DNA of 64,000 nucleotides, taken from Metabacillus endolithicus. Lineage in GTDB: Bacteria > Bacillota > Bacilli > Bacillales > Bacillaceae. The stretch lies in NCBI RefSeq assembly GCF_023078335.1, contig NZ_CP095550.1:186001-250000 (forward strand), in the 5' to 3' direction. Made by a program: the position numbers and the translations under genes. Positions 1 to 64,000 of the stretch are shown piece by piece (within the stretch, counting starts at the first letter, position 1; every line of letters starts with the position of its first letter). The notes under the pieces were generated by a model. It worked only from the letters and a program-made list of their open reading frames with translations. It was not told where the DNA came from and searched no databases.

Positions 1-609
1 TCATAATAGTATAATTTGCATATGGTGATCCTGATTCCATTTTATGAGGGATGGGTAAATCATCTTTATATGCTGGAAGGCCTACACTTCCTGGGTTAAC
101 GATCAACTTACCATTAGGTAAATAGACAATCCTAGGAATATGACTATGTCCACACAATATCACGCTTTGTTCTACGTGTTGAAGACTTTTCATGATTTCT
201 AGCGGACTCTTTAAGGTTCCTCCCGCTTCCGTCATCTCTTCTAAGAGATAAGCTTCATCAGAATCAGGTGTACCATGGCATAAGAGAATATCATCAATAA
301 CTACCGAAGAAGGAAGTTGTTTTATCCAATTGAGATGTTCTTCCGTCAACACTTGTTTAATTTGATATAGGGTGGTTTGGGGAGAATTGTTTACTGGTTC
401 AAGTAATATACGATCGCAATTCCCCATGATATGCACCATTTTATGCTTAATTAATTGTTTATAAGTACCCAAAGGGTCTAAAGGACCAAATAAACTATCT
501 CCTAAGTTTACTATCTTATCAATCCTCGACTTGTAATATCTTGTAGTACAGCCTTTAATGCCAAATTATTGCCATGAATATCTGAAATAATCGCTATTTT
601 TTGTTCCAA
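1..609 (-). pseudogene. Metallophosphoesterase, frameshifted and cut by the window edge
   Basis: The product is a calcineurin-like phosphoesterase of the short YfcE/MJ0936-like type. The metal-binding motifs are visible in order: SDIHGN at the N-terminus, then NLGD, GNCD, CHGTPD and CGHSHIPR. The likely start is TTG at 609 behind an AGAGGG site; an upstream GTG at 618 is also in frame. The first frame runs into TAG near 514, but the next frame continues with DKIVNLGDSLFGPLDP, so one base is missing near 520-526. The C-terminus lies outside the window. The family identification is firm; the substrate is unknown. The break may be a sequencing indel. Confidence 0.75.
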
Positions 610-871
610 AAGATACACCCTCTATCACTGGAAATTGATAAAACCTAATAAACTAGTTGTTTATTCAATATCATTCACCACAAATCACTATTATCCTTTC
701 ATTTGGCCTTATCATTCTAATAAGGAAATTTATCTTTTTTAGAAATGCCCTTCAATTACTAGAAATTATTGTGAAACCAAAGCTTTTCATTAAACTGATT
801 GTCAGATTTTCTTACATTATTCTTGTAAGGCAAGTGGAATAAAATATATATTTAATTTGGAGGTTGTTTTT

Positions 872-1331
872 ATGGAGATAAAAAAAGATGATTTAACTGG
901 AGTCAAAGTGGCTGAATTGATTAGAGAGCATCTTCATGCAATGACATTGAATTCCCCACCAGAAAGTATTCATGCTTTAAATTTAGAGAAGCTAAGACAA
1001 TCAAACATTACCTTTTGGACTGCATGGGAAGACAATGAATTAGCCGGGATGGGGGCCTTAAAAGAACTTGACAACTCTCATGGTGAAATAAAATCAATGA
1101 GAACTTCATCATCACATTTAAGAAAAGGTGTTGCAAGAAGAATGCTCCAGCATATCCTTGACGAAGCCATAAAGCGAGATTATAAACAACTAAGTTTAGA
1201 GACAGGATCAATGATTGAATTTGAACCAGCAAGAAAGCTATATGAAAAATTCGGCTTTGAATATTGTGAAGCCCTTTGCAGACTATACGGAAGACCCAAA
1301 TAGTGTTTTTATGACAAAGAAACTTGGATAA
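872..1331 (+). pseudogene. GNAT N-acetyltransferase, C-terminal frameshift
   Basis: The product is a GCN5-related acetyltransferase of about 150 residues. The acetyl-CoA loop region reads RKGVARRMLQHIL and is followed by the typical C-terminal RKLYEKFGFEYC. The start is ATG 872, placed 8 bases after GGAGG at 859-863; an in-frame TTG at 857 overlaps that site and is not used. The first frame stops at 1303 after a non-family tail. Skipping one base near 1270 gives PFADYTEDPNSVFMTKKLG, the normal end of this family, and a stop at 1331. The break is thus a one-base insertion. Substrate unknown. Confidence 0.75.
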
Positions 1332-1492
1332 GTTCTGTGAACTTATCCTTTTGCCACTCAGTTCAAAGAACTAAGTTTGTTACTTATGGCCATTTTCTTG
1401 TTTTCGTTTAAAAGATCATATTGTATAATAATTACAAATTTGGTAATTTGATAATGATATACAATTATATGTAATTTTGAGGTGAATCCATT

Positions 1493-1669
1493 ATGGTCAC
1501 AGCTGTAAATCTATTTGGTAGCATACTATTCGTTATTTTAGGATTTATTTCTTATTTGCGGTTTTTAAAAATCTCCAATAAGGAATGGAGAGACCTAGCA
1601 TTAATTTTTTCTTTAATATTCATAGTTTTTGGGTTATCAAGTTATATTTATTTAATTATTTCTGAGTAA
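1493..1669 (+). CDS. Small two-helix membrane protein (58 aa)
   Basis: This short gene begins at ATG 1493, 8 bases downstream of GAGGTG. It encodes two hydrophobic segments (about residues 3-21 and 36-56) separated by a short charged loop, KISNKEWRD. I recognise no family. The ribosome binding site and the two clean membrane spans are the reasons for calling it. Confidence 0.5.
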   Translation: MVTAVNLFGSILFVILGFISYLRFLKISNKEWRDLALIFSLIFIVFGLSSYIYLIISE

Positions 1670-1685
1670 TGATTTAGCTATTCTT

Positions 1686-2055
1686 TTAGTGAGGTATTGG
1701 TTTCGCAATAAGATTGATAGCCATTGTTAAGCTATATACAAATAAAAGAATTAGAGTAACATAGAATACCTTACTCCATGTTTTCCCTTTTGCGTAGATA
1801 TTCACTAAAAAGAAAAAGAACAAAGCACTTCCAAAAATAAATTGTAAAAATTCCTTTATCTTATATGTCTCTAAAATTAATTCTTTATTATAATACAGTT
1901 GCAACTTCTCATTAACAGAAATGGGGATCGTGAAAATAGACAGTATCAGTGCAAATACAGTAAAAAGTTTCATATAAATTTAGCACACTTCTTGTACTAA
2001 ATTTCTTTTTAGTAACTATCTCAACATGTTTGGATGTTTGCGGTTGTATTTGCAT
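1686..2055 (-). pseudogene. Hypothetical membrane protein, probable frameshift near the N-terminus
   Basis: The readable part (from an ATG at 1973) carries three hydrophobic segments: KLFTVFALILSIF, FIFGSALFFFFLVNIY and FYVTLILLFVYSLTMAI. That ATG lacks a good ribosome binding site. Upstream, ATG 2055 sits 8 bases behind GGGAGG and opens a second frame (MQIQPQTSKHVEIV...) that runs into the first at about 1975. This suggests one protein of about 123 residues with a cytoplasmic N-terminal tail and a single-base indel. No family recognised. Confidence 0.45.
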
Positions 2056-2231
2056 CAACATATCCTCCCAATTTTCTTTATATATATACGAACAGATACA
2101 AAGAAAGTTTCTTAAGATTTGAAAATTAGTTGTAAGATTCTATGATGACTATAATACTTTCTAAGTTTGCTAACATTTATATGCGATACTCTTAAACACC
2201 CTATCAAACTAAAATAGACGCTGCCTTTTTT

Positions 2232-2729
2232 CTAGTTCAAATCCTCACTTAATTTCACCATATTATACCAGCGTACACCACCATGTTGCGATTCAGATAA
2301 TCCATGGTTAACAAATCCACATTTTTCATAAAAGGAAACTAAGTCCTGTTTACATGTTAAAGTAATTCCTTTTCTTTCATTTTCTTTTACAAGCTCTTCC
2401 ATTTTCTTAATTAATATTTTAGCAATCCCTTGATTTCTTGCCTGTTTGGAAACAGCCAAACCTAGTATACTTTGATATCCTCCTTTATTCGGATTCTCTT
2501 TAATCTTCTCAAAAAGATCATCTGTAATGTAAGGTTGATTTATAATAGGTCCATTAATATAACCCAGGATCTCCTCTTTCTGAATTGCCACGATAAATGC
2601 ATCAGGTATTAACTGAATTCTCTCCTTAAATGCTTCCTTCGTGGCAGCTTCTTCTTTTGAAAAGCCTTCGTTTTCAATAAGTAACAACTGTTCCAAATCT
2701 GCAGCTTGAACATTTCTTAAACAAATCAT
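2232..2729 (-). CDS. GNAT N-acetyltransferase (165 aa)
   Basis: The product is an acetyltransferase of the GNAT fold. It has an N-terminal IRNVQAADLEQLL-like segment, the acetyl-CoA binding region with QARNQGIAKILIKKM (about residues 95-115), and the C-terminal FYEKCGFVNHG. The long loop before the acetyl-CoA motif resembles the AANAT-like branch acting on arylalkylamines or small amines, but the substrate cannot be read from the sequence. The start ATG has AGGAGT about 9 bases upstream. It stands alone, convergent to its left neighbour. Confidence 0.75.
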   Translation of the reverse strand: MICLRNVQAADLEQLLLIENEGFSKEEAATKEAFKERIQLIPDAFIVAIQKEEILGYINGPIINQPYITDDLFEKIKENPNKGGYQSILGLAVSKQARNQGIAKILIKKMEELVKENERKGITLTCKQDLVSFYEKCGFVNHGLSESQHGGVRWYNMVKLSEDLN

Positions 2730-2904
2730 ACTATCTTTACTCCTATTCTAACTGAATTAACCTAATATATATATGTTAGTTACTAGTGAATTATTGTCCG
2801 TTTTCAAAAACAATTTCGGATATCATATTTTCAACTTGTTTAGTTCATAGATATTAGGTAAAAAATATCTAGTATAAATCATTATAGTGAGGAATTAACA
2901 TCGT

Positions 2905-3350
2905 ATGTTTCTCTTAATCTTCTCTGTTGTTGTTTTTATATTAGTTGCTTATTTAGTCCAAAAAAAGTTACCTAAACATGAGTTATACGCAATTGCATTA
3001 TTTTCTATTTTATTAGGTTTTGTTACAGATGTAACTTTAGACCTCAAATATAATCTTTATGGATATTTTGCCCCTGTGTAGATTATAGCGGTTTTTTACC
3101 AATTTTGTTCATATTCCCTTCAACTGGTGTATTATTTATGAACTTTTTTCCTTTCGAAAAATCAATTTGGAATAAAAGTAAATATATACTCGGTTGGACA
3201 GTTTTTAGCCTATTCTATGAGTTTTTATCCGTTTTATCTGGATATTTTTATCATAACGGTTGGAACTATTGGTTGTCTGCTTTTACTTATCCATTTTTAT
3301 TATTACTTCAACTACTTCATCTCAAAATATTTAGGTTATATAACAAATGA
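2905..3350 (+). pseudogene. CBO0543-like small membrane protein, frameshifted
   Basis: Starting at ATG 2905 behind GAGGAA, the first frame encodes a membrane N-terminus ending with DLKYNLYGYF and stops at 3081. The next frame continues at once with VDYSGFLPILFIF and runs to 3350, ending in WLSAFTYPFLLLLQLLHLKIF. One base is missing near 3078. The joined protein (about 148 aa, four hydrophobic segments) parallels the intact gene at 63366-63836: KYNLY matches KYKLY, and YHNGWNYWLSAFTYPFL matches KYNEWKMWYSALCYPFL. It belongs to the small membrane family repeated several times in this window. Function unknown. Confidence 0.6.
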
Positions 3351-3437
3351 TTAGCAATAAAACATTCTTTATCCACTGACTTCAACTTTATATTACCGCC
3401 TTCTTGTAAAAAAGGGGGTCATCAAAAACACCAGAAT

Positions 3438-3469
3438 AGACGCCATATTCAAGTTTGGCGTCTTTTTTT
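3438..3469 (+). terminator. Rho-independent terminator
   Basis: AGACGCCA and TGGCGTCT form an 8-bp stem with a 10-base loop, followed by seven T. It lies 87 bases after the frameshifted membrane gene ending at 3350 and probably ends that transcript. Confidence 0.8.
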
Positions 3470-3565
3470 GCAGATCCAGTAGTTCATTTCGGGAGATTAA
3501 GTTAGCATGAACAATGTACCGGTCATTTAGCCATCAAAATTACTTACTGAACCCTAACACATGTT

Positions 3566-3604
3566 AAAAACCACTGAAAGTCATTCACCTTTTCAGTGGT
3601 TCTT
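3566..3604 (-). terminator. Terminator of the clpP transcript
   Basis: CCACTGAAA (3571-3579) and TTTCAGTGG (3591-3599) form a 9-bp stem. Runs of A on the left give the minus-strand transcript a T tail just downstream of the clpP stop codon. Confidence 0.8.
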
Positions 3605-3617
3605 TTCTTGCTATGAA

Positions 3618-4190
3618 CTAAATGATTTCATCAATAATACCGTAATCTTTCGCAGCTTCGGCACTCATAAAATAATCTCGGTCTGTATCTTGTGCAACTT
3701 TTTCAATCGGTTGGCCTGTTCGTTCTGCGATAATTTGATTAATGTGCTCGCGTAGGCTGATGATTCGTTTGGCGGATATTTCAATATCTGTTGCCTGCCC
3801 TCTCGCACCACCTAAAGGCTGGTGAATCATAATCTCACTGTTTGGCAGGGCATAGCGTTTTCCTTTTGTACCAGCCAGCAACAGGTTCGCTCCAAAGGAG
3901 GCCGCCATCCCCATGCAAATCGTTCTAATTTCTGGTTTGATGTATTGCATCGTATCAAATATCGCAAAGCCAGCAGTTACTGACCCACCAGGACTGTTAA
4001 TGTACATCGATATATCCTTGTCAGGGTCTTCTGCTGCTAGAAACAATAGTTGTGCTACCACACTATTCGCAAGCCCGTCAGTAATTTCATCCCCAACCAT
4101 AATAATCCGGTCCTTTAACAACCGTGAGTATATATCATAAGACCTTTCCCCGCGATTAGATTGTTCAATAACATACGGTGTCACATTCAT
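3618..4190 (-). CDS. clpP: ATP-dependent Clp protease proteolytic subunit (ClpP paralogue)
   Basis: ClpP is the serine-protease barrel that degrades proteins fed to it by Clp/Hsp100 ATPases in the cytoplasm. At 190 residues the protein has normal length, and the catalytic triad falls at the canonical positions: Ser98 in GMAAS, His123 in MIHQP, Asp172 in DRDYF. Next to the catalytic serine it reads [10 protein letters not shown] where housekeeping ClpP usually has SMGAFLLAAG, so I regard it as a divergent second ClpP. It follows the sigma-factor gene by 32 bases on the same strand with its own GGAGG-like site, and ends in a terminator at 3566-3604. It is probably co-transcribed with, and functionally tied to, that sigma factor (inference). 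Confidence 0.9.
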
Positions 4191-4222
4191 TTCGCTTCCT
4201 CCTTCTTTTAGGCAGAAACCAA

Positions 4223-4930
4223 TTATGCCGCCATTAGGACAGTGCGTGAAGGACGAGAATGAGCGAGTGTGCAGTGCAAAGAACTTGCTGGACGTTGATC
4301 TTTTGCTAATGAGCGCAATAAAGGTATCGACTGGATCAGGATCGTTGGATCTTGTTCTTTAAACGAGACATGAAGGAGATGTTCCACTTGCTCACGTTCT
4401 TCTTGCTCCCAATAAAGGTCAATGAGCGGACTTCCTTCTTGATTCATCTGTTTCTCTAAACGTTGTTTGGCTCGATGAATGGTTGATTTTACAGCTGTTT
4501 CAGTTGTCGAAAAGATGTCTGCAATTTCAGTGATTTGATAGCGAAACCCTTCTTTTAAGACAATCATAACGACTTGCTTCGGTGTTAATTGGGTCGTCAA
4601 AAGTTGAATGATCTCAAAGCGAGTCGCGATTATGCTTGTCAAATCATCCGAATTCACTTCATTAAGTTCAGCCTCTAAACACTCCTTATTGTGCTTTCGA
4701 ATCGTATCAATCCAAGCATTATGCGCCATCTTGTTCGCTAAAGCTGCTGGAATTGAAGATTGATCCCCATAATGGAGCCAAAGCTTCATCATCGCATTCT
4801 GCACCAATTCCTCGCCATCCCATTGATTCTTTGCTAGTCCCAGACAGTATCTTCTCAACTTAGGATAAAGATTCTGAATGTCTTCTTCTTTTAATAAATT
4901 CTCTGCACCGTGCACACGGCTTCTCTGCAT
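4223..4930 (-). CDS. ECF-like sigma-70 family RNA polymerase sigma factor with C-terminal extension
   Basis: This alternative sigma factor (235 aa) redirects RNA polymerase. Region 2 is at about residues 17-85 ([15 protein letters not shown] ... [15 protein letters not shown]). Region 4 is at about 110-165, with the helix-turn-helix [20 protein letters not shown] and the RAKQRL end typical of ECF factors. About 70 residues follow region 4, longer than a minimal ECF sigma, as in types regulated through a C-terminal extension. The start is ATG 4930, 8 bases after AAGGAG; an upstream in-frame GTG is less well placed. No anti-sigma gene is adjacent; clpP follows directly. A possible self-recognised promoter lies upstream. 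Confidence 0.8.
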
Positions 4931-4971
4931 CACAATCACTCCTTCAGCACGTCTCTACTGTATAAACGGAT

Positions 4972-4995
4972 GACGAAAACGAAAAGATACGGGTT
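4972..4995 (-). promoter_or_regulatory. Candidate ECF-type promoter of the sigma-clpP pair
   Basis: On the minus strand AAC (4995-4993) and CGTC (4975-4972) are separated by 17 bases, about 40 bases before the sigma start codon. AAC and CGTC with this spacing resemble ECF sigma promoters of bacilli, which are often autoregulated. Short motifs like these occur by chance, so this is tentative. Confidence 0.3.
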
Positions 4996-5123
4996 GTTTG
5001 AAGTTTTTTGACTGTTTACTTCCTGTACTTAATTTTCATTACTATGGCAAAACTTCGACTTGCATGTTTATCAACTTAAACTATGGTAAAAACTGATAAA
5101 AAAATTAAAGAGGTTAATTTTTA

Positions 5124-5636
5124 ATGTATTTATTATTAGTTATCATTGTTTATATTATATTTGCTTATTTCTTTGTTGATTGGAAAAACTGGAAAAGTTA
5201 TTATCCAACAATTCAATACTTTATCATTTGTAATTTGTTATATAATGTCATTTTTTATAATCATACCCTATGGAGATATAATGCCGTAACTGTTGAATGG
5301 TTAAATCATACCTTAATAGATATTACTTTTACATTTTTCATTGTGCCAGTTGTTATTATGATTTATTTAAGATATTATCCTAAAGGGAAAAAACAATATT
5401 TATATATAGGAATATGGATTGCTTACTTTACAATCATTGAATACCTGTTTTATAAAAAGGGACTTTTTATTTACGAAAATAATTGGAACCCTTTCTGGTC
5501 TGGTGTTTTTAACTTGATTCTTTTTACGATGGTCCGAATCCATTATAAACGCCCTCTCACAGCATTAATCGTATCTATACCAATAATTGCAATTTTATTA
5601 ACATTGTTCCACCCTTCCCTAAATGATTTAAAATAA
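5124..5636 (+). CDS. CBO0543 family small membrane protein (170 aa)
   Basis: The protein is almost entirely hydrophobic, with five or six membrane segments. After the first helix it has DWKNWKSYYPTIQYFIICN and then FYNHTLWRY, a signature I associate with the CBO0543 family of uncharacterised clostridial and bacillar membrane proteins. The start is ATG 5124, preceded by AAAGAGGTT. It is followed within 14 bases by a 31-residue membrane peptide gene, and a terminator at 5811 closes the unit. Role unknown. Confidence 0.65.
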   Translation: MYLLLVIIVYIIFAYFFVDWKNWKSYYPTIQYFIICNLLYNVIFYNHTLWRYNAVTVEWLNHTLIDITFTFFIVPVVIMIYLRYYPKGKKQYLYIGIWIAYFTIIEYLFYKKGLFIYENNWNPFWSGVFNLILFTMVRIHYKRPLTALIVSIPIIAILLTLFHPSLNDLK

Positions 5637-5650
5637 TTGATGGTGATTTT

Positions 5651-5746
5651 ATGGCAACTGACCAAATATCAACACCTGTTTTTTTACTATTGTTGTTCAC
5701 AATATATATACTAATGTGGATTTATCTTTTTAGAAATAAAGATTAA
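5651..5746 (+). CDS. 31-residue membrane peptide
   Basis: An ATG at 5651, 14 bases after the preceding stop and behind TGGTGA, opens a 31-residue frame. The product has one membrane helix (VFLLLLFTIYILMWIYLF) and a basic-acidic end, RNKD. Translational coupling to the upstream membrane gene is plausible. Peptides this short can also arise by chance. Confidence 0.4.
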   Translation: MATDQISTPVFLLLLFTIYILMWIYLFRNKD

Positions 5747-5810
5747 TATTTGTTTCATATTCGGAATTTTTATATAAGTTTTCTAACTTTCTTACGATAG
5801 TTAGAAAAGC

Positions 5811-5866
5811 TGATCATACTAAAGATCTAAAGAAGAACTAAGGGTATGATCAGTATTTTTTTCTTT
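5811..5866 (+). terminator. Rho-independent terminator
   Basis: CTGATCATAC (5811-5820) pairs perfectly with GTATGATCAG (5844-5853) across a 23-base loop and is followed by a T-rich tract. It ends the unit formed by the 170-aa membrane protein and the 31-aa peptide. Confidence 0.75.
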
Positions 5867-6089
5867 AAAAGCATACTCTTGCTCGAATATAGGGAGCTAA
5901 AGCTCATAAAACTAACCAGTAGAATTACGTACATGGGAAAGACATTCTGATGAAGAAATTAATATAATGCATACAGCTTTAAAGAAGTTACGTGAACAAG
6001 GAAAAAGTATCATATATGATTAATCTCCAACACCTACAGGTTCGACCTAAATAAATCATCTTTCGTTCGGCTCCATAATTTAAATATCG

Positions 6090-6116
6090 AAAGACCTCTT
6101 AAATTGAGGTCTTTTA
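6090..6116. terminator. Bidirectional terminator
   Basis: AAAGACCTC and GAGGTCTTT form a 9-bp stem with a 6-base loop and a T/A tail on both sides. It lies between plus-strand sequence on the left and the minus-strand gene ending at 6241. Confidence 0.65.
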
Positions 6117-6240
6117 AAATTAATATAGACCATCTCCCAGTTTTTCTTTTCCACAACCGTTCATTATAGGTCATAACCTTCTGTAAAGTTGAAACTATTC
6201 ACTATTGATCACTAAAAAGGTCTTCATCACATTATGTTAG

Positions 6241-6432
6241 CTAAGGTAATTCATCTTGATTTTTCACTACAATTTCATCCTTGTTTTTCATAAATTCTTT
6301 TAATGATTCCTTCTTCTTCTCTTTTCTGTCTGAAAAGTGAGACATGAGAATTGCTAAAAGAATATACCCTCCAATTATGACCACAATTATAAAAACAATC
6401 GGAGTAGCTCCACTCAAATCAAGCTCTTGCAT
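6241..6432 (-). CDS. Small single-helix membrane protein (63 aa)
   Basis: The likely start is the ATG at 6432 (MQELDLSGATPIV), behind a GGATGTGGAAC stretch. A longer frame from 6543 adds a poorly supported N-terminus. One membrane helix (about residues 11-29, VFIIVVIIGGYILLAILM) is followed by a strongly charged tail, DRKEKKKESLKEFMKNKDE. The topology suggests a short N-terminus outside and a cytoplasmic tail. No family recognised. Confidence 0.5.
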   Translation of the reverse strand: MQELDLSGATPIVFIIVVIIGGYILLAILMSHFSDRKEKKKESLKEFMKNKDEIVVKNQDELP

Positions 6433-6784
6433 CGTTCCACATCCAATAATATATTTTATTTTTATAGTATCTACTCTCGTTAGTGTGCCACAAATTTTCT
6501 TTAAGCAATGTATTCTGGCAAATAAATGTATGAAATTCTTCAACTTGTTAAAAAAACTTATTTTAGAATACGAAAAATGTTGAAAAATTCATACCACTCA
6601 CTCAATAATAAAAGTATTTCTAGGCTTGTGTCTTTATTACTTTTAAGTGTGCTATATATCAAAAGACAGAAGACTAATAGCAAACGATCTTGTCCTAGTT
6701 AAACGTATCAAAAAATCGAACACTTGTTTCTTTTTTGACTTTATTTTATAATCTAAACATACATATAAATGAAGGAGAATGTTC
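6433..6784. other. Intergenic, nothing recognised
   Basis: AT-rich sequence between two divergent genes, so it must hold both promoters, but I could not pick convincing -35/-10 pairs. No repeat or RNA structure stands out. Confidence 0.5.
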
Positions 6785-7285
6785 ATGGACTCTACTAATA
6801 ATTTGGTACAGCTAATTAAATATACAAAAAAATATGACCCGTATCTTTCAACTTTCTACTTACCTCCTGACAAATTACAATTCAGCTGTTATCCTCTAGA
6901 GAAAATTAATGATCTTAATCTGTCAAAAGAGACCATTCATGTTTTACTAATGAATGAAGATATTCCGGTTGGCTATTTTGCCTTAGAAACTGGAGAAAAA
7001 GTGTTGAAATATACAAAAAATCAGAATGCCCGATTATTAACTGCATTCTCCATTAATGATGCCTTCCAAGGTAATGGCTTCGCTAAAAAAGGTCTTCAAT
7101 TATTACCCCACTTTGTTAAAAAGAATGTAAAAAATGTTGATGAAATAGTACTAGGTGTTAATAAAAAAAATACAGCTGCAATCAATCTATACAAAAAGAC
7201 TGGTTTTGTAGATCATCATAAAACCTTCTTAGGACCAATTGGCGAACAACATATCATGCATTTAGACATTTCTATTGAAGATTAA
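6785..7285 (+). CDS. GNAT N-acetyltransferase (166 aa)
   Basis: The acetyl-CoA site is at about residues 95-110 (DAFQGNGFAKKGLQLL). It is followed by the C-terminal strand and helix ending AAINLYKKTGFVDHH, both typical of GNAT proteins. ATG 6785 is chosen because AAGGAG lies at 6772-6777, 7 bases before it; the ATG at 6779 is too close. It may stand alone. Substrate unknown. It is the third GNAT gene in the first 7.3 kb. Confidence 0.75.
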   Translation: MDSTNNLVQLIKYTKKYDPYLSTFYLPPDKLQFSCYPLEKINDLNLSKETIHVLLMNEDIPVGYFALETGEKVLKYTKNQNARLLTAFSINDAFQGNGFAKKGLQLLPHFVKKNVKNVDEIVLGVNKKNTAAINLYKKTGFVDHHKTFLGPIGEQHIMHLDISIED

Positions 7286-7360
7286 TTTGATGTTCAAATA
7301 ACACAAAAAGAATAATTCTTATCATTAAGGAAAAAACTACATTTTAACAATGAAACATTG

Positions 7361-7492
7361 GTGGGAGGAATTAAGTTAGAGGGACATTACATTCGCCTTT
7401 CCTCATCAGAAATGGCGGTTGTATGGAGTTCATTTGTTCGAGATCGTGCAATCACTATATTTCTAATTGATAGAATTCATATTCCTTCTTAA
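7361..7492 (+). pseudogene. Short gene remnant, possibly DUF3231-like
   Basis: A frame from GTG 7361 to TAA 7492 encodes HYIRLSSSEMAVVWSSFVRD and then RAITIFL. This resembles one repeat of DUF3231 proteins, where SSSEI..LW...(M/V)..D(S/R) is usual. Only about 43 residues remain of a family that is normally several hundred residues long. I read it as a decayed fragment; the family assignment is tentative. Confidence 0.35.
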
Positions 7493-7550
7493 GAAACTAA
7501 ACCTAAATCAAACATGTAAGAAGCATTCTTTATAATTTGAAGGTGATGTC

Positions 7551-8015
7551 TTGGTCCTCTCTCTATTTATCTTAGTATTAATCTTTTTAGTCATTATCTT
7601 TTGTCATTATAAAAAAGCTCTTCATTTATATGAAATTTTATTTATTTGGATGACAGTCTGGTTAATAACACATTCCGTTTCATCTATCTTGATCGTTAAT
7701 TTAGAACTCTTCGATCTATCAGCTAACAAAAGTGGTTTTTGGACCCATTTTTTTAAACGTTTTTTACTATATCCCCTACTTATTATTATCTTTTTTGATT
7801 TTTACGTGAAAATCAAAAATCATTTGGGTAAGTACACGATCCTACTAATAAGTATATTTACTATGTCGGCTGTTGAATTTCTGTTTATTCATTTAGGTAT
7901 ACTTAAAAACAAAAATTTCCATATTTTTGACTCACTTTTGGAATGGACATTTACAATTATGCTTACATTTTTACTGTGGCTTTGGTATAGAAATTATAGA
8001 TTAAAGAGGTCTTAA
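7551..8015 (+). CDS. Small multi-helix membrane protein, CBO0543-like (154 aa)
   Basis: The start is TTG 7551, 7 bases after GAAGGTGAT. The protein has about five hydrophobic segments with very few charges. The second half holds YTILLISIFTMSAVEFLFIH, matching the position of a helix-plus-acidic residue seen in the other small membrane proteins here. The stop is followed after one base by the next gene of the same kind, so the two are translated together. Function unknown. Confidence 0.55.
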   Translation: MVLSLFILVLIFLVIIFCHYKKALHLYEILFIWMTVWLITHSVSSILIVNLELFDLSANKSGFWTHFFKRFLLYPLLIIIFFDFYVKIKNHLGKYTILLISIFTMSAVEFLFIHLGILKNKNFHIFDSLLEWTFTIMLTFLLWLWYRNYRLKRS

Positions 8016-8016
8016 G

Positions 8017-8532
8017 ATGCTACTTTATCCCCCTGAACAGTTTGATAAAAATGAGTGGGCCATCATATTTGGAGTTCTTTTTAACATTCTTATTTTTACC
8101 GTTTTACCCAAGAGAATTCCGAAAGAAATAACTCCTTTAATCGTACTGCTCAGTATTTCATTTCCTAAAGTTATGGATCATACAATGGGTGTTAAACCAT
8201 TTAATTACTATAACTTAACCGATACTTATAAATATGAAATATTTGATGTAGTTTTATATGCAGTTTACCCAGCGTTTGGTTATCTATTTGTTTATTTAAT
8301 CCACTACCTAGACCTAAAGGGATTTAAACGAGTATTATACTTTCTTTCCTGGACAGCATTTGCATTTATTCTTGAACTTTTCTTAGTAAAGCTAAATGTA
8401 TATGTCTATAATGGATGGAAAATCATCTACTCTTTACCTGTTTATAGTATTGTTCTTTCCCTAACATATTTGTTCTATATCTTTTTAATAGCCTACAGAA
8501 ACAAAGAACTTAATCAAAATCCAACTAGTTAG
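8017..8532 (+). CDS. Small multi-helix membrane protein, CBO0543-like (171 aa)
   Basis: The start ATG lies one base after the previous stop, with AAGAGG inside the end of the upstream gene, so coupled translation is likely. The protein has about five membrane segments. It shares features with its relatives in the window: FILELFLVKLNVYVYNGWK followed by a final long helix (compare FEFLSYKAGFIKYNEWK at 63.4 kb). The pair might form a hetero-oligomer in the membrane, which is inference only. Confidence 0.6.
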   Translation: MLLYPPEQFDKNEWAIIFGVLFNILIFTVLPKRIPKEITPLIVLLSISFPKVMDHTMGVKPFNYYNLTDTYKYEIFDVVLYAVYPAFGYLFVYLIHYLDLKGFKRVLYFLSWTAFAFILELFLVKLNVYVYNGWKIIYSLPVYSIVLSLTYLFYIFLIAYRNKELNQNPTS

Positions 8533-8720
8533 GTTTTCCTAGCTTTTGTTATGTTATTTATTTTCATTATGCCAGATCGCTTTGTTAGTTAAGATTGTAT
8601 TAAAAATTTGAGAATGCTCAAGCAAAACTCTACTACGCAGCATATTCTCTCCCATCCAAATCTTTACGACTATTCCTTTCAAATATGTTCTCAGTCAACT
8701 CTTCTTTTTAACTTAAAAGT

Positions 8721-8755
8721 AAAACCTGATTACGATAATCTCGCAACCAGGTTTT
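8721..8755 (-). terminator. Terminator of the 59-aa gene
   Basis: AAAACCTG (8721-8728) pairs with CAGGTTTT (8748-8755). It sits just downstream of the minus-strand gene ending at 8767. Confidence 0.55.
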
Positions 8756-8766
8756 AGTAATTGATA

Positions 8767-8946
8767 TTAGTAATTAGCTTCTCTTTCTTCCCCCTTACCC
8801 ATATAAGGAAAATAAGGATATTTAATAAGAGACTTTTTATCATACTTCGGTTTTATAACGTATGTATTGGACGAAAGCACTGTTGGAGATAAACTTGAAT
8901 TTCCTGAACCATCATAATAAGTTGGTTTTCCCTGCTCTTTGTTCAT
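8767..8946 (-). CDS. Small hydrophilic hypothetical protein (59 aa)
   Basis: The start at ATG 8946 follows AAAGGGG by about 9 bases. The sequence is rich in Tyr, Pro, Ser and Lys (PTYYDGSGNSS ... KYPYFPYMGKGEE), without membrane helices or cysteines. The Tyr/Pro-rich composition recalls small spore-coat or surface proteins, but no family is recognised. A dedicated terminator and a good ribosome binding site support a real gene. Confidence 0.5.
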   Translation of the reverse strand: MNKEQGKPTYYDGSGNSSLSPTVLSSNTYVIKPKYDKKSLIKYPYFPYMGKGEEREANY

Positions 8947-9124
8947 GTTTATTAACCCCTTTAAATAGTATTTATACTTTGTCACTTTTAGAAGTATAAG
9001 CAAAAAGGACTAATGTAAGCCTTATCACTATAGATCTATTATACCATCAAACTCTAAATAGCATATCCTTTTTCTTACAAAAAAGGAAATTACTCAGTAT
9101 CGTCTGATTTCTTAAGATGCCTTT

Positions 9125-10361
9125 TTACTCCACTATCTCTCCTGTATATTTGTTGTAATTCACTGAGATGTTACCTACAGATCCATTTCGATTTTTCGAG
9201 ACGATGATGTCAAGAGTATTGTCATAAGATTCCTTATCGTAATATGCTTCACGATATAAGAACAAAATCACATCGGCGTCTTGTTCAACACTTCCTGATT
9301 CCCGAATATCTGACATCATTGGCCGTTTATCTGCTCTTGATTCGACCGATCGGTTTAGTTGTGCCAAGCAAATAACAGGGCATTCAAACTCCTTCGCCAT
9401 CATTTTGAGAGATTTGGAGATTTCAGTTACTTGTTGATGTGAATTACCAACGTGTATTTGTCCTGGTTGGATTAGTGTTAGATAATCGATAAAAAGAATC
9501 GGTTTTTTATTTGGATATTGATTCAGCATTTTACGTGTTTTCGCTCTCATTGCCGCTACAGTTTGTCCAGCTCCATCAAAAATTTGAATATGGGTTTCAT
9601 TAAGATGACCAATTACATGTGCCCATTTATTCTTCTGATTTTCACTTAGCAATTTTTTTGGATCGCGCATTTTTGAACGATTAAAACCACCTGTAGATGC
9701 AATTAAGCGTTTAGTAATTAGCTTTTCCGGCATTTCTAGGGAAAAGATTAGTGGTAAATAGCCAAGCCCACCCTGACATTTTGGCAAAATGAAGCATCAC
9801 ATCTGTTTTTCCCATCGATGGTCTTGCCCCAATAATTGTTACTTCTCCATCCTGAAATCCTCCTGTCATCTCGTCAAGCTTATTGATACCGGTTGTTGCA
9901 GTTTGCATAATCTTTTGATCTTCCCACGGTGCTTCATAAATCGTTGATAGTGCTCGTTTTAAAGAAGTATGATCGTTCATTTTACTTTGATTGATTTTAT
10001 CCAATTCAGCAATAACCCTAGCAATTTCCCAATCATTATTGGCTGCTAGTGTTAGGATGTTTCTCTTTTCCCGCTCCTTCCAAGAATCGAGAATAAGCTT
10101 CTCAATTCCTTCAAATTTCTCAAGTTCAGCAAAAGATAACAATTCCGAAAGATAAGACATCCCACCAAAGTTTTCAAGATCCGGTAAGGTTGTTAATGAA
10201 ATTAAATCAATACTTTTACCAATCCGATTCCATTCCACCATTGTTCGCATTAATTCTTGATGACGCATACTTTCTAGTTGTTCAGGTTGAATAACAGTAT
10301 CCTTGAGCAGGTACTCCGCCTTTATTAAACTACCTAAAAATGCTTTTTCAGTGATACTCAT
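9125..10361 (-). pseudogene. DnaB-like replicative helicase, one internal frameshift
   Basis: The product is a DnaB-family hexameric helicase, which unwinds DNA at replication forks. The N-terminal domain (about residues 1-150) and the RecA-like domain are both present. Walker A reads GARPSMGKT. Walker B reads PILFIDYLTLI, followed by CLAQLNRSVESR, DIRESGSVEQDAD and NRNGSVGNI. The frame breaks at about 9764 between FAKMSGWA and GYLPLIFSLEMP; one extra base explains it. Joined length is about 412 residues, slightly short for a DnaB. The start is ATG 10361, 6 bases after AGGTG, inside the end of the upstream gene. With that gene it forms a phage-type replication pair. Confidence 0.85.
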
Positions 10362-11259
10362 TTTCTTCACCTGCGGTTAAATCAAGTACAAATTCTTTTG
10401 GAGCTGCTTTTCTTTCAGGAATACTTTTTGTTTGTTTACTCCTATAAACTTCGTGTTTTTGTAAATAAGAGTCTATTTCATCAACGGATAATAAAGATTC
10501 ATTTTTCCAGTTTTTAAGAATGCCACTAACATAATTAAGCCTTCGCTTGTTATTGGCACAGGCAATACCTAATGCTTTTACTACCACCTCTTTAGGATGT
10601 AAAAAGCTAGAATCATCTAACCAAGTTAATAGCTGCTCTTTTGCATTCACATTAGAATAGCCGAATCCATTGTTATCCCAGAACTCTATTATTTCCTTCT
10701 CATCTTCAGATCTTGAATGATCTTCTTTTTTTGAGTTGAAATCATTATCTTTTTTCTTTGAGCTTGTATCAGGTGACATAACAACTACATCTGTTTCTGT
10801 TTCTTGAACGAAATTATTTTCAACTTTCTCATCATCTTGCTCTATGTATGAATCAAAAAGACAAACAAATTCCTCTTTTTCAATGCCTTCGCAAACATAT
10901 GAAAGTAGTGAGGTATCCTTTACTTCTTTTAATTCTTTTTTTATACAATCCAACATAGGTTTGCCACCCTTATGAAGGTTATATTTCCCCCAGTCTTTAA
11001 TCGCGATTTCGCATGTTTCAGGATTGTAACGAATTAACTTGTGAAGCTCTGTAAACCGTTTCAGTAAGGATTCCACAAACTCAATTGAATAACCAGTTTC
11101 AAACGCCATTTCTTTCTTTGTTATTTCATAAATTCCAACTTGAGTTGTTTTTTCATTCGTAAGTAGATATATGTAAAACAACTTATCATCCGTAGTCATT
11201 TTCTCTAAAGTAAATGCTTGTCTCCAAAAACCAGTTAACACCATGCGAAATTTAGCCAT
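10348..11259 (-). CDS. Phage-type replication initiator with DnaD-like C-terminal domain
   Basis: The N-terminal half (about residues 1-110) resembles winged-helix replication proteins of Gram-positive phages: GFWRQAFTLEKMTTDDKLFY, then YEITKKEMAFETGYSIE. A charged, poorly conserved linker covers about 120-190. The C-terminal part (about 190-265) is a DnaD-like domain with IIEFWDNNGFG, VVKALGIACANNKRRLNY and VSGILKNWKNE (the YVxxILxxW pattern). Such proteins load the DnaB-like helicase. Here the helicase gene overlaps its end, and both read on the minus strand. No phage structural, integrase or lysis genes are near. Confidence 0.75.
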   Translation of the reverse strand: MAKFRMVLTGFWRQAFTLEKMTTDDKLFYIYLLTNEKTTQVGIYEITKKEMAFETGYSIEFVESLLKRFTELHKLIRYNPETCEIAIKDWGKYNLHKGGKPMLDCIKKELKEVKDTSLLSYVCEGIEKEEFVCLFDSYIEQDDEKVENNFVQETETDVVVMSPDTSSKKKDNDFNSKKEDHSRSEDEKEIIEFWDNNGFGYSNVNAKEQLLTWLDDSSFLHPKEVVVKALGIACANNKRRLNYVSGILKNWKNESLLSVDEIDSYLQKHEVYRSKQTKSIPERKAAPKEFVLDLTAGEENEYH

Positions 11260-11920
11260 TTTTCATCACGATCCTTTTCTCATTTTTATGTACTATTCAT
11301 CTGCTATATATAAAAATTGAGGGGCTTAGAGTAGCGTTTATATTGTAAATATTATGTAAATTTTAGTTTGGTTTGCATAAAGAAAGATTTACTACTTCAA
11401 AACGTTCCTTACAGTCTATATGTAACGTATTTTCTGTTCGAATCACCTCTTCTTGGATTATTCGCTATCTATGGTTTAAAAGATTTTTTTGTTGTTGTTT
11501 TTCTTTTTTTATTCTTTTTCTTTTTCTTTTTCTTATTGTCCACGTATCGTAAAAAATCTGTTTAAGGTTGGTATTACAGCTTTTTCACAAAATAGCATAT
11601 ATTAATGATCAAGGTTATTTTAAACGTGATTATCTCAATTCATTTAGGAAAGATCTCCCTATAAAATTGGATATTTTTCTTTCAAAAGCAAAAAATAGGC
11701 TTATTTTCTCAATATGAAATCCAACTAATTTAATAAAATAGACTTTATACTGAAAAAAAATAAATCGATAAAACTATGAAAAAATTGCAAAATACGACAA
11801 AATCACACAAGCTTTTCTAGTAAAATTGTAGATAAAGTTTAATATTAGTAAAATAATCGCAAACTTTGTAAAATGAACATAAGAAAAGTAACATGTAGAG
11901 GTATTAATGGGGGAAATGTT
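11260..11920. other. Intergenic, low-complexity T-rich tract
   Basis: The stretch includes a long pyrimidine/T-rich run at about 11490-11540. A 65-residue frame across it (11368-11565) is mostly Phe and Leu and is not credible. At about 11600-11720 a plus-strand frame without start reads INDQGYFKRDYLNSFRKDL. I cannot assign it. Confidence 0.45.
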
Positions 11921-13361
11921 ATGGGAAACACTGCAGCACAAACTATTGAACAAAGGCACGACTACCACACAGTGAAGTGGTATAAAAATTGGAAGTTTAT
12001 CACTAGCGGTATCGGTATTATTTTCATACTCATCGTAATTGGTTTGAGTTATTATCAAGCAAACCACTTTAATGCCAAGATTTCAATAAATAACGTTAAT
12101 GTTGGTCACTTAACCGCTGAAGACGCATTAAAGAAATTGCAAACATCCGTTTTGAAAAATGAAGTTTATATCGAAAATGAACTCATTCTAGACGGCAAAA
12201 ATACAAAGATGGAATTTACAGTAGATGATCTACCAGCAATCAAAAAACATTTAAAAATTCAGTGGACGTTTTTCCCTTCTTTTAAATCAAAAAACTATTC
12301 ATTATTGCCAAAAAACAAAGACAAATATCGTAGTGAAACGCTGAAAAAAGAGTTTGAACAAAAACTCATCTCAATGAATCAGGATTTACAAGCACCAAAG
12401 GATGCACAAGCCATTCTAGAAAATGGAGAAATCAATATTTCAAAAAGTATAGATGGCACTCAATACGATGTTACTACTCTATTAAAAAACTATGATAGAC
12501 AGGAGTATATTAGCGATATTCATCTTGAGTCTTCATTCATTCTTCCAATTAAAGAAGACAGTGAAATTGTTAAAGAAGAAGAGAAAAAACTTCAACAGCT
12601 TCTACAGCAAACTGTTGAGTATAAAGTACAAGATGAATTATTTACTCTAAAAGCTAGTGATCTCATAAAAAATGCCACTGTCACGAAAGATTTGGTGGTT
12701 TCAATTGATCCTGCAAATATTACAAATAAAATAACTGAAATAAATCGTTCTCAATCCACATTAGGTAAAAATTTCTCCTTTAAAACTCATTCAGGACGAG
12801 TTATATCAGTTAAAGGTGAAGGCTATGGCTGGGCCTTAGATGTAGATAAAGAAGCAGCACTTGTGAAGGAAGCTTTTGAAACAGGAGAGAAATCCTTATC
12901 TGCCACTAATATTATCGGAAATGGCTGGAGTAATGAGGGATATGGCTATAATACGCTCACAAACAACGGCATTGGCGATACTTATGCTGAAGTGTCAATT
13001 AAAGAACAGCGGATTTGGCTTTATAAGAATGGTAAACTTGTACTAACAACGAATGTAGTGACTGGTAAACATAGTACACAGCAAGATACTCTTCCTGGAG
13101 TATGGTATATTCTCTATAAAAGAAGCCTCATACACACTTACTGGTAGTACTGCGGGTAACCCTAATTATTCTATAGAAGTTGACTATTGGGCCCCTTTCA
13201 CAAACAGTGGACAAGGATTTCACGACGCAGGCTGGCGTAACAACTGGTCAAGCAATGCCTATCTGACAGCAGGCTCCGGTGGCTGCGTAAACGTCCCTCC
13301 TAACGTTATGAAAGAGGTTTATAATACTCTCGAAACTTATCAACCGGTTGTGGTTTATTAG
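11921..13361 (+). pseudogene. L,D-transpeptidase (YkuD) with peptidoglycan-binding region, one frameshift
   Basis: This membrane-anchored enzyme cross-links or remodels peptidoglycan. An N-terminal membrane helix (about residues 29-47) is followed by a long extracellular region like the PG_binding_4 repeats (FNAKISINNVNVGHLTAEDA). The YkuD domain starts at IKEQRIWLYKNGKLV. The frame stops at 13147; removing one A from AAAA at 13118-13121 restores YTLTGSTAGNPNYS ... GFHDAGWRNNW ... SGGCVNVPP, with the catalytic His and Cys, and a stop at 13361. ATG 11921 follows GGGGGAAATG. Joined length is about 480 residues. The break lies in a homopolymer, so it is probably a sequencing error. Confidence 0.85.
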
Positions 13362-13393
13362 AAAGACAAATGAAAACTTGCTTAAGGTAAATA

Positions 13394-13437
13394 AGGCCGT
13401 ATCTGATGACAAAGTAATCAATGATACGGCCTATTTT
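13394..13437 (+). terminator. Terminator of the L,D-transpeptidase gene
   Basis: AGGCCGTATC and GATACGGCCT form a perfect 10-bp stem with a 19-base loop and a TATTTTTA tail. A near copy of the whole element occurs at 15452-15494. Confidence 0.85.
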
Positions 13438-13631
13438 TATGTAAAATCACTTCAAGTTCTATTATTTTTTTATATGCTAGCCACAGTCCACGAATAAATG
13501 GGATTTTGTCTAATTTGCCTCATACCCTATTTTTGAACTGAAAATATAATATTGCTTCTCTAATAGGTGATTCTTATTCGATTTTAGTTAAAAATATAAT
13601 TAGTAATTATTGTCTTCCCTTTTTATTTAGT

Positions 13632-13666
13632 AAAAAAGCCCATTAGAGGTTTACTCAAAATGGACT
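13632..13666 (-). terminator. Terminator downstream of the Excalibur gene
   Basis: On the minus strand AGTCCATT pairs with AATGGGCT (one G-T pair) and is followed by six T. It lies about 125 bases after the stop at 13791. The rest of 13440-13790 shows no gene. Confidence 0.6.
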
Positions 13667-13790
13667 GTTTTTATTTATATCGTTTATTTGCTAGTGATGT
13701 TTTGTTGCACATTTAGCTATATATCTTGTCTTCTACCTGATTTAAATTCTTCATGAGTCCTATAAAGTAGGAAATTAAAAAGTTACTCAA

Positions 13791-15188
13791 CTATCTGTCG
13801 CATCCAATTCCATCACCATCGCGGTCTAGATGTTTCCCATATCCCGGTTCGCCTTGATGAACAGGTGCTGCACCTGCCGACCGTGCTGCATCACAATTTT
13901 TGAAGTAAACGTTTGTTTGTTGTTCTGCTTGCCTTTGCTCTTCAGCCAACCGCTCAGCTTCTTCTTTTTGACGTTGTTCCTCTGCTAAACGTTCTGCTTC
14001 TTCTTTCTGACGTTGTTCTTCTGCTAAACGTTCTGCTTCTTCTTTCTGACGTTGTTCTTCAGCTAAACGTTCTGCTTCCTCTTTCTGACGTTGTTCTTCA
14101 GCTATGCGTTCTGCTTCTTCCTTTTGACGCTGTTCTTCGGCTAAGCGTTCTGCTTCTTCTGATTTTTGGACCTCCGACTCAGTTACTGCCTCAGTTTCTG
14201 GACTTGTAGTAATTGGCTCTTCAGTTTCTTCTACAAAAACAAGGATGAATACTAGAAGAATAGTAAATAAGTAAAAAATTGATGCTGTTGCCTTCTTCCA
14301 CCATTTACCACTTCGGAATCCTAGTATTTTTTGGTGCCATTTTCTTTTCTTAAGCTCAAACTCTACTCCTTCATCAATTAATATAGAGGCGAAAGCTTTT
14401 CCTGAACTATTTAACACTAAAGTACCTTCTTCAATTTCCACTTCTGATTTCATCGCAAAATGATCGATTTTAGAATGAGATAAGAATAAAAATGCCCAAG
14501 AATAAATCAGTTTTACTTCTCTTTTCTTATCATTATACTCATATAGAAAAATATTATTATCTATTACAATGAAGTTTCCTTTTTTCTCCTTATTTTCTTT
14601 AAAAAGTCCTTCAGTTATTAACTTTGCATTATTATGTTTTTCACGTAATAATCTCTCTCCATTTTTGGAAAAACCCATGTTATCTCGTTTCATAAGAAAT
14701 GAAGTTATTTTCACATTTTTATTACGTAATTCTTCAAGACGTTTTGCATGTAGGAAATAGGTAAAATCATGCGTAACGGTTGTTAGAATATCTTTAGTAG
14801 GGTTAACAATCTTATATTCAAGAATCTCAATAAATTCCTGACTATCATCATTTTTCTTAATATCGTCAAAATAACGGTTTGACCAGCCACATCTAAGTAC
14901 TAATTTCCATTCATTTTTGTCTTTTCCGTCGGTTTCAACATTAATATCATTAATTTGTGAATATTCATAATGAAAGTGTTCTTTTTTTGATATGAAATGA
15001 ACAGACATATTTGTTAATACTAAAACACCATTTAATTCACGTCCACTACTTTTATCACACTCAGCCTCTACTATCTTTAGAACGATTTCATTAGGTATTA
15101 AAGTATATTGTGTGTTATCTAGTAATTTATTATATTTATTTAATGCTTTTTGTCCTAAAGTAGGACGGTTTCCAATCCATTTTTCCAT
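13791..15188 (-). CDS. Membrane protein with C-terminal Excalibur domain and tandem-repeat linker
   Basis: From ATG 15188 (4 bases after GGAGGG; an in-frame ATG at 15200 overlaps that site) the protein has 465 residues. About 300 N-terminal residues are soluble and include PH-like or GRAM-like segments (VLVLTNMSVHFISKKEHFHY; GNFIVIDNNIFLYEY). Then come one membrane helix (about 304-322), an acidic stretch, six tandem EEAERLAEEQRQK units, and the calcium-binding Excalibur domain (FKNCDAARSAGAAPV ... DRDGDGIGCD). The helix puts the Excalibur end outside the cell. The likely role is a surface-anchored or envelope-sensing protein; not known. Confidence 0.75.
   Translation of the reverse strand: MEKWIGNRPTLGQKALNKYNKLLDNTQYTLIPNEIVLKIVEAECDKSSGRELNGVLVLTNMSVHFISKKEHFHYEYSQINDINVETDGKDKNEWKLVLRCGWSNRYFDDIKKNDDSQEFIEILEYKIVNPTKDILTTVTHDFTYFLHAKRLEELRNKNVKITSFLMKRDNMGFSKNGERLLREKHNNAKLITEGLFKENKEKKGNFIVIDNNIFLYEYNDKKREVKLIYSWAFLFLSHSKIDHFAMKSEVEIEEGTLVLNSSGKAFASILIDEGVEFELKKRKWHQKILGFRSGKWWKKATASIFYLFTILLVFILVFVEETEEPITTSPETEAVTESEVQKSEEAERLAEEQRQKEEAERIAEEQRQKEEAERLAEEQRQKEEAERLAEEQRQKEEAERLAEEQRQKEEAERLAEEQRQAEQQTNVYFKNCDAARSAGAAPVHQGEPGYGKHLDRDGDGIGCDR
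13925..14160 (-). repeat. Six tandem 39-bp repeats (EEAERLAEEQRQK)
   Basis: Six in-frame 39-bp units encode a charged 13-residue motif that should form a long helix or coiled coil between the membrane helix and the Excalibur domain. The central units are nearly identical at DNA level, so the copy number may vary between strains or be misassembled. Confidence 0.85.
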
Positions 15189-15389
15189 AGTTCCCTCCAT
15201 CTAAACTCGATATCCAATTTAAGCAGCATTATATTAAATAATTACTACTCTATTCTAACCACGATTAAATACTATACCAAAATATCTACTTTCAATGAAC
15301 CTATATTACCATGTTTTTTACAGTTCTTTATACCGAGATAACATTTCCAGTTTTCATTACGAAAAAAGTAAAGACGTTAACTTAGGATC

Positions 15390-15408
15390 GGGACAGTTCA
15401 CCAGTCCC
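15390..15408. repeat. Dispersed GGGACAG palindrome, copy 1
   Basis: GGGACAGTTCACCAGTCCC is one of three copies of a GGGACA-type inverted repeat in this window (others at 32891 and 36937). Similar elements are common in Bacillus intergenic DNA. Confidence 0.6.
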
Positions 15409-15451
15409 TATGGAACAAGAAAAACTAATGACAATTTGTATACAGAAAATA

Positions 15452-15494
15452 GCCCGTATCTGATGACAAAATAATCAATGATACGGCCTATTTA
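15452..15494 (-). terminator. Terminator-like copy of the 13394 element, next to araC-type gene
   Basis: CCGTATC...GATACGG with the same internal bases as the 13394 element (nearly identical over about 45 bases). It lies 45 bases beyond the stop of the minus-strand AraC gene and could end its transcript. Confidence 0.6.
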
Positions 15495-15538
15495 CTCCCC
15501 TTAAAATTCTTATATAATCCCCTCTAGTTAGTTTCGTA

Positions 15539-16387
15539 TTAGGTTACTTTTCCTTTCTTACGATAAACTGAAGGATTCTCTCCAAAAAATTCAGTGAATT
15601 TTCTAGTAAAATAATCTGGTGTATTATAGCCAACTTCATGTGAAATTTCATTAATCGTTCTTGTTGTATAAAGTAATAAGCGTTCAGCTTGTTTTAATCT
15701 CAATTTCTTAACGGTTTCAATAATTGGCTCTCCTACTTGTTCTTTATATAAATGTGAAAGTCGTGATGGAGAAAGCGAAACATGTTTGGCTAACTCATCA
15801 ACTTGTATTGTCTGATTGTAGTGTTCGGTTAAATATTCAACTGCCTCTTTTACTCGTGAATCTAACGATAAAGCTGAACTGTTTTGAAGATGTAGATAAT
15901 TGGCTAAATGTAAGATCGTTTCCTCTAATGCGTTCATGGCCAATTCATAATGAAAATGATTTTTTGAATGTAAATTATATTGAATCACTTTTTGAATGGA
16001 TTCATAAATTGTGCAGCTCTCACTTTTCCCTTTTATCTCTGTATAAAAAATGCTTTGATTTTTTGCTATTTTAGGTAGCCATTCTATCCATGTAGGTCTA
16101 GGGATAAAATGACACCACAACATTTCCCATATATGACCATTTACTGTGTAATAATTATGAGGGACCCCTGGCGGTAAAATAGCAATTGTCCCCGCTGATA
16201 GGATGAATTGTTTTTCCCCTATGCTAACTCCACCTCTACCTGAAATGGTATAAATCATTAACCAATCTTTAGTTCCTGTTGATCGATAAATATGATATGT
16301 ATCATCATTTTTGTAGTAATCGGAAACAAGTATTCCAGGAGGTGGTGATGGAGTATTCTTGACATAATTGTTCAGATTTATAGCCAA
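15539..16387 (-). CDS. AraC family transcriptional regulator
   Basis: The N-terminal cupin domain (about residues 25-130) shows FILSAGTIAILPPGVPHNYY, the sugar-binding AraC_binding pattern. The C-terminal pair of helix-turn-helices (about 180-278) contains VDELAKHVSLSPSRLSHLYK and TINEISHEVGYNTPDYFTRK, ending in GENPSVYRKK. The start is TTG 16387 with AAGGGA 9 bases upstream. It is divergent from the GH2 gene (119-base gap) and most likely activates it in response to a sugar. Confident as a family call; ligand unknown. Confidence 0.88.
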   Translation of the reverse strand: MAINLNNYVKNTPSPPPGILVSDYYKNDDTYHIYRSTGTKDWLMIYTISGRGGVSIGEKQFILSAGTIAILPPGVPHNYYTVNGHIWEMLWCHFIPRPTWIEWLPKIAKNQSIFYTEIKGKSESCTIYESIQKVIQYNLHSKNHFHYELAMNALEETILHLANYLHLQNSSALSLDSRVKEAVEYLTEHYNQTIQVDELAKHVSLSPSRLSHLYKEQVGEPIIETVKKLRLKQAERLLLYTTRTINEISHEVGYNTPDYFTRKFTEFFGENPSVYRKKGKVT

Positions 16388-16505
16388 ATCCTACATTCCC
16401 TTCAAAAATAAAAAATTTTAATATGAAAGTAATTATATTTTATCTTTTTCTTTCGATATTCGTCCACGAGTTAAGGAAAATAGTTTGTCTAAGGAGGAAA
16501 CATTA

Positions 16506-19316
16506 ATGTTAGAATCTTTAAAAATAAATAACAGAAAAGAGCTATCGTTGAATGGTGAATGGTCTTTTCAATTAGATCCTCAGGAAAAACACGTACCAAC
16601 TGATCTTATTCCGGGAAAATTGTGTTCAAAGATTTCTGTTCCAGGTTCTTGGGAAGAACAAGGGTTTGGAAAGCCATCAAAACATCAACCTATAGGTACC
16701 TGGAAAAAATCAAGAGAGTATGTAGGGGCTGCGTGGTATTTCAAAGATATTTATATTTCAGATGATATGAAAGATAGATCCTTGAATCTTATTCTTTCAG
16801 GTGTACGTTGGATAACTAAAGTTTATGTGAATAACCAATTTGTTCAGGAATGTAATAGTCTTGTAACCCCCCACGTTTATAACATAACTAACTTTGTACA
16901 TGTTGGTCGTACTAACAGGATTACTATTTATGTAAATAACAGCATGATCCTTCCCCTTCATGATAGTCATATTCATTCCTACCACACTGCTACGAACTGG
17001 GGTGGTATCACCGGAGGAATTCATATAGAAGCAACACCTCAAGTTAGTATTGGGGCATTTATGTATTATGCAAATGTTGAAGAAAATAAGCTTGATATAA
17101 ATGTAGAGTTAACAAATACACACCTATTAAATTCAGGAGAATTTCTAGCTATATCTGTTTTCACAAAAGATGGAAAGCAAGTAGCACATACTAAAAGGAA
17201 CCTATTTTCAAACACCACGAAAATATCTGTTTCATTAGAGCTATGGGAAGGAGCAACCTATTGGGAAGATTGTAATCCATATCTGTATCAAATTTCTGCC
17301 TCTATCGTTAAACAAGAAAGGATACTAGATCAAAAAGTTCAGTCACTTGGTTTAAGGTCTATAAAAGCAGATGGTAAAAATATTTTGATTAATCAGTCTC
17401 CACGATTTTTAAGAGGCTATGTAGATTGCTGTATTTTCCCTCAAACAGGTTACCCGTCATGGGATAAGAACCATTATAAAAAGCAGTTTCAAATCGTTAA
17501 GGAGTATGGTTTTAATCATGTTAGACTGCATGGATGGACACCACCAAAGCCATTTTGGGAGGCTGCAGATGAAGCAGGTATGCTAGTCCAAACAGAATTG
17601 CCCCACTGGTCTCATCAATATAAAAATCGAGATCAGTCACCTAGTGAAGAGGTTCATTTATTTTTATCAGAAGAAATTGAAAGAGTTATTACTCAATTAA
17701 ATGAACATCCATCATTTGTTTTCATGTCACTAGGGAATGAATTAATCAACTATGACGGACATGATGCTTTAAATGAAATGGTACAAAAATGCCGTTCCCT
17801 AGATTCTACCAGGCTTTATACAGATAATACAGGATTCGGCCATCTACCAGCACATGATCGCGAAGGAGACTTTTATATCCCGACGCTTAACGCACATCCC
17901 CCGCTTACCAATCATTATGCGGGAACACCTAACACCTTCGAAGATTATAGTGTGGTGACACAATTAGAAACAAAGCCACAACTCGCCCATGAACATGGAC
18001 AATTTACAATGTATGTACGACCTCAAGAAAAAGAAAAATATAAGGGAATTTTAGAACCACATTGGTTAAAAACAACATTGGAAACATTAGAAAAAAAGCA
18101 GCTTCTAGGACGTGTTGATGACTTTATACAAGCATCGGGTGTACTTCAAGCAAGGGCGTATAAAGAAAATATTGAAAGAGCAAGAAGAACCTCCGGCCTA
18201 TCCGGTATTCAACTATTAGATATCAGAGACTTTCCAGGCCAAGGCCATGCTACAACTGGCGTTTTAGATGTATTTTGGGACAATAAAGGAAATATGACAC
18301 CAGAACAATTCCGTTCATTTAATGATGAATGTGTATTATTAATGAGATGCAAATCTCGCACATATTTTGCAGGAGAGAAAATGAAGATCATAATTGATCT
18401 ATCCAATTACAGTAAATTCTCATTTAAAGGAAATCAATTAACGTGGGAGTTAAAAACGAAAAATGATATTTATCAATCAGGTTCTATCCCGATTTCAGGT
18501 GCTCTTCCGGGAGATGTAACGACGATTGGAGTGATCGAAACCTATACTCCATCTAGTCAAAGTCAAGAGTTATTACTAAGTGTATCTATAGAAACTTCAG
18601 ATAGAGTTATTAAAAATGAATGGGAGTTCTGGACATATTCAAGACCTACGCTTCCTAAAAATGCCCCAAAAATATGGACAGATGTTTCAGCATTAAATTC
18701 TTCAATATTTGGGATAAAGCAAAACGGAAAAATAGGATTTGAGGATTTTAGCTATAAGAAACCCAAAGAGATCGAATTAGCCATTTCTGATCATTTGTCC
18801 ACTGAATTACTTCAGTTCGTACTTGATGGAGGAAAGGCTTGGTTAATGGCAGAAGAAGGAAATCAATTTGATGAAGTAAAAACACGATTTTTACCGATTT
18901 TCTGGAATTATATATGGTTTCCTTCACAAGTTGGAACAACGATGGGAATGATCATCCATGAACACCCTTCTCTTAATGGGTATCCACATGATGGTACATC
19001 CAACTGGAATTGGTATCATTTAGTAGACGGTGCGACGGCAATAAATTTAGAAACAGTTCCTCAAATTAAACCTATTGTTGAAGTAATCGATAATCATAAT
19101 CGTGGGAAGCATTTAAGTTACTGTTTTGAAGCTAAAATTGGTGAAGGAAGCTTGTTTGTGACAAGCTTTACTATTATGCAAAACTTAAAACGTCCAGAGG
19201 TTGAATCACTGCTTCATCATAATATTCATTATTTATTGAGTGAAGAATTTTCACCAACAGCACACCTCACAGTTGGAGAGTTGCTAGGGTTATTCAAGCT
19301 TCAAGGTACTTGGTAA
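16506..19316 (+). CDS. Glycoside hydrolase family 2 enzyme (936 aa)
   Basis: This is a GH2-type exo-glycosidase (beta-galactosidase, beta-glucuronidase or beta-mannosidase class). The sugar-binding jelly roll comes first (LNGEWSFQLD; VPGSWEEQGFG). An immunoglobulin-like domain and the TIM barrel follow: FNHVRLHGWTPPKPFWEAAD, acid/base Glu in FMSLGNEL, candidate nucleophile Glu in LAHEHGQF. About 330 C-terminal residues are atypical. There is no signal peptide, so it acts in the cytoplasm on imported sugars. The start is ATG 16506, 7 bases after AAGGAGG; a TTG at 16485 is also in frame. It is convergent to the transporter genes. The exact sugar cannot be told. Confidence 0.85.
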   Translation: MLESLKINNRKELSLNGEWSFQLDPQEKHVPTDLIPGKLCSKISVPGSWEEQGFGKPSKHQPIGTWKKSREYVGAAWYFKDIYISDDMKDRSLNLILSGVRWITKVYVNNQFVQECNSLVTPHVYNITNFVHVGRTNRITIYVNNSMILPLHDSHIHSYHTATNWGGITGGIHIEATPQVSIGAFMYYANVEENKLDINVELTNTHLLNSGEFLAISVFTKDGKQVAHTKRNLFSNTTKISVSLELWEGATYWEDCNPYLYQISASIVKQERILDQKVQSLGLRSIKADGKNILINQSPRFLRGYVDCCIFPQTGYPSWDKNHYKKQFQIVKEYGFNHVRLHGWTPPKPFWEAADEAGMLVQTELPHWSHQYKNRDQSPSEEVHLFLSEEIERVITQLNEHPSFVFMSLGNELINYDGHDALNEMVQKCRSLDSTRLYTDNTGFGHLPAHDREGDFYIPTLNAHPPLTNHYAGTPNTFEDYSVVTQLETKPQLAHEHGQFTMYVRPQEKEKYKGILEPHWLKTTLETLEKKQLLGRVDDFIQASGVLQARAYKENIERARRTSGLSGIQLLDIRDFPGQGHATTGVLDVFWDNKGNMTPEQFRSFNDECVLLMRCKSRTYFAGEKMKIIIDLSNYSKFSFKGNQLTWELKTKNDIYQSGSIPISGALPGDVTTIGVIETYTPSSQSQELLLSVSIETSDRVIKNEWEFWTYSRPTLPKNAPKIWTDVSALNSSIFGIKQNGKIGFEDFSYKKPKEIELAISDHLSTELLQFVLDGGKAWLMAEEGNQFDEVKTRFLPIFWNYIWFPSQVGTTMGMIIHEHPSLNGYPHDGTSNWNWYHLVDGATAINLETVPQIKPIVEVIDNHNRGKHLSYCFEAKIGEGSLFVTSFTIMQNLKRPEVESLLHHNIHYLLSEEFSPTAHLTVGELLGLFKLQGTW

Positions 19317-19396
19317 ATGTTCGATCAGCCAAAGAGGACTCACTTCCGATCTCTTTGGATATCTGTACTAAGAGTCCCTATTTCTTTATTGAATTA

Positions 19397-19434
19397 TAAA
19401 AGAGGCTTACTCTCTATAGAGTCAGCCTCTTTAT
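19397..19434. terminator. Bidirectional terminator between GH2 gene and permease gene
   Basis: AAAAGAGGCT (19397-19406) and AGCCTCTTT (19424-19432) form a stem flanked by A/T on both sides, between two convergent genes. A second hairpin (CCAAAGAG...CTCTTTGG, about 19328-19357) lies closer to the GH2 stop. Confidence 0.75.
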
Positions 19435-19445
19435 ACAAATTATTA

Positions 19446-20252
19446 CTATTCTTTTACCGCTCCTGCAGTTAATCCCCGGATAAAGTTTTTTGACCCAAAG
19501 ATAAACAATATAATTAATGGGATAATCGCTATTAGCAATCCCATCATTCTTGCTCCATAATCTGTTCTATAGTAGTTTCCTAGCGATTGAATACTAAGAG
19601 GAATTGTAAAGAGCTCCTCTTTATTAATCATGACTAACGGTAACAGGTAATTATTCCATGACCATAAAAAAATGACTAGCGATAATGTGACCATTGCTGG
19701 TTTAACAATTGGTAATATAATTTGGATAAATATCCTTAATTCATTACACCCATCTATTCTAGCACTCTCTATAATATCCTGTGGTACAGCAGTTTTAATA
19801 TATTGTACCATCCAAAAAACTCCAAAGGGATTCGCTATCCATATTAGTATTAAGGGAATTAACGTGTTATTTAGTTGAAAGAATCTCATTTCCATTATAT
19901 AACCAATTAATCCGATTTGAGTTGGCACCATCATCGTGCCAACAATAAATGCATAAAACAGTGCTTTGTATTTATAATTATACTTTGCCAGCGAATATCC
20001 AGTCATTGTACAGATTAAAACGCATAAAATGGTTGAAGTTACTGAAACAAATACACTATTTAGAAAGCTATTGAAAAAGTTACTATTTAAAACAGTTGCT
20101 AAATTTTCAAATGCGTAATTTCCGGGTGAAAACATCTTCCCTTTAAAGATGTCCTCTGTAACCTGTGTGCTCATCATAATGAGTACATAAAAAGGCATAA
20201 TACTTAATAATGAAACAGCAACTAATCCACTAGCTGTAAAAACCTTCCTCAT
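19446..20252 (-). CDS. Carbohydrate ABC transporter permease (MalG/LacG type)
   Basis: This is the second membrane subunit of a sugar importer, with six membrane segments over 268 residues. The cytoplasmic EAA loop that docks the ATPase reads ESARIDGCNELRIFIQIILP (about residues 163-182). The C-terminus ends in the usual FIRGLTAGAVKE. Its start overlaps the stop of the partner permease by 4 bases (ATGA). No ATPase gene follows, as in many Bacillus sugar importers served by a shared MsmX-type ATPase (family knowledge). Confidence 0.92.
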   Translation of the reverse strand: MRKVFTASGLVAVSLLSIMPFYVLIMMSTQVTEDIFKGKMFSPGNYAFENLATVLNSNFFNSFLNSVFVSVTSTILCVLICTMTGYSLAKYNYKYKALFYAFIVGTMMVPTQIGLIGYIMEMRFFQLNNTLIPLILIWIANPFGVFWMVQYIKTAVPQDIIESARIDGCNELRIFIQIILPIVKPAMVTLSLVIFLWSWNNYLLPLVMINKEELFTIPLSIQSLGNYYRTDYGARMMGLLIAIIPLIILFIFGSKNFIRGLTAGAVKE

Positions 20253-21205
20253 TCGTAAGACCCCTTTTTATTCATAAATTTATAGCTTATTAATGTAAAG
20301 ATCATAATGATTAAAAACAATGAGAATGAAACTGCAGCACCATAGCCAAATCTCGAAGTTGCAAAAGTAGTATCATAAAAATGCCATATAGCTGTTAACA
20401 CAGAGCGTTCCGGCCCTCCTACAGCTGTATCTGTAAATAGCAGTTTCGGCTCATCAAACATTTGTAATCCACCTATAATATCTGTTAACACTAAAAACAT
20501 CGTAATTGGAGCCAATAATGGAATCGTAATCTTAAAAAAGGTATTAACAGCCGAGGAGCCATCCATTTTTGCTGCTTCATAGAGTTCCTGAGGGATTGTA
20601 CTTAATCCGGTTAAATAAATGGCCATGTGATATCCAGTATATTTCCAAATAATCATTAGAGCCACAACAATCCTTGCATACATAGGTTCACCTAACCAGT
20701 TTATCCCTTCTTCAATTAAGCCTGTACTCATTAAAAGATTATTTACAGTACCTGAGGACCAGTCGAATAAAAACGCAAATATTAATCCGATTGCAACAGG
20801 TGTTGTAATATATGGGATAAAATTTACCGTTTGAAAGAAGGATCTCCACTTCGTAATATTAAATAGAAACACGGCCAACAATAAACCAAATATAATCACA
20901 AAGGGAGTCGACATTAACATGATTAGTAACGTATTCCAAACTGATTTCCAAAATGAGGGATCTTGTGTAAAAACACGTATATAATTATCAAGTCCGATAT
21001 AGGTTTTCTCACTAAAACCATCCCAATTAGTAAAACTAATAGAGAATGAATAGATGATAGGAAAAATATTGAATGCTAGGTAAAATAGTAAAAAGGGACT
21101 TAAAAACAAGTAAGGCCAAGCTTTTATACTTATTGTCAATCTTCTAGATCTTGATACATTTTGAGTAACAGTACTTTCTGATCGAACGTTTGGTTTATTC
21201 TCCAT
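20249..21205 (-). CDS. Carbohydrate ABC transporter permease (MalF/LacF type)
   Basis: This is the first membrane subunit of the importer (318 aa). It has a cytoplasmic N-terminus, six membrane segments and the EAA loop YEAAKMDGSSAVNTFFKITI at about residues 213-232. GLDNYIRVFTQD after the first helix is typical of the LacF/MsmF branch. It lies 64 bases after the binding-protein gene, behind a hairpin likely to reduce permease expression relative to binding protein. Confidence 0.92.
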   Translation of the reverse strand: MENKPNVRSESTVTQNVSRSRRLTISIKAWPYLFLSPFLLFYLAFNIFPIIYSFSISFTNWDGFSEKTYIGLDNYIRVFTQDPSFWKSVWNTLLIMLMSTPFVIIFGLLLAVFLFNITKWRSFFQTVNFIPYITTPVAIGLIFAFLFDWSSGTVNNLLMSTGLIEEGINWLGEPMYARIVVALMIIWKYTGYHMAIYLTGLSTIPQELYEAAKMDGSSAVNTFFKITIPLLAPITMFLVLTDIIGGLQMFDEPKLLFTDTAVGGPERSVLTAIWHFYDTTFATSRFGYGAAVSFSLFLIIMIFTLISYKFMNKKGSYE

Positions 21206-21231
21206 TTTAATGACCTCCTTACCTAAAAGAA

Positions 21232-21263
21232 AAGGACCTAGTTAAGATAGACTAGATCCTTTA
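21232..21263 (-). terminator. Intercistronic hairpin between binding-protein and permease genes
   Basis: AAAGGACCTAGT (21232-21243) pairs with ACTAGATCCTTT (21252-21263), one mismatch. On the minus strand it is followed by a T-rich tract. Its position fits partial termination or mRNA stabilisation, keeping the lipoprotein in excess over the permeases. Confidence 0.65.
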
Positions 21264-21269
21264 TAATTT

Positions 21270-22586
21270 TTACTTTATTTCCTTGTCAGGAAGTTTTGCC
21301 TTAACTTCATCTTTTAACTTAGTAATGGCCTCATCAGCATCAACATCGGAATCAGAGTTTAAGAGATTAAGAATTAAGTTTGTCGCATCCTTTACAACTG
21401 AATCACTCGCTGAGATTTGCGGAACTTCTAATTCAGGAACAATTTCTTCCATCCAAAACTTACCAACATCTTGATTGTTGAAGAAAGGATCTTCTGATGA
21501 TGCAAATTCTGGATCATCATATACTGATTTTAGAGGTACATAAAAATTAACTAGCTTACTCGCATCTGCTCCTTCTTTTGTCAACAACAACCAATTCATA
21601 AATGTCCAAGCGAGTTCTTTTTCTTTACTATCCTTTGAAATACCAAATACTGTACCTCCCCAAGAATACGCATTTCCAGGAGGTTTCATTAATCCCCATC
21701 TACCCTCTCCATCCTTATCGTTCGGCTTAATTACGTATTGTGGAGCCCAGTTTGCCGCAGGAAAGAATATATGCTTTCCATCTGCGAAGCTAGCATTCCA
21801 TTGAGGAGACCAGATCTCTAACTTATCAACGATTCCCGCATCTCTTACTTTTACAACATTCTCAATTACTTCTCCCATTTTTCCTGAAACATCAACCACT
21901 TCTCCATCCATAAGTGGTTTTTGGCTTTGAGCTGTGAATATTTCATTTAGTTCTCCTAAACTTGAAAACATATAAACTTCTCCACCACTTTTAGCCTGTA
22001 CTTCTTTTCCTTTTTCTATAAAATCATCAATCGATTGAAACATTTCTTCTAATTCTTTTGGATCATCTGTACCAAAATATTCTTTTGCTAAATCTCTTCT
22101 ATAAGCTAAAGCACCAGGTGTTAGTGATTGTTCTAGTGCTATGACTTCACCTTTTGGATTTGTTGTTAATTCATCTAAATAATCGAAAACTAGTGTTTTA
22201 TCAAACTGATATGGCTCTTCCTCAAGATTTTCCCAAATATCCAGTTCAAAGATTTTTCCTCTATAGTTTCGTTCACCCCATAAAATATCAGGCAATTCTC
22301 CTCCTGATGCTAAGGTTGTTTGCACTTTTTGTAAGTAATCTTCAGCAGCAACATTGGTTAATTCAATCTTAATGTCAGGGTATACCTTATTAAATTCTTT
22401 GCTAACAACTTCAATGTAGTTTGTATCCCATCCCCACATTGTAATCGTACCTTTTAGCTCATCACCCTCTGTTTCGCTCTGTGACTGACTATTGGTTTCA
22501 TTTGAGCCACTACATCCGACTACTAAACTTATTAATAGGACAAATGTAATCAAAGCAAACCATTTTCTTCTTAATTTCGTTGACAT
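21270..22586 (-). CDS. Sugar-binding lipoprotein of an ABC importer
   Basis: This is the extracellular solute-binding protein, family 1 (438 aa). The N-terminus is a lipoprotein signal: RRKW, a hydrophobic stretch, then LVVGC with Cys25 for lipidation, followed by a Ser/Asn/Gln-rich linker. Family features include TITMWGWDTNYIEVV, GGELPDILWGERNY, and the C-terminal AWTFMNWLLLTKEGA. It captures an oligosaccharide and hands it to the two permeases encoded next. A cre-like box lies 44 bases before the start codon. Confidence 0.92.
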   Translation of the reverse strand: MSTKLRRKWFALITFVLLISLVVGCSGSNETNSQSQSETEGDELKGTITMWGWDTNYIEVVSKEFNKVYPDIKIELTNVAAEDYLQKVQTTLASGGELPDILWGERNYRGKIFELDIWENLEEEPYQFDKTLVFDYLDELTTNPKGEVIALEQSLTPGALAYRRDLAKEYFGTDDPKELEEMFQSIDDFIEKGKEVQAKSGGEVYMFSSLGELNEIFTAQSQKPLMDGEVVDVSGKMGEVIENVVKVRDAGIVDKLEIWSPQWNASFADGKHIFFPAANWAPQYVIKPNDKDGEGRWGLMKPPGNAYSWGGTVFGISKDSKEKELAWTFMNWLLLTKEGADASKLVNFYVPLKSVYDDPEFASSEDPFFNNQDVGKFWMEEIVPELEVPQISASDSVVKDATNLILNLLNSDSDVDADEAITKLKDEVKAKLPDKEIK

Positions 22587-22629
22587 AAACTCACTCCCCC
22601 TTTTTCTTACAATGTTGATATTAACACTA

Positions 22630-22644
22630 TGATTACGCTTACAA
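22630..22644 (-). promoter_or_regulatory. cre-like CcpA box upstream of the sugar-binding protein
   Basis: The minus strand reads TTGTAAGCGTAATCA, which fits the cre consensus WTGNAANCGNWNNCW at every fixed position. It lies between the histidine-kinase gene and the binding-protein start. This predicts repression by CcpA when a preferred sugar is present and suggests a promoter here. Confidence 0.65.
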
Positions 22645-22661
22645 AATACAACAAATCGGTT

Positions 22662-24407
22662 TTATTGTATAAAATCCGGTGATTCTAAAGAGGGAATTTT
22701 CATCGTAATTTTCGTACCCACACCCTCATAGCTTTCAACAGTAAATTCCGATTTATTCTCATAAAAACTTAGTACACGATCCTTAATATTCGATAACCCT
22801 ATACTCCTCATACTCGAAAAAGTTTGGTTTGACGTCTTACCTAGTTTGACCTCTTTTAACCGTTTACTAGACATTCCTACTCCATCATCACTAACGATTA
22901 ATTGCAAGATGTTGGTATCAGAAGATATTTTAATTAATATTGTTCCGTATTTATTATCTGGAATAATACCATGAAACAAAGCATTCTCTACCAATGGCTG
23001 AAGAATTGTCCGTGGTACATTCACATTCAATATGTCACTATCCAATTGCCAGATTACTTCAAATCGATTAGGATAACGATAATTTTGAATAATAAGATAG
23101 TTTTTGACATTATTTACTTCCTCCTCAACCGTTACAAAGTATCCGCCTTCTCCATACTTCACGGTATCTTGTAAAAGACTTATGAAGGATTCTGTTATTT
23201 TTACAATATCCTCATTCCCATGTTTTTGAGCAATATAAATGACTGTATTTAACGTATTATAAATAAAATGTGGATTTATTTGTGATATTAACAAATCCAT
23301 GTGTAACCTCTGTTTTATTTTTTCATCTTCAATTGAACGCTCAATATATTTCTGTAATTCTTTTACCATATAATTAAAACCTTCGCCCAAAACTTCAAAT
23401 TCATCACCACTTTTAATATCTACAAAGGTCTCTAACTTACCTTTAGATACTTCTTTCATAGCACGAGCTAATGTGGAGATTGGTTTTGATATATTTAAGA
23501 TCATCGGCGTTAAGACAATCATGATCAAAATAATATTTAAAATGGTTACCCCTGCTATGAAATAATAGACAAAATTCACTTTCTCTAATATTGCTTCTTT
23601 TTGATTGACCGAAACAATCTTCCAATTATCTTCCATATGGGGATTAATAATCATAATTTCATCAGTATTTTCGACTATTTTTATAGCTTTAGAATTTTCA
23701 CTAATAAAAGAACTTATTTCTTTCTCATCATGTTCTCTCGGATATAGCAGTGAATTCTGTGAGTCAAATAAATAAAAGATATCGTCTCTCGTTTCATCTT
23801 TTAAAATACTTGAAAGATGATTTGTATCAATATTTACAATAAGGTACTTTAGTTTACTATCAGGATTTAAAAGGGGGTTGAATTTAACAATATAGCTAAT
23901 AACTTTCTTTTCCTGCTGGTTATTTTTTAGTAAATGCTCTTCTGAAAAGCCACTATAAACTTCTCTTTTCAGAAATAAATTGAACCATTTTTCCTTTAAA
24001 GTATTTATATAATAATCATTTTGAATTGACTTAGATGAAATAACATTTCCATCTTCACTAACCAAAATAATGCTATCAAGATAATCATTAAGTAATAAAT
24101 AGCTCTTTAGTTCATTACTTAACCATTCTTCATTTAAGATTTTTTCATAGATACTTTCAGCAGAATAAAGCGAAGTTATTTTATCTTGTATTTCATGATC
24201 AACAAGAATATATTGAGAAAATTGCTTAATATCATTTTGGAGGGATTGAATGCTCTCAGCTCGTTCTTCTAGCTTTGCACTTTCATCTTCTTTCACTTGT
24301 TGAATTAGAATTTCACTAAAATAGGAATAAATAAAAATTCCACTTAATAATAAGGAAGAAGAAATAATAATTGCAACCACTAATAAGATTTTTGTTTTTA
24401 ACTTCAT
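22662..24407 (-). CDS. YesM-type sensor histidine kinase
   Basis: This membrane sensor (581 aa) belongs to the LytS/YesM class. The first helix is at about residues 7-29, a large extracellular sensor region at 30-275, the second helix at about 277-302. A HAMP domain follows (ISKPISTLARAMKEVSKGKL), then the phosphoacceptor block with QINPHFIYNTLNT (His about 380) and the ATPase block (LQPLVENALFHGI, DDGVGM). It should report an extracellular sugar to the response regulator, whose stop codon overlaps its start (ATGA). Such pairs usually control adjacent sugar importers. Confidence 0.92.
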   Translation of the reverse strand: MKLKTKILLVVAIIISSSLLLSGIFIYSYFSEILIQQVKEDESAKLEERAESIQSLQNDIKQFSQYILVDHEIQDKITSLYSAESIYEKILNEEWLSNELKSYLLLNDYLDSIILVSEDGNVISSKSIQNDYYINTLKEKWFNLFLKREVYSGFSEEHLLKNNQQEKKVISYIVKFNPLLNPDSKLKYLIVNIDTNHLSSILKDETRDDIFYLFDSQNSLLYPREHDEKEISSFISENSKAIKIVENTDEIMIINPHMEDNWKIVSVNQKEAILEKVNFVYYFIAGVTILNIILIMIVLTPMILNISKPISTLARAMKEVSKGKLETFVDIKSGDEFEVLGEGFNYMVKELQKYIERSIEDEKIKQRLHMDLLISQINPHFIYNTLNTVIYIAQKHGNEDIVKITESFISLLQDTVKYGEGGYFVTVEEEVNNVKNYLIIQNYRYPNRFEVIWQLDSDILNVNVPRTILQPLVENALFHGIIPDNKYGTILIKISSDTNILQLIVSDDGVGMSSKRLKEVKLGKTSNQTFSSMRSIGLSNIKDRVLSFYENKSEFTVESYEGVGTKITMKIPSLESPDFIQ

Positions 24408-25933
24408 CTTCTTTGGCTCAAACTTTCTTTATAATCCTTAGGTGTTACTCCGGTCATTTTTTTGAATACTATACTAAAATATTGACTGGTCTTATACCCA
24501 ATCATTTCAGCAATTTCATATATTTTATATTCTTCTTTTTGTAGAAGTTTCTTAGATTCTTCGATTCGGTACCAAGTTAAATAGTCTAAAATTGTTTTGC
24601 CTGTTTCATTTTTAAACACATGTCGCAGATGATCCCCGCTTATTGAAAGAGCCTCACCAATCTCATTAATAGTAAAATCCCTTTGATAGTTTTTGTGAAT
24701 ATACCTTAACGTCAGTTCAACCTTAGCGGAGTAGTTCGCTTTGTATAAAGTAGATGTTATTTTTCTATACTCATTACTCATCCACTGACTAATTTCCTCT
24801 AAAGTAAATACCTGATATACATGTAGTTCATTCATTACTTCCATATCTAAATAACTCGGCAAATGATATTGATTTCTTAATCTTTCTAACCTACTAATTA
24901 ATTCCTTACATACAAACTTTAATAAGGTAGGGTGAAAGTTGACTTTCACTAACTCAAATACATCTCTTATCATCGGGATAAATTCATCATTATTTTCATT
25001 TAATACCCTTGCAACTTTCCTACAATTCTCTTGAATATCAATCTCAGAAAGAATGATATCCTGTGAATTAATTATTGTACCTCTATCAAACAAAACTAGT
25101 GCTGTTGATTTCTCTTCACATTGTTTATAGATTTCTGGTAAATGTTCTAAGTGGTTAAATAAGGGCGAAATCAAGATCGAAACAGAAACATCGCCCATGA
25201 CATCACGTTGTAGTTTTAATGCTGTTTGATATATAATTTTCCGGTAATCTCCATCCGTATATCTCTTTTCCGTCCTACATAGTAATACTGCTTTTTCTTT
25301 GTCAATAGGAATAACTTCAATAAACTCTAGCTCTTCTGAATATTCGTTTAGATCTTCAAGATTCTTACTTTGCAAATCCAAATTTATGAAGAATCTTTCA
25401 TCAAAGATGGGATAAGGAACATCTACCTTTAGGTAAAAAATAAGAAATTTCCCTTTATATTCTTTCGGGTAAAATTTATTTATTGCGGTCTTGTTACCAA
25501 AAAACAATAAATCTCTTATACTCTGACTTTTTATTGATCTGGCTATCTCCTCTTCTCCTACCAATTCTTCGTATATTTTTTTTAGCTCCTTTGCTAAGCT
25601 TGTTTTATTCATCTCATGCTTTAGTAAAAAATGTGAAATACCAATATTTATTGCTCGTTTAGCATACTCAAAATCCCTGTGCGAGGTAAGCAAGACAATC
25701 TTAATGTTCGGGTTAAGTGCCAGGACCTTTTCACTTAGACTTAAACCATCAACTACAGGCATTCTAATATCCATGAATATAACTTGAGGACTAGACAAAC
25801 GAACAAGCTCCATCGCCTTTTTCGCAGAGAAAGCTTCCCCAACAATTTCAAATCCAAAATCTTGCCAATTCAACAGACTCTTAAGATGGTCAATTGCTAA
25901 TACCTCATCATCAACGATCATTACTTTTATCAT
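24404..25933 (-). CDS. YesN-type AraC response regulator
   Basis: The receiver domain (residues about 1-125) has the acidic pair DDE, phosphoacceptor Asp55 in IFMDIRMP, and the conserved Lys in HFLLKHEM. A middle region of about 270 residues is weakly conserved. The C-terminal AraC DNA-binding domain (about 405-505) has FTINEIGEALSISGDHLRHV and IYEIAEMIGYKTSQYFSIVF. The start is ATG 25933 behind GGGGAG; a frame extension to 26017 lacks support. It pairs with the YesM-type kinase and should activate the importer and hydrolase genes. Confidence 0.92.
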   Translation of the reverse strand: MIKVMIVDDEVLAIDHLKSLLNWQDFGFEIVGEAFSAKKAMELVRLSSPQVIFMDIRMPVVDGLSLSEKVLALNPNIKIVLLTSHRDFEYAKRAINIGISHFLLKHEMNKTSLAKELKKIYEELVGEEEIARSIKSQSIRDLLFFGNKTAINKFYPKEYKGKFLIFYLKVDVPYPIFDERFFINLDLQSKNLEDLNEYSEELEFIEVIPIDKEKAVLLCRTEKRYTDGDYRKIIYQTALKLQRDVMGDVSVSILISPLFNHLEHLPEIYKQCEEKSTALVLFDRGTIINSQDIILSEIDIQENCRKVARVLNENNDEFIPMIRDVFELVKVNFHPTLLKFVCKELISRLERLRNQYHLPSYLDMEVMNELHVYQVFTLEEISQWMSNEYRKITSTLYKANYSAKVELTLRYIHKNYQRDFTINEIGEALSISGDHLRHVFKNETGKTILDYLTWYRIEESKKLLQKEEYKIYEIAEMIGYKTSQYFSIVFKKMTGVTPKDYKESLSQRR

Positions 25934-25970
25934 CGCGCTCCCCTTTTCACGTTTGAAATCAGCTACCTGA

Positions 25971-26010
25971 AAAAAGCTAATGGTCATTTCTTGTAAAATG
26001 AACACTAGCT
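25971..26010 (-). terminator. Terminator after the GH35 gene
   Basis: On the minus strand GCTAGTGTTCATTT pairs, with two or three imperfect pairs, with AAATGACCATTAGC, then TTTTTT. It separates the upstream GH35/DUF5107 transcript from the two-component system genes, which therefore probably rely on another promoter or on read-through. Confidence 0.65.
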
Positions 26011-26032
26011 TACGCAAAGCTTTTCTGGATGA

Positions 26033-28362
26033 TTATTTTATTTCGAGCTCTAACTCATATATTGCAGTTGCTGTTATTGACTTAATCTCTGAGTGGTTAT
26101 GGTTAATCTCTGCTCTAGCAGCCATTGGTGAATCAGATTTAACATAACTGCCCTCTTTTACCGGTGATACATAAAGGTACATTCCCTTATTCATCAGTTC
26201 TTGATAATATTGCTTCAGTCCTATTTGCCAGATATCATGATTAGAAAAATTATCATGAATTAATCTCCCGTCTATAAATGCATAGCCAATATCTCCAAGG
26301 TATTCAATGTTAAGGAGATACTCTTTTACTTCGTTAAACGGATTTGATGTAAAGTCAATTTTTGCTTTTGATGTACCAACCATCTTAATATCTAATTCTA
26401 TATCTTTTGTTTTTGTTATTATTTGATATTCATCAAAAAACCCATTATCCCCAGCCTTTTCAAGTGGCTCTTCTTGGAAGTATAGTTTTTTCTTCAAAGG
26501 TGGGAAAAACATTAAATCAACTTTATCTTGTTCATTACTATACTCAAATCTCATCTTGTTATCGCTGAAAAGGAAAGTGGTATTTGTTATAACAATCTGT
26601 TCATTATCCTCTATTTTACATTTCCAAAAATTCAGACTTATTTCATCAGATAGAGTAATAATATGAAGTTTTGTATGTGAGTTTAGGGTGATATCGATAA
26701 CATGGGTTTCTTGATTTGCTAGCTTAATTACTACTTCATTATCCCAATCAATTTCTCCCTCACTTAGGTCAATATTTTTGATATTTTCCCGACTAAAGCA
26801 ATATTCGGCATTCATGCCTTTAGGAGTAAAGAAAAAATAATAGTTTTCACCATTATGTTCAAGTTTCGTCATTAGTTGAGTTGTTGAGTACTTTAAGATT
26901 GCTCCATCAATTTCCAAATTAAATGGTAGAATACAACTTGTATTTTTAGCAATTGATAAATCACCATTTTTAGGTAAATTTATAGTTTCATTGTTAAGTC
27001 GCATGGAAATGTGGATATCATGTTTGTCTTTCATTTCAACATGATCCTGGTAATTATTGATAAATAGAAATCCTGTGTTTTCATGGCTCTAACCGCATAA
27101 CGCAATGACTCAGTATCAGTTGGGTTTAAACTATCACACACATCTGGAAGTATAGTTTGTGTTTTACTAAAATCCTTTTCAAATGTAGATAAAAAATAAT
27201 GTAATCGTTTTAATCTTTTATATGATTCTCTAATTTGTCCAAATTCTCCTATGGGCGCCTGATAATCATAGGAAATTTTAGGAGTGGCATTCTCATTTAA
27301 GAATGTTTTCCCTACAGGATTTGTACCACCATGGAATACATAATAGTCAATAAAATTACATCCCCCTGCAACCTTTATATTAGCCATTGCATCTACACTC
27401 TCATATGGTAATTTAAATCGATAATGATAAAAGTTAGTCATTCCGGCTCCCATTTCACAGCAGGCATATGGAAGATCTTCAGCTTGGTAAGTAGGTGTAA
27501 ACCCATAATTTTCTTTTTCATTATTATGAAAATCCCGATAAATATACTCAGGCGTAGGTGGATGTTCTTTCACATCTCCATAAAATATCCACGGCCAAAA
27601 AGCATATCCTCCCCATAGAGGGAGCACTTCATCAGAAGGTGCAGCTGCCCCTCCCCATCCAGTACACGTATAGAGCGGAGTCTCAATTTCCGCTTCGATA
27701 GCTAGTTTTTTTAAAGTTAAGATATGAGAATCTCCATCCCTACCTGCAGAAAGCCATTCATTACTTGTTCCAGCGGTAATTTCCCAAGGCGCACCAGCAT
27801 GTTCATATTCATTTTCTAGCTGTGTACCAATTATGGGACCATTATCCTTAAATAATAATCCATTTACTTGTTTTCCGATTTCATCATAAAGTCTTTTTAC
27901 ATAAACTAAGTAAGCTTCATCATTTGAACGAAGATCGAATGGTCGACCGAAAAGCCAGTCTGGTAAGCCTCCGTTTCTCGCCTCTCCGTGTGCAAATGGT
28001 CCAATTCTTAAAATGACATAAAGTTGATGCTTTGCACAAATTTCAACAAACTTTCTTACATTTTTATTTTCTTCCCATACAAAAATACCCTGTTCTTCTT
28101 CATGATGATTCCAAAAGATGTAGGTTGCGATCACATTTATTCCGCCCATTTTCATTTTAATCACTTCATCTTCCCATTTTGCATGATGATAGCGACTAAA
28201 ATGAAATTCACCACATATTCCGATAAAAGGCTGATTATTTTTCTCCATATAATAATTTGTTAAACTTATCTTATCTCCGTTTAGATTTGAACCTCCAAGT
28301 TTAGTTTTGCTTGAGAAAATATTTTTCTTACCATTTTTTACTTTAATTTCGTATTCCTGCAT
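26033..28362 (-). pseudogene. GH35 beta-galactosidase-like enzyme, one internal frameshift
   Basis: This is a glycoside hydrolase of family 35, cutting terminal beta-galactose (or a related sugar) with retention. The TIM barrel holds the family landmarks: GEFHFSRYHHAKWEDEVIKM, TYIFWNHHEEEQG, RIGPFAHGEARNGGLPDWL, acid/base Glu in QLENEYEHAG, candidate nucleophile in CCEMGAGM. The frame shifts near 27087: LRYAVR is followed in the other frame by HENTGFLFINNYQDHVEM, the normal start of the beta-sandwich half, which then runs to 26033. Joined length is about 775 residues. No signal peptide. It follows the DUF5107 gene closely. Confidence 0.85.
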
Positions 28363-28388
28363 TTACTCATCTCCCACTTCATTCAATC

Positions 28389-28424
28389 AGTAGTCGCTGT
28401 GAAGGATCTTCCACAGCAACTACT
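28389..28424 (-). promoter_or_regulatory. Intercistronic hairpin between DUF5107 and GH35 genes
   Basis: AGTAGTCGCTGTG (28389-28401) pairs nearly perfectly with CACAGCAACTACT (28412-28424), with no T tract. It probably stabilises or processes the mRNA rather than ending it. Confidence 0.5.
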
Positions 28425-28427
28425 ATA

Positions 28428-31400
28428 TTAGTTCTCAACAACACATAATTTTTTATGAGTTAAAGCTCCTTGATGAATTGCATCAAATTTTAATGCAATG
28501 TTTAATTCCTCAATAGCTTGTTGATGTTGATTTAATCCAATTAATCCAAGTGCCCTCATGTAACGACAGTGAATTTCGTTCCGCTTTTTTAAATCTTCAT
28601 CAAATACTAAAAAGTCTGGAAGCGAAACAGCAAAATAATCTATTTTAGGAGAATCAAATAAGTGTTTTTCTCCATAATCTATTAACTTATTAAAACGACT
28701 TTTTGACTCTTTAAACCTCTTTAATTTTTGTAAAGCTAAACCTTGGTAGAAAATCATATCCGCTGGCTGATCATTGTAATAAAGGGCACTTGCTGGTTCA
28801 TCTAATCCTTTTGATGCAGTTGTAAAAGATTCGACAGCACTGTGTTCATCTTTTAACCCTTCATAAGCACAACCTAGGTAATAGTAAATATTATTCTCTT
28901 GTGCACCAGCAAGTTTTCCCTCACCTAAATTTTCAGGATAGATAAGAGCTTTCTTAAAAGTTTTTAAAGCGTTTACAAACTGTCTTTTTTGAAGATAATC
29001 TTTTCCAAGCTCAATATGAGCATATACATATTGCCCTGTTACCTTTCCTTCTCCCCCTTCCCATGGATGAAAGATACGCCTTTCGAGTAATTTTAATGCT
29101 TTCTCATAATAACCTAGGCAATTTAGGATCGTAACATATTCAATATACAAATCATCTCTTGATTCAACTAACGGTAAATGCTTATTTAAATGATGAAATC
29201 TTTTCTCTGGTGAATAGCCTAATTTCTTATGTAGTTGGTCTAATTCATACAATACCCTTGCATCAGAAGGATCACAATCAAATGCTGTCTGTAAAGAAAT
29301 TAGGGCAATATTTTCATCTTGTAATTGGTTATAGTAGGCAATAGCAAGGTTTCGATGTACGGTTGCAAAACCAGGGTTTATATCCCTTGAGGTTTCCCAT
29401 TGTGATATTGCTTCTTTATACCTTTTTTTATCATAAAGCAAATTGCCTAAATAATAGCAAGCCTTGCTATCCTTTGGATTTGCATTAATAGCAGTCTCTA
29501 GCACAAGCAACTCAAATAAGCTATTCGGAAAACAATAATCAGATGAAACTAAGTTACCAGAGATCCTATAAAGCTGGGCTTTCTCTTCTTGACCTAGTTT
29601 TGAATACAAATATCCTAAAGAATAATAAATAATTGGATTTCCCTCATTTACAACTTTTGGGATTAATCGACTTAAAATTTGTATTGCTTCTTCATAAGCT
29701 CCACATTCTTCATAATCAGCAGCTAAATTTAAGAAATTATGAGAATCACCTCTCATAAAAACTTCAAGTTCCGATATGGTAGAGTGAGCATCGTTAGAAT
29801 TTCCTAATTCTAAATAAACTAAATAGAGTTCATAATAAGCTCCAAAATCTGCAATATCCATCATGATCGTCTCTTTAGCAAAACGTTCTGCTTCTTTTAA
29901 AGAACCGGTTTTTCGTAGTAACATTGTTTTTAAGTGACGCCCTTTAAAATTTCTACTATTGCGAACTAAGGATTTTTCTATAAATTCTAATGCTCGTTGA
30001 TACAATCCTTTAGTTGACTCAATTTGAGCTAGGGAAAAATATCCACATTCTTGCCAATGCGATGACCAAACGGATTTATAAAAGGCACTGTATGCTTCAT
30101 CTAATTTTCCTTGTAACTTGAGTGATAGACCAAGCTGATAATAGGCTTCACTGTCATATGGATTTGGGTTTCTCCAGGTTAATAACTCAATAGCTTTATT
30201 AAAACATTCTTCACTCTTTTTAAATAATCCTCTCCGAAACAACAATGTTCCGTAGGCCACGTTAATTCTGATATTTTTTGGTTCTCTTTTTAACCCTTCT
30301 AAGTAATATTCATCAGGCTCCAAGGTAGCATGCCTATACTGCTCTAAATGTAGTCCTGCAAGATATAATTCCTCTGTCGTTGTTAATTCTTGTGGAGAGG
30401 GTAATGATTTTGCCGGTTTTGGTATTTCTTCTATTTGTTTTTTTGCTGGTTGATATGAAACTAATAATTGCTTCTTTTCATCTTTGACAGTCAAAAATAA
30501 ATCATGTTCAAGTTCACTTTGATCTATTTGAATATGGACCCTATATGTTTGATTTGGAGATATATTAATTTTTTCATTTAAGTAAGATCGTTTCTTACCA
30601 TTTAACTCGACAGTTGCACCCTTATAATTTGATGTTGCGTAAACATGAATAGTAGCCTGATTTAATAAAGAATCTACTTCTAAATTCACAGCAGCATGTT
30701 TTGAAGCATTTTTCACCAGTCCAATATGCTTATAAGGCATAAAATATTGGGTGAATCTTTTTTCTTCATAAGGATGTAGCCATGTAAAATCCGGCTGATT
30801 ATCAGTAAACACACCGGTCATTAACTCAATATATGGACCATCATCGTCCGTTAATTGGCGGTCCCAAGCTTTTCCAAAGTCACCATTCCCCCAAGTCCAT
30901 TGCTTTTTCCCCGGAGAAATATAGTGATCCGCTACATGAAGCAAACCTGCTCGCAAGTTATGATCATATCCCCCCAACAAAATCGTAATCCGATTTGTAA
31001 GCCATATAAGAAGTTGGAACTGGGATGTTTTTATAACGAGAGATATCTACTCCTTCTGAATAATCCATTTTATAATAAGTGCCGGTTGCTATTGGAAAGC
31101 GTGATACATCTCTCTTACCATGATCAAAAACGGCATGAACATCTGGCGGAAAGACAGATTGTGTATGATCATTTACTGCAACAGCTGGATTGGCCCACCA
31201 AAGAAATGTTTGAGGTTGTGATGTGCGATTATACAGCTGTGCCTTTATTTCTAAGTATGCTTTCCCAGGATGTAGGGTAAAACCAGCTGTTACTTTTGTG
31301 CCGTACATTCTATCTATTTCACTCACCCATACCGTAGCACTTCCATCATCATTTTCTGTTAATTTATATTCAACTGGTCCATAAGTATTTGGACGATGAT

Positions 31401-31773
31401 GTTGTGGCCAGTTGAACTCTATTCCTCCAGAAATCCATGGACCTGCCAATCCAACAAGTGCTGGTTTAATAACTGTATTGTAATAAACGAAATCGTAATT
31501 ATTCGTTTTATCTAATGCTCTGTATATACGGCCACCCAATTCTGGCATTACTTCAATACGTAAATATTCATTTTCTACTATTACGAGGTTATACGATTTT
31601 AGTTTTTTCTGGTCGTGTATCTTATCTATTACTGGATGAGGATATACCTTTCCAGAGCTACCTTGATACACTCTTTTTTCAAGAAACATTGGATTCTTAT
31701 TTGGTTCCCCTACCTCATAGGTAGGGATTTGTCGTGCTTCTTCCCATAAATGAACTTTTTGTTCGTTCTTCAC
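28428..31773 (-). pseudogene. DUF5107 protein with long TPR array, one frameshift in a G run
   Basis: The N-terminal DUF5107 part (about 380 residues) has a galactose-mutarotase-like look: YLRIEVMPELGGRIYRALDK, GPWISGGIEFNWPQHHRP, LWWANPAVAVND, then HYISPGKKQWTWGNGDFG. The rest, up to about 1115 residues, is tetratricopeptide repeats (YYQLGLSLKLQGKLDEAYSA; ACYYLGNLLYDKKRYKEAI). The frame breaks in six G (30970-30975): VGGI-stop in one frame, GGYDHNLRAGLLH in the other. The start is GTG 31773 behind GGAGGAGGG. Such proteins often accompany GH35, GH2 and ABC sugar genes; their activity is not established. First gene of the minus-strand operon. Confidence 0.8.
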
Positions 31774-31947
31774 TAAACTCCCTCCTCCTCATGTTCTTAC
31801 AATACTTTCATATAGCATTTCATACAATTAACGAAATTCGGTTTATAATGGACTATTTTCTGATTTGCTATTAATATATGACTAAATCTACTCTTATAAA
31901 AAGGGAAAGAAGCTTACTATTTTCTGATTTTCGTTAGGAGTGACAAT

Positions 31948-32834
31948 TTGGAGAAAAAGAAGAAACCTGATGGATTTGAATTAGAACGACTTCTAGTTTT
32001 ACCTGATTATGTAGTGAGAGAAATGGAGAAACACCCGTTAATGGCCCTTTCTATGTAACTGATATTGGTTATTTTCCAAGAGCTAAATTTCATTATAGAG
32101 AACGAAGTAGTGGATGTGATACACACATTGTTATTTATTGTGCTGAAGGGGAAGGTTGGGTAGAAATAGATGATACTACACTGACAATTAAACCTAATAT
32201 GTTAATCCATATTCCAAAAGGAATTCCTCATCGTTATGGAGCATCTGAGCAAACCCCTTGGAGTATATATTGGTTCCATCTTGATGGCACACAGGTACAA
32301 GAATATATAGAAGGCCTAGAACTACAAAGAGATTTATTCCAACTTAATTTTATAGAATTTGTAAGATTCGTAGAGATTTTTAATCATTGTTTTGATGTTC
32401 TTTCAAACAAGGTATACTCTCATCTTCACCACATTCATGTTTCTCAATCTATAAAATATCTTTTAAGTATTGTTAGTGTATCAAGCGGGTTCACCAATCA
32501 AGAAGTTAAAAAAGAACTGTATCTCGACAAAGCTATTAATTATATGAATGAAAATATAACGAATACAATTAAACTAGATGATATTGCGAAATACGCTGGT
32601 TTATCCAGACAACATCTTACACACCTTTTTAAGTCTCAAACAAACTATCCACCTATTGATTACTTTATAAGGATGAAAATGCAAAAAGCTGCACAAATGC
32701 TTGTTCTCACAAATAGTTCAATAAAACAAACAGCAATCTCAGTAGGTATTGATGACCCCTATTACTTTTCAAGGACTTTTAAAAAAATTATGGGTAGCTC
32801 ACCTTCTGAATATAGACAGATTGAAAAGGGATAG
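31948..32834 (+). pseudogene. AraC family regulator, one frameshift near the N-terminus
   Basis: The start is TTG 31948, 6 bases after TAGGAG. The first frame gives about 30 residues (DGFELERLLVLPDYVVREME) and stops at 32058. The second continues with GPFYVTDIGYFPRAKFHYRE, the cupin (PNMLIHIPKGIPHRYG) and two helix-turn-helices (IKLDDIAKYAGLSRQHLTHL; KQTAISVGIDDPYYFSRTFK) to 32834. One base is missing near 32040. It is divergent from the DUF5107 operon by 174 bases and should regulate it. Apart from the break all domains are intact. Confidence 0.82.
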
Positions 32835-32890
32835 TGACACTTTTCCTTAATAAAAACAAACTAAAGAAAACACACCAAACAAAAAAGTAA

Positions 32891-32910
32891 GGGACAGTGT
32901 ACCTGTCCCT
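32891..32910 (-). repeat. Dispersed GGGACAG palindrome, copy 2, acting as operon terminator
   Basis: GGGACAGTGTACCTGTCCC directly follows the stop codon of the aminopropyltransferase gene. On the minus strand a T-rich tract follows, so it can terminate the five-gene operon. Confidence 0.65.
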
Positions 32911-34464
32911 CTAATAACTTCTCCAAGCCTTTTCATATTTTTCGATAATGGTTGGTCTAGTTAGGGTATTGGTTTCAAGTTGGATTTGATTTCCGTTTTG
33001 ATCTAAGATATCCTGATCAATATCTTTGCCAAAGGAAGTTAGTCCTTTTAAGACTTCATTTGTTAGAAAATTGGTTTCAACTGTTATGCTTGTTTCGTTT
33101 AGATTGACTTCTTCTCTTTTGGCTAAAACAAAGCCCCAATCACCGAAGCTTGGAACATCGACGTGGAGATTTTCTGTATGAAGATTTGCAGCCTGTACGG
33201 TTTTGTTGATTGACCAATAAACTTCTGTTGCGAAAGTAGGACTTGTGGCTTGGATCATGATGGATCCTCCTGGTGCTAAGCGATTACGAACTAATTGATA
33301 AAATTCAAGTGTATATAGTTTGTTTAATGATTCATTATTTGGATCTGGTAAGTCTATTAAAATAACATCATAAAAAGTATGATGATTGTTTTTTAGAAAT
33401 TGAAAGGCATCTTCGCTTATAACCTGTACACGTTCATCTTCGAATGATTGTTCATTTAGGTTTACCACATCACGATTGGTTTTTGCTAGTTCTACAACTC
33501 TCGGATCAAGGTCAACTAAAGTCATCGACTTGATTTCATCATACTTTTGTAATTCTCTTAGAGCTAAACCATCGCCACCACCAAGGATCAGCACATTTTC
33601 TTTAGTAGATGCTGTTGCTACTACTGGGTGAACAAGTGTTTCGTGATAACGATATTCATCACTAGAACTAAATTGAAGTTGTCCATCTAAAAATAATCGC
33701 AAATCTCCTTGTTCCTTCGTTAAAATGATTTGCTGATAATCTGTCTGTTCTGTATAAATGATCGGATCTCTATAAAGCTTTTGTTCAAAAGTAAAAGCTG
33801 TTTCTTCACCAAAGAATATGCCACCTACAAGCAAAAGTAAAATAAGTATTCCTGCTGAAAAATGACGCTTAAACGACGGAATTTCTCGTTTAAAGTAATG
33901 TAAGATCCACAGGGCAATGACAACATTAATAAGCGCCACCAGAAATGCTGTTTTTACTAGTCCAAATTCAGGACGAAGTAAGTACACAAAAAGCAAACCA
34001 CCAATTAATCCACCTGCGTAATCAGAAAATAAAACTCTAGCAGTACTTTTTTGCAGAGTTACACCAATTTCATTTGCCTTTCTAATCAAAATTGGCAGCT
34101 CGACTCCTGTTAATGCCCCAACGATTAGCGTGATGGAATAAAGAAAGAATGCATCCATCCCTGGACTTAGAAAGGCTGAAACACCGAACAGCAAAAAGGT
34201 TGAAAGACCACCTAGAATTCCAATTGAATATTCAATCCAAACAAATGATAAAATTAAATTCTTTGTTACCTTCTCACTTATTGAAGCACCGATCCCCATA
34301 CCTGTTAGAAAAAGAGAAATGGTGAGGGTGTATTGTTTCACACCATCACCAAGTAAATAAGAGCCAGCTGCACCAAATAATACTTCAAAAATAATTCCAC
34401 ATACAGATACAATGCCTGATGCCCAATAGATCGCTTTGCTTTTTTTCATATTCTGTTCAATCAC
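32911..34464 (-). CDS. Membrane-anchored polyamine aminopropyltransferase (spermidine-synthase-like)
   Basis: About 210 N-terminal residues form seven or eight membrane helices. The rest is a spermidine-synthase fold: ILTKEQGDLRLFLDGQLQFS, the cofactor loop VLILGGGDGLALRELQ, acidic LVDLDPRVVELAK, and VILIDLPDPNNESL. The family transfers aminopropyl from decarboxylated SAM to an amine acceptor. The start is GTG 34464 with AAGGAG 8 bases upstream; an ATG at 34515 would overlap the DUF350 gene. Last gene of the PspA operon. Membrane fusion suggests a membrane-side or lipid-linked acceptor (inference). No SAM decarboxylase gene is nearby. Confidence 0.85.
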   Translation of the reverse strand: MIEQNMKKSKAIYWASGIVSVCGIIFEVLFGAAGSYLLGDGVKQYTLTISLFLTGMGIGASISEKVTKNLILSFVWIEYSIGILGGLSTFLLFGVSAFLSPGMDAFFLYSITLIVGALTGVELPILIRKANEIGVTLQKSTARVLFSDYAGGLIGGLLFVYLLRPEFGLVKTAFLVALINVVIALWILHYFKREIPSFKRHFSAGILILLLLVGGIFFGEETAFTFEQKLYRDPIIYTEQTDYQQIILTKEQGDLRLFLDGQLQFSSSDEYRYHETLVHPVVATASTKENVLILGGGDGLALRELQKYDEIKSMTLVDLDPRVVELAKTNRDVVNLNEQSFEDERVQVISEDAFQFLKNNHHTFYDVILIDLPDPNNESLNKLYTLEFYQLVRNRLAPGGSIMIQATSPTFATEVYWSINKTVQAANLHTENLHVDVPSFGDWGFVLAKREEVNLNETSITVETNFLTNEVLKGLTSFGKDIDQDILDQNGNQIQLETNTLTRPTIIEKYEKAWRSY

Positions 34465-34489
34465 GCAACTGTCTCCTTGTTTATCATTC

Positions 34490-34885
34490 TTATGTAATTG
34501 ACGCTCCAATGACAAATGCTAATCCAATTGATACACACATACTAACGATTCCTACCGAAATATTGCCTTTTTTAAGTTGTTCTTCAACAGAAAAATTTCT
34601 CGTGAAAAGCTCGAATAATAGGTAAGCAATTAATTGAAGAAGAATTCCATATGCCCCCCAAATAATTGTATCGACAACACTTGCGCTATGATAAATGGAG
34701 AAGGCTAAAACAATACAAATACCCACGATTTTCCCACCAATTGAAAGGGAAACGGCGTGGTTACCATTTAAAATTTCATCCCAATCTTTATATTTCTTTG
34801 TCATCAATTCAAATATAAGTAAGCCAATAAGTACAATTGCAATTGCAATAATAAAATACACAGCCGTTAAAATAAAAGGCCCCAT
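34490..34885 (-). CDS. DUF350 membrane protein (131 aa)
   Basis: The protein has four membrane helices with the internal duplication of DUF350 (YjfL-like): TAVYFIIAIAIVLIGLLIFE in the first half, WGAYGILLQLIAYLLFELFT in the second. GNHAVSLSIGGKIVGICIVL and GNISVGIVSMCVSIGLAFVI are matching second helices of the repeats. DUF350 genes are repeatedly found with PspA and spermidine-synthase-like genes in other bacteria. The gene lies 22 bases after the lipoprotein gene and ahead of the aminopropyltransferase. It may be an integral partner or channel in that system; the biochemical role is unknown. Confidence 0.85.
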   Translation of the reverse strand: MGPFILTAVYFIIAIAIVLIGLLIFELMTKKYKDWDEILNGNHAVSLSIGGKIVGICIVLAFSIYHSASVVDTIIWGAYGILLQLIAYLLFELFTRNFSVEEQLKKGNISVGIVSMCVSIGLAFVIGASIT

Positions 34886-34907
34886 ACTTTCTCATTCCCT
34901 TCATTTC

Positions 34908-35516
34908 TTATTTTCCAGTACCAGGTCCCCCACCGCGAACAGAGGAGGTTCCACCTCTAACCGTTGAAGTTCCTCCTGTTTTGAAAGATCCACCGGAAGA
35001 ACTATATCCCCTATAGCAATCATCCTGGTTAGAATAACATTTGTTACTTTGCTTCTTTCCCCAATCATCTACATCAAGAACTTCATCTAATACCCAAAGT
35101 AAAAATAATCCGTCAAAAAAGTCAGGACTATAATTGTTACGAACAAAGTCATAAGTAGAGACTTCAACCAATGTATTCGCAGGGTTTTCTTCGTCATTTG
35201 TTAACATAACAAAAGTATCTTGATAGATTAGAACTTGCTTGTTTTCTTTTTTTTCACTAACTTCTCTAGGTTTCTCATATTCTTGTAATTCATTAGCTAC
35301 ATCATCAATGGATTTATTTTCAGCGCTATAGATTTCAGAAATCTGTCCGGATTGTCCTTGACTTGAGACAACATCTTGTAAAATATATGTAGTGCTAATA
35401 AAATCCGCTATTCCATCCTTAAAAAATGATCCTTCAGTGGAACCTTGTGTTTCACTTCCACAAGCTGATAAAAGAAGAATACAAGATAGAAAAATAAAAA
35501 GAAGTGGTTTTTTCAT
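34908..35516 (-). CDS. DUF4247 lipoprotein (202 aa)
   Basis: The signal peptide ends in a lipobox, LLLSAC, with lipidated Cys19. The conserved body includes DGIADFISTTYILQDVV and YQDTFVMLTNDEENP, followed by YDFVRNNYSPDFFDGLFLLW. Two cysteines flank NKCYSNQDDCYRGYSSSGGS. The last 30 residues are Gly/Thr/Arg-rich (GGTSTVRGGTSSVRGGG), a low-complexity basic tail unusual outside this family. It is anchored on the outer face of the membrane. It is the third gene of the PspA operon, separated from pspA by 97 bases with a hairpin. Function unknown. Confidence 0.8.
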   Translation of the reverse strand: MKKPLLFIFLSCILLLSACGSETQGSTEGSFFKDGIADFISTTYILQDVVSSQGQSGQISEIYSAENKSIDDVANELQEYEKPREVSEKKENKQVLIYQDTFVMLTNDEENPANTLVEVSTYDFVRNNYSPDFFDGLFLLWVLDEVLDVDDWGKKQSNKCYSNQDDCYRGYSSSGGSFKTGGTSTVRGGTSSVRGGGPGTGK

Positions 35517-35549
35517 CGACTCACCTTCTTTCCTGACATACTATTTCGT

Positions 35550-35589
35550 AGACATCCAAAGACCTTAAATGATGATACAATGGATGTCT
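35550..35589 (-). promoter_or_regulatory. Intercistronic hairpin between pspA and the DUF4247 gene
   Basis: AGACATCCA (35550-35558) pairs with TGGATGTCT (35581-35589) without a T tract. It may lower downstream expression relative to pspA, as expected for a scaffold protein needed in excess. Confidence 0.45.
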
Positions 35590-35613
35590 GAAGAAATCTA
35601 ATTTACTTTATCT

Positions 35614-36282
35614 TTATTCTTTTCCAAGCTTCTTCTTCAAAGCAGCTAGCTCATCATCAACATCATTTTTTTCAAGTGCTGCGAACTCATCATCAAGACT
35701 TCGATTAGAAGATCTTAAATCTTCACTTGTTTCTGCTTCTGCTTCATATTGAAGGACTTTTTCTTCCATTCGCTCAAAACCGCGTTTTGATTCATCATTT
35801 CCAATACCAGAAAGAGTACGGTTTATTTTTGTTCTTGTTTTAGCAGATTCAGCACGAGCTTTTAGTGAATCTTTTTTCAGTTTCATTTCGTTATATTCGG
35901 CTTTCATTTCGTCTAATTTTTTCCTTAATGAATCTGAATCAAGCTTAGCACGTTCATACGATTCTTTTAAAGTGTCTAGCGTTTGCTGGTGAATTTTCTT
36001 GTCTTCTAGTGCACGCCTAGCAAGATCATCGTTACCCGCTTCGATTGCTTGAATCGCTTGCTCATCACGTTTTTGGACCATCTTTTTAGCATCTTCATAT
36101 TTTTTTTGCAACATTTTTTCGTTCGCGATTTGTTTAGCAATCGCTGTTTCTGCTTCGCGTATATCTGATTCCATCTCTCTCATGAATTGATCGAGCATCT
36201 TAACAGGATCTTCAGCTTTATCCAATAATGAATTCAATTCAGAATCTACTACCGTTTTTACCCTTTTAAATAATCGAAACAT
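35614..36282 (-). CDS. pspA: PspA/IM30 family membrane-maintenance protein
   Basis: The 222-residue protein is a nearly continuous coiled coil. The N-terminal amphipathic helix (MFRLFKRVKTVVDSELNSLL) and EDPVKMLDQFMREMESDI are hallmarks of PspA/LiaH/YjfJ proteins, ESCRT-III relatives that bind and support stressed membranes from the cytoplasm. The C-terminus ends in acidic-basic DDEFAALEKNDVDDELAAL, seen in the YjfJ-like subgroup found with DUF350. AGGAGG lies just upstream of the start, 11 bases after the DUF4178 gene. It is probably the structural core of this operon's function. Confidence 0.9.
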   Translation of the reverse strand: MFRLFKRVKTVVDSELNSLLDKAEDPVKMLDQFMREMESDIREAETAIAKQIANEKMLQKKYEDAKKMVQKRDEQAIQAIEAGNDDLARRALEDKKIHQQTLDTLKESYERAKLDSDSLRKKLDEMKAEYNEMKLKKDSLKARAESAKTRTKINRTLSGIGNDESKRGFERMEEKVLQYEAEAETSEDLRSSNRSLDDEFAALEKNDVDDELAALKKKLGKE

Positions 36283-36293
36283 GTTATTTCCTC

Positions 36294-36803
36294 CTATTTA
36301 CTTGCTATGATTTTTAATTCATATTGTTCAATTTCATATCCAGTGCTTACTTCAATTTCACTGCCCCATTTTTCAACAGACAGAAATTTCTCTTCCTCTT
36401 CATCACAATAGTCATAATATTGACAAACCATACCATTTATGTTTTGATTACGCCCGATACCTGTTACTCTGGCGCTTCCAGATTCATCCAAATGATAGGT
36501 AATTCCTTCATATTCCAGTTTTTTTGGAATTGGTTCTTGAAGATTAAGCTTTACTTTCTCGTAAATTCCCAAATAAAGCTCATCATCCATTTCAACACTT
36601 AACCAAATGGTTTTTGAAACTCCCTCAAGTTGATAGGCATGCCACTTAAATCCATGATCATCATAGCTTATTTTACCGACTATTTTGTAATCCTCGAGAT
36701 CATATGTGACAATATCATCTGTTTGCAGGTTAAACATATTTCGTTCTTCAACAGACTTATTGTTTGTTTGACTCTTACCAAATAATTTACTAAAGAAACT
36801 CAT
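36294..36803 (-). CDS. DUF4178 protein (169 aa)
   Basis: First gene of the PspA operon. After a basic N-terminus (SFFSKLFGKSQ, possibly membrane-associating) it has one DUF4178 domain: LQTDDIVTYDLEDYKIVGKI, WHAYQLEGVSKTIWLSVEMD, ITYHLDESGSARVTGIG, and the end VEKWGSEIEVSTGYEIEQYE. The domain is beta-rich and of unknown function, and is repeatedly linked to PspA, DUF350 and polyamine genes. Intact and well supported. Confidence 0.82.
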   Translation of the reverse strand: MSFFSKLFGKSQTNNKSVEERNMFNLQTDDIVTYDLEDYKIVGKISYDDHGFKWHAYQLEGVSKTIWLSVEMDDELYLGIYEKVKLNLQEPIPKKLEYEGITYHLDESGSARVTGIGRNQNINGMVCQYYDYCDEEEEKFLSVEKWGSEIEVSTGYEIEQYELKIIASK

Positions 36804-36936
36804 AAACTCACCCCGCTTTTATTCTAATGTTTTCCAATAAATAATACGACTTAATGTTCAAAAGGTTTCACTTTGTTTAACAAAAGATCCTCATTAAATA
36901 GCGAATTAATTCGAAACAATGGGTTCAACTTCAAAT

Positions 36937-36955
36937 GGGACAATGAACCTGTCCC
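36937..36955. repeat. Dispersed GGGACAG palindrome, copy 3
   Basis: GGGACAATGAACCTGTCCC abuts the stop codon of the LLM oxidoreductase gene. There is no good T tract on the minus strand, so termination is uncertain. With copy 2 it brackets the PspA operon. Confidence 0.55.
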
Positions 36956-37938
36956 TAAAGAAACGCCTCAGCCAATAAGTGATATGTACGTACTTTATCC
37001 TCAAATTGAAATGTATTATGAATAATCATAAATTCATCTGTTTGATAGAAATCGCTTAGTTTCAGTAGTTCCTCTTTTACCTTCTGTGGTGTACCCACAA
37101 TCATCCTTTTCCTGTTTTCAATGATCTTTTCTTTATCTCTAGGTGAAAGCTTCTTTTGTTTTGGTGATGGAATTCTTGTATCTAGTCCTCTTTCTACTGC
37201 TAAAAGCCATAAATCCTGACTTAAGGCGATTTCTTCTGCTTTTTCTTGGGTATCAGAACATACAACAAAAATACATACATTCGCTTTCGGACTTGGTTGT
37301 GTTTTTGATGGTTGAAAGCTTTTTCTATAAGTTTCCATAGCATGTAAGCCGTTTGCGGGATGTATGAAATGGCCAAATGTAAAGGATGTCCCCATTTCCC
37401 CTGCTAATCTAGCACCACGATGTGTTACACCTAATAACCACATTTCAGGAACTGTTTGGATACTCGGATAGGCTTTGACATTGTGAAAGAGTTTAGAACC
37501 TGGGTTCGTGTCAAATAAATACTCTTGAAGATCTGCAACCTGTCTTGGAAACTCATTCATACTTTTCCTTATCCCATCTGTTAAGGCTAAACGAGTGGTT
37601 GGTGAGCCACCTGGTGACCGACCTATTCCAACATCCATTCGATTTGGATATAACGTTTCTAACATTTTAAAGTTTTCTGCAACTTTATATGGACTATATT
37701 GTGGAAGCAGTACACCGCCTGAGCCGACACGAATTCTTTCTGTATTAGCAGCAATTTGTGACATAAGTATTTCTGGAGATGTTCCAACGATTCCATTTGA
37801 GTTATGATGTTCAGCTACCCAAAACCGGGTATATCCTAATTCCTCTGTTATTTTTGCCAATTCAATCGTATGTTGAAGGGCAATTCTAGCAGTTTGGCCT
37901 ACACTTATAACTGATTGATCAAGAACACTGAGCTTCAT
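36955..37938 (-). CDS. LLM-class flavin-dependent oxidoreductase (bacterial-luciferase-like, 327 aa)
   Basis: The TIM-barrel oxidoreductase uses FMN or F420. The subgroup motifs are plain: LDQSVISVGQTA at the start, TRFWVAEHHNSNGIVGTSPE, RIRVGSGGVLLPQYSPYKVA, YPNRMDVGIGRSPGGSP and the C-terminal KEELLKLSDFYQTDEFMII. They place it in the MsnO8/YwcH group of alkanal-monooxygenase-like proteins. The reaction is not known for this group. It stands as a single gene, with a palindromic repeat at its stop. Confidence 0.85.
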   Translation of the reverse strand: MKLSVLDQSVISVGQTARIALQHTIELAKITEELGYTRFWVAEHHNSNGIVGTSPEILMSQIAANTERIRVGSGGVLLPQYSPYKVAENFKMLETLYPNRMDVGIGRSPGGSPTTRLALTDGIRKSMNEFPRQVADLQEYLFDTNPGSKLFHNVKAYPSIQTVPEMWLLGVTHRGARLAGEMGTSFTFGHFIHPANGLHAMETYRKSFQPSKTQPSPKANVCIFVVCSDTQEKAEEIALSQDLWLLAVERGLDTRIPSPKQKKLSPRDKEKIIENRKRMIVGTPQKVKEELLKLSDFYQTDEFMIIHNTFQFEDKVRTYHLLAEAFL

Positions 37939-38176
37939 TTCTTACACCGCTTTTCTTAGTTCGTGTTGTTGTGTGATTAGTCTAAATGACAATTTAATGA
38001 ATCTCAAATTTCTTGATTTCCCTATACTCAATTAAATATTATTTTTAATACAATTCCAAATATCCTGTTGATTGAATCACTTATTATTTCTCACCATATA
38101 TAGAGCTTATTAATTTCAAAAACATGGATATTCCTTACATGATGAGGAAAAATAGACTCTGAAAGGATGTGTTAGT

Positions 38177-38598
38177 TTGCGAACGATAGCAGCACTTATC
38201 TCTATGTTAATGCCTGGATTTGGACAGATCTATAACGGCCAATTTGTTAAAGGAGTTATCTTGTTCTATTTAACACTTTGATAATATATTAGGGAAAATT
38301 AATGAAGCCATTCATCTAGATTTTAATGGACATCATCTGGAAGCGATAGAGGTTACGAATTTTGAATATATGCTTTTTTATCCTGGCTTTTATGTTTATG
38401 CTATTTGGGATGCATGGTTTCATGCTAAACAAAATGCAAACAAAACAACAACTCCTATTCCTTTTCTTTTTTTATCGGTGGAATATTAGGAGAATAGGTG
38501 CCCTTTTCTCTGATAAGCTACCAATTCCCACGCTAACCGTAGCATCACTAATGTTAATCCCTTCTTTTATAGGAATGATCATATTCAGAAAGCAATAG
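38177..38598 (+). pseudogene. Small membrane protein gene broken by three frameshifts
   Basis: TTG 38177, behind GAAAGGATG, begins RTIAALISMLMPGFGQIYNG, a start seen in TM2-like membrane proteins of bacilli. The frame stops at 38281. The next frame continues DNILGKINEAIHLDFNGHHL and FEYMLFYPGFYVYAIWDAWF, then shifts near 38468 (FLFFIGGILGE) and again near 38500 (IGALFSDKLPIPTLTVASLM) to end at 38598. Joined length is about 139 residues. Three breaks make true decay more likely here than elsewhere. Confidence 0.65.
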
Positions 38599-38696
38599 AT
38601 CGACGCAATAACGTTACAGTAATGGTTATGTAACTAACAATTTATACTCCCAATAAAATGTCATAAAAATGTAACCACACATTTGTACCCGCTAGC

Positions 38697-38891
38697 TTAA
38701 TAAACACTTGCGGAAGCTATTACGGCTATGCTCCACATAATAAGTGTAAAAGAAATCGTAAGCCAAACCGTATTAACTGTAGTTTCTTCTTCATTCTTTA
38801 TCTTTTTCAATATCGTTACTAAATTGAGACAAAATACAATGCATAATATAGGCATTAAAAACCAACCTAAATATAGAAATGCAAGAATCAT
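38697..38891 (-). CDS. Small two-helix membrane protein (64 aa)
   Basis: The start ATG follows GGGGGAG at a good distance. Two hydrophobic helices (LAFLYLGWFLMPILCIVFCL and WLTISFTLIMWSIAVIASA) flank a charged loop, KKIKNEEETT. No family recognised. Its stop lies near the end of the broken gene on the other strand. Confidence 0.55.
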   Translation of the reverse strand: MILAFLYLGWFLMPILCIVFCLNLVTILKKIKNEEETTVNTVWLTISFTLIMWSIAVIASASVY

Positions 38892-38946
38892 TTATTTCTC
38901 CCCCAAATTAACTATTTCACATTATTTAACTGGCCAATATAATTTT

Positions 38947-39627
38947 CTAGCTAAATTTTATATAATTCAGCAATCTATCAAAAGAATTGATCTCAGCATA
39001 TGGTTGAATATCGGTATCATTCTTATGTCCATATCGATTAAACCATATTCCCCTTATATTGACACTTTGACAACCACCAATATCTTTTTCGATGTCGTCC
39101 CCAACAAATAATGCCTCTTCTGCCTGGATATTAAGCTTATTTAAGGCTAATTCAAATATGCGTTTGTCAGGTTTACTAAATACAACTTCTTCAGAGATTA
39201 GTACTGTATCGAAACAACTATACAAATTAGTATGAATCATTTTAGCTTTTTGTCTCTGAGTAGATCCGTTTGTTATAATTGCCACTTTAACATGCTGTTT
39301 TATCACATTTATGATGTTTAAAGTATTCTGGTTTATAGAAAAACAAAGAGGGAAATTGTTTTCCCAAAAATCTTGCATATAATCCCTTGGCAATCTATGT
39401 TTAGGGGGAAATTCCATGAAAAATGATTCTATTACTTTTACTTTATCAAAGTTTCCATAGTTTTTCTTGTCATGTTTCTTGAAGCTTTGCAACATTTGGA
39501 TCCTAACTGATTGTTTAACATCTTCATAACACCTATCCAATATAATCAAAAACATTTTATCTACTGCCTTATCTCTATCAAGTAATGTATCATCTAAATC
39601 AAATAACATGGCTTTATAACCACTCAT
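38947..39627 (-). CDS. HAD superfamily hydrolase (YjjG/nucleotidase-like)
   Basis: This is a haloacid-dehalogenase-fold phosphatase. Motif I is MLFDLDDTLLDRD (nucleophile Asp and acid/base Asp). A four-helix cap follows. Motif II is IITNGSTQRQK, motif III the Lys in VFSKPDKRIF, and motif IV LFVGDDIEKDIGG. About 226 residues. ATG 39627 is preferred because it follows GAAGGAT; in-frame ATGs up to 39657 are possible. It resembles YjjG-like nucleotidases or general HAD phosphatases; the substrate is unknown. Confidence 0.85.
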   Translation of the reverse strand: MSGYKAMLFDLDDTLLDRDKAVDKMFLIILDRCYEDVKQSVRIQMLQSFKKHDKKNYGNFDKVKVIESFFMEFPPKHRLPRDYMQDFWENNFPLCFSINQNTLNIINVIKQHVKVAIITNGSTQRQKAKMIHTNLYSCFDTVLISEEVVFSKPDKRIFELALNKLNIQAEEALFVGDDIEKDIGGCQSVNIRGIWFNRYGHKNDTDIQPYAEINSFDRLLNYIKFS

Positions 39628-39789
39628 ATCCTTCATATCCTTCACAGCCTTCATCAATTTTTGTAAATAAACCTAAGTCGAAGAATGAGATTTTCAACTA
39701 TTAATAAAAAAAACAAAGTAAATATTTTTGTTTTTACTATTTATGCTGAAGTAAGGACCACAATAATGATGACTACATTCTTAAAAACT

Positions 39790-40053
39790 TCACATAGGTA
39801 TATATCCTTTTGTTAAGTAAACATAAATCATTACTGGGATGAAACTAAATAACATGGTTAAATTGATTAAAGCTAGGGCTCTATTCTTTGCTAAGTAACC
39901 GCAATAAAAACCTATTGAATTAAAGATAAATGTTAACATTCCATACGGTTCTTGTATGTTAAGAACCAGATAAGGAATCCATGAAATAACACCAAAAAGA
40001 AAAAGAGTTAAGGATAGATAATTTAATATTTTCTTAAAAGTAATTTTACTCAT
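39790..40053 (-). CDS. Three-helix hypothetical membrane protein (87 aa)
   Basis: Start ATG with GGAGA upstream. Three hydrophobic segments: LSLTLFLFGVISWIPYLVL, LTFIFNSIGFYCGYLA and LINLTMLFSFIPVMIYVYLT. No cysteine pairs, charged clusters or family match that I recognise. It lies between the HAD gene and paiA on the same strand, with gaps above 100 bases on both sides. Confidence 0.55.
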   Translation of the reverse strand: MSKITFKKILNYLSLTLFLFGVISWIPYLVLNIQEPYGMLTFIFNSIGFYCGYLAKNRALALINLTMLFSFIPVMIYVYLTKGYIPM

Positions 40054-40170
40054 TTATTCGAATCTCCATTAACAGTCTAATATTTCTAGTATCATCATGA
40101 CACATTATGTCCTCCTAAATATTCTATAGTTTTAAAGATTTTATATCATTCCAACCATACAATATTTCAT

Positions 40171-40692
<522 letters not shown>

Positions 40693-40907
40693 TTATCTAT
40701 TCGCCCCTTTTAAAGCAATTATTTTCCTTGTTTCCTTTTTTTCAAATTCCCAATCGACTTCTACCTTTTTTCTTAATCTTTGAACATCATTTCATTTCAT
40801 TAAAACAAACCTATTTAAATCGTTTTTTTATAGCACAAGACGCTTCACAGATACGTTTTAAACCATTATACAGTAATCGTAAAGTATTCGTTATAATATT
40901 GGAATCA

Positions 40908-41816
40908 TCACCTTTTTATTACACTATTTTTATGGTGTGACTCCTTCTTTATTACCGGTGATTTTTTTCCAATCATTACGCATGTCACAACAACAATTGC
41001 TAAAACAACCGTGAGCCATGTAATCGATTCTCCTAAAAATAATGCAGAAAACCCAATCATTAAAAAAGGCTGTAAGTATTGTATTTGTCCTACTCTTGCA
41101 ATACCTCCTAAAGACATCCCACCATACCATGCAACATAAGCTAAAAATTGACTTACAACACCTAAATAGAACAAACTGATCCAAGCTTCTATAGGCGCTT
41201 GTAACATATGTGATGAAAGACTGAAGCCAACAGGAAGCATAAAAAACGGGGCACCAATTAATATAGCCCAAGCAATAACTTGCCAACTACCAAGCTCATT
41301 TGATAGTTTTCCGCCTTCTGCATAACTTAATCCAAGTAATAAGATTGCTACAATTAGAGCAAGATCTCCAGTTTGTAATTGACCTAAACCTAAATATCCA
41401 GCATAAATAAGCACTGTTATAGCACCCGTAATACTTGAAATCCAAAAGCGTTTCGAAGGTCGCTCACCTCCGCGCCACATGGCAAAACCAGCTGTTGCAA
41501 GTGGTAGTAAAGCCAGTTCAACTGCACCATGAGATACAGGCAATGATTTCATTGCATATGTTGTTAATAGTGGAAAGGCAAGTACAGCACCTACAGCCAC
41601 AATAACTAAACTTAGAAATTGTCTTTTATTAGGTAGTGCTTCCTTTTTTAAGAAAAAAATGAAACTTACAAGTATTGCTGCAATAACTGTCCTACCTAAC
41701 CCAACAACTGTCGCACCAAAATAAGGGACAGCAATACTTGTTGCTGGTAATGTTAGACTAAAACAAATGATCCCAATAAAGCCAAGTAGCATTCCTTTTT
41801 TAATGGTATTCTTCAC
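40908..41816 (-). CDS. EamA/DMT family exporter (302 aa)
   Basis: Ten membrane helices in two EamA halves (drug/metabolite transporter superfamily), with conserved GLGRTVIAAILVSFIFF in the first half and WYGGMSLGGIARVGQIQYLQ in the second. The basic C-terminus is cytoplasmic. The start is GTG 41816 behind GGGGGA. It is divergent from a MocR-type regulator, the standard arrangement for an exporter or amine/vitamin pathway gene controlled by MocR. The substrate is unknown, perhaps an amino acid or amine. Confidence 0.85.
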   Translation of the reverse strand: MKNTIKKGMLLGFIGIICFSLTLPATSIAVPYFGATVVGLGRTVIAAILVSFIFFLKKEALPNKRQFLSLVIVAVGAVLAFPLLTTYAMKSLPVSHGAVELALLPLATAGFAMWRGGERPSKRFWISSITGAITVLIYAGYLGLGQLQTGDLALIVAILLLGLSYAEGGKLSNELGSWQVIAWAILIGAPFFMLPVGFSLSSHMLQAPIEAWISLFYLGVVSQFLAYVAWYGGMSLGGIARVGQIQYLQPFLMIGFSALFLGESITWLTVVLAIVVVTCVMIGKKSPVIKKESHHKNSVIKR

Positions 41817-41934
41817 CTTAATCCCCCTTCACAGATCTATCATAATATCCGATAATCATAGTTAAAAAGAGTAAGCTAATTATTAAAGATGATTGTAATG
41901 AATATCAACGCATTTATAAACAAGAGAATACCCC

Positions 41935-41952
41935 ATCTGTCATGGTACAGAT
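41935..41952 (+). promoter_or_regulatory. Candidate MocR operator
   Basis: ATCTGT-CATGGT-ACAGAT is a perfect 6-6-6 inverted repeat just before the ribosome binding site of the MocR gene. Its position suggests autoregulation; not proven. Confidence 0.4.
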
Positions 41953-41968
41953 AGCTAAGGAGATAGTT

Positions 41969-43345
41969 ATGACAACAAAATATAGTGGCATTTTAGAATG
42001 GGTGAAACAACAAATTGAGGATGAGAAGTTAAAAACAGGAGATAAATTACCATCGATTCGGCTGCTCGCTGAACAATTTCAATGTAGTAAAAATACGGTT
42101 GTAAAGGCATTACTTCAATTGGAAAAACAGCATATTGTTTATGCAAAACCCAAAAGTGGCTATTACGTTGTTGATCATTTTCAAGTTCCTATTACAGATG
42201 ATAATGATATTGATTTTTTATCTGCAGGTCCAGATAAACGTATCATGCCTTATGAAGACTTTCAGCATTGCATGAATCAAGCAATTGACCATTATAAAGA
42301 GCAATTATTTACTTACAGTGAGCAACAAGGACTTCTTTCTTTACGGAAGGAGCTTACGAAGTATTTACAGCACTTACAAGTATTCACCAAACCAGATCGA
42401 CTTGTTATTACTTCTGGAGCACAACAAGCTCTTCATATACTGTCTGTCATGCCATTTCCAAATGGAAAAAAGAATGTAGTAATTGAGCAGCCTACCTACT
42501 TCGGTATGATTGATTCCTTACGGTTAAATCAGATCACAACGTTGGAAATTGAATTAACAATGGAGGGTATTGATTTTGAAAAACTTGAGAAGTTATTTCG
42601 AACCAATGATATTAAATTCTTTTACATCATACCAAGATGCCACAACCCACTAGGACATCATTACACAAATGAAGAAAAGAAAAAAATCGTTGCTCTTGCA
42701 GAAAAATACGATGTATATATTGTGGAAGATGATTACTTAGCAGAGTTGGATACGGATTCAAAAGCAGACCCTTTATTTGCATACGAACCCAATGGAAGAG
42801 TGATTTATGTTAAGAGTTTTTCGAAAGTATTTCTACCGGGCCTACGTATCGCTACTGTTGTACTACCTGAAAAAATGATTTCATCCTTCATTCACTATAA
42901 ATTTAGCAGTGATTTCAATACCTCACCACTTTCACAAGGAGCATTAGAAATCTATTTAAAGAACGGAATGTTTCAATATCATTTAGAAAGCATAAAAAAA
43001 TTGTACATAAAGAAATTGAAAATCTTGATAGAAGCTTGTTCATTGTATTTACCAAACTATGTACAATTTACAAAGCCTAAAAGTGGTTTTTATCTTACCA
43101 TCTTTTTGCCTTCTCATTTCGATATTGATAAAATGATTTACCAATTACAAGAAAAACATATTTATATAGACAACGCATCTAGAATGTACCTAATTAAAGA
43201 CAAACAGCAACCAGCCATTCGACTGAGCATTTCACAAGTAAATGAACATAAAATACATCTCGGTATTCAACAATTGGCAACTTATATCATTGAAAAGCAT
43301 GAAAAAAAGACAAACAATCCATTCTCGTTTAAATCCTATCATTAG
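41969..43345 (+). CDS. MocR-type regulator (GntR DNA-binding plus aminotransferase domain)
   Basis: The N-terminal winged helix (about residues 5-70) reads GDKLPSIRLLAEQFQCSKNT. The rest is a fold-type I aminotransferase domain, with YSEQQGLLSLRKELTKYLQ, PTYFGMIDSLRL, EDDYLAELD and the PLP lysine in VKSFSKVFLPGLR. MocR proteins sense PLP or amine adducts and control divergent genes, here the EamA exporter. The start is ATG 41969 after AAGGAGA; an in-frame ATG at 41942 lies inside an inverted repeat. Length 458 residues, normal. Confidence 0.9.
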   Translation: MTTKYSGILEWVKQQIEDEKLKTGDKLPSIRLLAEQFQCSKNTVVKALLQLEKQHIVYAKPKSGYYVVDHFQVPITDDNDIDFLSAGPDKRIMPYEDFQHCMNQAIDHYKEQLFTYSEQQGLLSLRKELTKYLQHLQVFTKPDRLVITSGAQQALHILSVMPFPNGKKNVVIEQPTYFGMIDSLRLNQITTLEIELTMEGIDFEKLEKLFRTNDIKFFYIIPRCHNPLGHHYTNEEKKKIVALAEKYDVYIVEDDYLAELDTDSKADPLFAYEPNGRVIYVKSFSKVFLPGLRIATVVLPEKMISSFIHYKFSSDFNTSPLSQGALEIYLKNGMFQYHLESIKKLYIKKLKILIEACSLYLPNYVQFTKPKSGFYLTIFLPSHFDIDKMIYQLQEKHIYIDNASRMYLIKDKQQPAIRLSISQVNEHKIHLGIQQLATYIIEKHEKKTNNPFSFKSYH

Positions 43346-43377
43346 ACCTAACCGTTATTATTCTACTAAAACAAACA

Positions 43378-43410
43378 CAAGAGACCGTTTTATAAAAGCG
43401 GTCTCTTGTT
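43378..43410. terminator. Terminator between MocR gene and esterase gene
   Basis: CAAGAGACCG and CGGTCTCTTG form a perfect 10-bp stem with an 11-base loop and a T-rich tail, between two convergent genes. Confidence 0.8.
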
Positions 43411-43444
43411 CTAATTCATTGTTTATGGGCAATTTAACAAGTGC

Positions 43445-44402
43445 TCACCACTTGTTATCTTTTTCCATTAATTCAAATTGCGTTAGTTCAGGGAGGTCTA
43501 AAGCTAATCTCTTCTCTAACCACGCTTCTGCTTCTACAATCCATCTTGCAGCGTCTTGATAAATTTGACTTTTTGCCTGGCTGTAGCTTGAGCTGATAGA
43601 CTTAAGCCATGAGGACCTTTTTCATAAATGTGAACTTCATATGGAATCTTTTTATCAGCAAGTGCATGAGCCATTCTTAATGTATGTTGAGCTGGAACTA
43701 AAGTGTCCTCGGATGTAGCCCAAAGGAACATAGGTGGTGTGCTCTCTGATACATGCAGCACTGGGCTTACTTCTTTAAGTGTTTCCTCATCAGGTTCTTT
43801 ACTTCCTGTAAAAGCCAGATTTGATACTTCAAAAAGCTGTTGATCTATTGGGCTTTTTGGAATTGAACGCATGAAAAGATAATCACTTAACGTATACCCA
43901 AGAATGGTAGCTGCTGGTTTGAACATCTCTGGTTTTCCGTTGAAATATTCATGGATGATAGGCTTATCCCAGTACACGGAATACATGGCACAATTATGAG
44001 CACCCGCTGAAAATCCGCAGATTGCGATTTTATCTACATCTACTAGCCATTCCTCTGCATGCTCCCTTATCGTAAGTATCGCTTTACCTATTTCCCTCAT
44101 AGGTGTAGGATGCATGCAGTTTTCATTCACTTCCATTTCTTTTTGAAAATCTGGAAAACCAAACGTTCCTCCCATAAAAGTTGAATAACGGAGAACAAAC
44201 GCATGATATCCCATGGCTGCAAACCTTAGTGCCACTGCTTCTCCTTCTCGATCAGAACATGAAAGGTAGGCTCCGCCGGGACAGAGATTAATATGGCAGG
44301 TCTTTTCTTTCCTCCCAACAATTCAGGTGAATCTGAAATCACATAGGTTGTTAAAGTCACATCTTCTCGATTTTCATAAAACTTAATCACTTCTGATTTC
44401 AT
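43445..44402 (-). pseudogene. Alpha/beta hydrolase (acetyl-esterase type), two frameshifts
   Basis: The start is ATG 44402 behind GGAGGAG. The N-terminal frame reads KKRPAILI, then shifts near 44285 to PGGAYLSCSDREGEAVALRF and GYHAFVLRYS. The nucleophile elbow is ICGFSAGAHNC; the acid and His lie in WATSEDTLVP and EKGPHGLSLS. Near 43572 (five T) the frame shifts again to QIYQDAARWIVEAEAWLEKR and ends ELMEKDNKW at 43445. The family (BD-FAE-like) removes acetyl or feruloyl groups from plant sugars. A strong cre box lies 41 bases before the start, so it is probably catabolite-regulated. Confidence 0.8.
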
Positions 44403-44442
44403 GGTTTCTCCTCCTACTAATTTCAAAATATTTATATGTTAC

Positions 44443-44457
44443 AGCAAACGCTTTCAA
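44443..44457 (-). promoter_or_regulatory. cre-like CcpA box upstream of the esterase gene
   Basis: The minus strand reads TTGAAAGCGTTTGCT, a complete match to WTGNAANCGNWNNCW with the palindromic AAGCGTTT core. It is the better of the two cre candidates in the window and supports a carbohydrate role for the esterase. Confidence 0.75.
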
Positions 44458-44672
44458 AATATTAATATAAAAAGAGAATTGAATACACGTTTAAAACATG
44501 AAATGCCACTTATCTACGACTATAGTATCGAAATTAATTTAAACTAGATTACTATAATAGTAAATCAATTTATTCTATTTTATAAGAACAGTACCTTATA
44601 ACCTAAAGTAGAAACTTAGGGTCTTGTGGCCTATTTTTCTATCTTTAATTTGAAAATAAACAACTTATAATA

Positions 44673-44804
44673 TTACTTGTTTTTAATTTCTTCTAACAAC
44701 GAAATGATTCTTTTGTTTTGTTCTATTAATGTATCGTTTTGATTTCTAAGTCTCGTAAAATCGAAAAGAAATACTATTAGAATGATTGTGATAAAGATAG
44801 TCAT
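44673..44804 (-). CDS. 43-residue membrane/coiled-coil peptide
   Basis: ATG 44804 follows AGAGGTG at good distance. The product has one N-terminal helix, TIFITIILIVFLFDF, then a charged amphipathic stretch, RNQNDTLIEQNKRIISLLEE. This helix-plus-coil arrangement resembles many small bacillar membrane proteins. No family named. Confidence 0.55.
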   Translation of the reverse strand: MTIFITIILIVFLFDFTRLRNQNDTLIEQNKRIISLLEEIKNK

Positions 44805-44875
44805 TTATTTCACCTCTGATAACATTTTAACTACCTCATAGCATGGCAGAACAATATCTTTATTTCATCTTCTTA

Positions 44876-45078
44876 TTATTTATATAAGTTAAATATTGAA
44901 GGAATAAATAAACTCAAAGCTAGGCAAATGACTGCAGCCAATTTCGTCTGTTTAATAGCTCGTTCATCACCTAAAACTTTAAGTAATAGAAAAAGGATAA
45001 GCTAAAATAGAAACTAAGTACCATCAGTATTACAGAAAGGATCTCAATCCAATTACCTGTTCCAGTGATTTTGTCCAT
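44876..45078 (-). pseudogene. Small membrane protein, frameshift in an A/T run
   Basis: ATG 45078 starts MDKITGTGNWIEILSVILMV and a hydrophobic helix. The frame stops early, but after a shift at the five-base run 44990-44994 it continues LKVLGDERAIKQTKLAAVIC and LALSLFIPSIF to a stop at 44876. The joined product is about 67 residues with two membrane helices and a charged loop. No clear ribosome binding site was found. Confidence 0.5.
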
Positions 45079-45315
45079 TCAAACACCTACCACTCATTAT
45101 AGTTGATGAACTTTTAATCATAAATTGTTACGTCTACAAAACCAATTATTACAAAAACTACCATTATTCACAATAATTTTTCGCATTAACTATGCCTACT
45201 TTTCAAGAATGGTGCTTTGTTTGTTGAATATTGCTATCATTTTGGCTTTTTAATAGGAAAATCTTGCGTTTTCAATTATGGAAAATCGTTAAGGAAGGTA
45301 CATAAAAGAATATAA

Positions 45316-45717
45316 TTAGCTTTCTTTATCTATAGGAAGTATTGGCTTATGTTCACTATATCTTGAATATGTCCAACCCTCATTTGATACATTTGTACAA
45401 TTCTCATCAACACAAGTAAATATATAAGATTCTTTTTCGGTTTGAACATGAATCTCATAGTGAAAGATAGAAGCTGGGTCAGCCACATTGAATCTACTAA
45501 CACCTTGTTTTATCGCATAAACTGTCTCTTTTGAGGCAATTTCTTGGTATTGCTCATTTTCTAATACCATTTTTGTCATTTCTCCCAAAATCTGTTGGTC
45601 ATCTAAATTAGGAGCATAGGTGCTTTTCATATAACTATTAATACCTAAATAGAGATTGAAGACTAAGCTAGCAGAAAACAAAATGATAAGAATCATGACC
45701 TTTGGTTTCTTTATCAT
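45316..45717 (-). CDS. Hypothetical secreted or membrane-anchored protein (133 aa)
   Basis: The N-terminus is a signal or anchor helix, PKVMILIILFSASLVFNLYL, followed by an extracellular domain of about 100 residues with a possible disulfide pair in FTCVDENCTN and an aromatic stretch, NEGWTYSRYSEH. No lipobox. The start has AGGTAT upstream. Family not recognised. It lies in a run of small orphan genes on the minus strand. Confidence 0.55.
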   Translation of the reverse strand: MIKKPKVMILIILFSASLVFNLYLGINSYMKSTYAPNLDDQQILGEMTKMVLENEQYQEIASKETVYAIKQGVSRFNVADPASIFHYEIHVQTEKESYIFTCVDENCTNVSNEGWTYSRYSEHKPILPIDKES

Positions 45718-45748
45718 TTATATACCTCACTTCTTAGTAAATTAACTA

Positions 45749-45934
45749 TTACTTTTTATTTTTCTTCTTATCATTGTATGGTTCCTTCGCCCAATAATAA
45801 AACAAAAAAATCAAGAACATGATAAAACAAATACCTATATTGTCTATCCACTTAATCTCTTTATTAACGATTAATTGCCAAGTCGTTAAGACTACAAAAT
45901 GTACTAAAGGAAAGCTAATGCTCTTTACAAACAT
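45749..45934 (-). CDS. Small two-helix membrane protein (61 aa)
   Basis: Two hydrophobic helices (FPLVHFVVLTTWQLIV and IGICFIMFLIFLFYYWA) are separated by NKEIKWIDN and followed by a basic tail, YNDKKKNKK. GAGGGGG lies 13 bases upstream of the start, a little far. It reads in the same direction as the 133-aa gene that follows after 31 bases. No family named. Confidence 0.5.
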   Translation of the reverse strand: MFVKSISFPLVHFVVLTTWQLIVNKEIKWIDNIGICFIMFLIFLFYYWAKEPYNDKKKNKK

Positions 45935-46190
45935 ATTGGTAAACCGCCCCCTCGTATGTTTATAATCAGTTTTATAACTCTACAATCCGACATATATAAT
46001 CTGGCCGAATTTTAATTGTATTTCTTTACAAATTCATTCTCATTTTAACATAAATATCCATATGTTATTTCGAACACTATTCCCTATTAAAGGTGAGCTC
46101 CATATATCTAGTACAGCTAATGCTTTAACTTAGCATTATTAATAAATTTGATTAGAACAAAGTATAAAGAAAAACAAAAGACTCCTGAAA

Positions 46191-46466
46191 GTGAAAGTTG
46201 AAACTGTTAAAATTGAATTTTATTATGAAACTGGTACAGAGTATATGATTTGCCCTCCCAAAGTAGGTAAAAACCTCCGAAAATTACAAAGTGATTTTGA
46301 TAAATGGCTATATAACAGACAAAACAATCATCCTTTTTGGGAATTAGCTTATATTGACGAAGAGGGAATTTAGTTCTATGAAGTTTGTTTTAATGCAGAT
46401 GCTTTTGTGAATTGCAATTTGATTGATATTCCAAATAAAACACCAAAAAAAACGATCAGGTTCTAA
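46191..46466 (+). pseudogene. Small orphan gene interrupted by an in-frame TAG
   Basis: From GTG 46191 the frame reads KIEFYYETGTEYMICPPKVG and LQSDFDKWLYNRQNNHPFWE, then TAG at 46371-46373. The same frame stays open for another 30 codons (FYEVCFNADAFVNCNLIDIP) to TAA 46466. The first part has the look of a compact soluble protein, perhaps an immunity-like protein, but I cannot name it. The ribosome binding site is weak. The stop could be a mutation or an error. Confidence 0.4.
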
Positions 46467-46547
46467 TGTACGTACAATTAATTCAAAGGTTGTTCGAGGT
46501 AAAGCAACCCCGTTATTTAAAAAACTACTCCTCAAAATACAAATATA

Positions 46548-46787
46548 CTAATCAGCTATTGTAGAATTCTTATTGCGTAAATCGTTTAATTCAGGAATAC
46601 GCTTATAAATACCTGAAATCTTATTTATAACCTCTAACTTAACTTCATTGCCACCTTCTCCCGTAATAGCTGTATTAACAAATCCATAAATGATTTTCAA
46701 CAATGATTTAGCATCCTCTTCTGAAAGATTGTTAATAGTATTTAACATTAGATCAAACTCATTTACACTTGAAGTTTCTTTCATCAT
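46548..46787 (-). CDS. Small helical hypothetical protein (79 aa)
   Basis: Start ATG behind GGAGG at the right spacing. The sequence is mainly helical and soluble (NEFDLMLNTINNLSEEDAKS, LLKIIYGFVNTAITGEGG, IYKRIPELNDLRNK). No motif recognised. It could be a small regulatory or immunity-type protein given its orphan neighbours, which is speculative. Confidence 0.5.
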   Translation of the reverse strand: MMKETSSVNEFDLMLNTINNLSEEDAKSLLKIIYGFVNTAITGEGGNEVKLEVINKISGIYKRIPELNDLRNKNSTIAD

Positions 46788-46905
46788 TAACCTCCACTTA
46801 ATTTTTCACTTACCTAGACTATTTAAGATCTATGTTCATATCCAAATAATTTTATATTGGTCAATATTAGTTCTAAATAAGTTGATGATTCTCGATAAAA
46901 AATTA

Positions 46906-47175
46906 TTAACCTACGTTAGATACAGAGTAAAAAGCAATAATCCCAAACACGCCAAAAAATTGAATAATAAATCCAACTGAACTAAAGATTAAACCCGAAG
47001 TTGCTAATCCTCTTCCGCTGTCACCTGTTTTTTCTATTTCTTTTAGAGCCTTTCTTGCTATTACAATTCCTATAACCCCCAAAACTAAGCCAAGGAATGG
47101 TAAAAGTATGGAAAGAATACCTACGGACAAGGAAATTACAGAATGACTATTTGTTTTCGATTTTCTTTCCATCAT
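46906..47175 (-). CDS. DUF4190-type membrane protein (89 aa)
   Basis: Two membrane helices flank a conserved loop: VISLSVGILSILLPFLGLVL, GVIGIVIARKALKEIEKTGD, SGRGLATSGLIFSSVGFIIQ. The pattern G..L.I.G.I.......(K..GD.GRG.A..G.I) is that of DUF4190. Function unknown in the family. Start behind GGGGTG. Single gene. Confidence 0.8.
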   Translation of the reverse strand: MMERKSKTNSHSVISLSVGILSILLPFLGLVLGVIGIVIARKALKEIEKTGDSGRGLATSGLIFSSVGFIIQFFGVFGIIAFYSVSNVG

Positions 47176-47518
47176 AATTTACACCCCATTCGCCAACCAA
47201 ATGAGCTCTTCTGCCAAATTGATTTAAGTGAATATTTTTAATAACTCTTACTATACTTTAACATATATATCCAATTGAGTACCCTGCTTTGCTTTTTTGT
47301 TTGTTACTCTAAAGCATATTACACATTTGCGTTCTGAAAATGCTCATATTTACTCAGATATGACTATTTTCTAAATGGTGAACTACATCTATATCCAATA
47401 TAAAGTGAAATAAAGGATAATCTGTTCTTTAACATGAAAAAGCACTACCCTTTTAATTCAAGAAAAGCTCATTGTCCAGTCGTTGAATGTAATTCCATTT
47501 ATTTGTTTCATATAATCT
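47176..47518. other. Intergenic, nothing recognised
   Basis: AT-rich spacer between two minus-strand genes. I see no coding frame, hairpin or repeat worth naming. Confidence 0.5.
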
Positions 47519-47986
47519 TTACCATACTGTTAAATTTGCTCTCGTATCATTATTGATAGTAATGCATTGGAGATTATCAAAACCTTTATTCTTTGCATTT
47601 TCATAAAGGCTTTTTAGGCTTTCAAAGTCTTTACAGTAGATTGTGACATAAGTAGAATCAACAACTAATAATACAAATTGACAATCGCTTTTCAAAAAAT
47701 CCTCATAGGTTTTAATATCATCACCTTGATTAATTTTTGGATAAGCTTTTAAATCCGCAAAAATCAGGTAATAGTTGTTATCTTCTATAAGTTCTTTAAA
47801 GTGTATACCTTCCATCCAATTTAACTCATCTTTAAAAAGTAGTTCCCCTAACTCATCACCTTTCAGAAGATATGACTCCTCGCCCCCGCTTCGCCAGATG
47901 AACTTAGTTGAATCAAAAGGCTTTAAAATCTCTCCGAGTAAACTTCCATATTTGTTTGGAATTTCAAAGCTGATTCCTCGTTCCAA
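47519..47986 (-). CDS. DUF2691 family protein (155 aa)
   Basis: The protein begins RGISFEIPNKYGSLLGEILK and contains SGGEESYLLKGDELGELLF, NNYYLIFADLKAYPK, and TYEDFLKSDCQFVLLVVDST with YVTIYCKD. These conserved stretches are those I associate with DUF2691, a small soluble bacillar family of unknown role. Length fits. It lies in the orphan-gene run, followed by a gap of about 330 bases. Confidence 0.65.
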   Translation of the reverse strand: MERGISFEIPNKYGSLLGEILKPFDSTKFIWRSGGEESYLLKGDELGELLFKDELNWMEGIHFKELIEDNNYYLIFADLKAYPKINQGDDIKTYEDFLKSDCQFVLLVVDSTYVTIYCKDFESLKSLYENAKNKGFDNLQCITINNDTRANLTVW

Positions 47987-48083
47987 ATTTATCTCCTACC
48001 TTAAATTTTAGAAATTAAGCTGCTTACTATGAAAGGCTCTCTTTTCTTTTGTTAAAAGAATGTAAAATAAGAAAGCACCACCG

Positions 48084-48349
48084 TTATTTGAAGAGCTGAT
48101 CATAGTGTTCTTTAGGATTTGTTATGTTGTTTTCTATGAGATATTCAGCCTCAGTTCTAATAATTTCTATATAATTGAGCTTTTTAAAAGGGTTAGTATG
48201 TTTAAGAATTCTATTAAGGCTACCCTTACCCACAGCTTTTCCATTAGAAACATCTACGATAACAGTCAAGTATACCTTTTCATTATGTTTTACTAATCCT
48301 GTAACTTGACCTTTTTCAAGTCAACTATGTATTCAGCCACAATCTTCAA
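48084..48349 (-). pseudogene. Small soluble hypothetical protein, frameshift in a T run
   Basis: TTG 48349, behind GGAGG, starts KIVAEYIVDL. The frame stops soon after. A shift at the five T of 48312-48316 restores EKGQVTGLVKHNEKVYLTVI, VDVSNGKAVGKGSLNRIL and the end NITNPKEHYDQLFK at 48084. About 88 residues when joined. The start lies 10 bases after the stop of the upstream membrane gene, so the two form an operon. Family not recognised. Confidence 0.5.
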
Positions 48350-48359
48350 CGGAGACCTC

Positions 48360-48932
48360 CTAATCTGTACGTACAACATAATCCGTTACTTTTTCATACT
48401 TATCAAAATCAATGACTAACCATTCACTATCAATAGAGATAATCCCTCTTTCATCACCAAGATAATACACAATATTTTTCTCATTTTTAAAATATTCTGT
48501 TTCAGTTGGTGGACCTAGTAATGTCATAACTTCACTTTTAGTCATTCCTTTTAAATTATACGTGCCTATTAAGTCATCAACTATGTACACTCTTTCTGAC
48601 GTATTTTCAATCCATTTTTTTGTTGTGAAGTTCGTTTTATATTCATTTACCCCTAACATCACAGTACAGATAATAAAAGGTATAGTACCCATAATAATGA
48701 CGAAGTGAAAGTTCTGCTTTGCTTTCCTATCATTTTTTATATCGACTCGTTTCCTTATAATAAATATGATTAATAGAAATAAAATAAATGGAATGAGAAT
48801 AGCAGGAACACTTATCATACTAAACGAAGATTGTGCAAAACTAATAAAAAGAATGTAACCAAGATACAGTAGCCCGTAAAAATATCCAAATAATATAGAA
48901 AAACAACCAAACTTCCATTTATTTTGTGTCAT
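48360..48932 (-). CDS. Membrane protein with extracytoplasmic SmpA/OmlA-like domain (190 aa)
   Basis: Three membrane segments (about residues 12-33, 40-60 and 76-93) precede a soluble domain of about 90 residues with LKGMTKSEVMTLLGPPTETE, the pattern of SmpA/OmlA/BamE-like modules (GMT..EV...LG.P). That is followed by NIVYYLGDERG and a final beta strand. Start ATG behind AGGAGT. It leads a two-gene unit with the frameshifted small protein downstream. Function unknown. Confidence 0.6.
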   Translation of the reverse strand: MTQNKWKFGCFSILFGYFYGLLYLGYILFISFAQSSFSMISVPAILIPFILFLLIIFIIRKRVDIKNDRKAKQNFHFVIIMGTIPFIICTVMLGVNEYKTNFTTKKWIENTSERVYIVDDLIGTYNLKGMTKSEVMTLLGPPTETEYFKNEKNIVYYLGDERGIISIDSEWLVIDFDKYEKVTDYVVRTD

Positions 48933-49045
48933 CTTTATACTCCTATAAGAAATGTCTCATTTACTCTCCGAAATTTTAACATAATTATCCAGATTGTTAC
49001 ACCCTATTAAACTCTCGATAGTTGACATGTAAACTTATACAACCT

Positions 49046-49243
49046 TTAATTCATTGATATTTGATCTTCGTCAGTCTGTCCTTCAATAATCAAAGCACTT
49101 ATCTTTATTGAGATAAGTGCTTTGATTATTGAAGATTGTTCTATATTTTCTCTGCATAATTCCTGATTCAAAATAACTCGGTCACATACAATACTAACCT
49201 TTTTTATTCCTAGTTCTTTCGCTTTTTCAAATGGGTAAGTTGT
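49046..49243 (-). pseudogene. Possible acetyltransferase C-terminal remnant
   Basis: A minus-strand frame without start codon reads FEKAKELGIKKVSIVCDRV and ends at TAA 49046. EKAKELGIKKV..(T/V)CD is the usual C-terminal strand and helix of GNAT acetyltransferases, so this may be a decayed gene end. A perfect palindrome lies inside it. The region 48933-49306 holds no other gene. Confidence 0.3.
49081..49134. repeat. Perfect 24-bp inverted repeat with 6-base loop
   Basis: Arms 49081-49104 and 49111-49134 are exact reverse complements (start CTTCAATAATCAAAGCAC), loop TTATTG. No T tract follows on either strand, so it is not a typical terminator. It is by far the strongest hairpin in the window. 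Confidence 0.85.
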
Positions 49244-49306
49244 TATTTCTAACCTAAAATTGCACCAACCTAGTTACAGAAATAGCTTTGTATCACGACA
49301 TCAAGA

Positions 49307-49903
49307 TTACTTTTCTATCATTATTTTATTCACAGTTTCCTTTACTTCTTCTAACCAATCTTCTCTTTGCTTTGGTGTGCTTTTTACAACAATTCCAAAC
49401 ATTTTTCGATGGAAGTTGCTTACACCACAAAAATTAAAAATGCAGTCTTTCCAAAGTTTTTCTAATGGATCCCCAAAAATATTCATTTCTCTTGACTCAG
49501 GCGTATTTGATGTATTAAAAACAATACCATACTTAGCTTTTAATAAACCCGTTGGAACTCCTTCACCATTATCCCCTTCTTGAAATTCATATGCTATACC
49601 AGGTCTAAGTACCTTATCTATCCATCCTTTTAATATAGCTGGGGGTTGCCCCCACCAATTGGGATGGATAATAAAAATAAAGTCAGACAAAGCAAGTTCT
49701 GAACAATAGTTCTCTACTATTTTACTTTGAAGCGAATCTTTTGGGATTTCTTCTGATTTTAAGACTGGATCAAATCCCTCCTTATACAAATCATGAAAGT
49801 ATATAATAAAGTTTTCCTTCTGTAAACATTCTAAAACTGTTTGTGCAATAGCATTATTAAAACTGTCTTGACTTGGATGAGCCAAAATTATTGAAGCATA
49901 CAT
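49307..49903 (-). CDS. NAD(P)H-dependent oxidoreductase, flavodoxin-like fold (198 aa)
   Basis: This FMN/FAD quinone or azo reductase belongs to the NQO1/KefF-like family. The flavin phosphate loop is ILAHPSQDSFNNAIA, followed by VLECLQKENFIIYFHDLY, FIFIIHPNWWGQPPAILKGW and DKVLRPGIAYEF. Start ATG behind AGAGGG. Cytoplasmic; it reduces quinones or electrophiles with NAD(P)H. It stands alone between the orphan-gene run and the ABC transporter unit. Confidence 0.87.
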   Translation of the reverse strand: MYASIILAHPSQDSFNNAIAQTVLECLQKENFIIYFHDLYKEGFDPVLKSEEIPKDSLQSKIVENYCSELALSDFIFIIHPNWWGQPPAILKGWIDKVLRPGIAYEFQEGDNGEGVPTGLLKAKYGIVFNTSNTPESREMNIFGDPLEKLWKDCIFNFCGVSNFHRKMFGIVVKSTPKQREDWLEEVKETVNKIMIEK

Positions 49904-50176
49904 ATGTTTATCCCTCTTTTCTAAACGATAGGTTACTTACTTATTGGCATAGAAGGTTTTTACAATCAAACAAATGTCTGAAACTTGTGTCAATAAACTC
50001 ATCTGTATCTACTACTTTTAGAACTAAAGAAAATACTAACAAAATACGCTTTCATTTCGTTAAGGATTCATATAGGAGATGTTCATAGAAAAGATCAGAA
50101 CTAATAATCGGCCGGTCACTATACAAAATGCTCAACCGCACTCCACATAGTACAAGAATTACAATATTCTTATACT

Positions 50177-51757
50177 TTATGATTTAGTTTGGAGATACCT
50201 TCCATAAAATGTGCTTATTAAGAGCATAATTGTAATAAACAGATACACTATTGGAATTACGCTCTTCGACGTACCCTCCGTAATTCCTAAAAAATCAAAT
50301 ACGCGTATATTATTAAATATCCCTATAAATACAATGCTTAAATAAATGAGTTCAAAACTTTTATTTGTTTTTGTCCATATTCCAAGACTAAACGCTAATG
50401 ATGGAATATAAAGACAACCAATAAGCCAAGCAAATAGTCCCGTTACATCCCCAATAATAACCAATTTAATAGCATAGCCAATACCCGTTCCTATAGCAAT
50501 GAATACACCCGCTAACCATGTGAGAGTAATTTGCCTACTAACAGGAAATGGACTTGAAAAGATAATGTTAGAGGTATAATATCTTGCCTCTCTTACTCCC
50601 ATTGAGGACCAAATAAACAGTGGCCATAGCCATGACAACACACTAAGATACTCTCTACTAACTGATACTGGTGCAAGAATGGATGCAAGTATAATAATAC
50701 CAGCTATCATATACCACCAAATAGACAGCCCTTTTAGCAGGAGTATGATCTCAGCATAAAGATGATGGAAAAAGCTATACTTGAATTGTATTGGTGATAT
50801 TGATGTTAATTCGGTTATACTGTTCCAACTATTTGCTGGGGAAACTTCTTTCTTCTTTCTTCGATTCCATAAGATTTTACTAGTTACTTTAACGTCATCA
50901 AAACCTTTAAACACACATGTAGCAAAGATGATAAAAAGCATTGACAAAATAAGCCATGGAATCCGACTTGCAATAAGCCCTATATTCCAATTCACCCCAT
51001 TCCATTCAAATCTTTTCAGCGGCCCATCTAATGATACAATACCATCCTCTACCTTTAACAAACTATTTGGAAATAGTTGTTTATAATCAGTTGTAATCAT
51101 GTTGTAGATGATTTCAGTAGATAATAGACTACTTACCTGAACGGGACCGATTTGAATAGTAAATGCATATTGTAGGAAAAGGGACCATAATAAGAAATAG
51201 ATACCATTTCCTACTTTTCCTCTTAATATATTATTCGCTTCAAATAGTAATGCGAGCGCTGCTATTACAAACATTACGGGGATAATGAAAATAAAATATG
51301 AAAGAAAAAGATCACCTATTATGATATTGTTCTCTTCACCTCTTATCCACTGCATAAAGATACTCATGAAAAACGAAATAAGAACAATAGATAAAAGAAG
51401 GAGTAAATTACTAATAAACTTCCCAAACATATATTTACTTTTCTTCAAAGGACTTGTTCCAATAATTTGACCAACCTTAGATTGAATATCACGATCAATC
51501 GTATTTTTCACTAAATAAAAGCCGACCAAAGACAGAAAAGAGTTAACTGATAATGCCATCGATATCCCAATCCAAGCAGAGTTATAAATTCCGCGATATC
51601 CGGATATTACCACTGTCCCATAGTACGCTTCACTCGATGGGATAAAAAGAAAAGAAACAATAATCGTAACTAAGAGTGTCATAAAATAGGCGTAAGTCCT
51701 TGCTCGTTCTAAGAAATCTGCTACAACAATTTGTAGAAATATGCCTCTATTAATCAT
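50177..51757 (-). CDS. ABC transporter permease (12-helix type, 526 aa)
   Basis: The protein has two sets of about six membrane helices, with a soluble extracellular loop in the first half (about residues 200-255). YYLVKNTIDRDIQSKVGQII-like sequence after helix two and a KKSKYMFGKF cytoplasmic loop are usual for ABC-2-type permeases that export peptides or antibiotics. The start is ATG 51757 (GGTGGAGA upstream), overlapping the end of the ATPase gene by 8 bases. It probably forms an exporter or resistance pump with that ATPase, controlled by the two-component system upstream. Confidence 0.75.
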   Translation of the reverse strand: MINRGIFLQIVVADFLERARTYAYFMTLLVTIIVSFLFIPSSEAYYGTVVISGYRGIYNSAWIGISMALSVNSFLSLVGFYLVKNTIDRDIQSKVGQIIGTSPLKKSKYMFGKFISNLLLLLSIVLISFFMSIFMQWIRGEENNIIIGDLFLSYFIFIIPVMFVIAALALLFEANNILRGKVGNGIYFLLWSLFLQYAFTIQIGPVQVSSLLSTEIIYNMITTDYKQLFPNSLLKVEDGIVSLDGPLKRFEWNGVNWNIGLIASRIPWLILSMLFIIFATCVFKGFDDVKVTSKILWNRRKKKEVSPANSWNSITELTSISPIQFKYSFFHHLYAEIILLLKGLSIWWYMIAGIIILASILAPVSVSREYLSVLSWLWPLFIWSSMGVREARYYTSNIIFSSPFPVSRQITLTWLAGVFIAIGTGIGYAIKLVIIGDVTGLFAWLIGCLYIPSLAFSLGIWTKTNKSFELIYLSIVFIGIFNNIRVFDFLGITEGTSKSVIPIVYLFITIMLLISTFYGRYLQTKS

Positions 51758-52628
51758 GATTGCTATCTCCACCTGAAATAAGGGCTAAGTATGCATCCTC
51801 TAACGTTGGAACAACAAAATTAGCAAGACCATTAGGAGGCTCCTTCGCTATAAATCTTACATTCATTCCATCATTTGTTCTAACCGTATTACACACAGTA
51901 AATTCTTTTCTGAATTTTTGAAGCTCATCTTCTGAGATTATAGACTCCCATACACAATTTTTAACTCGTTCCAGTAAATCAACTGGTTTAGCATAACTAA
52001 GTAATTGACCCTTTGACATAACAGCAATTTTCCCTGCAATTGCCTCCACATCAGAAACAATATGTGTCGAAAGAATAACAATTCTCTCTCCTGATATGTC
52101 TGAAAGCAAATGTCGAAATCGATTCCTTTCTATCGGATCAAGTCCTACTGTAGGTTCATCCACAATTACTATTTTTGGATCGTTTAATAAAACTTGTGCA
52201 ATGCCAAGCCTTTGCTTCATCCCACCTGAATAATTCCCCACTGGGCGTTTCTTTACTTCAGATAAATTAACAAGCTCTAACAACTGATAGATTCTCATCT
52301 TAGCAGTTGTTCGGTCTATTCCCTTAATTGCTGCTATATAAGATAGAAATTCAACCGCATTAAGATGAGGATATACACCGAAATCTTGAGGTAAATAACC
52401 AAGAATATTCCTCATTATGTTAGGTTTTTTTCTAATATCCACCCCATTTAATAAAACCTTTCCCTCAGTCGGACAAGAAATTGTAGAAAGAATTTTCATC
52501 AGCGTCGATTTGCCAGCACCATTTTCTCCAAGTAATCCTACAATGCCTGGAAATATCTCCATACTAATATTTCGAAGGACACGATAATTTCCATAGCTTT
52601 TACTTACATCCAATATTTTTAGCTCCAT
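51750..52628 (-). CDS. ABC transporter ATP-binding protein (292 aa)
   Basis: All nucleotide-binding motifs are present: Walker A GLLGENGAGKSTLMK, Q-loop LGYLPQDFGVYP, signature YSGGMKQRLGIAQ, Walker B IVIVDEPTVGLDP, and the H-loop in STHIVSDVE. The C-terminal 70 residues are an extension as in CcmA-like exporters. Start ATG behind AAGGGG. It powers the permease encoded next (overlapping genes) and follows the histidine-kinase gene by 82 bases. Confidence 0.92.
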   Translation of the reverse strand: MELKILDVSKSYGNYRVLRNISMEIFPGIVGLLGENGAGKSTLMKILSTISCPTEGKVLLNGVDIRKKPNIMRNILGYLPQDFGVYPHLNAVEFLSYIAAIKGIDRTTAKMRIYQLLELVNLSEVKKRPVGNYSGGMKQRLGIAQVLLNDPKIVIVDEPTVGLDPIERNRFRHLLSDISGERIVILSTHIVSDVEAIAGKIAVMSKGQLLSYAKPVDLLERVKNCVWESIISEDELQKFRKEFTVCNTVRTNDGMNVRFIAKEPPNGLANFVVPTLEDAYLALISGGDSNHD

Positions 52629-52710
52629 TTATTAGACACCCCTTTCAGAAAGATCTTAATAAATGAAAGTTAAATCTAAGTAAACAGAAAGCAAAATCAA
52701 AATTAAAAGA

Positions 52711-53770
52711 TTAAGTAATGACAGATAGGATAATTTTTATGACTGTTCCAACCCCGACTTTACTATAGACCTGAATCTTTCCACCGTGCGCTTCAACTAT
52801 TTGACGAGCAATGGCCATACCAAGTTTCAGTTCCCTCTTGTCTGGTTTCTGTCGTCGTTCCTTTATAATATCGATTAAATAGCTGTTGCTGTACGTGAGC
52901 ATCCATTCCATTGCCGTTATCCTCTATTTCAATAAACACTTCGCTTGCATGGTAATAGATGTGCACCGTTACTTTTGTCCCCACTGGATTATGTATGAGT
53001 GCGTTTGTAATGATGTTTAGAAATGCGCGATATAATAGTTGTTCATCAAAGGGGACAATAATCGACTCTTCCTCTACCTCGAGTTCAAGTACGCACTCCT
53101 GAATACGAGGATGTTTGCTAGCATCAGCCAGAACATTTCTTGTAAACGAAACAATATCCTTTGTCTCGATGTTCATATCAATCTCGTATTGCTCCATTTG
53201 AAATGCAAGGTTTAAATCGTCAAGAAGCGTCTTCATATACTCTGACTTACCTTCTATCTCTTTTACAAATGAACGTTTCTCATCGATTGTCCAATCATGG
53301 TCTTTAGACAGATACATCTTCGAATAACCTACAATATAGGTAAGCGGAGTCTTCATGTCATGCGAAACCCCTGACATCCATTCCTTCTTTTGTTTTTCTA
53401 TTCTTTCACGTTCTTCTTTATTTTCCACTAGTTTTTTTGTCAATATGGTCATATCTTCAAAGGGGCATTTAAATATGAAAAACAGTGGATTTCGCAGGGT
53501 ATTATCAGGCTGCACATACTCTCCTTTTGCTAGTTGTTTGATCCACTGTTGGATAATAAATACCGGTCTTGAAATAATCCAACCCAAGACAAAACAAAAG
53601 ATGATAAAACAACAAATAACAAGCCAAATCTCAATGGACTCTGAATAATTCTCTAATCCAACAATTGGAACGTAATACTCTATCAATACTGAGATAAGTA
53701 TCCCTATTAAAATAAAAAGGACAATAATTCCAATAAAAAAGATGGAAGAGATTCGTATGATTGTTTTCAT
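52711..53770 (-). pseudogene. Sensor histidine kinase, frameshift near the C-terminus
   Basis: Two membrane helices (about residues 9-30 and 47-66) with only a short extracellular loop, as in intramembrane-sensing kinases of antibiotic-response systems. Then HAMP-like sequence, the H-box MSGVSHDMKTPLTYIVGYSK, N-box LLYRAFLNIITNALIHNPVG and G1 box EIEDNGNGMD. At about 52825-52827 (three T) the frame shifts from RQEGTE to LGMAIARQIVEAHGGKIQVY, the G2 region. Joined length about 352 residues. It partners the response regulator immediately upstream. Confidence 0.82.
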
Positions 53771-53772
53771 GA

Positions 53773-54476
53773 TTAATTACCTTTTACTGGTGGTATGAAC
53801 TTATAACCAATACCACGAAATGTAATGATTATTTTTGGTTCCTTCGGGTTCTCTTCTAGCTTTTTACGCAAACGAGAAATATGAACAACTACTGTTTTCT
53901 CATCACTTTCACAATATGGTCCCCATACACGTTCATATAGTTCCTTTCCTGTGAAAATACGATTTGGGTTCTCACATAAGAAAATTAGTAATTCATATTC
54001 TTTTGCTGTACAAGATATCTCCTCATTATTAACAAAAATGACCCCTTCTTCTTGATTAATATGGAACTGTTCAAAATCTAAAAATGATTTAAACTCCTTA
54101 CTGAACCTATCTCTTCTTAATTGCGCTTGTATTCTTGCGACAACCTCCATAGAAATTTAAATGGCTTAGTAATATAATCATCAGCACCTATGGTCAAGCC
54201 TTTTACTTTATCAAAGTCACCTGATTTAGCTGATAAAAAAATAACGGGTATTGTTGTATATCTCCGAATTTCCAAACATAATTCAAACCCATCCATATCA
54301 GGAAGCATTACGTCAAGTACAATTAAATGAAACATGCATTCTTTTACTAATTTGATTGCATCCCTTCCCGTTGTTGCAGTATGAATTTGATGAAACCCTT
54401 CTTTATTTAACATCGTTTTGAGCATCGTTAATAAACCTTGTTCATCATCCACTAATAAGATATGGCTATTATACAT
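53773..54476 (-). pseudogene. OmpR-family response regulator, frameshift between domains
   Basis: The receiver domain runs HILLVDDEQGLL, phosphoacceptor Asp in LIVLDVMLPDMDG, conserved Lys in DDYITKPF. Near 54150 the frame shifts to MEVVARIQAQLRR and the winged-helix DNA-binding domain: SCTAKEYELLIFLCENPNRI, KELYERVWG, VVVHISRLRKKLEENP, TFRGIGYKF. Joined length about 233 residues, normal for the family. AAGGAGG upstream of ATG 54476. It starts the operon regulator-kinase-ATPase-permease and likely controls it. Confidence 0.85.
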
Positions 54477-54732
54477 CCAATTAACTGTCCTCCTTAATTC
54501 CCTTTATTCATTAGCTATCTTGGGTCCTACTCAAAAGAATCTCCTAATTACGGTAAAAAATATGAAAATGCTTCTATATCAATCACTCTCGTGAGCACAA
54601 GAAGGAGCTGCCTGAACGACAACTCCAATTATTTCACTTTAGATGCTTTTAATTGCAGAAGATGACACCTTCCCTTCCAAAGTAAATGATCAAAAGGGAA
54701 CACTAACAACTAAATGCCTTTTGTTAAATGCA

Positions 54733-55074
54733 TTATTGACAGACCATAATAAGATTTCCATCTAAATCTTTAAAGTTGAACCAATGACCATTTTCGATAT
54801 TGGTCGTTACATGAACATTTTTTTCTTTTAAATATTCGTAAGACTTATTGATGTCATCGGTTTGCAATTGAAAAGCTGGAACCTTATAAATATGGTCAGG
54901 AGCATAAATTTTACTATCAAGTACAATGTTTGCCCCATTTAAAGGAAGGACAAAAATATGTCCAAAGTAAATTTCTCCATCTTTTGGCAAGTCTAAAATA
55001 TCACAATACCAATCTCGTGCGGTTTCAATATTACTGACCGGAATAAAAACTCCACCAATTTTATTTGAAAACAT
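54733..55074 (-). CDS. VOC (glyoxalase/bleomycin-resistance) family protein (113 aa)
   Basis: This single VOC domain protein contains FIPVSNIETARDWYCDILDL (first beta-alpha unit) and FQLQTDDINKSYEYLKEKNV with NGHWFNFKDLDGNLIMVCQ (second unit, with the usual metal or substrate ligands near the end). GGGAGG precedes the start. Such proteins act as small enzymes or antibiotic binders; the substrate is not known. A weak hairpin at about 54604-54626 may end the transcript. Confidence 0.82.
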   Translation of the reverse strand: MFSNKIGGVFIPVSNIETARDWYCDILDLPKDGEIYFGHIFVLPLNGANIVLDSKIYAPDHIYKVPAFQLQTDDINKSYEYLKEKNVHVTTNIENGHWFNFKDLDGNLIMVCQ

Positions 55075-55184
55075 GTTTATCTATACCTCCCAATAATTGT
55101 TATTAGTATTATTTCAATAAAGATTAGCCAATCCCTCTCCTTAGATTTAATTTATATAAATTAATTAGGGAGGTTTAAGCAATA

Positions 55185-55527
55185 TGGGAAGCATATTATA
55201 AGACTTTTCCTTCTAATGGTTTGAAGCTAGTAGCAAATGCTCCAACAAGTGAACTTTATGAGGCAGTTCAAAAACTAATATACAAGTCTATGACAAGATC
55301 TTTTGTTATTTTTATATTTACAGAAAATCTAAAATAATTGAAGAAATTGTTTCTATGATTACATTAATTGCAGCACAAACAAATCTACTAGCGTTATATG
55401 CAGCTATTGAAGCAGCAAGAGCAGGAAAACATGGAAAAGGTTTTTCCGTAATTGCGGATGAGGTCTTAAAGCTTGCAGAACAATCGAGTGTAAGTAATGT
55501 TTCAGCTGCAAATCGGCCTCATTCTTA
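55185..55527 (+). pseudogene. Methyl-accepting chemotaxis protein remnant
   Basis: Two pieces of a chemoreceptor survive: the end of an extracellular Cache domain ([26 protein letters not shown]) and part of the signalling hairpin tip ([40 protein letters not shown]). The frame between them is disrupted, and the HAMP region and most of the coiled coil are missing. A normal receptor has about 600 residues, so this is real loss, not just an indel. It occupies the gap 55075-55576. Confidence 0.75.
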
Positions 55528-55576
55528 AAAACACAACGTTTCCGTTAGTGAAATCAAGTAGTATAAGGTAGAATAC

Positions 55577-56377
55577 TTATTGGTTCTTTATAGCTGATTT
55601 TAGATTATTTATTATTTCCAACTGATCTTTGCCCTTTAACTCGCTTATTCGAGATGCGAATATTGGAACAAGCCACTCATCAAGAGTAATTCGGTCAATG
55701 CCTGAAAGGTTAAAGTATTCATCTAGATACTCTTTACCAAATAGATCACGATATTTCCTCTCAATTAACCAAGTAGGGGCATTTGGAGGTAATGCATTAG
55801 AGTTAATCATCATGTATGTTCTAGTAACATCTGCGAGTTGATGTCCAACCAAAGCGTTCAGCCAATCGATAATAATAGGTCCATTAGGAGAAAGTATTAT
55901 GTTTCCAGGGTGGAAGTCATAATGACATAGAACTTTTCCTTCAGGCAATGTCTCAAGAATTCTGAGAACAATTTTTCTCTCTGATTCCGTGATTACCTCA
56001 GTGTTAGTAATGTTCTTTGATAATTCTGTCTTCAAATTTGAGCTAATATCTATCTTAACCTGATGTATCTCAAAGTGAATTTGTGCTAATAGCTTAGCGT
56101 AATAAGATACAGAATATTTCTTTGTTTCGATATAATTGAGCATGGTGGGACCTTCCACCTTTTCATAGATAAGACACGTCTTTCCCTCATACTCCATAAT
56201 CTTAGAAAATCTAGGTGCCCTTATATTGAGCTTATTTATTATTTTGGCATTTTTGGCTTCCTTTGTTACTTCATACATTGCACTCTTATAGTCATGAAAA
56301 ATCTTTATTACTTTGGATTTTCCCCATTCATAGACACTTGCAGTATTTCCTACTCCAAGGAGTTGACCAATTTTCAT
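55577..56377 (-). CDS. Aminoglycoside-phosphotransferase-like kinase (266 aa)
   Basis: The protein has the APH/choline-kinase fold. The glycine-rich N-lobe reads LGVGNTASVYEWGKSKVIKI, the hinge YEKVEGPTMLNYI. The catalytic loop is LCHYDFHPGNIIL (Brenner motif HxDxxxxN), and the metal-binding segment IIIDWLNALVG. Start ATG behind AGAGGAA. Members phosphorylate antibiotics or small alcohols; without close homologues in hand I would not call resistance. Confidence 0.82.
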   Translation of the reverse strand: MKIGQLLGVGNTASVYEWGKSKVIKIFHDYKSAMYEVTKEAKNAKIINKLNIRAPRFSKIMEYEGKTCLIYEKVEGPTMLNYIETKKYSVSYYAKLLAQIHFEIHQVKIDISSNLKTELSKNITNTEVITESERKIVLRILETLPEGKVLCHYDFHPGNIILSPNGPIIIDWLNALVGHQLADVTRTYMMINSNALPPNAPTWLIERKYRDLFGKEYLDEYFNLSGIDRITLDEWLVPIFASRISELKGKDQLEIINNLKSAIKNQ

Positions 56378-56513
56378 AAATTATTCCTCTCCAAAAGCAA
56401 AATTTTCTATCTGGATACTAAACAATAGCGCTTCATATTGTTGAAGATTGTTATTGATCTAAGTACCTATTAGTGAACATAAATTATTTCCTAATATTAG
56501 AACTTTTTACATT

Positions 56514-56727
56514 TTACATTTGACCTTCTTTTATCCATCTCCAAATACGGTAACTACTGAATACGGACAGTAAGAAAAGTAAAATCATTAATATAACATA
56601 AATTGATAAGCTGTTGATTTCTTTTAACCCTTTACTCTTAGCCACTATCCACATTGATAATCCAATTAGTACCAAGTAACAAAATACATTAGGAATAATC
56701 CATACTATTCTTAACTTTGTGTTTTAA
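56514..56727 (-). pseudogene. Small membrane protein with damaged start
   Basis: A minus-strand frame ending at 56514 reads LRIVWIIPNVFCYLVLIGLS, MWIVAKSKGLKEIN, YVILMILLFLLSVFSSY and RIWRWIKEGQM, two clear membrane helices. No start codon exists in frame. One base upstream, after AGAGAGTACC, another frame would begin with ATA instead of ATG (AVKTQ) and join by a shift. I read it as a broken gene. Confidence 0.4.
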
Positions 56728-56765
56728 CGGCTATGGTACTCTCTTTATCCTTACTTAACCAATAA

Positions 56766-56797
56766 ACAAAAGGTGATAGTTAGTATCTCTATCACCT
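56766..56797 (-). terminator. Terminator of the RidA gene
   Basis: AGGTGATAG (56771-56779) pairs with CTATCACCT (56789-56797); minus-strand T tail TTTTGTTT. It directly follows the gene ending at 56812. Confidence 0.7.
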
Positions 56798-56811
56798 TAA
56801 ACTTATAAATC

Positions 56812-57270
56812 CTATTCCTCTATTTCAAAAATGGAATCAATGATAATCGGTAGATTGTCTCTAACAGAAACTGCACCTAAAACCGAACGAGCATGATTAC
56901 CCTTTTCTCCGAATACTTGTAACATTAATTCAGAGCAACCATTTAGTACTTTATGATGCTCTTCGAACTCAGGCGTTGCATTAACAAATCCTTGAATCTT
57001 TACTACTCTTTTAACTTTATCTAAAGATCCTAAAGCCTGTTTTAATACAGCAAGGATTTCAATTCCAGTATTACGTGCATATTCATATCCTTCCACTGTT
57101 GTAAAATCCTTACCTAACTTTCCTTTCGGATTACCAGTAGGCCCTTTTCCAGATACAAACATTAATTCGTTTACTATAACGAAGTTAGAATATTTTGCTT
57201 TAGGATTACTAGCGTCAGGCAAATTAATCCCCAGGCTCTCAAGTGTTTTTGAAGCAGCTATTTCTGTCAT
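56812..57270 (-). CDS. RidA/YjgF family enamine-imine deaminase-like protein (152 aa)
   Basis: RidA proteins hydrolyse reactive enamines and imines released by PLP enzymes. Here the longer form is seen, of the LigD-like or YjgH type: LPDASNPKAKYSNFVIVNEL, FVSGKGPTGNPKGKLG, ARNTGIEILAVLKQALGSLD, VKIQGFVNATPEFEEHHKVL and HARSVLGAVSVRDNLPI. The conserved Arg (HARSVLG) and acidic end (FEIEE) fit the active-site cleft. Start behind AGGGGAT. Cytoplasmic trimer by family. Confidence 0.88.
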   Translation of the reverse strand: MTEIAASKTLESLGINLPDASNPKAKYSNFVIVNELMFVSGKGPTGNPKGKLGKDFTTVEGYEYARNTGIEILAVLKQALGSLDKVKRVVKIQGFVNATPEFEEHHKVLNGCSELMLQVFGEKGNHARSVLGAVSVRDNLPIIIDSIFEIEE

Positions 57271-57501
57271 TATAATCCCCTATTCTATTGGTACAAATAT
57301 CCAATTTATAAACCCCATTTTAACATAGACATAAGAAGAAAACTCATTTTCAAAACTTTTTATACCTTTTTTTGTAACTTATTATGTTTTATATTATCTT
57401 CTCCAATCTGACCTAATAACTGAAATAGGCGCAGTTCATCTCAGAAACGAGCTTATATTGTAGTAATTTAATTTCTGTACATCGGATTAATAAGGAGGGT
57501 A

Positions 57502-58740
57502 TTAAGATACAGAACTAATAGCTGTATTCACTTTTGAACGAATGTGTTTTAAACGATAAATAATGGTTAATGATATTACACCAAACAACACATATATAAC
57601 CGTTATATTTATAGGCTGTACATAATTCATTAATGGAACAAATAAAAACGCACAAATTCCACCTATATGTCCGACAACATCTAAAATACTTAAATATGTA
57701 CTTCTATGATCATAGGGAATTACTTCTGCAGTAACCGTTTGAATTACAGGTGAATAAATGATTTGTCCTACCGTCATAACTGCCATAGCAATATATAGAA
57801 TAGAGTGATTCTGACCAATACTAAGTGCAATATATCCTACAAAGAACAAGCAAATACCAATTGAAAGTGTTTTAAATTCATAGACTTTTTTCAATATATT
57901 AGTGATAAAAAAAGTTAAAAGAACTGTCATTAATGTATTTTCACTTCTTAAAAAACCTAATAATGTGTAACCTGTTGAATCGAATAAATTTACATAATAG
58001 ACACTTAAATAATAAGATAATTGATTATTCATCAACGATAGTAACATTGATAACGTAACAATTGATATAAAAGCAGGTGATTTTAAAATTTGTTTGTAGA
58101 CATCTAGTTTATTAACACTCAAAGGCTCATTAGTAGAGGGGTTATTATGTAGTGAAACTTGCTTTGACCTTGTATAACGATCTTTGACCCAGAATGCTAT
58201 ACAAAAACATGACAAAAACGAACTACATCCAACGAGGAAGAACAATAAAGCAGAAAATTTGTAAAAGAAAAAACCACCTAATATACTACCTAAGGCAAAG
58301 GCCAAATTTGAAACCCATAATAAAATGACATAAACTGCCTTTCGATTTTCTGTTGTTGTTTCGTCAATAATAAGTGCACTATATGCGGGATTGGATAAGC
58401 CAGAAAAAAAGTAAATGAAAAGAAAACTTACAAAAATGATAAAACTAAGAAACTCGTTAAAGAAACTAGTAGAACATGCTATTAAAAAACCTGTACCAGA
58501 ACCTATTTCTCCTATTAGAATCAATCTTTTCCTTCCATATTTGTCTCCATATCTTCCGCCTAAAAGACCACCAAGTATTCCAGCTAGGCCTACACCGAAT
58601 ACCATCATAGAAGCTAAATTAATTCCAACACGTTCAACAAAATAGACCACAATATAAGGCATGACCATGGCATTAAAAAAGACAGATATAAATAGTAGAA
58701 TAATTCGTAATTTAATTACATTACTAAATGAAGAATACAC
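57502..58740 (-). CDS. MFS transporter (412 aa)
   Basis: Twelve membrane helices. The loop between helices 2 and 3 carries the MFS motif GGRYGDKYGRKRLILIGEIG. The central cytoplasmic loop holds RYTRSKQVSLHNNPSTN. The start is GTG 58740, 10 bases after GGAGG. It follows the TetR regulator gene by 33 bases in the same direction. A regulator-exporter pair of this type usually pumps out a toxic compound that releases the regulator from its operator. Substrate unknown. Confidence 0.88.
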   Translation of the reverse strand: MYSSFSNVIKLRIILLFISVFFNAMVMPYIVVYFVERVGINLASMMVFGVGLAGILGGLLGGRYGDKYGRKRLILIGEIGSGTGFLIACSTSFFNEFLSFIIFVSFLFIYFFSGLSNPAYSALIIDETTTENRKAVYVILLWVSNLAFALGSILGGFFFYKFSALLFFLVGCSSFLSCFCIAFWVKDRYTRSKQVSLHNNPSTNEPLSVNKLDVYKQILKSPAFISIVTLSMLLSLMNNQLSYYLSVYYVNLFDSTGYTLLGFLRSENTLMTVLLTFFITNILKKVYEFKTLSIGICLFFVGYIALSIGQNHSILYIAMAVMTVGQIIYSPVIQTVTAEVIPYDHRSTYLSILDVVGHIGGICAFLFVPLMNYVQPINITVIYVLFGVISLTIIYRLKHIRSKVNTAISSVS

Positions 58741-58773
58741 AATATAAAATCCTCCAATTCCATTTATAAACCT

Positions 58774-59370
58774 CTATATTATTGGCCCAAACATCCTTAT
58801 TGCAATTAAGATGAATTCATCCTGCTCTTCTTGACTTGGATTAAATGCATAAGAAAGTACTGTACCGAAAAGAAAGTTCACATATGCTACAGACAATTTT
58901 TCACTATCTCCATCCATAAGTTTTCCAAGCTCTTGTCCTTTTCGGATAAATTTTGCTATTCCATTTTGAATTAATCTTGTATGTTGAACAACCACATTAA
59001 ATTCATTAGGAAAACGTTCATGCTGTGCAATAACTTGAACTATTAATCTCAGGTATACTTTCATTTTAGAAAATAAAATAATATGCCCTTTTATCATTTT
59101 TTCTAATTCGTCAACAAATGAATCTGGACTTAAATTAAAGTCCAAAAAACGAGTAACAAATTCACCTAAAGGCTGTTCAATACAGATTGCAAATAATGAC
59201 TCCTTATTACCAAAATAAGAGGCCACACTTCCAAAACTCACATCCGCTTTTTTAGAAATATCAGACATTGTTGTTGATTCATAACTTTTTACACTAAACA
59301 ATTCAGTAGCTGCTTGAAGGACATGCATCTTTTTCATTTCTAATGTTCTTTTATTCATCTTATTGTCCAA
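58774..59370 (-). CDS. TetR family transcriptional regulator (198 aa)
   Basis: The N-terminal helix-turn-helix (about residues 15-60) reads VLQAATELFSVKSYESTTMS, DISKKADVSFGSVASYFGNK and ESLFAICIEQ. The C-terminal ligand-binding domain is variable. The start is TTG 59370, with GGAGTG 10 bases upstream. It is first gene of the unit with the MFS exporter; a 50-bp near-perfect palindrome lies directly before it and is the likely operator. Confidence 0.9.
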   Translation of the reverse strand: MDNKMNKRTLEMKKMHVLQAATELFSVKSYESTTMSDISKKADVSFGSVASYFGNKESLFAICIEQPLGEFVTRFLDFNLSPDSFVDELEKMIKGHIILFSKMKVYLRLIVQVIAQHERFPNEFNVVVQHTRLIQNGIAKFIRKGQELGKLMDGDSEKLSVAYVNFLFGTVLSYAFNPSQEEQDEFILIAIRMFGPII

Positions 59371-59388
59371 GATAAATTCACTCCATTT

Positions 59389-59438
59389 ATAAAAGTACCA
59401 TTAATGATTGATTGATCAATCATTGATGGTACTTTTAT
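59389..59438 (-). promoter_or_regulatory. 50-bp palindromic operator of the TetR-MFS unit
   Basis: Two 24-bp arms with a single mismatch surround TG at the centre; the core reads TGATTGATCAATCA. It lies 19 bases upstream of the TetR start codon, where a TetR dimer pair would block transcription. The length exceeds a usual single TetR site (about 20-30 bp). Confidence 0.75.
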
Positions 59439-59791
59439 AATACTTCAATAGGAAATTTTTGTAAACATCATTTAAATATATTTCTTTTTTATAGTCTGTG
59501 TTGAATGATAAGATAGTAAGCATTACTAAGTTTTCAAGATGTCAATCTTTTAAAAAAACTGCAAGAACTTTATACTTCGGTTTATCTTATTATTTAGGCT
59601 ATTGATCTAATTTAAGCACTGCATCAATATGCTTTATAATAAGCTCTCCTTGCAAGTTCGTTCTTCAGCTCGTGTATCAATCCAACTGGTTGTTGTTCCA
59701 CAAACGGTCCTTGTAAATAAAAAAAAGCAACTATCCTTATTCAAAAATAGCGCTTTGTTCGAAGATAAACAAATAATCAATGAAATCAGAC
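59439..59791. other. Intergenic, with terminator of the DinB gene
   Basis: At 59719-59755 the minus strand forms GCGCTAT...ATAGTTGC followed by eight T, a terminator for the DinB gene ending at 59792. The rest must include the TetR promoter; no coding frame is convincing. Confidence 0.6.
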
Positions 59792-60310
59792 TTATTCTTT
59801 TTTATACCATGTTCTTAGTTGATTGATATGAGCTTGATGATAGCGATTATGATCAGCCATATGCCAAAGTCCCCATCGAATGGTTGCTTTCTTTTCATTC
59901 TCATGTCCAAAAGAAACAATCAAATCTAAATCATCATCTGTTAATTGTTTACATATATCTTTCAACATATATAACACTTCTTTATAGTCATTCATTAGTT
60001 TGTCCAAAGATTTTCCTTTGATCATCGGAAGCCTATCATTTTCATCTATCATTGGACCAAATTGTTTTTCTAAAGAAGAAGGAAGTGGTTTTCCTTTTAT
60101 TCTATAAACCCAATTAAGATCAACATACATAATATGTTTTATCAACTGAGCTGTACTGTTAAATTTATCATTTGGTCCCATGTAATCTAATTCTTCTTGT
60201 GACATGCCATTAGTTATATTTTGTAGCCGTTGACTATTTTCTTTTACAGCTGAAAATAACATTCCCACGATTGGTGTCATATCTGTATTACCTTGTAAAT
60301 CATAAAACAT
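59792..60310 (-). CDS. DinB family protein (172 aa)
   Basis: This four-helix-bundle protein of the DinB/YfiT-like superfamily has three His metal ligands in the usual places: LIKHIMYVDLNWVYR, and MADHNRYHQAHINQLR for the last two. The start ATG 60310 follows GGAGGAAG. Members are thiol S-transferases or of unknown function, sometimes damage-induced. It stands alone. Confidence 0.82.
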   Translation of the reverse strand: MFYDLQGNTDMTPIVGMLFSAVKENSQRLQNITNGMSQEELDYMGPNDKFNSTAQLIKHIMYVDLNWVYRIKGKPLPSSLEKQFGPMIDENDRLPMIKGKSLDKLMNDYKEVLYMLKDICKQLTDDDLDLIVSFGHENEKKATIRWGLWHMADHNRYHQAHINQLRTWYKKE

Positions 60311-60465
60311 CACTCTTCCTCCAATCCTTTTTAATTCAACTAACAATTCTTAAGGCACTCTTTATTTCAAAATATATCCCTGTTTGGAAGATCTAAATTA
60401 TTTAAATTAGCGTATTCTTCAAGAGCACTTCGCTTGTTGAGGAATGTATTACTTGTATCGATATC

Positions 60466-61023
60466 CTACTGCTGTTGTTTTTCTAAGATGAAATTTTTTG
60501 CCAATAAATAAGCATTAACAGTAAATAATTGTGTTTTTATTTTATTCGTTAGTATATAGTCACCGAAACGATCAAATTCATATAACTTCACTTTTATATC
60601 TTCAGTATCATCTAAGTATTGATCATACCTTTTAAATGCATCTTGTATTAAATAAGTCTTTACCACGTTATTTTGCGTTGCTGGATTAACCATAAATTCA
60701 CCTAGCAAGATCGGTTTACTTAATGAGGTGTAACCTGTTTCTTCTTTAACTTCTCTAATTAGTCCTTCTTCGTGTGTTTCATTACCTTCCCTTTTCCCAG
60801 CAGGAACTTCCAAGAAAAACCCTTCACCTGCATTTCGATATTGTTCAACCAACACAATTTTATTTTCTTTAGTTATGACAACCGCATTTACCCAATCAGA
60901 ATATTCGTTAACATAATAATCGTCTATAACTATACCATTCGGCAATTTACAATGATCCTTTCTAATATTTCCGAAAGTACTTTTATGTATATACTCTGAT
61001 TTTAATGTTTTCCATTTGTTCAT
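60466..61023 (-). CDS. NUDIX hydrolase, ADP-ribose pyrophosphatase-like (185 aa)
   Basis: The Nudix box is complete: GKREGNETHEEGL followed by IREVKEETGYTS (GX5EX7REUXEEXGU). Upstream, VVITKENKIVLVEQYRNAGE and FLEVPAG are typical of ADP-ribose and nucleotide-sugar pyrophosphatases, as is the AlaPro/ValPro before the box. Family enzymes split XDP-sugars to sugar phosphates with Mg2+. Start behind AGAGGTTAAG. Single gene. Confidence 0.88.
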   Translation of the reverse strand: MNKWKTLKSEYIHKSTFGNIRKDHCKLPNGIVIDDYYVNEYSDWVNAVVITKENKIVLVEQYRNAGEGFFLEVPAGKREGNETHEEGLIREVKEETGYTSLSKPILLGEFMVNPATQNNVVKTYLIQDAFKRYDQYLDDTEDIKVKLYEFDRFGDYILTNKIKTQLFTVNAYLLAKNFILEKQQQ

Positions 61024-61040
61024 ACTTAACCTCTAATCCT

Positions 61041-61195
61041 TTATTTCTTTAACTTTCTTTTGATTTTTGTTCCATAATAGACTGTTAAATAGCCAAGGCA
61101 AATCCCCAATAAACGAGTGGAGCTGTGTCAAAATTGTATGATAAAAGTAAAGATAATCCTAATCCTATAACTATATATAAAGTTATGAACCTCAT
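61041..61195 (-). pseudogene. Small membrane protein, frameshifted
   Basis: ATG 61195 begins MRFITLYIVIGLGLSLLLSY and continues FDTAPLVYWGFALAI to a stop at 61085. One base earlier the other frame continues GYLTVYYGTKIKRKLKK to 61041, a natural basic end for a two-helix protein. GGGGGAGAGG lies upstream, but its spacing to this ATG is long, so a second indel near the start is possible. Confidence 0.4.
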
Positions 61196-61272
61196 ATTTT
61201 CATAAGAATTTACCTCTCCCCCTAACATTTATTATATACTTATTTTACCATCTTCTATCAGATACATGTAAA

Positions 61273-61305
61273 TACGAAAAAAACGCGCTCATCCAAACGC
61301 GTTTC
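61273..61305 (-). terminator. Terminator of the methyltransferase gene
   Basis: AAACGCG (61281-61287) pairs with CGCGTTT (61298-61304). On the minus strand a run of T follows. It lies about 45 bases after the stop at 61347. Confidence 0.8.
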
Positions 61306-61346
61306 ATTACTTTTGGTGATGACTAACACCCGAAAGTTTTACACAT

Positions 61347-62153
61347 TCAATCACTTTTTTTAGTTCCTTCTACAGCTAATAAATACATAGTTTGAGATTT
61401 TGCACATTCTTTTATCCACTTCCTAAAATCACCTTCAGCTCTTACTCGTTGACTTTCAGTGATAGTTCCATCGTTCACCATTTGTTTTCCTTTAGATGAA
61501 GCAACTCCAGCCAAGATAGTAATATATGTTTGAAAGTCGTTATCTGAACGTTTTGTCATTTCACTTTGATCAGTAACTTTAATATTTGTAAGCTCAAACT
61601 CTTTAAACATCTTTGAAAGATGGTCAGCTATTTCATTATCCATACCTGCACTAGAACGCCATTGTAAAAACGTATCGTAAAAGCTTTGCATAGTTACTGG
61701 AATCTCTGGTTCCCAAGATATTTTTGTATGATTATAATCAAGCACTAAAACTTGGCCATTGTGTTTGGTGGATTTAACCATTTGATGTAAAGCAGTTTGT
61801 GGATTTTCAAGCCATTGAAGAACTCTTGCGGAAGTAACTATATCAAACTCACTATGATATGGAAGATTATAAACATCAGCAATTTCAAAGGTTAGTCCTG
61901 GAATATTTTTGTATTTTTGACGGGCCTTTTCAATTAATTCTAGATTGTTATCGATTCCGATTACACGTCCATTTGGACCTACCATTTCTGTGATTCCAGA
62001 AGTAATAGCTCCTGTTCCACACCCAACATCGAGTACAGTCATTCCAGGTTGTAATATTTCCGCCAACCTTTTATGTGAAGTCTTTAATGTTCGAGCATCA
62101 ACAATATCTGATTCTTTTAATGTCGCTCTTTCTTTTGCTACTTCATTTAACAT
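61347..62153 (-). CDS. SAM-dependent class I methyltransferase (268 aa)
   Basis: Rossmann-type methyltransferase with motif I TVLDVGCGTGAITSGI, acidic post-I GRVIGIDNNLELIEKA, motif II FDIVTSARVLQWLENP and motif III GQVLVLDYNHT. It resembles UbiE/Methyltransf_11-type enzymes. The start is ATG 62153 behind GGAGG; an upstream extension to 62222 overlaps that site. The acceptor is unknown. Single gene with its own terminator. Confidence 0.85.
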   Translation of the reverse strand: MLNEVAKERATLKESDIVDARTLKTSHKRLAEILQPGMTVLDVGCGTGAITSGITEMVGPNGRVIGIDNNLELIEKARQKYKNIPGLTFEIADVYNLPYHSEFDIVTSARVLQWLENPQTALHQMVKSTKHNGQVLVLDYNHTKISWEPEIPVTMQSFYDTFLQWRSSAGMDNEIADHLSKMFKEFELTNIKVTDQSEMTKRSDNDFQTYITILAGVASSKGKQMVNDGTITESQRVRAEGDFRKWIKECAKSQTMYLLAVEGTKKSD

Positions 62154-62419
62154 AACAAAGCCTCCAATACTTTTGCCGAGATCATGAAAAATACATGTTG
62201 ACTTATCACCAAACTTCCTCATGTCCTCTTATACTTTTTTTTATTACTATTATACTCTGTAAAAGTATGATACTTTTTTATAATTAGGATTTCAGTGATA
62301 GTTGAGAAAATATATATTTATTTTTCATCTAGAAAATGTTGATAGCTTTCCACATAATAAGGTGATTTATCTTTTTCAAGTATGATAAAACCCTTTTTTT
62401 GATGAAAATTATATTTATC

Positions 62420-62662
62420 TTAAAATGAGTCATTAACTTTATAATAGATTGTTAAACCGGAGACTTTTTTATCTTTTTTAAAACTTTCAACGCTTTCTAG
62501 GACAAAGCCTGCTTCTGACACTTTTTTTTCGAAACCAATTATATAATACTCATTAGAATTAGTAGGTGTTAATTCTTCAAATTCTTTTGGTATTTCAGAT
62601 GTAGAACATCCCGTTACTATCAATACAATGATCAATGTTACAAAATGAAGAAGTTTTTTCAT
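62420..62662 (-). CDS. Small lipoprotein (80 aa)
   Basis: The signal peptide MKKLLHFVTLIIVLIVTGC ends in a lipobox (VTGC) with lipidated Cys19. The 60-residue mature part (EYYIIGFEKKVSEAGFVLES, KKVSGLTIYYKVNDSF) is a small beta-rich domain I do not recognise. GAGAGGT upstream of the start. Exported and membrane-anchored. Confidence 0.6.
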   Translation of the reverse strand: MKKLLHFVTLIIVLIVTGCSTSEIPKEFEELTPTNSNEYYIIGFEKKVSEAGFVLESVESFKKDKKVSGLTIYYKVNDSF

Positions 62663-62894
62663 AAGACCTCTCTTTCTAACTATTACCCAAGTGTTATTAA
62701 GATTTCTCGTTTAGCATCAAATCAACTCGTTATAGCTGTTGCAGATAATATTCTTCACCTATCTTTATTTTAACATTTATTCCCTTTTTAGTTCGCAAAA
62801 AGAAGCGTTTGTTTACATAGAAAAAGCACCCCCATTGTGGAAGGAATGCACTCCTTTTGTTCATTTAGAAATGTTCGTTATTTAGCAACAATCA

Positions 62895-63074
62895 CTATTT
62901 TTCGGAAGTATTACCATTATTATTGCTAGTTGTCTTTGAGCCATCGCGATTTTTAACACCTTTACTTTTGTAAGGTTTGGCACTCTTTGCCTTATTTGAA
63001 CTAGCTTGCCAACGATTCCAACCTTTCTTTCCTGTTCCTCTGCCTGTTCCGCCTTTACCCTTAGCTTTACTCAT
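62895..63074 (-). CDS. DUF3934-like small basic protein (59 aa)
   Basis: From ATG 63074, behind GGAGTG, the product reads SKAKGKGGTGRGTGKKGWN, RWQASSNKAKSAKPYKSKG and ends in an Asn/Ser-rich tail. The Lys/Gly-rich start and GWNRWQAS match what I recall of DUF3934, a small bacillar family of unknown function. The basic character suggests nucleic-acid or ribosome contact, which is inference. Confidence 0.65.
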   Translation of the reverse strand: MSKAKGKGGTGRGTGKKGWNRWQASSNKAKSAKPYKSKGVKNRDGSKTTSNNNGNTSEK

Positions 63075-63133
63075 AGAATCACTCCATTATTTGTACGTTA
63101 AATTGTATCTATCATTGGCTTGTCTTATCCATT

Positions 63134-63276
63134 TTACTTTGGCATAAAACCAAACACCCCGTTTAAGAATTTAAAAGAAAACTCAAATGTAGAAGCTAAA
63201 TGAGTTTTCCCCCATGAATCTTCCTCTTCCCAAGTTTCCCAAAATTGAACAACAGATGGATTATCAGCTTTTCTAC
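63134..63276 (-). pseudogene. C-terminal fragment of an unidentified protein
   Basis: A minus-strand frame without start reads ADNPSVVQFWETWEEEDSWG, KTHLASTFEFSFKF and LNGVFGFMPK before TAA at 63134. The same frame, beyond one stop, reads DYHHFIALN upstream. The composition looks like real protein, but nothing upstream can start it. A hairpin at about 63176-63209 falls inside. Probably a decayed gene end. Confidence 0.4.
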
Positions 63277-63365
63277 TTTAATTTAACGCAATAAAATGAT
63301 GATAATCCCCCTCACAGTTTCATTAATCATCCTCCCCTGTTTTAAAAATACATTAATGACCCTTC

Positions 63366-63836
63366 TTACTTTAATGTACGTTGAACTAACCACTTAAAGA
63401 AATAATAATGCAGTATAAGGAAATAAATAAGAAAAGGGTAACACAAAGCAGAATACCACATCTTCCACTCATTATATTTAATAAAACCAGCTTTATAAGA
63501 TAAAAACTCAAATACAATAGTAATCAAAGTAAAATATAAGATAAAAACAAATTTCCTTTTTTTCGACTTATTAAATGGGTAAAGGTTAAGTAATATTATG
63601 CTTGTTGTGCCATATAAAATAACTTGACCAATTAATGGTGGTATTTGTACTCCAGGCTTATCAAGAACATATAACTTATATTTTACTGCAAGTATTGTGT
63701 CAACAAGAAGACCAAATCCTATTGCAAATATTGTATTTACGTAAATTTGATAAGGCTTCATTTTTTTAGGAATGATATACGCCACGAGCAAAAATATAAA
63801 GCTTGCTATATAAACAAAAAGCGTTTGTGGTTCCAT
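63366..63836 (-). CDS. Small membrane protein, CBO0543-like (156 aa)
   Basis: Start ATG 63836 behind GGGGGAA. Five hydrophobic segments; landmarks are VDTILAVKYKLYVLDKPGV, FVFILYFTLITIVFEFLSYK and GFIKYNEWKMWYSALCYPFL. It is an intact relative of the frameshifted gene at 2905-3350 and more distantly of those at 5124, 7551 and 8017. The repeated pattern is an acidic-aromatic helix (EFLS/EFLF) followed by a basic loop and W/Y-rich end. Function unknown. Confidence 0.6.
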   Translation of the reverse strand: MEPQTLFVYIASFIFLLVAYIIPKKMKPYQIYVNTIFAIGFGLLVDTILAVKYKLYVLDKPGVQIPPLIGQVILYGTTSIILLNLYPFNKSKKRKFVFILYFTLITIVFEFLSYKAGFIKYNEWKMWYSALCYPFLIYFLILHYYFFKWLVQRTLK

Positions 63837-64000
63837 TACTGTTCCCCCATAAAATTTACATTGCATTTTATTATCTAAATGCTATCCTGTATTTGAGGAT
63901 CATTGTTGAACGAACGCACCCTTTACTTGTAGGGTCCTTATTAAATATATTACTTACCCTTAGTCACTTCGAGTGCACAGTGATTCCATATATATTTTCA

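Follow-up and report, generated by a model that had tools for sequence, protein, structure and literature searches.

A PspA operon of Metabacillus endolithicus whose membrane-fused aminopropyltransferase may modify the C-terminal lysine of a lipoprotein tail

Organization of the operon

The window, a 64,000-nt stretch of Metabacillus endolithicus DNA (GCF_023078335.1, NZ_CP095550.1, positions 186,001 to 250,000 of the forward strand), contains a set of five minus-strand ORFs whose coordinates in the ORF list of the window agree with those noted earlier. In gene order, the set encodes a DUF4178 protein (169 aa, 36294..36803; Pfam PF13785, 116.7 bits), a PspA/IM30 family protein (PspA_IM30, 222 aa, 35614..36282; PF04012, 169.4 bits), a DUF4247 lipoprotein with the lipobox LSAC (202 aa, 34908..35516; PF14042, 52.9 bits), a DUF350 membrane protein (131 aa, 34490..34885; PF03994, 125 bits) and a membrane-fused aminopropyltransferase (517 aa, 32911..34464; NCBIfam NF002956; Pfam Spermine_synth, 131.6 bits). 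All five Pfam matches exceed their cut-offs. The DUF4178 protein is probably cytoplasmic, with no signal peptide seen in its sequence. The intergenic gaps are 11, 97 and 22 bases in gene order, and the gap between the DUF350 and enzyme genes is 25 bases if the enzyme starts at the GTG at 34464. This GTG is preceded by AAGGAG, and the longest enzyme ORF (534 aa) begins at 34515.

The operon is bounded by an exact match to the sigma-W-type promoter consensus, TGAAAC-N16-CGTA (36845..36870, minus strand), on the 5' side and by a hairpin with a T run behind it, resembling a terminator (32889..32911, minus strand), at the 3' end. The promoter sequence, read from 36870 to 36845, occurs once in the window against 0.06 occurrences expected from shuffling. 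The exact consensus lies 5' of the operon at 22 of the 26 Bacilli places examined, compared with 3 of 347 other genes there. The host genome encodes SigW, and the same consensus is located 36 bases ahead of the sigW ORF; both sequence marks of the sigma-W regulon, a TGAAAC-N16/17-CGTA element ahead of the genes and a genomic copy of sigW, are present. An Rfam search of the whole window gave no match. The gene order DUF4178-PspA-DUF4247-DUF350-SpeE is repeated in Bacilli, where the flanking genes vary. The proposal of the earlier note that the five genes form one recurrent operon working at the envelope is supported.

Across 89 enzyme places, two of which are counted twice (L037/L076 and L043/L091), DUF4178 is found at 78, DUF350 at 76 and PspA at 38. 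PspA is rarer than the other two and was placed lower as a candidate core of the system. Searches of PDB sequences with DUF350 and DUF4178 revealed no relative (one LSm3 match, E 0.46).

The gene set corresponds to PspA operon group 2 of Ravi et al. 2024, which was catalogued without a known function (PMC11237479). As described there for this group, PspA, an N-terminally membrane-fused spermidine-synthase-like enzyme, DUF350, a lipoprotein and DUF4178 share one operon, and DUF4247 is given as a replacement in another operon variant (PMC11237479). Group 2 has a CesT/Tir-PspA dyad (PMC11237479), but the window operon lacks one, and none of its five proteins matched DUF2170 in Pfam. The statement of the earlier note that reaction and purpose are not established holds for the purpose, although the gene set itself had already been catalogued. 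Section 19 of PMC11237479 describes no C-terminal lysine tail, substrate, extracytoplasmic active site or sigma-W promoter. The gene content is already known, and the new part is a likely substrate, the lysine tail of the lipoprotein, as suggested by sequence comparison.

Catalytic and membrane domains of the enzyme

Residues 20–533 of the 534-aa enzyme ORF match the PRK03612/NF002956 profile with 584.1 bits (curated cut-off 472), a family named polyamine aminopropyltransferase at NCBI. The AlphaFold2 model of the enzyme has a pLDDT of 93.8, and the spermidine synthase fold is recognized in the catalytic part. The dcAdoMet-binding GGGDG and catalytic DxxDP motifs are retained, and residues D298, Y273, H274, D371 and D374 are invariant in 74 enzyme sequences with 37–90% identity to that of the window. 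Sequence comparison showed that the enzyme retains the predicted catalytic and dcAdoMet-binding residues of spermidine synthase, and the invariance of the catalytic residues counters an inactive-enzyme reading. As the Asp of the GxG(D/E)G motif is kept, dcAdoMet is the expected donor.

The earlier note had found no SAM decarboxylase nearby, which is correct for the neighborhood but not genome-wide. The host genome contains two AdoMet_dc matches over the cut-off, which counter the reading that no donor is available. In addition, among 88 places that encode an anchored enzyme, counting that of the window, 22 have a SpeD-cluster gene within ∼7.5 kb, and one member of this cluster is AdoMet_dc by Pfam. 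Doubt over the donor is reduced because GGGDG is kept and SAM decarboxylases are encoded in the genome and in related operons.

The N-terminal membrane domain (33772..34464, minus strand) spans 230 residues and contains seven hydrophobic stretches by hydropathy. Hydropathy, loop charges, the model and fold comparison together suggest that the domain looks like half of an MFS transporter with a seventh helix. A six-helix MFS half fold is found but a single-chain twelve-helix transporter is not, and a Foldseek search with the membrane domain gave no match at E ≤ 0.001. Because of the seventh helix, the catalytic domain would face outside, on the side of the lipoprotein; six instead of seven crossings would place catalysis inside. 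In the AlphaFold2 model, residues 137–190 form a single helix run.

The C-terminal lysine tail accompanies the enzyme

The DUF4247 lipoprotein ends in VRGGGPGTGK (34911..34940, minus strand), the window version of a near-invariant RGGGxxxGK-COOH terminus that is conserved in 99 of 101 homologues among the matches listed. The terminal lysine, K202, is present in all 43 aligned DUF4247 sequences. Both its conservation and its co-occurrence with the enzyme mark this segment as the proposed substrate. In fused Clostridial proteins, DUF4247 was not detected by Pfam but was recognized by profile–profile comparison with the tails removed (97.0% probability, E 9.5e-11).

The distribution of the tail was read at 86 enzyme loci, which remained after leaving out L107 (no whole enzyme ORF) and the second copies L037 and L043. 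With tail labels assigned by hand, one protein carries a C-terminal lysine tail at 77 of these loci, in several phyla and on differing carriers, and the tail is present at all 70 loci with DUF350. The 77 tails comprise 67 strict GK ends (including L111), six GGK ends (L104, L108, L112, L117, L120 and L123) and four HK ends without glycines (L101, L106, L114 and L119, the last on the other strand). The nine loci without a tail label include three with no upstream DNA (L049, L102 and L113) and L085, where DUF4178 runs off the contig. At the other five (L096, L097, L098, L116 and L122), neither the tail nor DUF350/DUF4178 is found near the enzyme, which indicates that the enzyme can exist without the tail. 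Chance-like loose matches at L096 (AAYGGK on a 328-aa protein at a distance of 4 kb) and L122 (PGGK on a 75-aa protein) were excluded; the loose tail pattern has a background of 11 in 5783 ORFs.

In Bacilli, DUF4247 ends in GK in 16/16 cases where the enzyme is present and in 0/70 where it is absent. Of the enzyme-less proteins, 69 of 70 end in a Lys/Arg cluster; the remaining one (G475) was classed as other, its tail being apparently out of frame. In this count, the enzyme status of G000 and G178 was taken from an earlier search rather than from the re-search, G760 was scored as enzyme-less (a weak 31.5-bit match on another contig), and a DUF4247 match with an internal stop (G589:C4) was left out. 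On the DUF4247 tree, one or two changes suffice to account for the tail switch, and the 16/70 split therefore does not represent 86 independent cases. Judged from these sequences, tail type goes with enzyme presence. The earlier note had suggested a lipid, peptide or wall component as the acceptor; the peptide is favored because the lysine tail of the operon's own lipoprotein comes and goes with the enzyme.

Comparison with peptide–spermidine ligase systems

The operon resembles E. coli yjfIJKLM-yjfC and ygiB-ygiC, in which a PspA homologue, DUF350 and a lipoprotein whose terminal region contains an RGG[FY]G motif are combined with polyamine chemistry on a peptide. yjfIJKL is tied to heat tolerance (PMC12492005). 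The E. coli systems use an ATP-grasp ligase, a carrier that ends in GG and DUF2491, whereas the window operon has an aminopropyltransferase, a lipoprotein that ends in GK and DUF4178, respectively. None of the five window proteins matched the GSP_synth ATP-grasp family, and a PF03738 match is missing entirely in 42 of the 49 enzyme-bearing genomes searched.

Beside peptide–spermidine-ligase-type genes, six of the seven carriers read end in GG, with L169, which ends in SS, as the exception; two loci with weaker matches (L173 and L174) were left out, and L168 has no clear carrier. These GG tails beside ATP-grasp genes occur within the same genomes as the enzyme-linked tails. A set of 114 DUF1190 relatives, mostly from enterobacteria and including many fragments, contains 59 with the RGG motif, of which 57 end in GG. 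DUF1190 is found in 1 of 94 genomes in the class of G342.

Proposed reaction and alternatives

The enzyme is proposed to aminopropylate the C-terminal lysine of the lipoprotein tail to yield a polyamine tip, with a probability of roughly one half. Envelope stress would turn on the operon, and the DUF4247 lipoprotein would be exported. The seven helices would anchor the enzyme so that its catalytic domain lies on the outer side, and dcAdoMet, supplied by SpeD encoded elsewhere in the genome, may reach the outside via the half-MFS domain or DUF350. Aminopropyl groups would pass from dcAdoMet to the side-chain amine of the terminal lysine, which would fill the role that a diamine has as acceptor for ordinary spermidine synthases. 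This would yield a flexible glycine-rich tail bearing a polyamine tip. More tentatively, the polycationic tip may act at the outer membrane face by binding anionic lipid or plugging the DUF350 pore, and DUF4178 and PspA may work on the inner face. Tail aminopropylation has against it that an extracellular donor is unusual, that a few tails (the HK ends) lack the glycines and that the enzyme occurs at five loci without a tail.

A broader view, offered tentatively, is that extracytoplasmic membrane-anchored proteins could acquire a polycationic tip by three interchangeable routes: a Lys/Arg cluster encoded at the C-terminus, ATP-grasp ligation of spermidine to a terminal GG, or, as the new route, aminopropylation of a C-terminal lysine by a membrane enzyme that uses dcAdoMet outside the cell. 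The tip would gate the DUF350 pore or clamp anionic lipid in PspA/sigma-W membrane protection.

The membrane-bound enzyme might instead make free spermidine or a longer polyamine for release or export at the envelope; the tail would then stay unmodified and would dock on the enzyme or the DUF350 pore, or regulate one of them. This reading, which is rather unlikely, draws on the intact active site, the NCBI family name, a half-MFS domain that could serve transport, and the amine oxidase and K+-channel-type genes at 12/88 and 8/88 anchored enzyme places, respectively. However, a separate soluble canonical SpeE is already encoded by the host genome, and free polyamine synthesis explains neither why lysine is the last residue of every tail nor why a Lys/Arg cluster appears at the same end upon enzyme loss. 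Modification of a membrane lipid or cell-wall polymer, with the lysine tail as a separate feature, would suit the membrane anchoring and the envelope-stress promoter, but it is improbable given that it leaves the strict tail–enzyme co-occurrence unexplained and that no lipid- or wall-synthesis gene recurs among the clustered neighbors of the enzyme places.

Common descent of one operon type could also link the enzyme to a tail that in fact serves another system as a signal for sorting, cross-linking or processing. The few label changes on the DUF4247 tree are consistent with such an origin, but unrelated carriers bear the tail in different phyla, always within the operon of the enzyme, and the tail becomes GG next to ATP-grasp genes in the same genomes, which makes a separate signal hardly probable. 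Enzyme folds serve as sensors in other envelope systems, a precedent for a catalytically silent sensor of polyamine or dcAdoMet; with the GGGDG motif and the catalytic residues (Asp, Tyr and His) unchanged in all 74 sequences, this role is very improbable.

If tail aminopropylation is correct, a widespread envelope-stress operon that previously had neither would gain a named reaction and substrate, and the joint role of DUF4247, DUF4178 and DUF350 would be explained. Aminopropyl on a C-terminal lysine would be a new kind of protein modification, catalyzed by a spermidine-synthase fold operating outside the cell.

Comparison with related enzymes

Soluble SpeE and triamine aminopropyltransferases (T. 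thermophilus 3anx and 1uir) have no membrane fusion and use a free amine acceptor, whereas the window enzyme is membrane-fused and a protein tail is its proposed acceptor. Hypusine on eIF5A is a precedent for a polyamine-derived group on a lysine side chain, but it is an aminobutyl modification made in the cytoplasm by a different enzyme, unlike the aminopropyl group proposed here. The fungal NHMT (AN4663) combines a spermidine-synthase-fold domain with seven membrane helices (PMC10349129). The window enzyme shares the spermidine synthase fold, and its seven hydrophobic stretches may form a similar set of helices, but the model has one helix run covering residues 137–190. NHMT acts on secreted proteins at their terminal residue, an N-terminal His (PMC10349129); for the window enzyme, such an activity is only proposed, with a C-terminal Lys as the putative target. 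NHMT is a methyltransferase in which Ile replaces the acidic residue in GxG(D/E)G (PMC10349129), and the window enzyme keeps Asp there.

A C-terminal lysine tail in the PspA operon

The minus-strand operon at 36803-32911 encodes DUF4178, PspA, a DUF4247 lipoprotein, DUF350 and a membrane-fused aminopropyltransferase. The lipoprotein ends in VRGGGPGTGK, and RGGGxxxGK closes 99 of 101 listed homologues at an identical distance to the end, with the remaining sequence down to ∼33% identity. Of the other two, one is a fragment and one a distant member whose sequence terminates in GRIMRRSR. The tail is not confined to DUF4247 carriers. In Clostridia and some Bacteroidota, it closes a single protein that combines DUF4178 with one membrane helix and an outer domain resembling DUF4247 (profile match of 97.0%; 12 proteins compared). 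In Acidobacteria and others, the carrier is a tiny one-helix protein of ∼50-80 residues.

The named-genome scan for the enzyme covered the best 80 of 557 confirmed relatives, and among 299 Bacillota genomes searched, nine matches scored over the cut-off. Neighbors were counted at 89 places, the window included and two counted twice. DUF4178 is found at 78 of these places, DUF350 at 76, DUF4247 at 57 and PspA at 38. Other recurrent neighbors at the 88 anchored places, identified from one Pfam-typed member each, are a flavin amine oxidase (12), a K+-channel-type gene (8), DUF2617 (7) and band-7 (5). The strict GK tail ends 67 of 1994 ORFs near the enzyme versus 1 of 12,040 elsewhere, and that one is also a carrier. 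With hand inspection included, a C-terminal-lysine tail occurs in 77 of 86 enzyme places (70/70 with DUF350 and 73/74 with DUF4178), against a background of ∼12% of other genes there with lysine as the last residue. The remaining nine places comprise three without DNA, one at a contig edge and five that also lack DUF350 and DUF4178.

Ravi et al. 2024 (PMC11237479) describe the gene set and speculate that it may sense polyamines or aminopropylate other substrates; their section 19 does not mention the tail. No paper proposing the tail or its aminopropylation was found in the literature searched, a scope outside which most subscription journals fall.

Tail ends and enzyme type

DUF4247 was searched in 398 Bacilli genomes irrespective of the enzyme, and 82 genomes were positive. 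The membrane domain of the enzyme is found in 15 of them (13 by search, plus the window's genome and G178). GGxxxGK ends all 16 DUF4247 sequences of enzyme-bearing genomes, window included, and none of the 70 from the 67 enzyme-free genomes. Of these 70, 69 carry at least three Lys/Arg among the last five residues (e.g. GGSGRITKRR, GGGRIMRRR and GTGKVITKKK), and the C-terminus of the remaining one looks out of frame. In the one enzyme-free genome read fully around the site (L217), PspA, DUF350, DUF4178 and DUF4247 are still together. In three enzyme-free genomes (G535, G546 and G568), DUF4247 occurs as a side-by-side gene pair, and each copy has a basic C-terminus. On a DUF4247 tree built without the tails, one or two changes suffice for the switch, which thus appears clean, yet nearly a single evolutionary event.

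A different end is observed beside ligase-type genes. In E. coli, YgiB and YjfM (DUF1190) carry an RGG[FY]G motif followed by a C-terminal GG and adjoin YgiC and YjfC, which are labelled peptide-spermidine ligases in RefSeq; this activity is reportedly the subject of Pederick 2023. In enzyme-bearing genomes, GG terminates the carriers next to GSP_synth genes at L170, L171 and L172, and SS the one at L169; an unrelated proteobacterial carrier beside such a gene (L175) ends in GG. At L172 (Paenibacillus), the GG-ending carrier, a GSP_synth-type gene and DUF350 form a second, different operon. Taken with the Bacilli control, the lysine end thus accompanies the aminopropyltransferase, GG the ligase and the encoded basic cluster neither.

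Proposed aminopropylation of the terminal lysine

Across 74 enzyme sequences, no variation occurs in the catalytic Asp residues, YH or GGGDG. The closest solved structures are a T. thermophilus triamine/agmatine aminopropyltransferase and a thermospermine synthase, whose acceptors exceed putrescine in size. Like putrescine, the lysine side chain is a four-carbon chain bearing a primary amine. A fungal seven-helix enzyme of this fold targets secreted proteins from the ER, whose N-terminal histidine it methylates. The acidic residue of GxG(D/E)G is missing from that enzyme (PMC10349129), whereas the operon's enzyme retains it. These features suggest that the enzyme would aminopropylate the C-terminal lysine, generating a polyamine-tipped tail. 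The equivalence of the lysine tail with encoded KRR/RRR ends suggests that a polycationic tip may be what matters.

The donor, decarboxylated SAM, is probably available, given the SAM decarboxylase genes in the window's genome and near the enzyme in 22 of 88 anchored places (one of the latter typed by Pfam). In this genome, two AdoMet_dc genes (128 aa, the B. subtilis size, and 268 aa, the E. coli size) lie far from the operon, at G000:C1:510437-510817 and 1275143-1275460 (L044 and L045). A second, soluble SpeE is also encoded, making two aminopropyltransferases plus a weak third match. The decarboxylase gene is the immediate, divergently oriented neighbor in Ornithinibacillus, Oceanobacillus and Paucisalibacillus (L057, L062, L060 and L064) and lies within the operon in Filobacillus (L071).

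Transcription signals and other features of the window

For the enzyme, the likeliest start codon is GTG 34464, preceded by AAGGAG; the resulting 517 residues match the length of close relatives. An exact sigma-W consensus is present upstream of the operon. The genome encodes SigW (score over the family cut-off), and the same consensus lies 36 bases ahead of sigW. When the spacer is 16 or 17, the consensus occurs at 56 sites genome-wide versus 18 for the reversed pattern, so chance may account for about a third of these sites. The operon's site is credible because an exact consensus lies upstream of the operon at 22 of the 26 Bacilli places surveyed versus 3 of 347 other genes there. Outside Firmicutes, TGAAAC-N17-CGTC at about -100 upstream of DUF4178 in Actinomadura (L103 and L126) is a candidate element resembling an ECF-sigma promoter.

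A terminator-like hairpin is located at the operon's 3' end. The inverted repeat GGGACAG..CTGTCCC is found at 32889-32911, behind the enzyme gene, and at ∼36926-36955, behind the upstream luciferase-like gene, and is possibly a repeat family serving as terminators. Elsewhere in the window, a minus-strand DUF5107-TPR gene (28428-31773) appears to be split into two overlapping ORFs, one with the first part of DUF5107 (30964-31773) and one with its end and the TPR repeats (28428-30980), suggestive of a frameshift or an error in sequencing.
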